This document shows positions 1 to 36,436 of a stretch of DNA of 36,436 bases, piece by piece. The position numbers and the translations under genes were made by a program. The notes below the pieces were generated by a model, which was not told the origin of the DNA, searched no databases, and saw only the letters and a list, made by a program, of their open reading frames with translations. Position 1 is the first letter of the stretch, and each line of letters starts with the position of its first letter. Source of the stretch: a virus; the IMG/VR virus record IMGVR_UViG_3300027714_000051, positions 1-36,436 of that record; one strand, written 5' to 3'.

Positions 1-9
1 CCTCTATAT

Positions 10-35
10 TTAATTATTATGTATAAATATAAGAA
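10..35 (-). promoter_or_regulatory. Class II bipartite element at left edge
   Basis: Reading the sense (minus) strand, TTCTTATATT (26-35) is followed directly by TATACATAATAATTAA (10-25). The same pair occurs upstream of the bS21 gene and of the 54-aa gene. A GAGG ribosome-site-like sequence follows at the edge, so a gene probably starts just outside the window. The stretch from 1 to 55 holds no other feature. Confidence 0.4.
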
Positions 36-55
36 ATCTTTTTCAAATAAAAAAA

Positions 56-820
56 TTATTTGGTAGGTATATCTTTATTAATATCAATTACTACTTCTGA
101 ACCTACAGTAATTATTGCTGGTGAGAATGTCTTCGGATTAAAGTTACTAAGAGCTTTTTGTATGTTGTTAGGTATTACATAACCATTCATATTGATATTG
201 AATGTAGCTTTATTTACTCTATCTGTTCCTGCATCTACAGTTAGATCTGTAGTAAAACTATCGATCTTGGCAAGGAACTTAAATTTTTCATTGCCCCAAT
301 ATTGATTAGCTGAATAGTTTATATCTTCTATGATCGTATTCAATTGGGTAATATAATCGGTCCAAATTACACATTCATACTGAAGGGTGATATAATCTGG
401 CACTACCACATTATGGAAAGTCCCTACAGGTTTTCGTCCATTTAAAACCTCGAAATTATCATATGTATTCTTGCTTGAATATGCAGTTTGGAACGATTGT
501 ACTAAAGGATTATTTATATCTACTTTACTACCTATCAATTTGCGTTCAAAAGATGTTCTCTTATAAGCTATTGCAGGTAATTGAATCATACCTTTCTGAT
601 CTCTTAGTAGACCAGACTTCTGGATGTTCTTCCATCTTTCTGGTGAAGCATATATTACAGGTACTGGAGCTGGTCCATCCTCTGTATTTACAGTTGGCTG
701 AACAACATTATCGAAATAATATTTAATAACAGAATCTATCTCATATAGGCCCATAGTGATGTTTGGACCATCACCAGTTCTATTCATTTGATCTGCTCTA
801 TTTATTTTGTTTTCAGCCAT
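56..820 (-). CDS. gp15: Tail sheath stabiliser/completion protein, T4 gp15-like
   Basis: In T4, gp15 caps the end of the tail and joins the finished tail to the neck of the head. This 254-aa protein is near T4 gp15 length (272 aa) and has a similar layout. An N-terminal segment PVPVIYASPERW (about residues 52-63) resembles the T4 PITYAS region. A middle segment YECVIWTDYITQLNTIIEDI resembles the T4 YELSIFTRYEDDM...VEQI region. A C-terminal stretch ending in FNINMNGYVIP resembles T4 FEVNGWMYPP. It starts at an ATG that overlaps the stop codon of the gp14-like gene by one base, so the two are probably translationally coupled. Position right after two neck-type genes supports the call. The main doubt is that identity to T4 is low and was judged by eye. 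Confidence 0.65.
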   Translation of the reverse strand: MAENKINRADQMNRTGDGPNITMGLYEIDSVIKYYFDNVVQPTVNTEDGPAPVPVIYASPERWKNIQKSGLLRDQKGMIQLPAIAYKRTSFERKLIGSKVDINNPLVQSFQTAYSSKNTYDNFEVLNGRKPVGTFHNVVVPDYITLQYECVIWTDYITQLNTIIEDINYSANQYWGNEKFKFLAKIDSFTTDLTVDAGTDRVNKATFNINMNGYVIPNNIQKALSNFNPKTFSPAIITVGSEVVIDINKDIPTK

Positions 821-1335
821 TATATATTCTTAAGTTTTTTAATAAAAGTTTTTACAGACTTTTCTATATTTAGTTTTGATGTTCTAGCTCTATGGGCATT
901 ACAAATAACCGAAAAGTTAGAACCAAAGTTGTCGTCATTTTTAGCAGCTTCAGGATTTTTACCAACTATATATTGATTATCGATGACCTTATCTACTTCC
1001 CAATAACTACCATCATGATCTATTATATCTCCAACTTCCAGGACTAGTTCTGCGGTATTTTTTAAAGTATCCCTAAGGAAACTGAAGTTGGCTTCCTGGT
1101 CTATATCTGTACCATATTCTGCATCTACATACACTGGATCTTGGAATTCAACTAGACAAGCAATTCTTATGGCTGGATTATAAACCTTCTCTATATTTTC
1201 ACCATACAGATTATCATTATTATCACTAACAGATACTTTATACACATCTACATTAGTATCAATAATATTATTAATCAATTCCTTATTTAAAGAATTGAAT
1301 AAATCTACGTCTTTTGATGAGCCAAATAGAGCCAT
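820..1335 (-). CDS. gp14: Neck / head-tail connector protein, probably T4 gp14-like
   Basis: A 171-aa acidic protein with no signal peptide or membrane segment. Its central part, ELVLEVGDIIDHDGSYWEVD (about residues 95-114) followed by a tyrosine and a VGKNPE segment, resembles the region of T4 gp14 that reads GDLIYFPMDNSLFEIN. It is shorter than T4 gp14 (256 aa). The C-terminus is basic. It lies two bases after the gp13-like gene and overlaps gp15 by one base, the same 13-14-15 order as in T4, where gp13 and gp14 form the neck joining head to tail. The call rests on synteny plus a weak motif match; a different head-closure protein is possible. Confidence 0.5.
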   Translation of the reverse strand: MALFGSSKDVDLFNSLNKELINNIIDTNVDVYKVSVSDNNDNLYGENIEKVYNPAIRIACLVEFQDPVYVDAEYGTDIDQEANFSFLRDTLKNTAELVLEVGDIIDHDGSYWEVDKVIDNQYIVGKNPEAAKNDDNFGSNFSVICNAHRARTSKLNIEKSVKTFIKKLKNI

Positions 1336-1337
1336 TA

Positions 1338-2480
1338 TTATCCTATATAAATATTAAGCGGTACATTACCAATTGTTTCTTTTAAGAATTCAGATTCTTC
1401 TTTTTTAGCTTCTAACATATTTCTACGAGAAGAAGCTTCTAAATCTTCTCTTAATTGTGTGATTAGATTTTCTTTTTCTGCTGCTCCTTCACCTCTTAAA
1501 GAATCACCATCTAAACTAACATCACCACCAGGAATTGGAACTGAAGCATATTTACTACGGATTTGACCTAGTAATTCTTTAGCTAGTGCAAGCGTGTATT
1601 TTTTAATCCATTGAATACCTGGAGAGTTTATTCTAGAGTAGGTCATTACTCTATAATCAATATCTGCAAAGCTAGTTACATTATTTATAGTTCCTAGACT
1701 ACCAGTAACTTTTGATGCTTCTGTGTAATATTGGAACCATAAATTGAAGTCTGAGGTTGGCTTAGGAAATAATTTAATCACATTGTTTTGTAGCTCAAAA
1801 GAATATGCAGATTTTCTAACCATATCACTAAACTCTACTTGTTGATTTCTTAACATTATATCATACATTGGTAGCAGCATAAAGGATACACCAGCACCTC
1901 TATTCTGGAATCCAAACTCTCCTAATGCCATTGTAGAATTATGTACATTACCAGCATACTGGTCATAGTATCTTCTACTAGCAGGAGTTCTATCATGAAA
2001 TATTTTTCGAATTTCAAGTCTACTATTACTTTCACTCACAGAACCATAAAGGTTTTGTAAATCATAAGTTTGAGTGCCTGAAGTTATTGCTATAGATCCA
2101 CTTTTTAACGTTACATTACCACCAGAAAGAGCTTCTGTTCCATAATGCTCACTTAAACCTATAGGACCATTTAAACCTTCTATAGTACGATTAGTTAAAT
2201 CTGTTCGAGTCTGATTAGAGGCTTCTAATAAATTCTGACGTATTTGATACCTTTGTACCTGAGCACTATACTCGGTTACAGCCTCTTCGAAGCAGGCCCA
2301 AAACTGTACGTCCTGAAGCTCTACATCTACTATTGGATATCCCAATCTTTTTGCACACCAAGATGCAACAGTGTCTGCATCTGATCTAAATTTATTATCC
2401 ACATCATAATGACCAAAAGGGGTTTGCCCTGGTAGGCCTAGAAATGTAGATGTTCCTGTCCATATTTTAATATTTGCCAT
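1338..2480 (-). CDS. gp13: Neck protein, probably T4 gp13-like
   Basis: A 380-aa soluble protein, longer than T4 gp13 (309 aa). The N-terminal third has the layout seen in T4-like neck proteins: a segment ending AKRLGYPIVDVEL (about residues 44-56), which resembles RRLGAPIINVEL of T4 gp13, followed by a helix FEEAVTEYSAQVQRY that resembles the T4 segment on the inside of the neck ring. The C-terminal part is helical and charged, including a LREDLEASSRRNMLEAKKEE coiled-coil-like stretch. The start has an AGGAAAG ribosome site and a class I GATATTTATA element about 20 bases upstream. It follows phoH and leads a three-gene set with the gp14- and gp15-like genes. Confidence 0.55.
   Translation of the reverse strand: MANIKIWTGTSTFLGLPGQTPFGHYDVDNKFRSDADTVASWCAKRLGYPIVDVELQDVQFWACFEEAVTEYSAQVQRYQIRQNLLEASNQTRTDLTNRTIEGLNGPIGLSEHYGTEALSGGNVTLKSGSIAITSGTQTYDLQNLYGSVSESNSRLEIRKIFHDRTPASRRYYDQYAGNVHNSTMALGEFGFQNRGAGVSFMLLPMYDIMLRNQQVEFSDMVRKSAYSFELQNNVIKLFPKPTSDFNLWFQYYTEASKVTGSLGTINNVTSFADIDYRVMTYSRINSPGIQWIKKYTLALAKELLGQIRSKYASVPIPGGDVSLDGDSLRGEGAAEKENLITQLREDLEASSRRNMLEAKKEESEFLKETIGNVPLNIYIG
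1346..1355 (-). promoter_or_regulatory. Weak class I element (sense AATATTTATA) before gp14-like gene
   Basis: The sense strand reads AATATTTATA about 10 bases before the gp14-like start, but it also encodes the last residues of the gp13-like protein (NIYIG). It may therefore be a coding coincidence. Confidence 0.15.
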
Positions 2481-2499
2481 AATCGTCTTTCCTATCCAT

Positions 2500-2509
2500 T
2501 ATAAATATC
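2500..2509 (-). promoter_or_regulatory. Class I element GATATTTATA before gp13-like gene
   Basis: Sense strand reads TTGATATTTATAATGG, ending about 19 bases before the ATG and just upstream of AGGAAAG. It lies in the short gap between the phoH stop and the gp13-like start. The TATAAT at its 3' end also looks like a bacterial -10 box. Confidence 0.4.
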
Positions 2510-2520
2510 AAGTTAAAGGG

Positions 2521-3201
2521 CTAAAGACCTTTGTGGTATTTGTATTTTTCATAAACATCTAATACATCATCCAAAATGGGATGTCTATGATTTTCAAGGA
2601 GATTTATTGTGTGTAGTCCTCGAACTGAACTTATTGATTGTAGAAACTTAAGTCCTGTGTCACCATAATTTTTCAAATCTATTTGATCGGTATCACCACA
2701 GAAAAGCATTTTAGAACCTACACCGATTCTTTGCAATATCATTAGAGATTGACCATGAGTTACATTTTGAGCCTCATCTACAATAATGCAAGAATCAGTA
2801 AAAGTTCTACCTCTCATATATGATACAGGGACTATTTCTATAGTTCCGTCTGCTATCATTGCATCAACCCTTTCTTTTCGTAGAAGTTGATACATGTTTC
2901 CATATATTGGTGCAACCCAAGGATCCATCTTATCTTCGAGTTTTCCTGGTAGATATCCAAGATCCTCTTTAGAAACTGTTGGTCTTGTTATTATAATCTT
3001 CTTGACTTGCTTTTCTAAAACCATTTGTAATGCTATTTGACATGCTAACAATGTTTTTCCGGAGCCTGCTTTACCTATTACAATAGATATATCATTCTCA
3101 AGTATTTCAGCTTTTGCAATTTTTTGCTCTTCATTTAATGAAAGTAAAAATCTATAACCTTTTTTATTATATTTAGGCTTACTCTTTGCCATTTGAACCA
3201 T
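2521..3201 (-). CDS. phoH: PhoH-like ATPase
   Basis: P-loop ATPase of the PhoH family (phosphate-starvation-inducible), common in marine phages; its exact role there is unresolved. The 226-aa protein is shorter than E. coli PhoH (about 350 aa) and has essentially only the ATPase core. Walker A is GKAGSGKT (residues 43-50). The family motif ITRPTVSKEDLGYLPGK lies at about 71-87. Walker B is IIVDEAQN (139-146), and the sensor-like segment CGDTDQID is at 168-175. The first ATG is chosen because AGGAG sits at good spacing before it; an in-frame ATG three codons later lacks this. It lies after the capsid gene terminator with its own class I element and precedes the neck genes, so it is probably expressed with late structural genes. 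Confidence 0.93.
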   Translation of the reverse strand: MVQMAKSKPKYNKKGYRFLLSLNEEQKIAKAEILENDISIVIGKAGSGKTLLACQIALQMVLEKQVKKIIITRPTVSKEDLGYLPGKLEDKMDPWVAPIYGNMYQLLRKERVDAMIADGTIEIVPVSYMRGRTFTDSCIIVDEAQNVTHGQSLMILQRIGVGSKMLFCGDTDQIDLKNYGDTGLKFLQSISSVRGLHTINLLENHRHPILDDVLDVYEKYKYHKGL

Positions 3202-3222
3202 GAACTCTCCTAAGTTGTTTAG

Positions 3223-3232
3223 TATAAATATC
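3223..3232 (-). promoter_or_regulatory. Class I element GATATTTATA before phoH
   Basis: Sense strand reads AGATATTTATACTA, ending about 21 bases before the phoH ATG and followed by AGGAG. It lies directly downstream of the terminator that follows the capsid gene, where a new promoter would be expected. Confidence 0.45.
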
Positions 3233-3239
3233 TATGCAC

Positions 3240-3268
3240 AAAAAAAGAGACCCAAATTAATGGGCCTC
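3240..3268 (-). terminator. Rho-independent terminator after major capsid gene
   Basis: On the sense strand an 8-bp stem (GAGGCCCA pairing with TGGGTCTC, one G-U pair; arms 3261-3268 and 3247-3254) with a short AT loop is followed by seven Ts (3240-3246). It lies 27 bases after the capsid stop codon. Confidence 0.88.
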
Positions 3269-3294
3269 TAATATCAATCAATAAGAATTAATTA

Positions 3295-4800
3295 TTACAT
3301 TTTATTCTTAACTGTTAATTTAGCAAAGAAATCTTTACGAACTACTTTTTTAGCATAACGAGTCATAACACCTTTTCTTGGAGTAAAGTTGTTAGGATCG
3401 TATACAAGTGGAGTCATAATTAACGGAATGTACGGAGCATAAACCGCACCAGTTTCTAAGAATTGGTTACCACGGAAACCGATAATCATATCATCTGAAT
3501 TCCAGTAAGGATTCTTATAAACTTTATAGCGATTTGCAAAGTTACCGATTTTTTCTACACCAGCTGCAAAGCCATCTTTATCACCATCTGTATCTACAGC
3601 GAAACTAGGTATAGTTTCTAGTATTGTAGCAACATCTGGAGAACATACGATGAAGTTTGCACCACCACGCATAGTAGCACGGTGAATCTTATTGGATAGT
3701 TTTTGAATTTCATATCCAATAGTAGCATTATGTGAACCTAATTGGTAAGCCCAAACTGATCCTGATGAATATGCATTAGTGTCTGCATATGCATCATTTG
3801 CAGGAGTACCATACCATGTAGAAGAGAATCCAGCATTTGCATGTAGCATTTGAAGAATTTCTAAATCAATTTCCATTGCTACATATTCTGATAACATTGA
3901 AGTTAATTCAGCTTCAGCATCAATTGAATGATAAGCGTTTAAATCCTGAGCAAATTCCGGAGTCCATACAACTTTTAACTTACGAGTCTTAGCAATTAAA
4001 GCCTCTTGTTCAAGTTCTACATTCAATTCTGGAATGTTTAAGTTTGCTTCTTCTAAAGCATAACCACCATCACCTGCGGCATTATGAATAGCTTCGAAGT
4101 CACCACGATCACCAGCATCAACTGGAGCTGGGTAGTAATAAAGATCACCAACAGTTCCTGTTCCTACTGCAGTGTCCCATTTTACTTCCGTACCTGTTAC
4201 TGATTCAGCTTGAACAACAACACTATTAGAAATATAGTATGCTGACATCAACATACTTAAGTCTGCATTACCTACAAGAGATAAGTCTGTTGCCGCTTCA
4301 GAAGCTGTAACACCACTAGCAACTTTAGTAGCTTTCAGTGTATAACCTTCACGACCAGGACCATCATATAGACCTTTTGTGAAAGAAGTTGTAGCTGATG
4401 TAGAACCAGCTCCGAATACCGAATCACCTAGTGTATGACCACCAGCTGTATTAGCATATTTAAAGTCTAACCAGAATACTAGTCCCGAAGGAAGATTCAT
4501 TGGTTGAACTGATACGAAATCTTTAGCTGAGATTTCTGCAAAGATACGTCTTACTAAAGGTAAAGCAACTCCATTCCAGTCTTCTTGACCAGCAGAAGTG
4601 CTAGTAGCATTCCCTGACTCTGAAATAAGTTGTTTAGCTTGGTTTTCCAAAAGGATTGCAGTGTTATGTTTATCATACTCACTGTCAAGACCTTCTAAAA
4701 GTCCAGTCTTTTCCCATTTAGCTACGTATTTTGCCGTTTGATCTTTTTGCTGATTGAAAGAAGCTTTCGATTCTTTTAGCAAATTTGACATATTTGACAT
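3295..4800 (-). CDS. gp23: Major capsid protein, T4 gp23-like
   Basis: Forms the capsid lattice of the head. Its 501 residues compare with 521 in T4 gp23. The region GVALPLVRRIFAEISAKDFV followed by SVQPMNLPSGLVF (about residues 77-110) matches the strongly conserved T4 segment MVRRAIPNLIAFDICGVQPMNSPTGQVF. The C-terminal part has the usual capsid features, including a TPRKGVMTRYAKK segment. A probable gp21 cleavage site lies after Glu61, at ISE followed by SGN, which fits the T4 protease preference for (L/I)xE and is close to the T4 cleavage at residue 65. The ATG has TTAGGAG upstream. It directly follows the scaffold gene, as gene 22 precedes 23 in T4, and is followed by a strong terminator. 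Confidence 0.95.
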   Translation of the reverse strand: MSNMSNLLKESKASFNQQKDQTAKYVAKWEKTGLLEGLDSEYDKHNTAILLENQAKQLISESGNATSTSAGQEDWNGVALPLVRRIFAEISAKDFVSVQPMNLPSGLVFWLDFKYANTAGGHTLGDSVFGAGSTSATTSFTKGLYDGPGREGYTLKATKVASGVTASEAATDLSLVGNADLSMLMSAYYISNSVVVQAESVTGTEVKWDTAVGTGTVGDLYYYPAPVDAGDRGDFEAIHNAAGDGGYALEEANLNIPELNVELEQEALIAKTRKLKVVWTPEFAQDLNAYHSIDAEAELTSMLSEYVAMEIDLEILQMLHANAGFSSTWYGTPANDAYADTNAYSSGSVWAYQLGSHNATIGYEIQKLSNKIHRATMRGGANFIVCSPDVATILETIPSFAVDTDGDKDGFAAGVEKIGNFANRYKVYKNPYWNSDDMIIGFRGNQFLETGAVYAPYIPLIMTPLVYDPNNFTPRKGVMTRYAKKVVRKDFFAKLTVKNKM

Positions 4801-4823
4801 TATATTGTCTCCTAAATTTTAAA

Positions 4824-5729
4824 TTAAATCAAACCTGCAAGCTTACGCATGCGATCTGAAAAGTTGTTAGATTCAACGATAACTTCTTTCGAAGGTTTTG
4901 TTGATCTTGTTGATTTTGAAGCAAGACCTTCAGTCATTGATGTCTTCTTGGTAGATGACCTCATTGATTTCATAGATTCTGCTAATGTTGAATAAACCAA
5001 TTTTACTTCACGTACTGAATTAGCTCTGTCGAACGTCTCAATAACACGCATTTTTTGGTCTTCGTTTAAATTACCATTTCTGAATAATTTGTTTGAGAAT
5101 AAAAGTTTTGCATTTAACAAGTTAACTTCATTAATTTTGTCTTTCAAGAATCTAATAGTCTCGTAAGCTTCTTCTAAATCATCAACTGCTGGTTCTTCTA
5201 CTTCTTCATCATCACCGTCTTCATCTTCTTCTTGTAAAGCTTTAATAACTTCTTCAAGATCAAAATCAGATTCTTCAGTAACAGCTTCATCTTCTTCGGC
5301 TACTACTTCTGTTGATTCAAAAGCAAATTCTTCTTCGTCTTCTGCAGGAACTTCTTCCTCGTCTTCACCTTCTAATTCACGAATAATCGCTTCTAATTCT
5401 AGTGAGTCATCATCATCTTCTAAACCAAGATCTTCTTCTGCGTCTTCTGCCACAACTTCATCTTCTTCGTCTTCTACGGGTACTTCTTCTACTTCGTCTT
5501 CAACTGGTACATCAAACTCTTCGTCTTCAGTATATTCAGCTTCAACAGCAACGTCTAGTTCATCTTCATCTTCAAGATCGTCTTCGTAGTCTTCACGTAT
5601 TTTCGTAGATAACATAGATTGTAGTTTTGGTGTGAACGCTTCTTCAAGAGCAAGCTTAGCATTTGCAATAGCAGTTTCTCTAACAGCTTTTGCATCGGCA
5701 ATTGCCTCTTTTAACAAGTCTTTTGACAT
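4824..5729 (-). CDS. gp22: Prohead core scaffold protein, T4 gp22-like
   Basis: Expected to form the internal scaffold around which the capsid assembles and then be degraded by the prohead protease. It is 301 aa with three parts: an N-terminal helix (MSKDLLKEAIADAKAVRE), an extremely acidic, Glu/Asp-rich middle (about residues 44-195), and a C-terminal helical region that includes INEVNLLNAKLLFSNKLFR and SVREVKLVYSTLAESM, typical of gp22-like scaffolds. Within the acidic part, two related units occur around LELEAIIRELEGEDEEE and FDLEEVIKALQEEDED. The C-terminus is basic and ends in MRKLAGLI, consistent with capsid-shell contact. The start has AGGAGA upstream. It lies between bS21 and the capsid gene. 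The middle part is low-complexity and will not align well with relatives. Confidence 0.85.
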   Translation of the reverse strand: MSKDLLKEAIADAKAVRETAIANAKLALEEAFTPKLQSMLSTKIREDYEDDLEDEDELDVAVEAEYTEDEEFDVPVEDEVEEVPVEDEEDEVVAEDAEEDLGLEDDDDSLELEAIIRELEGEDEEEVPAEDEEEFAFESTEVVAEEDEAVTEESDFDLEEVIKALQEEDEDGDDEEVEEPAVDDLEEAYETIRFLKDKINEVNLLNAKLLFSNKLFRNGNLNEDQKMRVIETFDRANSVREVKLVYSTLAESMKSMRSSTKKTSMTEGLASKSTRSTKPSKEVIVESNNFSDRMRKLAGLI

Positions 5730-5883
5730 TGTCGTTCTCCTATAATATGTTTGTCAGGAAATAAGGTTATTGGGAACCTTAATAGAAATTTTAATTTTAC
5801 ATGGCTTGCTTTATATAAAAGGATAGAGCATTTTTGCATGTTATTTACGAATATAAGTATATATGAATTTATGAAAAGTCCAC
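5730..5883 (-). promoter_or_regulatory. Leader of the scaffold gene: weak class II element and hairpin
   Basis: The gap between the bS21 terminator and the scaffold start holds no convincing gene. On the sense strand TACTTATATT then TAAATAA (5841-5859) resembles a class II element, about 120 bases before the ATG. A 6-bp inverted repeat AAGGTT/AACCTT (5763-5768, 5775-5780) forms a small hairpin about 35 bases upstream of the ATG. AGGAGA is the ribosome site. Confidence 0.35.
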
Positions 5884-5914
5884 AAAAAAAGCCAGAAATA
5901 TTGAATTTCCAGCT
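5884..5914 (-). terminator. Rho-independent terminator after bS21 gene
   Basis: On the sense strand AGCTGGAAAT (5905-5914) pairs with ATTTCTGGCT (5890-5899), a 10-bp stem with two G-U pairs and a five-base loop, followed by a seven-T run (5884-5890). It lies 28 bases after the bS21 stop. Confidence 0.88.
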
Positions 5915-5941
5915 TAATTTGTACTAAATTATTGTATTATA

Positions 5942-6256
5942 CTATAAAGGACCATTTTTTGTCATAATAGTCCAGGTGAAATTATCCCAAAATGCCACCT
6001 CCTTCGAATGTTCCATAGCTTGACGACGCACTGCATCGTTTTTAAGCTTACGACGTTTGGTCGTGGGTTTGGTATACTCTTGGTTGGCTTTCACTCTTAA
6101 AAGCCTTCCCTCATCTTTCAGATTACGTTTAAAGACCTTTAAAGCACCTTCTAAAGCATAATCTGAACTGTCTGGGACTTTAACTCCCAGTGCACTGTTT
6201 TCACTAATGAAGTCAGTTTTTTTGAATTTCCGTTTGCGGAATTCTGTTCTTTGCAT
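5942..6256 (-). CDS. rpsU: Phage-encoded ribosomal protein bS21-like
   Basis: Resembles bS21, a small-subunit ribosomal protein that sits near the mRNA exit region and the anti-Shine-Dalgarno end of 16S rRNA. In this 104-aa protein, residues about 34-79 match the bS21 core: ALKVFKRNLKDEGRLLRV aligns with ALRRFKRSCEKAGVLAEV, and YTKPTTKRRKLKNDAVRR aligns with YEKPTTERKRAKASAVKR of E. coli. It carries a basic N-terminal extension of about 24 residues and a C-terminal tail of about 25 residues with several aromatics, which replaces the basic tail of E. coli bS21 (71 aa). Phage bS21 genes are known from marine phages. Here the gene sits among head genes with a terminator on each side and its own class II element. 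Unlike its neighbours it has no clear Shine-Dalgarno before the ATG. Probable role: incorporation into host ribosomes to bias translation. Confidence 0.88.
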   Translation of the reverse strand: MQRTEFRKRKFKKTDFISENSALGVKVPDSSDYALEGALKVFKRNLKDEGRLLRVKANQEYTKPTTKRRKLKNDAVRRQAMEHSKEVAFWDNFTWTIMTKNGPL

Positions 6257-6266
6257 AAGATTTCTA

Positions 6267-6296
6267 TTAATTATTTATATAGTCTAAATATAAGAA
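6267..6296 (-). promoter_or_regulatory. Class II element with T4-late-type TATAAATA before bS21
   Basis: The sense strand reads TTCTTATATT (6287-6296), seven bases, then TATAAATAATTAA (6267-6279), which contains the exact T4 late promoter octamer in the correct orientation. It lies 10 bases before the bS21 ATG and directly after a terminator, so a promoter is expected here. Confidence 0.55.
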
Positions 6297-6331
6297 AAAA
6301 AGTCGACATATAAAAATTATACACCGACTTT
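6295..6331 (-). terminator. Rho-independent terminator between 69-aa gene and bS21
   Basis: On the sense strand AAAGTCGGTGTATA (6318-6331) pairs with TATATGTCGACTTT (6299-6312), a 14-bp stem with three G-U pairs and a five-base loop. It is followed by a T-run (6295-6301). It lies 14 bases after the stop of the 69-aa gene and separates the head-assembly genes from bS21. Confidence 0.85.
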
Positions 6332-6345
6332 TTAATTATTTTTTA

Positions 6346-6555
6346 TTATCTAGACCATCTCTTTAACCTATGAAAGCTAAGATTTTCCAAGTAATCATCT
6401 ACTTCTTCTATAAACTTATTGTCATTGGGAGCATGAATAACTGTATTATTTTTTAGCTTCTCCATATCTTCCAAATACTTTTTATGAACCCTTTCCATTT
6501 GCTGGATTGTTTTACTTCTGAATACTTTCTGCTCTATAAGATTTTTTAGTTTCAT
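6346..6555 (-). CDS. Small helical hypothetical protein (69 aa)
   Basis: Not recognised. The protein is basic and helix-rich, with a KTIQQMERVHKKYLEDMEKL segment that could form a coiled coil and a C-terminus FHRLKRWSR. An upstream in-frame ATG at 6600 would give 84 residues but overlap the previous gene by 43 bases. The ATG at 6555 is preferred because AGAGG lies just upstream and it begins two bases after the previous stop. It is the last gene before a terminator, so it belongs to the portal-to-scaffold assembly operon. Its size and place suggest a minor head or core component, without direct evidence. Confidence 0.6.
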   Translation of the reverse strand: MKLKNLIEQKVFRSKTIQQMERVHKKYLEDMEKLKNNTVIHAPNDNKFIEEVDDYLENLSFHRLKRWSR

Positions 6556-6557
6556 AA

Positions 6558-7901
6558 TTAACCTCTGTCTGCTATCCAATTTTCCAAATCTTCTATCCAA
6601 TCATCTTGGTCATAATCTACATAATCTTTAGCATTTTTTGCTAAATCTTTAGCTAAGGATTTTAAATAAGCTTTTGTAGTAGAAGAACTTTGTTTTGATT
6701 TTTTAGTAGCTGTTACTGCCATTCGCATCATACTAACAAGATCTGGTTTAGCCTCACTTAATGATTCTTCAACTACTCTCATTCCAATTGAAAAATATTT
6801 ATCGGACTTAACTAGTTTATTATAAAGAATAACTGCAGATCTTTTAGAATCAGCCACTTTCATAACTTTTTCATTCTTACCATAAGGGTCATCAGCAACA
6901 TATACTTCCCACTTAGAATTGCTATAATCTTCATTAATCGATTCATTTTGATTTGGCTTAACTACGTGCTTAGCTAATTCTTTTTTAAGCTTAAGATATT
7001 GTTCTTTTATTTCTTTTATTTTATTTGCTTTTGTAGATGCAAACCATTTATCTTCCCACTCATCGCCCTGACGTTTCTTATGAGCTGCTATCTCTTCTAA
7101 TAGTCTTTGGTAAATATCAGTAGCATTTTCAAAAGTTCTTCTTGCTGTTTGATATCCTGTAGTCCAAGATGCATCCCAAGTTCCTTTTTTAAGTAAATCG
7201 ATTTTCTTTTTGATTTCGGATTCGAATAAAGCATAGATTTTGTCCATGAACTTGCTAGCGCCTTCGACACCTAATTTACCTGCTATTGCTTTTAGCTTAG
7301 ATTCATATCTTCGCTTATTATCTCTTAAAACTTCTTTAGTAGTATTAAGAGCTAAAGCACCAGATTTTTGCTGAGCTCTAGTTATTTGTACATTTCCAAC
7401 TTTATTGCGACTCATATCAGTACCATAATATACTACATAAGCTTCATCAGCAAATGCTGCTATTCTCTTAAAGGAATTAAAGTATTTTGAGCTATTACCT
7501 GATTCTCCACTTTGATTAGCTTTACCAGGTTTAGCTGCTTTAACTACATTTGCACCCAAAGATAAAGATTCCTTACCATGAGTTACGGCTAATAATCCTT
7601 TATTTACATCTAAAGAACCCCAGTCACCTTCTGGTCCAGTTAATTTGTTAGAATTTGTAAACCAAAGTATTAATGTGTCTGATTCAACTTTTATTGAACT
7701 AGGATTTTTTATATGTTTAACCGCAGAGTCATCTATAGCATCCCAAGCAATCTTATACTTGTTAGATAAAGCATTAAACATCTTTTTATCATACGAATCC
7801 AGTCGCTTAAATGCTTTCGTCATATTCTTAGATGCAAACTTTTCGGTAAGCATAGAACGAATTTCAGATTCTATCAATGCTCTTAGTTGAGATTCTTTCA
7901 T
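6558..7901 (-). CDS. Conserved-type virion assembly protein of unknown function (447 aa)
   Basis: Not recognised. Residues 1-18 (MKESQLRALIESEIRSML) form a short amphipathic helix of a type often seen at the start of phage head proteins. The middle is lysine-rich and helical, with an NKRRYESKLKAI segment and a second helical stretch at about 255-320. An ESINEDYSNSKWEVYVADDP segment (about 325-345) starts what looks like a separate small domain, and the C-terminus is acidic (DYDQDDWIEDLENWI). Several (L/I)xE triplets occur and could be cut by the prohead protease, so an internal head or injected protein is possible. It overlaps the stop of the 247-aa gene (TAATG). T4 has no gene at this place between protease and scaffold. 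Confidence 0.75.
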   Translation of the reverse strand: MKESQLRALIESEIRSMLTEKFASKNMTKAFKRLDSYDKKMFNALSNKYKIAWDAIDDSAVKHIKNPSSIKVESDTLILWFTNSNKLTGPEGDWGSLDVNKGLLAVTHGKESLSLGANVVKAAKPGKANQSGESGNSSKYFNSFKRIAAFADEAYVVYYGTDMSRNKVGNVQITRAQQKSGALALNTTKEVLRDNKRRYESKLKAIAGKLGVEGASKFMDKIYALFESEIKKKIDLLKKGTWDASWTTGYQTARRTFENATDIYQRLLEEIAAHKKRQGDEWEDKWFASTKANKIKEIKEQYLKLKKELAKHVVKPNQNESINEDYSNSKWEVYVADDPYGKNEKVMKVADSKRSAVILYNKLVKSDKYFSIGMRVVEESLSEAKPDLVSMMRMAVTATKKSKQSSSTTKAYLKSLAKDLAKNAKDYVDYDQDDWIEDLENWIADRG

Positions 7902-8644
7902 TATTTCAATTTCCCCTTCTTTACATCACTTGCCAATTCTTGTAAAGCTCTTATTTGATCTTGAATAGCTGTTGCTATATCAACACTTCTATATTTAGCT
8001 TGTTTTTTGACTGATAACATTGCGATTCGTTTTTCTTCTGATGATGCACCCTCTTCCAAAGGTTCTGATTCAGTTAAAGGGTTCCACTTCATTTTTAGTA
8101 ACTTAGATGATGGTAGGATTCCTAAAGCGTGATTTTCCCTAAGTAAAGATTTTAAACTAGTTGAACTTTCTTTTTTAATGGCTTTAGAAATAGCAGTACG
8201 TTTTTTAGCTAAATATTCATCAGACTCATCTTCGTCTCCATCATTATCTATATCGCCATCTTCTTTACCTACAGTATCTAATTTTTCTGAAATGTCATAG
8301 TAACGACCTAACTTATTGCCAAGGTCCTCATAAAGAGATTCTAATCTTTGTTGTGTAGATTGAGACTCTGTAGAAGCTTTAACGAACTCTTTAAGAATTC
8401 CAGCAACTTCTTTCATATCACGCTTAACAGTAACACTATCAAACCAATCATCATGTTCTTGTAAAGCAAGCTTCGTTGCATTTTCACATAATTCAGAAAT
8501 AGACTGAACCACTTCTTTGATATTGGATTTAGAATAGATACTATCACCAAAAGAATTAAAGTTGGCAATAGCCTCCAATACTTCTCTTTTGTGTTTTGGG
8601 TTTAATCTATCAGAGTTTTCATTTAAAAGTTTTCTAAGTTTCAT
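7901..8644 (-). CDS. Head-assembly-associated protein with EF-hand-like acidic loop (247 aa)
   Basis: Not recognised as a named family. It is largely helical and charged. An N-terminal MKLRKLLNEN segment resembles protease-processed head proteins, with a possible LNE cut. At about residues 130-143 lies DIDNDGDEDESDEY, a calcium-loop-like Asp-rich motif, followed by a basic helix AKKRTAISKAIKKE. This Asp-loop plus helix arrangement recurs in proteins of T4-like marine phages. The C-terminus has a further helix (ATAIQDQIRALQELA). The start has AAGGAA at good spacing. It sits nine bases after the protease gene and overlaps the 447-aa gene, so all three are probably made together as part of the prohead. 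Confidence 0.75.
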   Translation of the reverse strand: MKLRKLLNENSDRLNPKHKREVLEAIANFNSFGDSIYSKSNIKEVVQSISELCENATKLALQEHDDWFDSVTVKRDMKEVAGILKEFVKASTESQSTQQRLESLYEDLGNKLGRYYDISEKLDTVGKEDGDIDNDGDEDESDEYLAKKRTAISKAIKKESSTSLKSLLRENHALGILPSSKLLKMKWNPLTESEPLEEGASSEEKRIAMLSVKKQAKYRSVDIATAIQDQIRALQELASDVKKGKLK

Positions 8645-8653
8645 ATTGTTTCC

Positions 8654-9316
8654 TTAACATTTGCCGCAATTGCCACCACAGCCGCACGGGGATTTCTTTT
8701 TTGGTATTCCGCAAGTTCCAGTCATTTCACATAACATTTCTGATATTATGTTGTTGACCTTTGCATATTTATTAATAGATTTATTTATATTTTCATTCAT
8801 AGGAGACATAAAAGCTCCTTGAGTAGATGGGTTGGAAACGAAGTCCCAACAAACTAATTCAAAATCATCTTGAACTTCTACTGTACTACTATTTGCAGAT
8901 TCTTTTACCGAACCCATACCTCTTGAAGATATGCCTACAGTTATACCTTGATCTAATAAGGTTTTTAAGATATTACCTGCAGGTGTTGATAGTATTTCTA
9001 CTTTACCCATTAGGTCATCACCCTTCCACCAGATATCTCTAATATTATGAGAAACATTAGCTAGATTTACCACTGAGGATTCCGGATGATCCAATTCTCC
9101 AAGAGCTCTATTTTCTTTTATGAATGTAGATTTATACTTACTAGCTTCACGTTCTAATATAGCTCGAGGATATATTCTTTCGTTTTGGTTAGGGGCGTTA
9201 GCTCTCTGTAAACATCCAACCACAATAACTTTCCCATTATTATTCTCTTGGGATTCTGCTATCATTTGAGGACTTACTCTAAATATATTATAATCTACTA
9301 ATAATTGCTTAGACAT
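8654..9316 (-). CDS. gp21: Prohead core protease, T4 gp21-like
   Basis: Serine protease that matures the prohead by digesting the scaffold and cutting the capsid N-terminus. In this 220-aa protein, conserved blocks of the family are visible: a strand with VVGCLQRANAPNQNERIYPR, then GELDHPE (His77, the presumed catalytic histidine), then TVGISSRGMG (Ser130/131, presumed nucleophile region), and WDFVSNPSTQGAF (Asp158). Length matches T4 gp21 (212 aa). MIAE near residue 21 fits the protease's own cutting rule and may be an autoprocessing site. The C-terminus is unusual: it ends in a basic KKK followed by a glycine/cysteine cluster with four Cys in the last ten residues. The ATG follows GGAG within the end of the small upstream gene. 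Confidence 0.92.
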   Translation of the reverse strand: MSKQLLVDYNIFRVSPQMIAESQENNNGKVIVVGCLQRANAPNQNERIYPRAILEREASKYKSTFIKENRALGELDHPESSVVNLANVSHNIRDIWWKGDDLMGKVEILSTPAGNILKTLLDQGITVGISSRGMGSVKESANSSTVEVQDDFELVCWDFVSNPSTQGAFMSPMNENINKSINKYAKVNNIISEMLCEMTGTCGIPKKKSPCGCGGNCGKC

Positions 9317-9450
9317 TATTTACTCCAGGTTGATCTTTTTCTATACAAATCAAAGAAAATCTTAGATACTTCTTTTCTAATAAGTGCTTTTAAAGCATTT
9401 ATATCTTCCGAAGATATTGCTTCTTTTATTTCTTTTTTGACTTTAGACAT
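9316..9450 (-). CDS. Very small conserved-type assembly protein (44 aa)
   Basis: A lysine-rich 44-residue protein beginning MSKVKKEIKEAISSEDINAL and ending in a basic, aromatic helix, IFFDLYRKRSTWSK. It is supported by a GAGGA ribosome site seven bases before the ATG and by tight packing: its ATG overlaps the previous stop and its stop overlaps the protease start (TAATG at both ends). T4 has small core genes (67, 68) in the same interval between portal and protease. Whether this is one of them cannot be told from sequence alone, so function stays unassigned. Confidence 0.75.
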   Translation of the reverse strand: MSKVKKEIKEAISSEDINALKALIRKEVSKIFFDLYRKRSTWSK

Positions 9451-9878
9451 TAAAATTTCCTCAATTTTTCAGAAATTCTTTGCATTTTTTCTGATATTCT
9501 ATATAAGGTCTTACGTGTGCCCTTCCAATATTTCGTAGAATCGACACCTGTTTCATTTTTTAATTTTATATTATGAGTTAAAACTTTATCAATCTCATGT
9601 AATTTAGAATTAATACTTATAATAGCTTTATTAACTTTTTGTTTTGGACTCTGTGTTACATCGTTCTTGTAGTTTTTATAACTAGATTCACCTAACATTA
9701 ATTTTGCAGCTTTTTTGAATGTAGATTCATCTACCTTCTTATAACCGTCTTTTTCTATATCATCATCATCTAACTCACCAAATGCATTAGGAGTATTATA
9801 AGCTTCACCTTCACCGGTTGCATTTGCTTCATCTATAAGCTCATCAATTAATTCGTCTAATTTATCCTTTAACGACAT
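9450..9878 (-). CDS. Small prohead-associated protein (142 aa), function unassigned
   Basis: Acidic in the first 50 residues (DELIDELIDEAN, ELDDDDIEKDGY) and strongly basic and helical after that. The C-terminal half, with SYKNYKNDVTQSPKQKVNKA followed by a long helix and a final ISEKMQRISEKLRKF, looks like a coiled-coil structural or core protein. An AAGGA ribosome site precedes the ATG, which overlaps the end of the 286-aa gene by 17 bases. Position between portal and protease corresponds to T4 genes 67 and 68, which encode prohead core proteins. That makes a core role plausible but is inference. Confidence 0.75.
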   Translation of the reverse strand: MSLKDKLDELIDELIDEANATGEGEAYNTPNAFGELDDDDIEKDGYKKVDESTFKKAAKLMLGESSYKNYKNDVTQSPKQKVNKAIISINSKLHEIDKVLTHNIKLKNETGVDSTKYWKGTRKTLYRISEKMQRISEKLRKF

Positions 9879-10722
9879 TAGTCAATTCCTTTAATAAATC
9901 ATAAGATCTCATAATGGATAATAAATGATTATCCTTGATAGATTTTCTCGATTTTATAGCTTTTAGCTGAGTTGATATTTCACTAAGCTTAACAGAGACC
10001 ACTTTGTCTTCAACAAGTTTTGAACTTTTGACTAAAGACTTGACCACTATATCTATATTTTTATCAATAAACTTCTTGAGCTTTCCAGTATTATTAACAT
10101 TATTAATATACTCTTTAAGTAAGGATTTTTGTTTAATATCTAAGTTATCATACTTATCGTTAAATTTTTCCAACAATATATTGTAACTCAATAATCTAAT
10201 ATCCTGAGACTCTTTCTTATATGCTTCTATAATCGTATCACTTGACTTAACAACTTTTACATTTTTTATATGCTCTAATATGGTTGACCTAGAAGTCATT
10301 ATTTTTTTAGGAGAATTGAATTTTTTAGTATTCATTTCAAATAAATTATAAATAGATGCATTTAACTTATAATCCGATAGTTTAGTAGAAAAGAATTTGT
10401 CCAAGTCATAGGATTTCTTTATTTCTTTAATCAAATTATATTTTTCTCTACGAATAGAAGCCTTATTTATTTTACTATGTTCATTTAGAATGACATCAAT
10501 AAATTTACTAGCCTTAGATTCAGAGCCCATTTTTTCGGACTTTAACATAGAATAGAAATTTAGCTCTTTACGTAATAAAGTATTAGTTTTGAAAAATTCT
10601 TTCATTAGTTTTACCGAAGTAGAATCATCAACATTATTTATAGCATCACTAGTTATCTGTCTAACTAGCAGTTCAAATAAGACTCCGGTGTTCTTAAACT
10701 TTGAATGTTTTATTTTTGTCAT
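9862..10722 (-). CDS. Hypothetical assembly protein downstream of portal (286 aa)
   Basis: Not recognised as a T4 protein. It begins MTKIKHSKFKNTGVLFELLV and continues RQITSDAINN, an opening that I associate with conserved proteins next to the portal in marine T4-like phages. The rest is very lysine-rich and helical, with alternating short helices and no hydrophobic segment. A longer reading would begin at a TTG at 10737; the ATG at 10722 is preferred because GGAAAA lies about nine bases upstream. A class I element (GATATTTATT) precedes it. The gene lies between portal and the 142-aa core-like gene, suggesting a head-vertex or core assembly role. Confidence 0.75.
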   Translation of the reverse strand: MTKIKHSKFKNTGVLFELLVRQITSDAINNVDDSTSVKLMKEFFKTNTLLRKELNFYSMLKSEKMGSESKASKFIDVILNEHSKINKASIRREKYNLIKEIKKSYDLDKFFSTKLSDYKLNASIYNLFEMNTKKFNSPKKIMTSRSTILEHIKNVKVVKSSDTIIEAYKKESQDIRLLSYNILLEKFNDKYDNLDIKQKSLLKEYINNVNNTGKLKKFIDKNIDIVVKSLVKSSKLVEDKVVSVKLSEISTQLKAIKSRKSIKDNHLLSIMRSYDLLKELTNVVKG

Positions 10723-10757
10723 AGTAATTTTTTCCAAATCTTTTACAAGATGTCCAT

Positions 10758-10767
10758 AATAAATATC
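10758..10767 (-). promoter_or_regulatory. Class I element (sense GATATTTATT) after portal gene
   Basis: Sense strand reads AGATATTTATTATGG in the 53-base gap between the portal stop and the next ATG, about 35 bases upstream of that ATG. It deviates from the consensus at the last base. Confidence 0.35.
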
Positions 10768-10775
10768 TATATATT

Positions 10776-12533
10776 TTATAAAGCGTTATCATCAAGAATA
10801 TTATTTTCACTTAATAAAGAAGTTTTTGTTCTGCCCAATAATGCTAAAGACTTAATAAAATTTTCTCTATGAATACTGCGGGTTTCTTTGCCTAAAGGGT
10901 CTCTACCTCTTGCTGAGTCTTGAGATTTACCATAGGCAGGAGCCTTCTTATCTTGACCACCCATCTCACCATACTCTTCAAAAGAAGTTTCAGAACCATC
11001 ATCTGAATCATCATTATCAATTGGTTCATCACTAGGAGGGTTGGCAGGATCTTCACCATCAGTCTCTATAGTCTCTTTCCTAAAGTTATTCTTAGAATCC
11101 TCAATAACATTGGCTTTTTCTTTTTTAATCTCATCATCTGATAATCCAAAGATCTTATCATAGATCCAATTTTCAGATAACATTTTATTTTCTTTTAAAG
11201 AATCTGCTAATGATACCTTATTACTCCATAATTCAATTTTCTCTTGTTCATAAATTGTAGATGGATTTGTTAGATTTAGCTCAAAGTCTACTAAATCTGC
11301 ATCGTTATATCCCTGAGAGTATAAGTGAACTATTGCTATTTTTGTTAATTCAGATATGACTATTTTTTGTATACGCTCTATTGTTCTTGCAAATCTAACA
11401 TCTTCAGCTGCTAATGTTGCTTTTTCACCTAGATTTTCATCATAACCCAAAAAGGCTTTAGGTACTTTTAATGCTGCAAACATTCTATTTCTTAAGTATT
11501 CAATATCATCAATACCAGTGAATTCCATACCACTTAAAGATTCTATTTCAGTACCTGATTGACCACCTCTAACTGGCAGGTAAAAGTCCTCCATCATATT
11601 TTGAAGGTTGAATTCTAAATTATATTGTCCTGTAGCTTCATCTATATATGGAGTTTTCTTCATACTATCAATAACTCTCTTCATATAATTATCTACTTCT
11701 GCTGGTGGTATATTACCAATATCGATCTTGAATACTCTTTTTTCTGGAGCACGCATAATCCTATGGATCATCATTGCATCTTCCATTAGAGTTAATTGCT
11801 TCCAATTTTTTCTAGCTGCTTCTATCATAGATTTACCATAAGGTAAAAAGTTAGAATCTGATAGCAATCTAAAGTGAGCAATCTCATAATTCTGAAATTC
11901 ATCTTGATCCCTATTAGCACCGCCAGCACCATATGTAGGTTGGCCTGACATTGCAGGGTCATGAATAAAAGTAACTATTTCAGGATTTTGAGGATCTTCA
12001 CCATCTACTCTTATCATTTCATATGGTGAAAAAGGAGAAACATTTGTTACACCTAGTTTTTCAGTAATATCCATTTTTAAATACATGTCGCCATACTTAC
12101 ACATATTTCTAACCCATGGCCATAAATTAAATTCTATATTTAAAACATCATAGAATAAATTATGTAGGATTTTTTGGACTTCTGAGTTTGAACTTTGAAT
12201 ATCCAAAGTGCTACCAAACTCATTCTTTAATGTAGATTCGTCTGCATAGATATCTAAAGCTGATGAGATTATAGAATCTTCATCCATTACCTCATAATCA
12301 GTAAAGAGTTGCAGTCTTGCAGCATGGTAATTTGCTTGTGCACGATTACCTGTGTTTGCATGAGATTGATACAATCTATTAAATCTATCCACAAGTCTAT
12401 TGCTAGCTAAATTGCTTCCTTGTTGAACTTTATTTACATCAACAACTTTTATTCCACCGTCTCCAGTTCTACGAACTATTGTAGAAGTTGAAAATAGGGT
12501 TTGTAATCTACCAAAAAATGATTTATCAGCCAT
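10776..12533 (-). CDS. gp20: Portal vertex protein, T4 gp20-like
   Basis: Forms the dodecameric portal through which DNA is packaged and the head is initiated. It is 585 aa versus 524 in T4. The segment FNLWPWVRNMCKYGDMYLKM (about residues 135-154) matches the conserved gp20 region. Other portal-like features follow: a YEMIRVDGEDPQNPEIV block, PFSPYEM, PYGKSMIEAARKNWKQL with MIHRIMRAPEKRVFKIDIGN (about 235-275), and a DDIEYLRNRMFAALKVPKAF block (about 342-361) with GYDENLGEKATLAAEDVRFA. The C-terminus (about 480-560) is acidic and disordered, a variable extension in this family. The ATG follows AAGGAT. It lies 12 bases after the terminase, without the sheath and tube genes that separate them in T4. 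Confidence 0.95.
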   Translation of the reverse strand: MADKSFFGRLQTLFSTSTIVRRTGDGGIKVVDVNKVQQGSNLASNRLVDRFNRLYQSHANTGNRAQANYHAARLQLFTDYEVMDEDSIISSALDIYADESTLKNEFGSTLDIQSSNSEVQKILHNLFYDVLNIEFNLWPWVRNMCKYGDMYLKMDITEKLGVTNVSPFSPYEMIRVDGEDPQNPEIVTFIHDPAMSGQPTYGAGGANRDQDEFQNYEIAHFRLLSDSNFLPYGKSMIEAARKNWKQLTLMEDAMMIHRIMRAPEKRVFKIDIGNIPPAEVDNYMKRVIDSMKKTPYIDEATGQYNLEFNLQNMMEDFYLPVRGGQSGTEIESLSGMEFTGIDDIEYLRNRMFAALKVPKAFLGYDENLGEKATLAAEDVRFARTIERIQKIVISELTKIAIVHLYSQGYNDADLVDFELNLTNPSTIYEQEKIELWSNKVSLADSLKENKMLSENWIYDKIFGLSDDEIKKEKANVIEDSKNNFRKETIETDGEDPANPPSDEPIDNDDSDDGSETSFEEYGEMGGQDKKAPAYGKSQDSARGRDPLGKETRSIHRENFIKSLALLGRTKTSLLSENNILDDNAL

Positions 12534-12545
12534 TCTTAATCCTTA

Positions 12546-14120
12546 TTATAAAAGCCAGGTTAGATCTTCATCTTGATTCCCAATTTTTTGGGACCAAGTA
12601 TCTTTACCGGGTGATGGGGCTCCAGAATAAAAGCCGGATTTCCCCATATGATTTAAAGCATTCTTATTTAATTCAATACCCTCATTTCTCAACTTTAATG
12701 CATGGTCTCTAACAAATAAACCAATTGAAAATGCCATTGTTAGATCATCATTATAGCCTCTTTGGGCTTCAGGTCTTTGACCATTCCAAACAAAAACGAA
12801 CAATTCTTCAATCAATCTACTCGATCGAACTGTACATGCTTTTTCTCTAAAATAAATATCAAGTTTCGATATAAGAAGTGGTCTTGTACGAGAAGTTGTT
12901 GAAAAACCTGGGGTCATTTGTGATTTATCTTTTAGGTCATAGCCTTTACTTAGCTGAGTGGCTGAATCTGATACACCTTCGTGCTTATATGTATAGTATA
13001 GATTCTTATATCCTCTATCTATAACAGGTTGTATTGCTGCCCAACCGACATTTGCATTTTCTATGACCAATAAAGCTTCATTATATTCTGTTGCAACATT
13101 TACTAACATGTTACCAAACTCTTTAGTACCAGGTTGACCTTTAAACTCGGCTACTTGAGCTACTTTTTCAATATCTATCACATGGAAGGTGGAATAATCA
13201 GCTCCATCACCTCTAGCAACATCGGCAACAACTAAATAATTCCTAGTATAATCTGGATATTCCCATATCCAATATTCATTATTTAGCCCTCTAGTCTCAA
13301 TAGGGTCTTCAACCATGTTTTCTTTATACCATTGGAGAAGAGTTCCTGGTATTACCGAATGTCCAGAAGTTATAAAGTCACAATCACACTCCTGGGCTGC
13401 CATCTTATCACCTAGAATTTGGCTTTGATCATTTCGCCAGTCTTGATTTCTTTCTGGATGTACTGTCCAATGGAGTCTTATAGGGTTAAACTTGTTTTCA
13501 CCATCTTCAGATTTGATCCATGTCCTATGGAAAAAATTACCAGATCCATTTGGAGTAGATAGAATTACCGCTTTACCACCAGTAGCTAGGGTTTGTTGAG
13601 CAGAAGCCCAAATATCATCTATTTCCTTAACAAAAGCAGCCTCATCAATTACTAATAATGATAATGCTTCAGATCTACCAGCATCAGGTGAACTAGATAT
13701 GGCTTTTATTTGTGAACCATTTGCATATCTAAGAGAAAGTCTATTATCCTCGACAGATTCTGTTTTTAACCAACTAGGAAGATAATGGTGCATCACCCTA
13801 ACTTTTGTTACAAGGTTTTTAGCAACGTCTTGTTTTGTTGCAATTACCAATACATTAAAATCTTCATTAAAAATCATTGACCATAATGCATATCCAGCAG
13901 TTAAGGTTGATATACCTAGCTGGCGGGATTTTAATATTATATTATAGTCGTGATTTTTAAATTCAGTTAAAGATTTTTCCTGGAATGGGAAAAGATTAAA
14001 CAGTATCTTCCCTCTTTGAGGATGTTGTATATAACAATACTTCCTCATAAAGTGTACAGGGTCAGATGCACACCTTGTATATTCTTCCGATATTATTTGC
14101 TTAATTGTTTTCTTTGCCAT
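12546..14120 (-). CDS. gp17: Terminase large subunit, T4 gp17-like
   Basis: ATPase plus nuclease that packages and cuts phage DNA. The N-terminal ATPase contains a Walker A variant SRQLGIST (residues 65-72), where Ile replaces the usual Lys, a common form in this group, Walker B LLVIDEA (155-161) and the coupling motif STPNG (188-192). The C-terminal nuclease shows the expected acidic residues: Asp300 in VVADVARGDGADYS, Glu354 in LLVIENANVG and Asp458/459 in GYNDDLTMAFS. At 524 aa it is shorter than T4 gp17 (610 aa). The start ATG lacks an obvious ribosome site; a class I-like element lies nine bases upstream. The gene is followed directly by the portal. Confidence 0.97.
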   Translation of the reverse strand: MAKKTIKQIISEEYTRCASDPVHFMRKYCYIQHPQRGKILFNLFPFQEKSLTEFKNHDYNIILKSRQLGISTLTAGYALWSMIFNEDFNVLVIATKQDVAKNLVTKVRVMHHYLPSWLKTESVEDNRLSLRYANGSQIKAISSSPDAGRSEALSLLVIDEAAFVKEIDDIWASAQQTLATGGKAVILSTPNGSGNFFHRTWIKSEDGENKFNPIRLHWTVHPERNQDWRNDQSQILGDKMAAQECDCDFITSGHSVIPGTLLQWYKENMVEDPIETRGLNNEYWIWEYPDYTRNYLVVADVARGDGADYSTFHVIDIEKVAQVAEFKGQPGTKEFGNMLVNVATEYNEALLVIENANVGWAAIQPVIDRGYKNLYYTYKHEGVSDSATQLSKGYDLKDKSQMTPGFSTTSRTRPLLISKLDIYFREKACTVRSSRLIEELFVFVWNGQRPEAQRGYNDDLTMAFSIGLFVRDHALKLRNEGIELNKNALNHMGKSGFYSGAPSPGKDTWSQKIGNQDEDLTWLL

Positions 14121-14128
14121 AACTTATA

Positions 14129-14138
14129 TATAAATATA
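14129..14138 (-). promoter_or_regulatory. Class I-like element (TATATTTATA) before terminase
   Basis: Sense strand reads AATATATATTTATATATAAG eight bases before the terminase ATG. It is an AT-rich stretch that keeps the ATATTTATA core; chance occurrence is more likely here than at the other sites. Confidence 0.3.
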
Positions 14139-14157
14139 TATTGAGGTGAAGTTTCGA

Positions 14158-14553
14158 CTACTTCTTAACTCTTTTTTCCATTGTACGACCACCGAAATAA
14201 GCTCCGATAACTGTAATGAGAACTAATTGTAGCAAGTCAGTCCATTTTTCTTCTACGGTAAATGCTAATACACCTGCATCTATGAATATCATCAGTACAG
14301 TTGATACTACTAAGAAGACTAGGACTAATGGCCTTACATTTTTGGATAGCCAAGAATCTGAATTCATATCTGCCGACCATCTGTCAGTGATATTTTGCTC
14401 CATTTTGGCTTCATGATTAGAGATTAATTCCTGCATCTTACGTTTAGCTTCAAGTTTCTCTTCTTTTGATGTTGTTAGATTATCTAAAACACCTCCGACC
14501 CCTTTAACTAACTCTGTTGCTCCACTTGAAAATATTTTATTTAGAATGCTCAT
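14158..14553 (-). CDS. Holin-like membrane protein (GTA_holin_3TM type)
   Basis: A 131-aa protein with a charged, helical N-terminal half (about residues 25-55), then a conserved-type stretch SADMNSDSWLSKNVRPLVLV, and two hydrophobic segments at about 75-98 and 106-122. The SWLSKN(V/I)RPL block plus a terminal AYFGGRTMEK segment is characteristic of the three-TM holin family found in gene-transfer agents and phages. It would make pores in the inner membrane at lysis. The start follows GAAGGAC and overlaps the zinc-protein gene by 17 bases. Only two clear membrane segments are visible. No endolysin is present in this window. Confidence 0.72.
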   Translation of the reverse strand: MSILNKIFSSGATELVKGVGGVLDNLTTSKEEKLEAKRKMQELISNHEAKMEQNITDRWSADMNSDSWLSKNVRPLVLVFLVVSTVLMIFIDAGVLAFTVEEKWTDLLQLVLITVIGAYFGGRTMEKRVKK

Positions 14554-15121
14554 GTTCGTCCTTCAATTCTTCTTTAACTTTTAGTTTTCTAGCTTCAAAT
14601 TTTGTTTCTAAAGAGTCTTTAGATTCTCCACCAGTCCATTCTTCGATATCACCTGCTTCTGTAATGAATCTATTAGCATCCATACCATTTAAAAATTCCT
14701 GATACTCCTCAGTCATTTGGTGTATCCATACTTCATTACTAGATTGGTTAACCTTATTGACATACTCATCATATTTACCAGCACTTCTAAGATCTTTTTC
14801 GAATTTGACAAGACAGTTAGGACAAAAACCAAATTTTCTATATATTTTTTTATATGCTGGATGAGTCATTCGAGGATCTTCACATTTTGGACATGTCAAG
14901 GGTATTTGAATGGCTTTTCTAGCTTCATCTAATTTATTTACGGTTTGTTTTATCCCATTTTTAATAGTCCAAGTTTTATTCGATTCTTCCCATACATCAC
15001 CTTCAACATGCTTAGATTTTTTTACTACGAACCCTGTCTGGACTCTTGTTGTAGCACCATAGTTTCCAGAAACGAGGTTTCTCATTCTCTGAATTTTATC
15101 TTTTGAAAATTGTTTACTCAT
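14537..15121 (-). CDS. Zinc-binding protein of unknown function (194 aa)
   Basis: A basic N-terminus (MSKQFSKDKIQRMRNLVSGN) is followed by EGDVWEESNKTWTIKNGIKQ and a treble-clef-like four-cysteine pair: CPKC (77-80) and CPNC (100-103), which could bind one zinc. The C-terminal 60 residues are acidic and helical. This layout recurs next to the terminase region in T4-like marine phages. It overlaps the stop of the two-kinase gene (TAATG) and the start of the holin gene. It could bind nucleic acid or protein; the sequence does not decide this. Confidence 0.75.
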   Translation of the reverse strand: MSKQFSKDKIQRMRNLVSGNYGATTRVQTGFVVKKSKHVEGDVWEESNKTWTIKNGIKQTVNKLDEARKAIQIPLTCPKCEDPRMTHPAYKKIYRKFGFCPNCLVKFEKDLRSAGKYDEYVNKVNQSSNEVWIHQMTEEYQEFLNGMDANRFITEAGDIEEWTGGESKDSLETKFEARKLKVKEELKDEHEHSK

Positions 15122-17028
15122 TATAACCCTTTTGCTTGCTTAATCCATTTCAAAGCTTCTTTATTCTTAACTGGTTTTTTGATAAACTTCATTACAGATG
15201 CTACAACTGAAGAAGGTAGCTGATCTCCAATATCTTTATCCGTATTTATATTAATAAAATTCGAACCAAATGCAGATTTGTAAGTTTTAAAATTGTCTTG
15301 GACTTTTTGCCACGTTCTTTGTACTACCTTATCTAATAACGATCTATCAGTTCTTTTTTTATTTCTTGCCAAAGCAGTTTCTAGGGTTGTATCTACAAAG
15401 ATCATATATGTATCATAACCCAACTCTTCTATTGACTTCTTTTTAGCAAGTAATACATTAGAAGATCCGCCAGTCCCATCAATTATTATGCCAAGTTTAC
15501 CATCTAGATAATTATCCATTTGTATTTGTGCAATCTTTCTAGCCTTACCCATAAGCTTGCCATCAAGGCTTCGTTCTTCATCAGTTAGATCATCGGAAGA
15601 TGCTGGCAGGTTATGTTTCTTTTTTAGAAATTCATAAGACTGATCCAGATTAACTATTTTTAGACCTGTCTTTGTCAATGATGATTTAACTTTCTTGGCA
15701 GGAGGTATACCGAATATTTTATCAATAACCGTAGATTTGCCAGATCCAGGACCTCCAGCTAAGAACACTGCTTTAAAGGTATATTTGTCCTGTACAGCCT
15801 CTTTAAGGGGGTTTTTAACGACTTTATTAGGTTCCTTCACATTCTCTCCATCTGGAGTAACTGGCTTTTTGGCAACTTCCATATCTTTGAATGATAGAAA
15901 TTTAACTCCGAATGCTTTGGCTATTTTACGGATCTGAGTCTTCCATAACTCATAAGCTATAGTGGCTTTATAATCTTGGGAATTGGTTGGAGTTGTCTTA
16001 CCAGGAACTCCTGCTGGGAAATATGTATTAGCTGGTATTACCCTATCCGAATGGAAAGCCTCGAAGTCACTTCCACCCATAGCATAATCAACTATTTTCC
16101 AACCTATCAGGTCAGACATCTTTTGAGAATAGTTTTTGTAAGCTCCGGAGGATTTGAAAAAGGTTCCTGGACCATCATCAACGTGATGAGTACTAGTTGC
16201 ATTTTCTAAAAAGAAATCTAAATCATTTTCAGTTATACCTTCTATAATACTTTTCAAAACTATACTTTCACCAAGATTTAATTTTGGATAATCAGAAGGT
16301 ACATATTGAATTACACTTTCACCAAGAGATTTTAACTTTAATTGGTCTTGAACCCATTTCTTACCTATACGATTTTTTATGGGAGTCTTTACAAATTTCA
16401 TAGCATTACTTATCTTATCCGAGTGCATTTTGCTGAAGTCACCCATTTCGGAATTATCCACAATCATGAAATTACGACCAAATAAGGATTGGAATTTCCC
16501 CATATTATTTTGGACATCGGACCATGATTTCTTTACTAGGTCTTCAGGCAATATTCTTTCTCTTTTGGAATTTCTTTTTAATGCAATTTCTAAGGAAGTA
16601 TTTACAAAAACCATTGCAGTATCATAGCCGAGGGCTTCTAATTTTTTTCTACGCTTTTCTATTTTACCATAGTCATGACCTGTACCATCTATGATTAAAC
16701 CAAGTCGACCCTTTTCATATATAGCTTGGAGCTTCTTTTTCATCTCCTTACCTTTTTGTCTTGGATTATCTTTGCTTGTGGTATAATAGTTGAAAACTTT
16801 TTTAGTCATCTGACCTAAAGATTTTGGATCAACACCTCTTTTCTTAAGGAAGTGTTCAAATGCAGGATCTGAGTTTACTACTTTAAGACCTACTGCTGAA
16901 GTTCCTTTCATTATATCGTCAATACCAAATATCTGGTTTGCACTATAAGATTTTCCAGAACCTGGCCCACCAGCTAGAAATACTGCTTTTAAAATTCCGG
17001 GATCGTATACGCCTTCTAATAAATCCAT
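15121..17028 (-). CDS. Tandem P-loop kinase protein (zeta-toxin/AAA_33-like)
   Basis: Two related P-loop kinase domains of the zeta-toxin or polynucleotide-kinase-like class lie in one 635-aa protein. Domain 1 (about residues 10-240) has GGPGSGKS (20-27), a NSDPAFEH strand, GLIIDGTGHD with a lid region, and FVNTSLEIALKRN. Domain 2 (about 410-635) repeats all of these: GGPGSGKS (about 424-431), IVNLDQSYEF, GIIIDGTGGS and FVDTTLETALARN. Between them lies a distinct module of about 160 residues containing ENATSTHHVDDGPGTFFKSS that I do not recognise. The two domains look like an internal duplication. Substrate may be nucleic acid, nucleotide or a cell-wall sugar. The start has AGGA upstream and a class I element before it. 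Confidence 0.82.
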   Translation of the reverse strand: MDLLEGVYDPGILKAVFLAGGPGSGKSYSANQIFGIDDIMKGTSAVGLKVVNSDPAFEHFLKKRGVDPKSLGQMTKKVFNYYTTSKDNPRQKGKEMKKKLQAIYEKGRLGLIIDGTGHDYGKIEKRRKKLEALGYDTAMVFVNTSLEIALKRNSKRERILPEDLVKKSWSDVQNNMGKFQSLFGRNFMIVDNSEMGDFSKMHSDKISNAMKFVKTPIKNRIGKKWVQDQLKLKSLGESVIQYVPSDYPKLNLGESIVLKSIIEGITENDLDFFLENATSTHHVDDGPGTFFKSSGAYKNYSQKMSDLIGWKIVDYAMGGSDFEAFHSDRVIPANTYFPAGVPGKTTPTNSQDYKATIAYELWKTQIRKIAKAFGVKFLSFKDMEVAKKPVTPDGENVKEPNKVVKNPLKEAVQDKYTFKAVFLAGGPGSGKSTVIDKIFGIPPAKKVKSSLTKTGLKIVNLDQSYEFLKKKHNLPASSDDLTDEERSLDGKLMGKARKIAQIQMDNYLDGKLGIIIDGTGGSSNVLLAKKKSIEELGYDTYMIFVDTTLETALARNKKRTDRSLLDKVVQRTWQKVQDNFKTYKSAFGSNFININTDKDIGDQLPSSVVASVMKFIKKPVKNKEALKWIKQAKGL

Positions 17029-17042
17029 TTATTTCCTTTTAA

Positions 17043-17052
17043 TATAAATATC
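17043..17052 (-). promoter_or_regulatory. Class I element GATATTTATA before the two-kinase gene
   Basis: Sense strand reads GGTTGATATTTATATTAAAAGG, overlapping an AAGGA ribosome site, and ends 14 bases before the ATG. It lies in the 27-base gap after the 506-aa fibre gene. Confidence 0.4.
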
Positions 17053-17055
17053 AAC

Positions 17056-18576
17056 CTATCCACAATGATATGTGCAAGCAATCAACTTTGATACAAATCC
17101 TAAGTCTGAATCTATACTCTCTGAAACGAATGAACATGGTTGAGTGGCTTTTGCTACTGTGTAATTATGCATTAGATCATCATCTTGTTTTTCGCCATGG
17201 CCTAATCTAGTTGAAGTGCAAATATAATCCCCTACTTCAATGTCTCCATTGGTATCTGTTATTAAAATTCGACCTTCTCCTAATGCATTGTAATTTATTG
17301 AAGGAGCATTATCATTTAATCCAGATATTCTTCCAACATTTTTAGAACTAGGAGTATATGCCTCATAATCTATTGGAGCAGGACTTAATGAATCAAAGAC
17401 TCCCATTACAGCCTTTTCTTTCTGAGTGGTCGATATTTCAACAACAGGCCATGCCATAGATAAACTATCATCTAGACCCACACCCCTACTTATTATTTCA
17501 CCAGTGGATTTTACAATCATACCAGGTTTCCAATCAATGAAAGATGAACCTGAAGGCCTTTGTGAGACGTGAGCCCCTGTAAATGTTGAATATTGAACTT
17601 CTGAATTAATCGAACCTACTACACCATCTTGGTTTTGGAAACGAATAAAAAAATGGTTAGCGGTGATAGATTGATCGTCGTCAAAGTCTAAGTCTAAAAT
17701 AGTATCATTATTACTTAAGACGCCATCACTATGTTGAAACTTTACAAGAGGAACACTTAAACCACTATTATCATACACATGTAACTTTGATCCAGGGGCG
17801 GTTGTCCCTATACCGACATAACCAGTTGGCCCATCTAAAGTCATGTTTGTTGTTCCTGTACCATTTGCTTTCACTGTTGTAAATCGAATTTCTCCACCAC
17901 GACCTGACTGTCTTATGTAAGAGGTGGCGGGCCGAGTAAATTCAATATCGTTACCAGAAAAATGGGTTGTCAAATCTCCACCAGATATAGATAATACATC
18001 AGCTGGTGAACTAGTTCCTATACCAACCTGACCACCCTTAGGTTGTAATAACAAGTCAAAAGCTCCACCAGTACCATCTGTTCTAGCTTGCTGGATTACT
18101 CCATCACCGCTGTCGAGGGTTGTAAATAAGGTTCCAAAATTGGTACCTCCAATCGAAGCTGCAGAAGGTGGATCTCCTAGCACAGGGATATCGATAGGAG
18201 CTGATCCATGGGCCACATGGAGTCTGGTAACTGGAGGATTAGCACCAATACCTACATTGCCGCTATCAGTCAGTATGCGGGTTCCATTTAGGTTTATTAG
18301 GTTGTCAGATAGACTTATAGAAGTAGAATTCGATTTAATACTAATGCCATCGACTGCGTGGTCTTTAATTTTTATAGATCTATTGGTGTCGTTGGTGTGA
18401 TATAAACGACCGCCCAAGGCCCCATCAAATATAATATCCGCTCCGGCATTAGCAATCTGAGGTAGTATCTGGCACATATCATGTATACCACTGACTAGAG
18501 ATATACTATTACTGGCCGTCATGGAGTTCAATGAAGCATCACTACCACTTGTTACTAGTTGTTTCCATTCAGACAT
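17056..18576 (-). CDS. Tail fibre/appendage with C-terminal self-processing-type domain
   Basis: A 506-aa fibre. The N-terminus MSEWKQLVTSGSDASL closely matches the start of the 794-aa fibre (MAEWKKVIVSGSSAVL) and is probably a shared attachment module. The middle carries copies of a phage-fibre repeat of the type NVGIGANPPVTRLHV, VGIGTSSPADVL and VGIGTTAPGSKLHV. The last ~120 residues contain INYNALGEGRILITDTNGDI followed by EVGDYICTSTRLGHGEKQDD and HNYTVAKATQPC, ending in ACTYHCG. That pattern is similar to the Peptidase_G2 intramolecular chaperone domain (PF11962), which cleaves itself off after folding the fibre. Four Cys lie near the C-terminus. It could be a receptor-binding fibre or short tail fibre. 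Confidence 0.78.
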   Translation of the reverse strand: MSEWKQLVTSGSDASLNSMTASNSISLVSGIHDMCQILPQIANAGADIIFDGALGGRLYHTNDTNRSIKIKDHAVDGISIKSNSTSISLSDNLINLNGTRILTDSGNVGIGANPPVTRLHVAHGSAPIDIPVLGDPPSAASIGGTNFGTLFTTLDSGDGVIQQARTDGTGGAFDLLLQPKGGQVGIGTSSPADVLSISGGDLTTHFSGNDIEFTRPATSYIRQSGRGGEIRFTTVKANGTGTTNMTLDGPTGYVGIGTTAPGSKLHVYDNSGLSVPLVKFQHSDGVLSNNDTILDLDFDDDQSITANHFFIRFQNQDGVVGSINSEVQYSTFTGAHVSQRPSGSSFIDWKPGMIVKSTGEIISRGVGLDDSLSMAWPVVEISTTQKEKAVMGVFDSLSPAPIDYEAYTPSSKNVGRISGLNDNAPSINYNALGEGRILITDTNGDIEVGDYICTSTRLGHGEKQDDDLMHNYTVAKATQPCSFVSESIDSDLGFVSKLIACTYHCG

Positions 18577-18579
18577 TTA

Positions 18580-18744
18580 CTATTTTCCAGATGTTTTTGT
18601 GGGTGGGTTAGCTTTTTTGGACTCTTTTTCATGTGCAGTCACAATCTTACTTAACAAAGATGCTACTTGGGTAGCATCACTACCCTTTATTACTAATTCG
18701 GATAATGCTTTATGAAGCAATATCAACTCTTCTATTTGGAACAT
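18580..18744 (-). CDS. Small hypothetical protein (54 aa)
   Basis: A 54-aa protein beginning MFQIEELILLHKALSELVIK, with an amphipathic helix of repeated leucines and a basic, proline-rich tail ending in KTSGK. It has AAAGG eight bases upstream of its ATG, and its stop lies three bases before the 506-aa fibre start. A class II element lies just upstream. No known domain. A fibre chaperone or regulator is a possibility from position alone. Confidence 0.6.
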   Translation of the reverse strand: MFQIEELILLHKALSELVIKGSDATQVASLLSKIVTAHEKESKKANPPTKTSGK

Positions 18745-18762
18745 AACGATTACCTTTACTTT

Positions 18763-18786
18763 TTAATTATCTATACAATATAAGAA
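18763..18786 (-). promoter_or_regulatory. Class II bipartite element before the 54-aa gene and 506-aa fibre
   Basis: Sense strand reads TTCTTATATT (18777-18786), then TATAGATAATTAA (18763-18775) after one base. The stretch lies in a gap of about 60 bases between two small genes and has the same layout as the element before bS21. Confidence 0.45.
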
Positions 18787-18806
18787 AAATATACCACATA
18801 AAAAAA

Positions 18807-18986
18807 TTATTCAGTAAGCATTTTCTGTAATTTTACTGCTGAACCGTAGATCAGCTGTACATCCTTACCATCGAATTTAGAATCTGCTATTAACTTTAAT
18901 AGAAATTCTAATTCTTCAGGGGATAATATTATATTTTCTTTTTTAGTAGTATTTTTACCTATTAAGCCCATAATTTTAAAACCCAT
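18807..18986 (-). CDS. Small hypothetical protein (59 aa)
   Basis: A 59-residue protein with a helix of the type ILSPEELEFLLKLIADSKF and then DGKDVQLIYGSAVKLQKMLT, resembling the SPEEL...LL..I....F.G.....Y....KL.. layout of small phage proteins that accompany fibre genes. No Shine-Dalgarno is obvious for the first ATG, and an internal ATG at codon 6 is an alternative start. It begins three bases after the stop of the 794-aa fibre, so it is probably translated with it. Confidence 0.5.
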   Translation of the reverse strand: MGFKIMGLIGKNTTKKENIILSPEELEFLLKLIADSKFDGKDVQLIYGSAVKLQKMLTE

Positions 18987-18989
18987 TTA

Positions 18990-21374
18990 TTATATGTAAA
19001 TATATATTTCACCAGAATCTATTCTAATGTTACCTTTGTGGTCTGCTAAAGCGGTTACAGCTGCAGCTTCATTTCCTTCAATAACACCACCGACCCAGTA
19101 TCCTGCTGTTGCTGTATTGTCAGTTAGAGCTACACCATGAGCAACTCCTAAACGTCCATCATTACCATTATAAGATCCATCCCAGAATAAAGAGTCTCCT
19201 TCAACTCCAAGACCTGCACCAAATATAAGACCAGCATCGGTATCGGTTCCTGAAGCTCCAGATCCTAAAGCTAAGAATGCGTCTTCTATAGTTACATTGG
19301 TAGTATTAACAGTTGTTGTTATTCCAGTAACCGTTAAGTTTGGTACAGTAAGAGTTCCTGTATGTAATTGAGCACCATTATCATCTATTTCAAACCTTAG
19401 GGTATTATTGGTTTTAAATTGAATTTCTGAATCAGTTCCAAAATCAATATAATCTGTAGTTGTTGAACGTCCAAGCTTTAAATCTGACTTAGTAATGGTT
19501 TTAACAGTTGTTAGAACGTCGTCAAGACTTAGTGCGCTACCATTACCAGCTGCAACAGATAAGCCATTTCCTGCATTTACAGACATTGTTACATCACCTG
19601 AAAGACCACCGCCTGACATACCTTGTCCAGCTGTTACTGAACTAATGTCTCCAGTACCTGTACCATACCCTTGATCGGTAACAAAATCATGTACTGCATC
19701 ACCAGTTACTAAAGCTGTTGAACCATTGGTAACAGAAGATGCTGTCGTAACATTAACAAGAGCAGTTAATCCTAAATCACCAGCAACTTGTGCAAATGTT
19801 TTTGATTCTAAACCAGTGGATGTGAATTTAGCATACTGTCCAGAAGTTCCAGTAGATCCCATTTTAACAATATTACCACTTGCAATACCAATTGCTGTTG
19901 ATGTAATTGAACCGGTTCCAGCACCTATTAGAACTTGACCAGAACTTAATGTAGAAACTCCTGTACCACCATCTGCTACCGGTACATCATTACCACCTGC
20001 ACGATAGATAATGTTGCTCTCAATTTGTAAATCTCCAGAAGATGGACTACTAAGAGTATTATTTGAGGCGTGTCCAAAATTAACTGCTGTAAATTGTGGA
20101 GAATCACCTGTACCTACACCGATACTAGTTCTTAATGTATCACCAGATTCTGCAACAGGATCTGCTGAACCATCCCCAACGATCATTTGACCATCAGTTA
20201 ATACAGCCATTGCGGTTATTGCTCCGCCGCCACTACCTAATAATATACCACCATCGGTTAATGTAGAAACTCCTGTACCACCATATCCAACAGCTAGACT
20301 ATTATTGGTTAAAATTAGGGATCCTGAAATTGTTACATCCCCATCATTGAATGAAGATGCACCATTAAATACTTGAGTGTTATTACCACCGACTGCACCG
20401 AATACATTTGAACCAGTACTTGTTAGAGCAGCAGTTTCTGTAAAACTAACTCCATTGAATATTAATGAACCAGTCATTGTAGCATTACCAGTTACATTAA
20501 GTGTTGAAGTGTTTATTGTAGAACCAGAAATAGTCCCTGTAGAGGTTATGTTTCCTGTTGTACTGATTGCAATATCATTAGCAAGATGGGCTGTATCTAT
20601 TGAGCCATCTACATATTGGGCTGAATCAATAGAATTAGCTGACATATGAGCTAAGTCAATTGCACCATCAGCAATTTGTGCAGAGTCAATAGCATCATCT
20701 GCCATCAACGCATTTGTAATTTGGTCGTTAGCTATATGGGCTGTATCAATCGACCCAGCAGCATAATGTTCGCTGTCGATAGCATCATCAGCTATATGTT
20801 CATTATCAATACTTCCAGCAGCATAGTGCTCACTATTAATTACATTGTCACCAATCTTAGCTGCTGTTACTGAATCTGCTCCTAGTGCTGTAGTATCTAC
20901 AGAACCCGCAGCATAATGTTCAGTATCAATAGAATCCGCTGCATAGTGTTCAGAATCTATAGCATTGTCTGCTATTTTAGATCCATCAACTGAGTCTGCT
21001 GATAAATGTGCTAGATCAATTGAACCATCTACATATTGGTCTGAATCAACTGAGTTAACTGACATATGTTCTAAGTCAATTGCACCAGCAGCAATTTGAC
21101 CAGAGTCAATACCATCAGTCTTAACACTTATTGTCCTTGCAACAGAGCCGTCAAAGGTCGTTCCTGAATCTAGGCTAAGTGTGGAGTCGTCGACAGTTAA
21201 TGACTGTGATGTTGTACCAGCACCAGCTATACTAGACTGAATTGTCGAAGTTACAACCCCGGCGGAGTCTATTATTAATACTTCAGCAGTTGAAGCTGCC
21301 GCTTGTTCTGGTATAGTTAACCCGCTTAAGACGGCTGAGCTGCCTGATACTATTACTTTTTTCCATTCTGCCAT
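18990..21374 (-). CDS. Tail fibre with 18 decapeptide repeats
   Basis: A 794-aa fibre. It starts MAEWKKVIVSGSSAVL, an attachment module shared with the 506-aa fibre. Residues 88-267 form about 18 tandem ten-residue units of the type SIDSEHYAAG, a pattern common in the shafts of phage tail fibres. The following part has a repeated GGTGVSTL unit, as in VADGGTGVSTLSSGQVLIGA, which occurs twice or more and alternates with GAxG blocks. Near residues 290-340 a MTGSLIFNGVSFTETAA stretch resembles the first residues of the truncated fibre at the window edge. The C-terminus ends NTATAGYWVGGVIEGN and then IRIDSGEIYIYI, a beta-rich tip. Likely forms trimers; receptor unknown. Confidence 0.85.
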   Translation of the reverse strand: MAEWKKVIVSGSSAVLSGLTIPEQAAASTAEVLIIDSAGVVTSTIQSSIAGAGTTSQSLTVDDSTLSLDSGTTFDGSVARTISVKTDGIDSGQIAAGAIDLEHMSVNSVDSDQYVDGSIDLAHLSADSVDGSKIADNAIDSEHYAADSIDTEHYAAGSVDTTALGADSVTAAKIGDNVINSEHYAAGSIDNEHIADDAIDSEHYAAGSIDTAHIANDQITNALMADDAIDSAQIADGAIDLAHMSANSIDSAQYVDGSIDTAHLANDIAISTTGNITSTGTISGSTINTSTLNVTGNATMTGSLIFNGVSFTETAALTSTGSNVFGAVGGNNTQVFNGASSFNDGDVTISGSLILTNNSLAVGYGGTGVSTLTDGGILLGSGGGAITAMAVLTDGQMIVGDGSADPVAESGDTLRTSIGVGTGDSPQFTAVNFGHASNNTLSSPSSGDLQIESNIIYRAGGNDVPVADGGTGVSTLSSGQVLIGAGTGSITSTAIGIASGNIVKMGSTGTSGQYAKFTSTGLESKTFAQVAGDLGLTALVNVTTASSVTNGSTALVTGDAVHDFVTDQGYGTGTGDISSVTAGQGMSGGGLSGDVTMSVNAGNGLSVAAGNGSALSLDDVLTTVKTITKSDLKLGRSTTTDYIDFGTDSEIQFKTNNTLRFEIDDNGAQLHTGTLTVPNLTVTGITTTVNTTNVTIEDAFLALGSGASGTDTDAGLIFGAGLGVEGDSLFWDGSYNGNDGRLGVAHGVALTDNTATAGYWVGGVIEGNEAAAVTALADHKGNIRIDSGEIYIYI
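20574..21113 (-). repeat. Tandem 30-bp coding repeat (18 decapeptides) in fibre gene
   Basis: Eighteen consecutive ten-codon units, mostly of the type (A/S)IDxxHYAAG or (A/S)IDxAxIAxx. Units 2-4 and units 16-18 are nearly identical, which suggests a block duplication. Base sequences have drifted, so the repeat is clear at protein level and only partly in DNA. Confidence 0.85.
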
Positions 21375-21387
21375 GTTTAATTATCCT

Positions 21388-22692
21388 TTATAGTGATCGT
21401 CCATCAAATCTTATTAGTTGACTCCATTCAGAGCCGGTTGTTGTTTTATACGCTTCTACGGGTAAGCCTCCACTAGTATTGATATATACTCCTGGAGTTG
21501 CATTAACTGTTAATTGAGCATTTGCGAATATATGTGATCCTTGATTGGAGCCACTACCTAATCCTAATGTCTCAGAACCTGATCTTACATAATATACTAC
21601 TGCATTTACATATGAACCTACAGCATTTCTATCACTTACTGCATATCTTCTGAAATTGCTAGAAGCAACAGTAGCAAAATTACCACCGAAGCTAGAGAAT
21701 ATAGCTATCGTAGAAGGCATTTCATCTGGAGCTTCATTTGGATTATCACCATATATCTGAGTTTTTATTATCTGTTCGACTACCGGAACACCTAAAGCGC
21801 TACCAGCATGGTCATAACAAATTACCTTGTTCTCTGAGAATCCACTGCCTATTGCTTTGCCAGTAGGAGCATCATTAAATATATCAGAACCAGTATAGTT
21901 CCATTCAGTACTATTATTCAATTCTGTAGTTGTATAAGCAGTATTAACCGACCCATCTGATGCTGTATAACCAGGAGTTTCATATGATACATGTCTGAAG
22001 CTACATGAAAAGCTAGGTGTAGCAAGAAATGATCCTGTTTGTAAATTAACAATATTATATGATGCTGTAGTTACTGGTAAAGACCATTCTACATCTGAGT
22101 GCATATAAGAACCAGAATAGGTTGCATCCACCCACATATTTCTATCTGAGCTGAAAGCCTGTTTCAGACCAATATCATTAGTAGATCCATTAGTAAATGA
22201 AATACTTGCTGAAGGTGTATAATCTCCAGTCCAAACTGATGATGATAATATTACAGCATTTGTAGACCAACCTATACTAGCAGTCCAAGATCCTGATGCT
22301 GCAAACTCATCCATTTGAACCACATAGTCTGGCCAAGTCACATTGGTAAATGATTCACTCATTTGAGCAAAAGCATCACTACTAAATGATTGAGAACCAA
22401 CCATGTCCATCATATCATCCATAAAAGATTGAGAAGGATAAGCAGCATAACTAGTACTATTCTCTGAATCATATATAAAAAAGCCCTGACTTAATGTTGA
22501 TGCCCCAATAGTTGCTGAGTCCTGGGCAATCCGATCTCTTTTAAACCAGCCTTTATTTGACTTATAGGAATGCTTTCCTTGCTGCACAGATTTTGGGAGT
22601 TTTTTTAAGGGTTTAAAACTTAGATTAGAGTCACCAGCAACTGATGCCGATAATTCCTGCCATGTTTTTACTATAAATTTATCTTGAAACAT
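21388..22692 (-). CDS. Structural/appendage protein of unknown function (434 aa)
   Basis: Not recognised. A basic N-terminus (FKPLKKLPKSVQQGKHSYKS) is followed by a long Ser/Thr/Gly-rich beta-type body with ASGSW and TASYNIVNLQTGSF stretches, and ends LIRFDGRSL. Composition matches neighbouring fibre proteins. A class I element lies about 27 bases before the start, and a GGCAAG stretch is a weak ribosome site. The gene is followed 13 bases later by the 794-aa fibre, hinting at co-expression. Could be a baseplate-fibre linker, but this is inference. Confidence 0.72.
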   Translation of the reverse strand: MFQDKFIVKTWQELSASVAGDSNLSFKPLKKLPKSVQQGKHSYKSNKGWFKRDRIAQDSATIGASTLSQGFFIYDSENSTSYAAYPSQSFMDDMMDMVGSQSFSSDAFAQMSESFTNVTWPDYVVQMDEFAASGSWTASIGWSTNAVILSSSVWTGDYTPSASISFTNGSTNDIGLKQAFSSDRNMWVDATYSGSYMHSDVEWSLPVTTASYNIVNLQTGSFLATPSFSCSFRHVSYETPGYTASDGSVNTAYTTTELNNSTEWNYTGSDIFNDAPTGKAIGSGFSENKVICYDHAGSALGVPVVEQIIKTQIYGDNPNEAPDEMPSTIAIFSSFGGNFATVASSNFRRYAVSDRNAVGSYVNAVVYYVRSGSETLGLGSGSNQGSHIFANAQLTVNATPGVYINTSGGLPVEAYKTTTGSEWSQLIRFDGRSL

Positions 22693-22719
22693 ACTTCTTG
22701 CCTTTTGAATTAATTCCTA

Positions 22720-22729
22720 TATAAATATC
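22720..22729 (-). promoter_or_regulatory. Class I element GATATTTATA before the 434-aa gene
   Basis: Sense strand reads AATGATATTTATATAGG, ending 27 bases before the ATG. It lies in the 38-base gap between the 198-aa gene stop and the 434-aa gene. Confidence 0.4.
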
Positions 22730-22730
22730 A

Positions 22731-23327
22731 TTAACCAAGATAAAAATCTCCAGAAGAACTATAGAACATCCCTCCACTTACATGGTCGGGGGTTTCGGAA
22801 AATGCTCCTAATAGCGTTACACCCTGGAGATTAATTACAAATTTACTTTCAGCACTATCATTAAGTTTAACTAGAAACAAATCTTGAGAACCATCACCAG
22901 TTATTTCCATTTTAGAACTGGCCATGATCGGAGCAAATAGATCCTCACTCAGTTGAAGCTGGTATTCTGCATCAACTAATCCTAAACCATAATGGCCTGA
23001 TCCATCATGATTCAATGGGGAATTTACTGACCTAGCTAAAGCTAAGTTATCTGTAATTGTTACTTCGTTAGCAACATCAATGTTTACGTGAAGAGCATTA
23101 TAAGGTTCAGAACTTACCTGAACTGTTACGTTTGGATTCGAAGGTGTTGTTATGGTACTAGTCTGGGTGGTTGTAGTTATATCAGCCCCGGAATTTGAGA
23201 CTGTTTCTGTAGTCACATCAACTGATGTTCCTATTGCATTGTCACTAACATCTATAGAATACAAACCTATATCGGCAATAGAAACCGTTTGAGAATTTTG
23301 GTTTATTTCTACAGAATTTAAAGACAT
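22731..23327 (-). CDS. Small appendage/structural protein (198 aa)
   Basis: A Ser/Thr-rich protein with an N-terminus MSLNSVEINQNSQTVSIADI and TTTTQTSTITTPSNPNVTVQ linker. The second half carries YNALHVNIDVANEVTI, then LNHDGSGHYGLGLVDAEYQL. It closes with GGMFYSSSGDFYLG, a strand-rich end of the type found at fibre tips. No domain recognised. It starts four bases after the stop of the 129-aa gene and belongs to the fibre operon. Confidence 0.7.
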   Translation of the reverse strand: MSLNSVEINQNSQTVSIADIGLYSIDVSDNAIGTSVDVTTETVSNSGADITTTTQTSTITTPSNPNVTVQVSSEPYNALHVNIDVANEVTITDNLALARSVNSPLNHDGSGHYGLGLVDAEYQLQLSEDLFAPIMASSKMEITGDGSQDLFLVKLNDSAESKFVINLQGVTLLGAFSETPDHVSGGMFYSSSGDFYLG

Positions 23328-23330
23328 GGA

Positions 23331-23720
23331 TTATCCCTTAGTTACTTCAGGAGATAATACTATTGAACCTTGTAAAAGTCTTGAGACCGTTGTGTCTGAA
23401 TTTCTTGTTATTTCTAAATCATAAACTGCACTGGTGAAAGTATAAGCTGTTGTGGTAGTTGCAGATATATTTAACTCTATAGTACCCTTGGTTGCAGAAC
23501 CAGATGATGCAATGATTGATAATCCTTCACTACCAGTTACTGAAGCAGCTGACCCTGTAAAGCTGGATACAGCAGCTGAAGAAGTATATGTTTCTCGGAT
23601 TTCCATGCTTGCAGAATATCCACTAAGATCTACAGGAGATCCATCGGAATCCTTATAAGTAAATTGTTTAACTACTGTTGTACCTTGTTCTATTGTAAAG
23701 TTATATATACCTGCTGACAT
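23331..23720 (-). CDS. Small Ig-like fibre-associated protein (129 aa)
   Basis: A compact beta-sandwich-type protein: GIYNFTIEQGTTVVKQFTY and DGSPVDLSGYSASMEIRE at the N-terminus, then AVYDLEITRNSDTTVSRLLQ and GSIVLSPEVT at the C-terminus. The layout QGTT...FTY.DSDG.PVDLSGYSA.M.IRE...YDLEI....V.RLL.G.I.LSPEVT is widespread in phage structural proteins next to fibres. It has GAAGGA upstream of its ATG and a class I element about 25 bases before it. A role as a fibre joint or decoration is inferred. Confidence 0.75.
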   Translation of the reverse strand: MSAGIYNFTIEQGTTVVKQFTYKDSDGSPVDLSGYSASMEIRETYTSSAAVSSFTGSAASVTGSEGLSIIASSGSATKGTIELNISATTTTAYTFTSAVYDLEITRNSDTTVSRLLQGSIVLSPEVTKG

Positions 23721-23745
23721 GGATCTTCCTTCGTAAATTCTTTAT

Positions 23746-23755
23746 TATAAATATC
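23746..23755 (-). promoter_or_regulatory. Class I element GATATTTATA before the 129-aa gene
   Basis: Sense strand reads AATTGATATTTATAATAAAG, 25 bases before the ATG, in the 45-base gap after the 226-aa gene. TATAAT at its 3' end resembles a -10 box. Confidence 0.4.
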
Positions 23756-23765
23756 AATTTGCAAA

Positions 23766-24446
23766 TTAAACCCCTATTATGTTTGCTATGTTTGCTGCAG
23801 TTGTCCCTGCAACGGATGCAATATTACCAGCTATTGTTCCAGACACATCATGGCCATACCCTGTTACTACGGTATAGTCTATATATGGATCTGAACTGGT
23901 CCCTGAGTAATTAGTCATCCTAAAACCAGTTGAAAGATTAACATCAGATCCCGGGGCTGAGTCATTATAATCATAGTCATGGTGTACAATAGCAATTATG
24001 AATACATCATCATCTGTTATATCAGCTAATGCAGCTGCATTAAGGGTATAATTTTGATACTCACCTGTACCATTATTCGTTATCTCTGCAGAGTAAGCAG
24101 TTCCCCAAGTTACATTATTAAAATCAGCATCTGCTAATGAGGTGCCACCATCTCCACCAAATGCTGTACTTTTTAATATAATGTATGATTCAGTATTAGA
24201 GCTCCATCGTAATTTTAAAGTAGCTTCAGACAACGTTCCTGTTATACCTGACGTATCAAAGTACATAAAAACTCTACCTATTTTGTAAGTAGCTCCACCC
24301 CTACCACTAGATCTAAAGATTAAAGGGGCATCAGTGGTATTATTTGTATCTGCAGTCCCTGAGGTTTTATCTCTAGCTGCATCCCAGCTAGCCTCATTAC
24401 CAGTTGTTATAACACCATCATTAGTATTTGAATACACCGTAGCCAT
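23766..24446 (-). CDS. Appendage protein with DNRLRE-like beta domain (226 aa)
   Basis: The segment IGRVFMYFDTSGI followed by LSEATLKLRWSS (about residues 57-83) has the look of DNRLRE/CBM96-type carbohydrate-binding beta-sandwiches, where a strand with FD is followed by a LSxATLxL strand. PYIDYTVV at about 187 closes the domain. The C-terminal 30 residues repeat a short unit: VSGTIAGNIASVAGTTAANI and ANIIGV, a repeat seen at the end of many phage structural proteins. Sugar binding on the host surface is a reasonable guess. It overlaps the methyltransferase stop by one base. Confidence 0.72.
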   Translation of the reverse strand: MATVYSNTNDGVITTGNEASWDAARDKTSGTADTNNTTDAPLIFRSSGRGGATYKIGRVFMYFDTSGITGTLSEATLKLRWSSNTESYIILKSTAFGGDGGTSLADADFNNVTWGTAYSAEITNNGTGEYQNYTLNAAALADITDDDVFIIAIVHHDYDYNDSAPGSDVNLSTGFRMTNYSGTSSDPYIDYTVVTGYGHDVSGTIAGNIASVAGTTAANIANIIGV

Positions 24447-25006
24447 CAGAATTCCTTTTTAGGTAAATAATACTTATTTGAGTTATAATAGCTATTTATA
24501 GGTGGATTAATATCTATTTGTTCATACTCGACACCATCTATATCATGTATAGTAGTAGCGCTAGGACTGTTATTCCACCACGTTACTTTAGCATCTATAT
24601 TAACTAATGAAGATATAACACTTCCAAACCTACTCCAATCATCTTCCCCGTATGTATCGTAAAACACTCCATCATAAGTAGATAAAGAATCTTTTATATC
24701 AAACCATTCACCTTCTACTATTACTACATTAGATTTCCCTTCAGCCCATTCCCTAGCCTTCGCCAATACTTGGGGATGACACTCCACAATTGTATGAGAG
24801 TTAATAGAATTCTCTTGAATATATCCTGCAGATATACCCATCCCAAATCCTAACTCTAATATATCCCCACCATTAGAGCATACATAATCAGCAGAAGCTT
24901 TCATTATAGAGGATTCCCAATCCATCATCACTTCAAAAGTATTATCTCCATCAGTATAATAAATTTTATCACTTTCGAAAGTTAATGTTTTACCAGTATA
25001 GGCCAT
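24446..25006 (-). CDS. SAM methyltransferase, guanidinoacetate/arginine (GAMT/RMT2)-like
   Basis: A 186-aa Rossmann-type methyltransferase with striking similarity to GAMT, which methylates guanidinoacetate to creatine, and RMT2, which methylates arginine. VMMDWESSIM (residues 26-35) parallels VMERWETPYM of human GAMT and keeps the substrate-binding Glu (Glu31). ILELGFGMGISA (49-60) is the SAM loop, and HTIVECHPQVL (71-81) supplies the acidic residue (Glu75) for the SAM ribose. VVIVEGEWFDI and DGVFYDTYGE (112-121) retain the Asp (117) that in GAMT contacts the guanidino group. The C-terminal INPPINSYYN parallels VPPADCRYY. It is shorter than GAMT (236 aa), lacking about 35 residues near the end. 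It sits between two fibre genes, so the substrate may be a fibre arginine or a small guanidine compound. Confidence 0.85.
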   Translation of the reverse strand: MAYTGKTLTFESDKIYYTDGDNTFEVMMDWESSIMKASADYVCSNGGDILELGFGMGISAGYIQENSINSHTIVECHPQVLAKAREWAEGKSNVVIVEGEWFDIKDSLSTYDGVFYDTYGEDDWSRFGSVISSLVNIDAKVTWWNNSPSATTIHDIDGVEYEQIDINPPINSYYNSNKYYLPKKEF

Positions 25007-25007
25007 A

Positions 25008-26132
25008 TTAACTTACTTCTATCCATGTATTATCAGGATTAAAATATATTGTTTGACTACCGCTCATATGATATCCAACGATCCTATTTATTTTACCAGA
25101 CGTTGTTGATACTGCATTTGTCAACCTTCCTGTAGTTGTACTTAAATATACAGGAGCCCCTTTTGCCGTAGTACTATAGCTTGCAGCCATATAAACCAGA
25201 CCTCTAACACACATACCTACCTGAGCGTCATCTCCCATAGCTATAGCTAAAGAACCTGTTGAAACAGAACCTGCATTTGAAGCTAGAGTCCAAGTGCCAT
25301 CACACAGAGAATAGATATTACCTTGAGTAGTTCCCTGGGATACATCCCAATAAATAATATCGCCATTTGCGTTGTCATTCAAATTATTAGTTTGTCGACC
25401 TAATTGCAAATCTCTATGTTTAAACTTCCCAGTTAATGTTGAAGCAATTATATCACCACTTGCGCTTATATTACCTGAGGCTGTTATATGAGATGAAAAA
25501 TCTGCACCAGTCTCATCTATTGTAAGTAATGTAGCTGTTCTGTCTTTAAAGATATGTTGGCCTACTTCATCTCCATCATTATCAGCTGTGTATATAATAT
25601 CAGAATCAGCTGATATGTTAAGAACTGCATCTGCTGAACCCCCTAAAGTTGAAACACCGGTTATTTCTCCATAAACCGTAATATTATCATTTCCACGATT
25701 AAATTTTATTACTGGTGTTCCAGTAGCATCATTATTATGTCTATATAATTTAAAATCATTATCTCCTCCATCATAATGCCAACGCATTCCATATGTTAGT
25801 GCATCGTTTTCAACAAAGAAATGATCGATATCCGGATTGTTATTTGAAGTGTCTGTTATTCTAAATAAATGTCCATCCAAAGGTGGTGAAGCTGTGTCTC
25901 CCGTAGATGTTACACTTAATTGGTTGAATGAACCTGTGAGGCCTGTTACTGTGCCACTTGCACTTATAGCTCCTGAGGCTGTTACGTCTGTAAAAGTATA
26001 ACTGCTTAAAACACTAGAACCAGAACCATAAAATAATTTCCCTGAATCCAGATTGATTGCCAACTCACCTTCTGATAAGCTTGACGGTACAGAAGATCCT
26101 GTACCTCTTTTTAATTGTATTGTTTGTGCCAT
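25008..26132 (-). CDS. Tail fibre with Mtd_N-like start and conserved C-terminal knob
   Basis: A 374-aa fibre. The N-terminus IQLKRGTGSSVPSSLSEGEL then AINLDSGKLFYG matches the N-terminal domain of the major tropism determinant family (Mtd_N), widespread at the base of phage receptor-binding proteins. The middle has TASGAISASGTVTGLTGSFN and ITASGNISASGDIIA stretches typical of this operon. The last ~75 residues, with MCVRGLVYMAASY, KGAPVYLSTTTGRLT and IYFNPDNTWIEVS, form a strand-rich C-terminal domain that recurs in marine phages. It starts after a class I element and AGGAAAG. Confidence 0.82.
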   Translation of the reverse strand: MAQTIQLKRGTGSSVPSSLSEGELAINLDSGKLFYGSGSSVLSSYTFTDVTASGAISASGTVTGLTGSFNQLSVTSTGDTASPPLDGHLFRITDTSNNNPDIDHFFVENDALTYGMRWHYDGGDNDFKLYRHNNDATGTPVIKFNRGNDNITVYGEITGVSTLGGSADAVLNISADSDIIYTADNDGDEVGQHIFKDRTATLLTIDETGADFSSHITASGNISASGDIIASTLTGKFKHRDLQLGRQTNNLNDNANGDIIYWDVSQGTTQGNIYSLCDGTWTLASNAGSVSTGSLAIAMGDDAQVGMCVRGLVYMAASYSTTAKGAPVYLSTTTGRLTNAVSTTSGKINRIVGYHMSGSQTIYFNPDNTWIEVS

Positions 26133-26146
26133 GAATCTTTCCTATA

Positions 26147-26156
26147 TATAAATATC
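26147..26156 (-). promoter_or_regulatory. Class I element GATATTTATA before the Mtd_N-like fibre
   Basis: Sense strand reads ACTTGATATTTATATATAGG, 14 bases before the ATG and overlapping its ribosome site. It lies in the 30-base gap after the 1034-aa gene. Confidence 0.45.
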
Positions 26157-26162
26157 AAGTTA

Positions 26163-29100
26163 TTAGAATGTACCACCATCTATGATACCAGACATGTCAG
26201 ATAAACTGCCGACATAACTTGTTGCTGTTGTTATACCACTTGCACTTACATCTCCAGTTACAGATACATCATCCATAAATATACTACTACCAGAGACATG
26301 TAATGACCCTGATATCTCCCAATTGTCTTCGACTAAAGTATCGAGACTTCTTTGAATCATACGAGTTGTTATGAATTCACCATCTTTATGAGCTACCAAT
26401 CTTGCATTCGAAGTTGCAGCACCCAAGGCGGCATATAAATTCCCACTTGCACTTATATTACCAGATGCAGTAATCGATGTGAAGTTTACATTACTACCAG
26501 TTATGTCTGCGAATGTTACATTACTACCAGTTGTTGCTTTAGTATTTATATTTGTTTGCAATGCTGAGCTTGATGCATTCAGTTGTACTATGGTCGAATA
26601 TGAAGTTAAGACTTGATCACCACTATTAGTTCCACTCGTAGCTTCAATTACTGCTAATTGAGCATCTGTTACATAATTGTCATCACCACCAAGAGTTGGA
26701 GCATATATAGTATTTATATTAACGCCAGCTTCAAAATAATCTATAGCATAGATATTAGCACTTGAGCTTATATTACCTGAAGCTGATATACTAGTAAGAG
26801 AAGCTGTTCCTGCAGATACTACATAATCATCACTTGTAGCTACACCAGTTAATTGAGAACCATCACCAATAAACGAAGATGCACTAATATGTGAACTTGC
26901 ACTTAAAGAACCTAAGATTCCAGCTGAACCAGTAAATGGGAAGCCGGTTCCTGTTCCACCACCACCTGTAACACCTTCGTATGCTGATGCACTTAGCGTA
27001 CCCTGAATTATAACGTCTGATTTGAAGGTTACTGGGCCAATTATAGACTGAGTATTTTCTGTAGTTCTTGAGAATTTACTATTGTCAAAATATCTGAATG
27101 TCGTAGGTTCAATGGTTATAAGTTCTGCTGAACCTGATGTTGTTGACTTCTCCCAGTTTCCCAGCCAGTTTCCAGCGTCATCAAGAGCTTTTGAATATGA
27201 GTGAGACGCGAATGGCAGGAAGCCGAAGGGATAGATAATGGATTCAATTCCACTATGAAGAGTATTTGTTATTTGAATATACGGTTTGTCACCATCCGAT
27301 AAAATAAAATCTATAGTTTTTTTTGCATTATCAACGAGCTCATAACCCGCCTTTTTTGGGTGGACAGGGAACTCATCATTATAATACCAGCTAGCTGCAG
27401 TATCAACCATATCATGGCCGTAAAACTTCGACAGGAAAAACAATATGGATTTGGAAGATGGGTTTATCTGGCCACTATTACCATTTATTAGAGTATTGGA
27501 ATTTGCATACGGTATATCAGAAGATGTAAAATCACAAGCCAGGATTGTTACTAAACCAGGTTGGATGTACTGGGAACCATATGTACCCATTCCACCATAG
27601 GTTGAATCATAATTTAGATATTTACTGGCACCTCTGAAGCTAATACTATATGGACTGGTTGTAAATCCTGGCAGGGCTATTATAGCTCCGGTTGCTGCTT
27701 TCCTTGCACTGTAAAAATTAGAATGATCGGGAAGATCTATGTCGCCAGTCCACTGATTTTGATTGATTTCACTACCATCATCATAATTTGAACCGGAGAC
27801 TATGTCGACGTGCGTTATCGCGCTATTTGAACCCGTATATTCAATAGTTTTATCATAATAATTATATCCAGCATAGACTTGTTCTACCTTAAGTTTGAAG
27901 TTGGAACCAGTTGGAATAACAGATGCTGATACATGTGCTGAACATGATGCATTAATCAAATCCCTTAGACCTTCTGCAATCTGACCTTTTGTTTTACTAG
28001 TAACATCAAAAGATAATCTGGTTTCCGGTGGACCTACATAAAAGGCATTATAATATTTTTCGACCACATCGTTTACTGTATTTACAACTCTAACTGTAAC
28101 AGACTTATCTGTGCCGGGATCTGCATACGTATAGCTATTTATTACATCAGAATAAGAGCCTGTATTCTGTAAATAGTCAGCTTGATCGGCTATACTGTGG
28201 GAGAAGTAATATTCATCAGGGATGGGATTACCCAATGTTGTGTTTGATGATGTGAAGGCTATACTATAACCCTTTCCCATTGGCATGTGAATTGTATGTA
28301 TTAATAATTGATTATCACAAGTATTATTAGAACTAGTTTCAGTATATGGAAGCCCGGATGAGTCTCCATCTTGGTTTATCAATAATGATGAATATAGTCT
28401 TGTATCATCCTTGGCAAAACCAGAATTAAAATATAATCTATTGTATGGAGATGCATCACCTACAGCTATATTTACAAAGTCATCTCCAAGAGTCAACTGT
28501 AAAGTGTCGTCATCAAAAGTTAGGTTTGTAGGTGTTGTCGCTGTAATCTCAGATATACCACCTGAAGAAGCTGCACTACCTGTTGCACCTATATAACGGT
28601 AGCCTTTCAGCCAGAATGGTTTTCTATAATTACTAAGATTAGGGTCGTCACTTGTTTGTGCACCAAAGGTTAATACGCCTTGGAAATAATCAAAAGAAGC
28701 AGCTCCATAATTTTTACCAGCTACTCCTGATTGGCCAGATAATTGAACTATATCATCATAATCAGGACCAGTATAATCTGCGTTAGATGGATAAACTTTA
28801 ACATTAAAACCAGGGCCGAATTTATTTGGAGTTACCCAATTTTTTAGTCTAAAAGAATTAAACTTTACTAAATCCCCTGGTGAAATATTTCCTGATGCAG
28901 GTTGCGAGCTACTAATAAATGCAGCATAAGTTGGCCAACCATCATTTGTATCTATTAATGGTAAAATAACTTCTTCAAAGTTTGCATTTGTACCACCTGA
29001 TTGAGCTGTTTTTTGGAATGAGCCATTAGACCAAACATTCGCCATAGATCCACCAGAAGATATAGTCCAAACACTTTTACTAGTCATAGTATCAGGTGTT

Positions 29101-29267
29101 GAATCAGCAAATGCTATTGTGTTGGCTTCAGAGAGCAGTTCATTTGAATATATTTGGTGACCAGATTCTAAAGGTTCTTGACCAATTAGATTTCCAGGAC
29201 TAACTTGAAGTTTACCCAATATATGTTTAAATGATGCTAATCTTTGTTCGTCATTTTGAAATGGCAT
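26163..29267 (-). CDS. Large tail fibre/baseplate structural protein (1034 aa)
   Basis: Begins MPFQNDEQRLASFKHILGKL and continues QVSPGNLIGQEPLESGHQIY, an N-terminus that looks like an attachment domain; the body (about residues 60-750) is not recognised. The C-terminal 280 residues are fibre-like: a GGGGTGTGFPF hinge, FIGDGSQLTGV (about residue 800), several SISASGNISSSANIYA-type units, and an ARLVAHKDGEFITTRMIQRS segment, ending in MSGIIDGGTF. The GDGSxLTGI motif is shared with the giant 1913-aa protein and its small paralogue, suggesting a common fold. Function is probably virion structure or receptor contact. Confidence 0.8.
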   Translation of the reverse strand: MPFQNDEQRLASFKHILGKLQVSPGNLIGQEPLESGHQIYSNELLSEANTIAFADSTPDTMTSKSVWTISSGGSMANVWSNGSFQKTAQSGGTNANFEEVILPLIDTNDGWPTYAAFISSSQPASGNISPGDLVKFNSFRLKNWVTPNKFGPGFNVKVYPSNADYTGPDYDDIVQLSGQSGVAGKNYGAASFDYFQGVLTFGAQTSDDPNLSNYRKPFWLKGYRYIGATGSAASSGGISEITATTPTNLTFDDDTLQLTLGDDFVNIAVGDASPYNRLYFNSGFAKDDTRLYSSLLINQDGDSSGLPYTETSSNNTCDNQLLIHTIHMPMGKGYSIAFTSSNTTLGNPIPDEYYFSHSIADQADYLQNTGSYSDVINSYTYADPGTDKSVTVRVVNTVNDVVEKYYNAFYVGPPETRLSFDVTSKTKGQIAEGLRDLINASCSAHVSASVIPTGSNFKLKVEQVYAGYNYYDKTIEYTGSNSAITHVDIVSGSNYDDGSEINQNQWTGDIDLPDHSNFYSARKAATGAIIALPGFTTSPYSISFRGASKYLNYDSTYGGMGTYGSQYIQPGLVTILACDFTSSDIPYANSNTLINGNSGQINPSSKSILFFLSKFYGHDMVDTAASWYYNDEFPVHPKKAGYELVDNAKKTIDFILSDGDKPYIQITNTLHSGIESIIYPFGFLPFASHSYSKALDDAGNWLGNWEKSTTSGSAELITIEPTTFRYFDNSKFSRTTENTQSIIGPVTFKSDVIIQGTLSASAYEGVTGGGGTGTGFPFTGSAGILGSLSASSHISASSFIGDGSQLTGVATSDDYVVSAGTASLTSISASGNISSSANIYAIDYFEAGVNINTIYAPTLGGDDNYVTDAQLAVIEATSGTNSGDQVLTSYSTIVQLNASSSALQTNINTKATTGSNVTFADITGSNVNFTSITASGNISASGNLYAALGAATSNARLVAHKDGEFITTRMIQRSLDTLVEDNWEISGSLHVSGSSIFMDDVSVTGDVSASGITTATSYVGSLSDMSGIIDGGTF

Positions 29268-29270
29268 ATT

Positions 29271-29459
29271 CTATCCTCTATTATAATTATCAACTATTTC
29301 TGATAGCCTTCTAATAAACCTTTCACTTTCTTTGGATGTTAAAGTTCTTTCCACATATAAACATTCAGAGGAAGTTTCCCCATAAGATAGTTTATATCTA
29401 ACTGAACATGACTTGTCAGCATTAAATTTTACTTTTAATAAATCATAAGTATCAATCAT
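29271..29459 (-). CDS. Small hypothetical protein (62 aa)
   Basis: A 62-aa protein beginning MIDTYDLLKVKFNADKSCSV, then RYKLSYGETSSECLYVERTL and a helix SKESERFIRRLSEIVDNYNR. AAAGGA precedes the ATG. It fits exactly between the 1034-aa gene and the giant fibre gene (3 and 9 bases of space). Not recognised; two Cys only. The last codons also spell a variant of the class I element (29282-29291), so that match may be coding chance. Confidence 0.6.
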   Translation of the reverse strand: MIDTYDLLKVKFNADKSCSVRYKLSYGETSSECLYVERTLTSKESERFIRRLSEIVDNYNRG

Positions 29460-29468
29460 AATAATCCT

Positions 29469-32400
29469 TTATTCGATGTCTAAAATTTGTAAGCTTTTTA
29501 TATGGTGTCTAGATTGGGTTGCTGTAGACTTAAATCTTAATTCTACTATTACTATATTATCTGAAGCAAACGCAGAATGCTGACCTACATTCCAATCTAT
29601 ATATATGTATCCTCCAGACTCTGCATAGAAATTTGTAGAAGCTCCATAAAAATAATTATCTAAATTCCCTGCTTCTTCATTATTTCCACTACCACCAGTA
29701 ACTAAAGACCAGCCAGTTCCAGGAGTACCTTCTCCCAATGCATTACCGCCTATTGGTCCAGGAATTTTTGCTCTAATTCTTATTGGTAAACTATCAAACG
29801 CTACTTGGCCTAAACCAGTTGGGTTTTTTGCCCATATGTCAGCCTGGGTAATAGCATCGCCTCCCGTTCCAACTCCGATTTTAAATTTGTAATTTTTATC
29901 ACCATTGCTTGTTATATTTTGAACACTAATGGCTCTATACCAATATCGATCTCCTGATGCATCTGTATAATCAGGAGCATTTGGATTAAATATATTTGAT
30001 CCGGTATAGTTTGCTACAGGATATATCAAGTGACCATCTACTGTTTGTTGTAGTTCATTATTTTCAAGTAAGCTTTGTGTACTATCATAAGTGTAATTAG
30101 ATGCTGTTAACCAGTAGGTATAATTATGATCGCTACCGCCTAATCCTGATGGGTTTGTATTAAAGTTACTAGTTTGAGATTGAGGTATTCTCATATCTTC
30201 ATAGTACATGTGACTGGCAGTAGCATGTTCTGGTATGAAACCATTATCATTAACAAACCTACCTACAGAAGCTGTTTGAGAAACATCAGTGGTTCCTGCA
30301 GCACTACTTAAGTCTCTTTTCTTGACATAAATATCAGCATCTAAATCGTGAGTTACTCCAGAAGATGGTGTGTACTCGGCTCTATAAGCTAAAGATGCTG
30401 TAGCTCCTATTTCAGGGATGCTAACATCCGAAGCATCATGAGAACTCCAGGAAAGAGTGTCACCAGGATCTATAGGTTTAGTTGTATGGGAATACGTTCC
30501 ACCCTCTCTTATATCTAAATGGGTTTCTGGATTGACATAACCAACATTGGTACTACTAGTATATGTGTCATTAGCAAGATTTTCAATAACACCACTATAA
30601 CTTATTTCAAACTCAACATCGTTCTTAAAGTAAGAAACTCCTGATAAGCTCATTGTTGGATCAGACCCATTATAAGGTGCCCAGCTCCAACTCACAGGTG
30701 CATTATTAAATGATGTTGGTTTGTACTCATCATAATACCAATCAAATACAGTTAGTGATTCTGTTACACTTCCAGACGTTTTTAATAGTTGTAGCGTATT
30801 ATAACCGTCACGGATCTTTTCTCTTAATTGAACTTGAGCAGACCACTTTTGATAACCATGAGGGAAGTATTCCGATCCATTATAGAAACTTTGAGATACA
30901 CCCAGATATGGACTTATATCAGTTACTATTAATTTGTTGGTACCAAATGATTGTGTTAGAGCACTATAACTTTGACTCGTATGTTTATTCCCAGTACTGA
31001 AGCTACCCGATAAATCTATTGATGCAGTTTCAGTACCATTTATTTTTAGGATTAAACTACCTTTATCACCTTTACCATAAACCCCATGAGGCAATTCAAA
31101 GTCCATGTTATAAGAAGTATTATCACCAGCAACTTCATTTACAATAAAGATGTTAGATACAGAGTCACCAGGATCGTCTCCAGATTTATAAGCCCATGCA
31201 GAACTTGAAGGTAAGAGCCCACTATATAAAATACCATTCTTTAAAGCAACTCTTGATGAGCCTACAGAAGCGTTTTTGGTATGGTCACTGGCACCTTGTA
31301 TAGCCCAATATTCATTATGGATAGATTTTGGGGGTTTTGGAAGAGCTTGTAAAGTAATTGTAGCTGTATCTGAAGCCTCATCATTATCATTCACTGAAGG
31401 TAATGGACTCACTGCTGTTACGGTACCAGTAATATTAATTATATTTATACCCGTATACGAATTTATATTGTAAATGTCAACATCTGCATCGAAGTTTGTA
31501 GCAGAAACTTTGGTAGCATTAGCATTTGAATTGCTATTATCATCATAATCAACATCTTTATGATCTGATGGCATAGACCCTGAATTATCTATAATGGATA
31601 GTGTTGGAGGAACATGGGTTATAGTTGCATTAACTTGTTTATTATGTAGATTATTACTGGCAACAATACTCGGAACATAATAATTGGTTAAGTCGCCACC
31701 ACTTGCACTCCATTCACTAGATACAATTAAGCTTACGAAATTAAGTATAGAGTTGGGTTGATCACTCATAGTAACAAAAGCACTGGTATTAGAAGTTATA
31801 TTAACACTACCTAAATCTGAACTAGGGTTAGTAGCAGAAATAGTACGAGGGTTTAAGCCAGTAAGCTCTATAGGGTTAAAAGCTCCTGTATATTGGTAGT
31901 TAAAGCTACCATTAGATTCTACATGACTAACGCCAGACCCTGAAGTTATGTCTTTTGGTATAGAATTATTTACGTCACTATCATTAAGATTTGTACTCAT
32001 AGTAGCTGTTTTAGGTCCAAATGGTTCTGATATATGAGCTAATATTCTAGCTCTAACCATTTGATTTTTAGATTCATTATTTGGTAAATCAGCTTGATCG
32101 CTTAGCTCTATTATTGTAGATCTATCTCGACCATGTAAGTAAGTAGCTGCTCTTTGAGAGCCACCAGTATTTGAACCGGAATTAGTTTGTTCTACTTGAG
32201 CTGTAATATCTATAGTTGAATTTACCGATGCAGTTACTGCAAGAGTTGGATCTGATGCTATATTCGGACTTACAGTAGTTGCAGCGTCGTCACTTATTGA
32301 ATGGCCTTGGGTGTAAGAACCTGCAACGTAATCTTTTTCGAACCACGAAGAAGTGTAATGTATTATAGATTTGCTAGTATTAGTTTGATATGCACTAGAT

Positions 32401-35210
32401 GAAGCATAAACATCAGCCGAAGCTGTTGATAGAGTAATGGTGGTAAGCTTGTGGTTTGGTGTTATCGTAAACGTTGTTGTATGAGGGCCAAATGGTTCTT
32501 CTACACGAGCTTTTATTCTATGTCTAATAATAGCATCTGTAGAATGTGTAGCTCTATAATTTTCTTGGGTTCTTAAAGAACTAGTTTCAGAACTTAAAAA
32601 AGTATCTGTGTAACCATATAGAATTCTAGCTGATCTTGCCGTAGTGTCTGTACTAGAAGATGTTTCACCATCCCATTTATTTTCATAGCTCATGGTCGAG
32701 TGAATTATAGGAGCTACAGTTGCACTCATTGTCAGAGATGATAGAACTCCAGGGATTATACTTAAAATATTTTCTGTAGAAGTAAATGATGCTGACACTT
32801 CTAAATTTGAACTAAAATTATTTTCTTGCCAAGATGATGTATAATTAAGTACTTTTCTATCTGAATCGTATAATTCATGACTTCCTGTGGAAATCCAGTC
32901 ACCACTAGAAGTTGATAAAGTTATAGTAGGAGAATCTGGAGTATTAAATGCTGTAGTTGTAATCGTAGTTTCAGGGCCAAATGGTTCTGTTACTTTTGCT
33001 TTAACTCTATATCTAATAACAGACTCACTTATATAATCATCAGTTCTATCAAAGTCTAATAGACTTGCAGTTTCCGAGGTTCTTAAAGATGACGTATAAT
33101 CATATAATATTCTAGAAGTCCTATTATTAGTAGCTGTCTCAGTATCATAAGCAGTTTCCAATTCTACTTCGATATTACTAATATCTGTAGAACCAGTATC
33201 ATTTATAAGTAGGTTTGAATATGTTCCAGTAGTTGTAGTTAAACCAGTATTTGTTGCTGGATTACCAAAACTTGCACTTATTAAATAACTCCCAGGATCA
33301 AAACTACTAGATTGCCAAGATGAAGTATAAATACTTACTCTAAGGTTTTCAGAATTCAAAGCTGAACTACTTATCTCTAAATCGGTACTTCCAGTTTTGA
33401 ATGCTAAGGTATGAATAGTAGAACCATCTTTTTTAATATAAACAGGAGTTGATTTATGATCTGGCCCAAATGGTTCTTGTATTTTTGCAAGAACTCTATA
33501 TCTAATAACAGACTCACTTATATATTCAACTGCTTTTGTATAATCTTCTAAGCTAGCAGTATGATGTTCAAGTAAACTAGCAGTATGACCATATAAGACG
33601 CTTCCAGTTCTTTCATAAACAGCATCGCCACTAAATGATGAACTTTCTATTTGGACTTTAATATCTGATATCTCTACATTGGGAATTGCTGTTACATTTA
33701 TTCGTATAGGATCTCCACTTGAAGCACTAAAATGGTGTTGAGAACCATGTCTTACACCATCATCTATATCCAGTAGCTGAGCATCCGATGTTTGTGGTCC
33801 ATAATATCTATTACTCTTACCTACAGCTATAGGAATCCAACCATTAGATTCTGTTGCATTAGTTGTTGAACTATAAGCCGATCCATAACTAGAAGCTGTA
33901 TATGACGTTCCAGCATGACCATCCATTTGTACCCAATGAACATTATAATAACTATATATATTATCGTTAGTATTATAATTAATTTTTACTTTTGTTCTAT
34001 GAGCAGCAGCAGCTGTGTAACCGTCGGGTTCTTGTATCTCTGCACAAGTTCTAATTCTAACAAGAGACTCCGTATAAATAGCATCAAGACTAGACGTATC
34101 AGTTGGTGTAAATTCTCTATCATAAAGCATTGGTACTTCATAATAGGCTCCAACCGTATTTGTATACGACCCACTTTCAACTTGAGTTCTTATGTTGGTT
34201 ATGGAAGCTGTTGGAGGAGGAACTACGGTTAAGGTAAAGGAATCCGAGTCTGTGTTATTATTCAGGTTATTATCACTAATAGTTACATGAATATTCTCGC
34301 TAAAATTGGCTTGATTAAGTATAACTTCATTGGTACTATTATCTACAAGATATTGGGATATACTAGCAGTGAAGTTTAAACCATTAGAAGATGATAATGC
34401 GACGTTACCAGCACCTTGTGCATGACTTTGAGTATAGATAGTTGATGCATCTGTCATGACCCCATTTTTTAAAACCATACTATATCTATGGGCAGAAGAT
34501 AATGATGGATTATCTGTTGATCTAGTTACATCTACCCTTCTTATAAAATCACCTTCATCTGAGTTATCATCACTACTACCAGTTAATTCAAAAATTATAC
34601 TTCCAATAGCTGAATCGTGCTCCATAGATAAAGTCCGATTTGTTGGTAATACTAAGGTTGGTGGTATGTTTATAAAAGCTTTTATAGTTATTGTTGTAAA
34701 TAAGCTTCTACCATCTCCACTACCAGTATTAACAGCATTTACCATATATCGATGTACGCCGGGAGCTAAATCATTTTCAAACGGATAATCTCCTGAGGTA
34801 TCACCCCCATCTACTCGATCGCTTCCAGTATATGAGGATAAGGATCCAGATTGAATAGTTTCAAAACCATTATCTGTTAACTTATAAAATGAATAATAAT
34901 TAGGGGTAAATGTTGCTGAATGGGTTGTAGCAATAATAACATAACTAACACTTGCGGTATCAGTACCAGTTCCTAAATCAATAAAAGTATCTTCAGAAGT
35001 TGGAGTACCATCTTCAATTCTGGTTGGATTCCCAGCAAAGAAATCATCAGTACCTATACCAGTAAGTCCTGAACCATCACCGATAAAAGTACCTGCAGTA
35101 ATTGTACCATCTACAGCAATAGAACCGGTAACATTAATACCAGTTTTAAATTGGGCTTGAGCTCCTGTTTGTACCCACTGACTACTTGTAAATTGATGTA
35201 TTCCACTCAT
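29469..35210 (-). CDS. Giant adhesin-like tail protein with EPFGP repeats (1913 aa)
   Basis: Very long structural protein of the fibre operon. The N-terminus, MSGIHQFTSSQWVQTGAQAQ then FIGDGSGLTGIG (about residues 42-53), is paralogous to the 165-aa gene just upstream. A cadherin/Ig-like region follows (about 170-330), ending HVTISDNNLNNNTDSDSFTL. Then come at least five related modules of about 160 residues, each with a strand of the type VIRYRVLAKIQEPFGP, centred near residues 393, 580, 743, 905 and 1063 (the first reads EPDGY). A further large region without recognised domains extends to a beta-rich C-terminus containing YIDWNVGQHSAFASDNIVIV. Likely a long, flexible receptor-binding or baseplate-side fibre. 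No signal peptide or catalytic motif seen. Confidence 0.85.
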   Translation of the reverse strand: MSGIHQFTSSQWVQTGAQAQFKTGINVTGSIAVDGTITAGTFIGDGSGLTGIGTDDFFAGNPTRIEDGTPTSEDTFIDLGTGTDTASVSYVIIATTHSATFTPNYYSFYKLTDNGFETIQSGSLSSYTGSDRVDGGDTSGDYPFENDLAPGVHRYMVNAVNTGSGDGRSLFTTITIKAFINIPPTLVLPTNRTLSMEHDSAIGSIIFELTGSSDDNSDEGDFIRRVDVTRSTDNPSLSSAHRYSMVLKNGVMTDASTIYTQSHAQGAGNVALSSSNGLNFTASISQYLVDNSTNEVILNQANFSENIHVTISDNNLNNNTDSDSFTLTVVPPPTASITNIRTQVESGSYTNTVGAYYEVPMLYDREFTPTDTSSLDAIYTESLVRIRTCAEIQEPDGYTAAAAHRTKVKINYNTNDNIYSYYNVHWVQMDGHAGTSYTASSYGSAYSSTTNATESNGWIPIAVGKSNRYYGPQTSDAQLLDIDDGVRHGSQHHFSASSGDPIRINVTAIPNVEISDIKVQIESSSFSGDAVYERTGSVLYGHTASLLEHHTASLEDYTKAVEYISESVIRYRVLAKIQEPFGPDHKSTPVYIKKDGSTIHTLAFKTGSTDLEISSSALNSENLRVSIYTSSWQSSSFDPGSYLISASFGNPATNTGLTTTTGTYSNLLINDTGSTDISNIEVELETAYDTETATNNRTSRILYDYTSSLRTSETASLLDFDRTDDYISESVIRYRVKAKVTEPFGPETTITTTAFNTPDSPTITLSTSSGDWISTGSHELYDSDRKVLNYTSSWQENNFSSNLEVSASFTSTENILSIIPGVLSSLTMSATVAPIIHSTMSYENKWDGETSSSTDTTARSARILYGYTDTFLSSETSSLRTQENYRATHSTDAIIRHRIKARVEEPFGPHTTTFTITPNHKLTTITLSTASADVYASSSAYQTNTSKSIIHYTSSWFEKDYVAGSYTQGHSISDDAATTVSPNIASDPTLAVTASVNSTIDITAQVEQTNSGSNTGGSQRAATYLHGRDRSTIIELSDQADLPNNESKNQMVRARILAHISEPFGPKTATMSTNLNDSDVNNSIPKDITSGSGVSHVESNGSFNYQYTGAFNPIELTGLNPRTISATNPSSDLGSVNITSNTSAFVTMSDQPNSILNFVSLIVSSEWSASGGDLTNYYVPSIVASNNLHNKQVNATITHVPPTLSIIDNSGSMPSDHKDVDYDDNSNSNANATKVSATNFDADVDIYNINSYTGINIINITGTVTAVSPLPSVNDNDEASDTATITLQALPKPPKSIHNEYWAIQGASDHTKNASVGSSRVALKNGILYSGLLPSSSAWAYKSGDDPGDSVSNIFIVNEVAGDNTSYNMDFELPHGVYGKGDKGSLILKINGTETASIDLSGSFSTGNKHTSQSYSALTQSFGTNKLIVTDISPYLGVSQSFYNGSEYFPHGYQKWSAQVQLREKIRDGYNTLQLLKTSGSVTESLTVFDWYYDEYKPTSFNNAPVSWSWAPYNGSDPTMSLSGVSYFKNDVEFEISYSGVIENLANDTYTSSTNVGYVNPETHLDIREGGTYSHTTKPIDPGDTLSWSSHDASDVSIPEIGATASLAYRAEYTPSSGVTHDLDADIYVKKRDLSSAAGTTDVSQTASVGRFVNDNGFIPEHATASHMYYEDMRIPQSQTSNFNTNPSGLGGSDHNYTYWLTASNYTYDSTQSLLENNELQQTVDGHLIYPVANYTGSNIFNPNAPDYTDASGDRYWYRAISVQNITSNGDKNYKFKIGVGTGGDAITQADIWAKNPTGLGQVAFDSLPIRIRAKIPGPIGGNALGEGTPGTGWSLVTGGSGNNEEAGNLDNYFYGASTNFYAESGGYIYIDWNVGQHSAFASDNIVIVELRFKSTATQSRHHIKSLQILDIE
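31990..34070 (-). repeat. Five ~160-residue coding modules with EPFGP signature
   Basis: The signature RVxAxxxEPFGP recurs at about 32020, 32490, 32980 and 33470, with a degenerate copy (EIQEPDGY) near 34030. Spacing is about 470-490 bases for the four close copies and about 560 for the first pair. Each is preceded by a segment of the type RxxRILYxxTxSL, as in the recurring TSRILYDYTSSL. Amino-acid similarity is clear while DNA similarity is moderate, pointing to old tandem duplication. Confidence 0.8.
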
Positions 35211-35708
35211 TTATAACTCATTCGGATTTATAACTACTGTTGTATATTTAATTCTAGTTTTCTTTTGACTAGTGCTCACTGCTAATAATAAATATCTATA
35301 GATTCCAGTATCTAATGTTTGTTCTAGGGTATTTATGAATTGTAAACCATTAGCATTGTTTAGATATCTGGAAGCCTCTTCTGACCATTTACCATCAATA
35401 TCCCTTAAAAATGTAAAGTGCTCGTAGGGCGTTGATGATGTTGCCGTTAGAGTTATAGTTTGTTGACCACTTGTCCCTGTAATCCATGGACCAGCTATTG
35501 TTCCATCAGCAGAAGCAGAACCAAAACTTATATCTGTAGCTTGTGAAGATTCTGGTATACCCATTAAAGTAGATCCATCACCAAAAAAAGAACCACTAAT
35601 CTGTAATGTATTAGCCTCCAAGCTTCCTGTTATAATCATGCCATTTTTGAACTCAGCTACAGCACCCTCTTGTTCTAAAGAACCTGTAAATTCAATTCGG
35701 CCTGACAT
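35211..35708 (-). CDS. Small fibre protein, paralogue of giant N-terminus (165 aa)
   Basis: Begins MSGRIEFTGSLEQEGAVAEF and carries ISGSFFGDGSTLMGIPESSQ, parallel to MSGIHQFTSSQW and FIGDGSGLTGIG in the next gene. Its second half, DTGIYRYLLLAVSTSQKKTR followed by a TTVVIN strand, parallels GVHRYMVNAVNTGSGDGRSL and FTTITI of the giant. It therefore looks like a stand-alone copy of the first ~170 residues of the 1913-aa protein. Its stop is directly followed by the giant's ATG. Could be a cap or adaptor that assembles with it. Confidence 0.78.
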   Translation of the reverse strand: MSGRIEFTGSLEQEGAVAEFKNGMIITGSLEANTLQISGSFFGDGSTLMGIPESSQATDISFGSASADGTIAGPWITGTSGQQTITLTATSSTPYEHFTFLRDIDGKWSEEASRYLNNANGLQFINTLEQTLDTGIYRYLLLAVSTSQKKTRIKYTTVVINPNEL

Positions 35709-36436
35709 TACATCTTCCTTATCATTGCTTTGATTAATCCACCATCGGTAGATTCCAAAGCTTGGGCTATTATTTTACCACCGTATGGTTTAATAGATAA
35801 TTCATAAGGTGAAATTGCTTTACCATAACCCAATCTATTACTAGCTATGATAAAATCTCCAGAATTGCATCGACCATCTATCAACACAGGTTCCGCTCCT
35901 AATATTATAGGATAATCTGTGCCAGGACTAGATATTCCCATGACTAGGTAATCACCTTCTATTGTACATGGTACTAAACCTTTATCAGAATGAACTAAAA
36001 TACTACCTTCTGGCAGATCTCCAATATCTTTTGTTTCCAAATTGATCTCATGAACCCCACCGAAGAAAGTATTTTTTGCATATATATTAGTCCATTTCTT
36101 TGAATCACTTCCTAGACTTCTGGAAGCTTCCGTTGTGTCTGGCAATATATCTTCATCTACTGACGAGAAGTCTGCATTTGACGTTCCTAAGGCTACACCA
36201 TCTTTCCAAAAGCTGGAACCTGAAATTGCTCCACTTGAACTTATAGTAGAACTTGCAGATATACTACCAGAAAAGTAATGTGAGCTTCCATCATCAGTTC
36301 CCCATACATGATCGCCGGCATGTGTTGCTATAGAAGTTTCAGTAAATGCTACTGCATTGAATACTAGAGAACCACTCATTTGAGCAGAGCCACTTATATA
36401 TAGATTTGTCCCATATATAGAAGAAGCTGATACATG
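35708..36436 (-). CDS. Tail fibre, 5'-truncated at window edge
   Basis: The frame is open from the right edge of the window, so the true start lies outside; an internal ATG at 36379 would give 223 aa but is probably not the start, because the preceding in-frame residues (ASSIYGTNLYISGSAQ) match fibre repeats of this operon. The stretch MSGSLVFNAVAFTETS resembles MTGSLIFNGVSFTETA in the 794-aa fibre. The C-terminal ~110 residues form a separate domain, with EGSILVHSDKGLVPCTIEGD, IILGAEPVLIDGRCNSGDFI and IAQALESTDGGLIKAMIRKM. That arrangement looks like a compact beta-barrel cap found at fibre tips. Its stop overlaps the next gene's start. Confidence 0.78.
   Translation of the reverse strand, partial: HVSASSIYGTNLYISGSAQMSGSLVFNAVAFTETSIATHAGDHVWGTDDGSSHYFSGSISASSTISSSGAISGSSFWKDGVALGTSNADFSSVDEDILPDTTEASRSLGSDSKKWTNIYAKNTFFGGVHEINLETKDIGDLPEGSILVHSDKGLVPCTIEGDYLVMGISSPGTDYPIILGAEPVLIDGRCNSGDFIIASNRLGYGKAISPYELSIKPYGGKIIAQALESTDGGLIKAMIRKM

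Follow-up and report, generated by a model that had tools for sequence, protein, structure and literature searches.

A GAMT-type methyltransferase gene between tail-fibre and CBM96-like genes in phages

Results

The window, by which we mean the whole stretch of DNA analysed here, is a 36,436-base IMG/VR virus record of a marine phage with T4-like head genes, including a major head protein (PHROG 138, E 1.2e-69) and a portal (PHROG 213, E 5.6e-71). Its terminase shares 57% identity with that of Microcystis phage Mel-JY01 and 53% with that of Flavobacterium phage immuto. A close relative (L067) is binned with a Flavobacteriales genome, which for the window's own host is no more than a hint. On the minus strand of this window, a 186-codon gene lies tightly packed between a tail-fibre-like gene and a gene for a CBM96-like protein, with further tail-fibre-related genes in the same region (Table 1). 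It is a real gene, and a plus-strand reading of the same interval is ruled out by 8 stops. The original prediction had placed the open reading frame exactly and left out the strand, which is minus, and the one-base spacing or overlap it had described is found at both junctions. Elsewhere in the window, one 635-aa open reading frame (15121-17028, minus strand) consists of two P-loop kinase-like halves with AVFLAGGPGSGKS in each (PHROG 12810; polynucleotide-kinase-like).

Table 1 Features of the tail-fibre region of the window and the evidence for them
Feature	Position	Strand	Evidence
GAMT-superfamily SAM-dependent methyltransferase, 186 aa	24446..25006	-	PDB sequence and profile matches; AlphaFold2 and Foldseek; 89 viral relatives
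Junction: fibre stop TAA, one base, methyltransferase ATG	25004..25010	-	Sequence; gap of -4 to +5 nt in 73/86 relatives
Junction TGATG: start of CBM96-like gene overlaps methyltransferase stop by 1 base	24444..24448	-	Sequence; -13 to +5 nt in 86 relatives
Upstream tail-fibre-like protein, 374 aa: Mtd_N-like N-terminus and C-terminal domain (~250-374)	25008..26132	-	Pfam Mtd_N, relatives
Downstream CBM96/DNRLRE-like beta-sandwich protein, 226 aa; invariant R49 (GRGG), R58, D159	23766..24446	-	Homology, conservation, model
Next gene downstream, tail-fibre-assembly-like	23331..23720	-	PHROG 1084 (E 1.5e-25); PHROG 3304, L-shaped tail fiber protein assembly (E 9.5e-10)
Further tail fibre gene, same region	18990..21374	-	PHROG 892, tail fiber protein (E 5.6e-24)

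The neighbours had been described as sugar-binding-like and Mtd_N-type, and both descriptions stand, weakly so in Pfam. The upstream match to Mtd_N (E 6e-5) reaches 23.3 bits against a cut-off of 26.3, and a Flavobacterium phage homologue of this fibre is annotated as a tail fiber protein. The downstream protein is also below the Pfam cut-off, in its case for CBM96 (E 0.008, 16.4 bits versus 26), and a CBM96 match at E<=0.01 is found in 4 of 37 members of its family. Here the assignment is backed by a match to the DNRLRE domain, which is seen in 4/37 members (best E 1.2e-6), and by the fold. The top Foldseek matches of its model (pLDDT 87.9) are a chondroitin-sulfate CBM (8wab, E 9.5e-6) and an alginate-binding CBM96 domain (7vbo, E 2.9e-5), and the beta-sandwich matches at a TMq of ~0.5, so the folds are similar and not identical. 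The protein resembles these CBM96/DNRLRE modules in predicted fold and Arg/Lys spacing, but differs from them in its sub-threshold Pfam score and as a stand-alone phage protein with a C-terminal repeat. We propose it as the receptor- or glycan-binding part of the module and as a candidate substrate of the methyltransferase. The repeat itself (~residues 195-226, GYGNxVNGVxxANIxKVNGV...) is short and modelled with low confidence; in L194, L195 and L209, which represent another phage type, a DNAxFFGxNF-type ending replaces it.

Sequence and structure searches place the 186-aa protein in one family. A phmmer search against the PDB matched GAMT (3orh) at E 2.5e-18 together with three more GAMT sequences, and all other matches were above 0.03; by this search the resemblance to GAMT is not due to chance. 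A profile built from 25 phage proteins matched GAMT in the PDB at E 1.3e-23. The AlphaFold2 model has a mean pLDDT of 91.6 and a pTM of 0.90, and GAMTs take Foldseek ranks 1-5 (E 9.7e-15 to 1.1e-12, TM up to 0.85 by query length), with the next match at E 3e-7. By profile, fold and residue tests the protein is a member of the GAMT superfamily, as had been proposed: its best profile match is to GAMT and not to an unrelated methyltransferase family, and the SAM pocket is kept in the predicted structure. An assignment as a generic methyltransferase only is ruled out by the specificity of the GAMT match in both the PDB sequence search and Foldseek. As to kinship with PRMT1-9, no PRMT chain appeared among the PDB sequence matches or the top 50 fold matches. 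A role in a defence system was also considered and rejected, as the only PADLOC match was a weak one (E 8e-4) covering a stretch of the mad2 profile, and the gene order speaks against such a role. In Pfam the methyltransferase match stays under its cut-off, and none of the PHROGs matches significantly, which means that the relationship to GAMT would escape standard annotation.

The segments VMMDWE, ILELGFGMG, VECHP and FYDTYG are all present in the protein, and Glu31, Glu75 and Asp117 are where the original prediction had put them. Ten residues (M27, W30, E31, M35, E51, G53, G55, E75, W87 and D117) are invariant in 89/89 distinct viral proteins. By residue counting on the profile alignment, E31 and D117 align with human GAMT E46 and D135, which are E45 and D134 in the rat enzyme, and E75 aligns with the SAM-ribose-binding Glu of GAMT. 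In animals GAMT makes creatine by methylating a guanidine group, and its E45 binds the guanidinium. In the published mechanism of GAMT, D134 is the proton acceptor (PMC12471008). The dN/dS between close pairs of phage methyltransferases is 0.03-0.32, which points to purifying selection. Besides these acids, the phage protein shares its fold and the VM..WE and GFGM motifs with GAMT (PDB 3orh, 1xcj, 1khh), but it is shorter at both ends, belongs to a separate clade and is encoded in an adhesion module. Its N-terminus is 15 residues shorter. The C-terminus, counted after the residues aligned to the substrate-carboxylate loop, is ~25 residues shorter (41 residues after the aligned Asn versus 66 in 3orh), which agrees with the missing C-terminal segment noted earlier; the full-length pocket-closing C-terminal part of GAMT proper is absent. 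In one relative (L028, 5001-5612) the shortened C-terminal loop contains an insertion of 16 residues (LELISPGRLLFENMLP).

An alignment-based scan of IMG/VR yielded 385 viral relatives, the best 80 of which were retained. Among annotated phages, a relative is present only in the 635-kb uncultured phage LR745206 (43% identity), and a viral scan with the cellular short form L078 as query found no viral relative. Bacterial members have motifs in common with the phage protein at 24-33% identity in the alignment (for example L078, L071 and L077; L081 and L093), but are longer at the C-terminus, have in many cases His for D117 and are located in chromosomes or nonribosomal peptide synthetases (NRPSs). 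They comprise a short D-type group (Bacteroidota, Desulfonema, Chitinispirillaceae), an actinomycete/Thiothrix group and a large third group with His in place of D117, made up of flavobacterial stand-alone proteins and of domains fused to NRPSs. In a maximum-likelihood tree all 16 phage rows are on one side of a branch with 98/92 support and human GAMT is among the cellular proteins, which sets the phage proteins apart as a single clade, distinct from GAMT and from the cellular relatives; L063 sits on a long branch and its exact place is unsure. Among the open-access papers searched, none describes a phage GAMT-type enzyme. The GAMT family is known; the phage subfamily, which has a shortened C-terminus and sits in an adhesion module, appears to be undescribed. 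On the cellular side, GAMT-like domains are fused to the C-terminal part of NRPSs in L081, L083, L093, L111 and L073, and stand-alone flavobacterial forms of ~263 aa occur in, for example, L068, L070, L074, L076 and L084-L090; both forms have His (FFHTYP or FFHAFP) at the position of GAMT's catalytic Asp.

Surroundings were counted over 89 non-redundant viral loci; because these loci are related, they should not be read as so many independent events. The upstream gene is on the same strand in all 86 readable loci, overlaps the methyltransferase by 1 nt in 50 and is never more than 45 nt away. Upstream proteins match the window fibre in 74/86 loci, mostly through its C-terminal 120 residues; this C-terminal domain is found at the end of 75 upstream genes, and the upstream open reading frames are up to ~1,790 aa long. 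Downstream, 86 of 87 loci have a same-strand gene at -13 to +5 nt, which in 85 of 87 is homologous to the CBM96-like protein of the window. The proposed tail-fibre operon setting is thus strongly supported, and it is kept across divergent phages. In megaphage LR745206 the methyltransferase is directly behind fibre-like open reading frames, and in L062 and L063 (37-38% identity) it is directly behind small, structural-looking open reading frames that have no PHROG match. These two and L066, the most divergent members, are without the CBM partner. In L194, L209 and L255 the methyltransferase directly precedes a CBM-like gene and is combined with a different fibre type, the upstream fibre-like open reading frame of L194 and L209 having an unrelated C-terminus. 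All GAMT-like genes seen in the examined viral loci were in settings of this kind. In L062 the most divergent methyltransferase is preceded by a long low-complexity repeat region (261-1943) that is possibly collagen-like in another frame.

The enzyme does not accompany every such pair. Four records contain no methyltransferase and have the CBM homologue straight after the fibre: L193 and L254, with the window-type fibre, and L195 and L252, with the other type. The records could be incomplete, but their local junctions are intact. Since the junction is found without the methyltransferase in two fibre types, the gene is an optional cassette of the adhesion module whose gain or loss takes place at a single fixed site, and the fibre/CBM pair can do without the enzyme. 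The median identity of random pairs is 61% for the methyltransferase versus 33% for the CBM partner, as would be expected for an enzyme with one fixed chemistry.

Discussion

We give about an even chance to the reading that the protein is catalytically active as a SAM-dependent GAMT-superfamily N-methyltransferase, that it is an optional part of an aquatic-phage tail-adhesion module and that it most likely methylates an arginine guanidino nitrogen of a neighbouring protein. It would be made by translational coupling with the fibre and the CBM96-like protein, and an arginine on one of these two would be the most likely target. E31 and D117 would bind the guanidinium and take up its proton, the roles of E45 and D134 in GAMT, in an active site that is probably more open because the C-terminal segment is shortened. 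Methylation could lower the hydrogen bonding or polarity of arginine and so tune adhesin assembly, stability or glycan binding; on a glycan-binding or structural arginine it may alter hydrogen bonding at the receptor contact or the fibre surface. Arginine methylation does occur in virions, given that independent proteomics of free virions of Cellulophaga phage phi18:1, for which no methyltransferase is known, reported a putative tail fibre with dimethyl-arginine (PMC13288928). Delta-N methylation of a guanidine likewise has a precedent, in the GAMT-like enzyme BlsL (PMC5572114). A bolder form of this reading, which we regard as tentative and somewhat doubtful, is that a phage protein arginine methyltransferase, possibly a delta-N one, modifies its own receptor-binding module and sets the grip of the CBM96-like adhesin on acidic polysaccharides, in which case it would be the first dedicated virion-modifying one. 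Yeast Rmt2, a protein arginine delta-N-methyltransferase, is a protein-acting relative of GAMT; it has an N-terminal extension and the 186-aa phage protein is without one.

An unlikely alternative is that the enzyme methylates a small guanidine (arginine, guanidinoacetate, agmatine or similar) and alters host metabolism, its place in the fibre operon being an accident of late expression. The nearest characterised relatives, GAMT and BlsL (PMC5572114), do use small molecules, and the residues aligned to the substrate-carboxylate loop of GAMT (~N145-S147) and the PPxNxY C-terminal motif are retained. BlsL, which we set beside the phage enzyme by description, is a GAMT-like enzyme of blasticidin S biosynthesis that acts on a nucleoside antibiotic intermediate by delta-N methylation of an internal guanidino nitrogen (PMC5572114). 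However, the ~25 C-terminal residues absent relative to GAMT and the constant order of the gene and the fibre/CBM pair across most loci both argue against a small-molecule substrate. Furthermore, metabolic genes were not noticed adjoining the methyltransferase in the viral loci inspected, nor, in this general inspection, was a creatine-pathway partner noticed nearby.

We consider it about equally unlikely that a GAMT-fold enzyme has switched to another virion or receptor target, such as an N-terminus, Lys, Asp/Glu, or a sugar or amine of the CBM-bound glycan. The separation of the phage clade from GAMT and cellular relatives would fit such a switch, and the change of D117 to His (FFHTYP) in a cellular group that includes the NRPS-fused forms suggests that the target chemistry of the fold can change, but both guanidinium-binding acids are kept throughout the 89 phage proteins. 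Very improbable is a non-catalytic pseudo-enzyme that serves the fibre module in assembly or as a structural subunit, a reading which would fit the constant co-encoding with putative virion proteins and the tight coupling with 1-nt overlaps, but not the SAM-binding motif and catalytic acids, strictly conserved unlike those of pseudo-enzymes, nor the same fibre/CBM pairs occurring without the methyltransferase.

For methylation of a neighbouring protein, the most conspicuous arginines are in the CBM partner. R49, in a GRGG-like turn, and R58 are invariant in 86 proteins of ~35% identity, D159 is invariant in a 37-sequence alignment, and in the region of the GRGG arginine R is followed by G or S in 82/82. 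GRGG is a classical methylation context of eukaryotic PRMT substrates. In CBM96, K27 and R36 are ligand residues, and R36E abolishes binding (PMC9971899). The R49-R58 spacing of 9 residues equals that of K27 and R36, a match that rests on spacing and fold and not on a sequence alignment, and the simplest reading is that R49 and R58 bind an acidic glycan. Their conservation can be explained without methylation, because CBM96-like glycan binding would account for it, and both arginines are retained in the four methyltransferase-free modules L193, L195, L252 and L254. We therefore rejected the GRGG arginine as proof of a substrate. R350 in the C-terminal part of the fibre was rejected for the same purpose, as it is conserved without the enzyme too, in methyltransferase-free immuto and L193.

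The methyl-arginines reported on a putative phage tail fibre in free virions had no phage methyltransferase to account for them (PMC13288928), and the phage gene family described here has a suitable fold and suitable residues and is kept beside host-recognition genes. If the adhesin is modified, host recognition would be set by an enzymatic modification in addition to the sequence. The same fibre/CBM pair is found with and without the methyltransferase at the same junction, in L194 versus L195 and in window-type loci versus L193 and L254, which amounts to a natural comparison of gain and loss. Such paired modules make the idea of adhesin modification directly testable.
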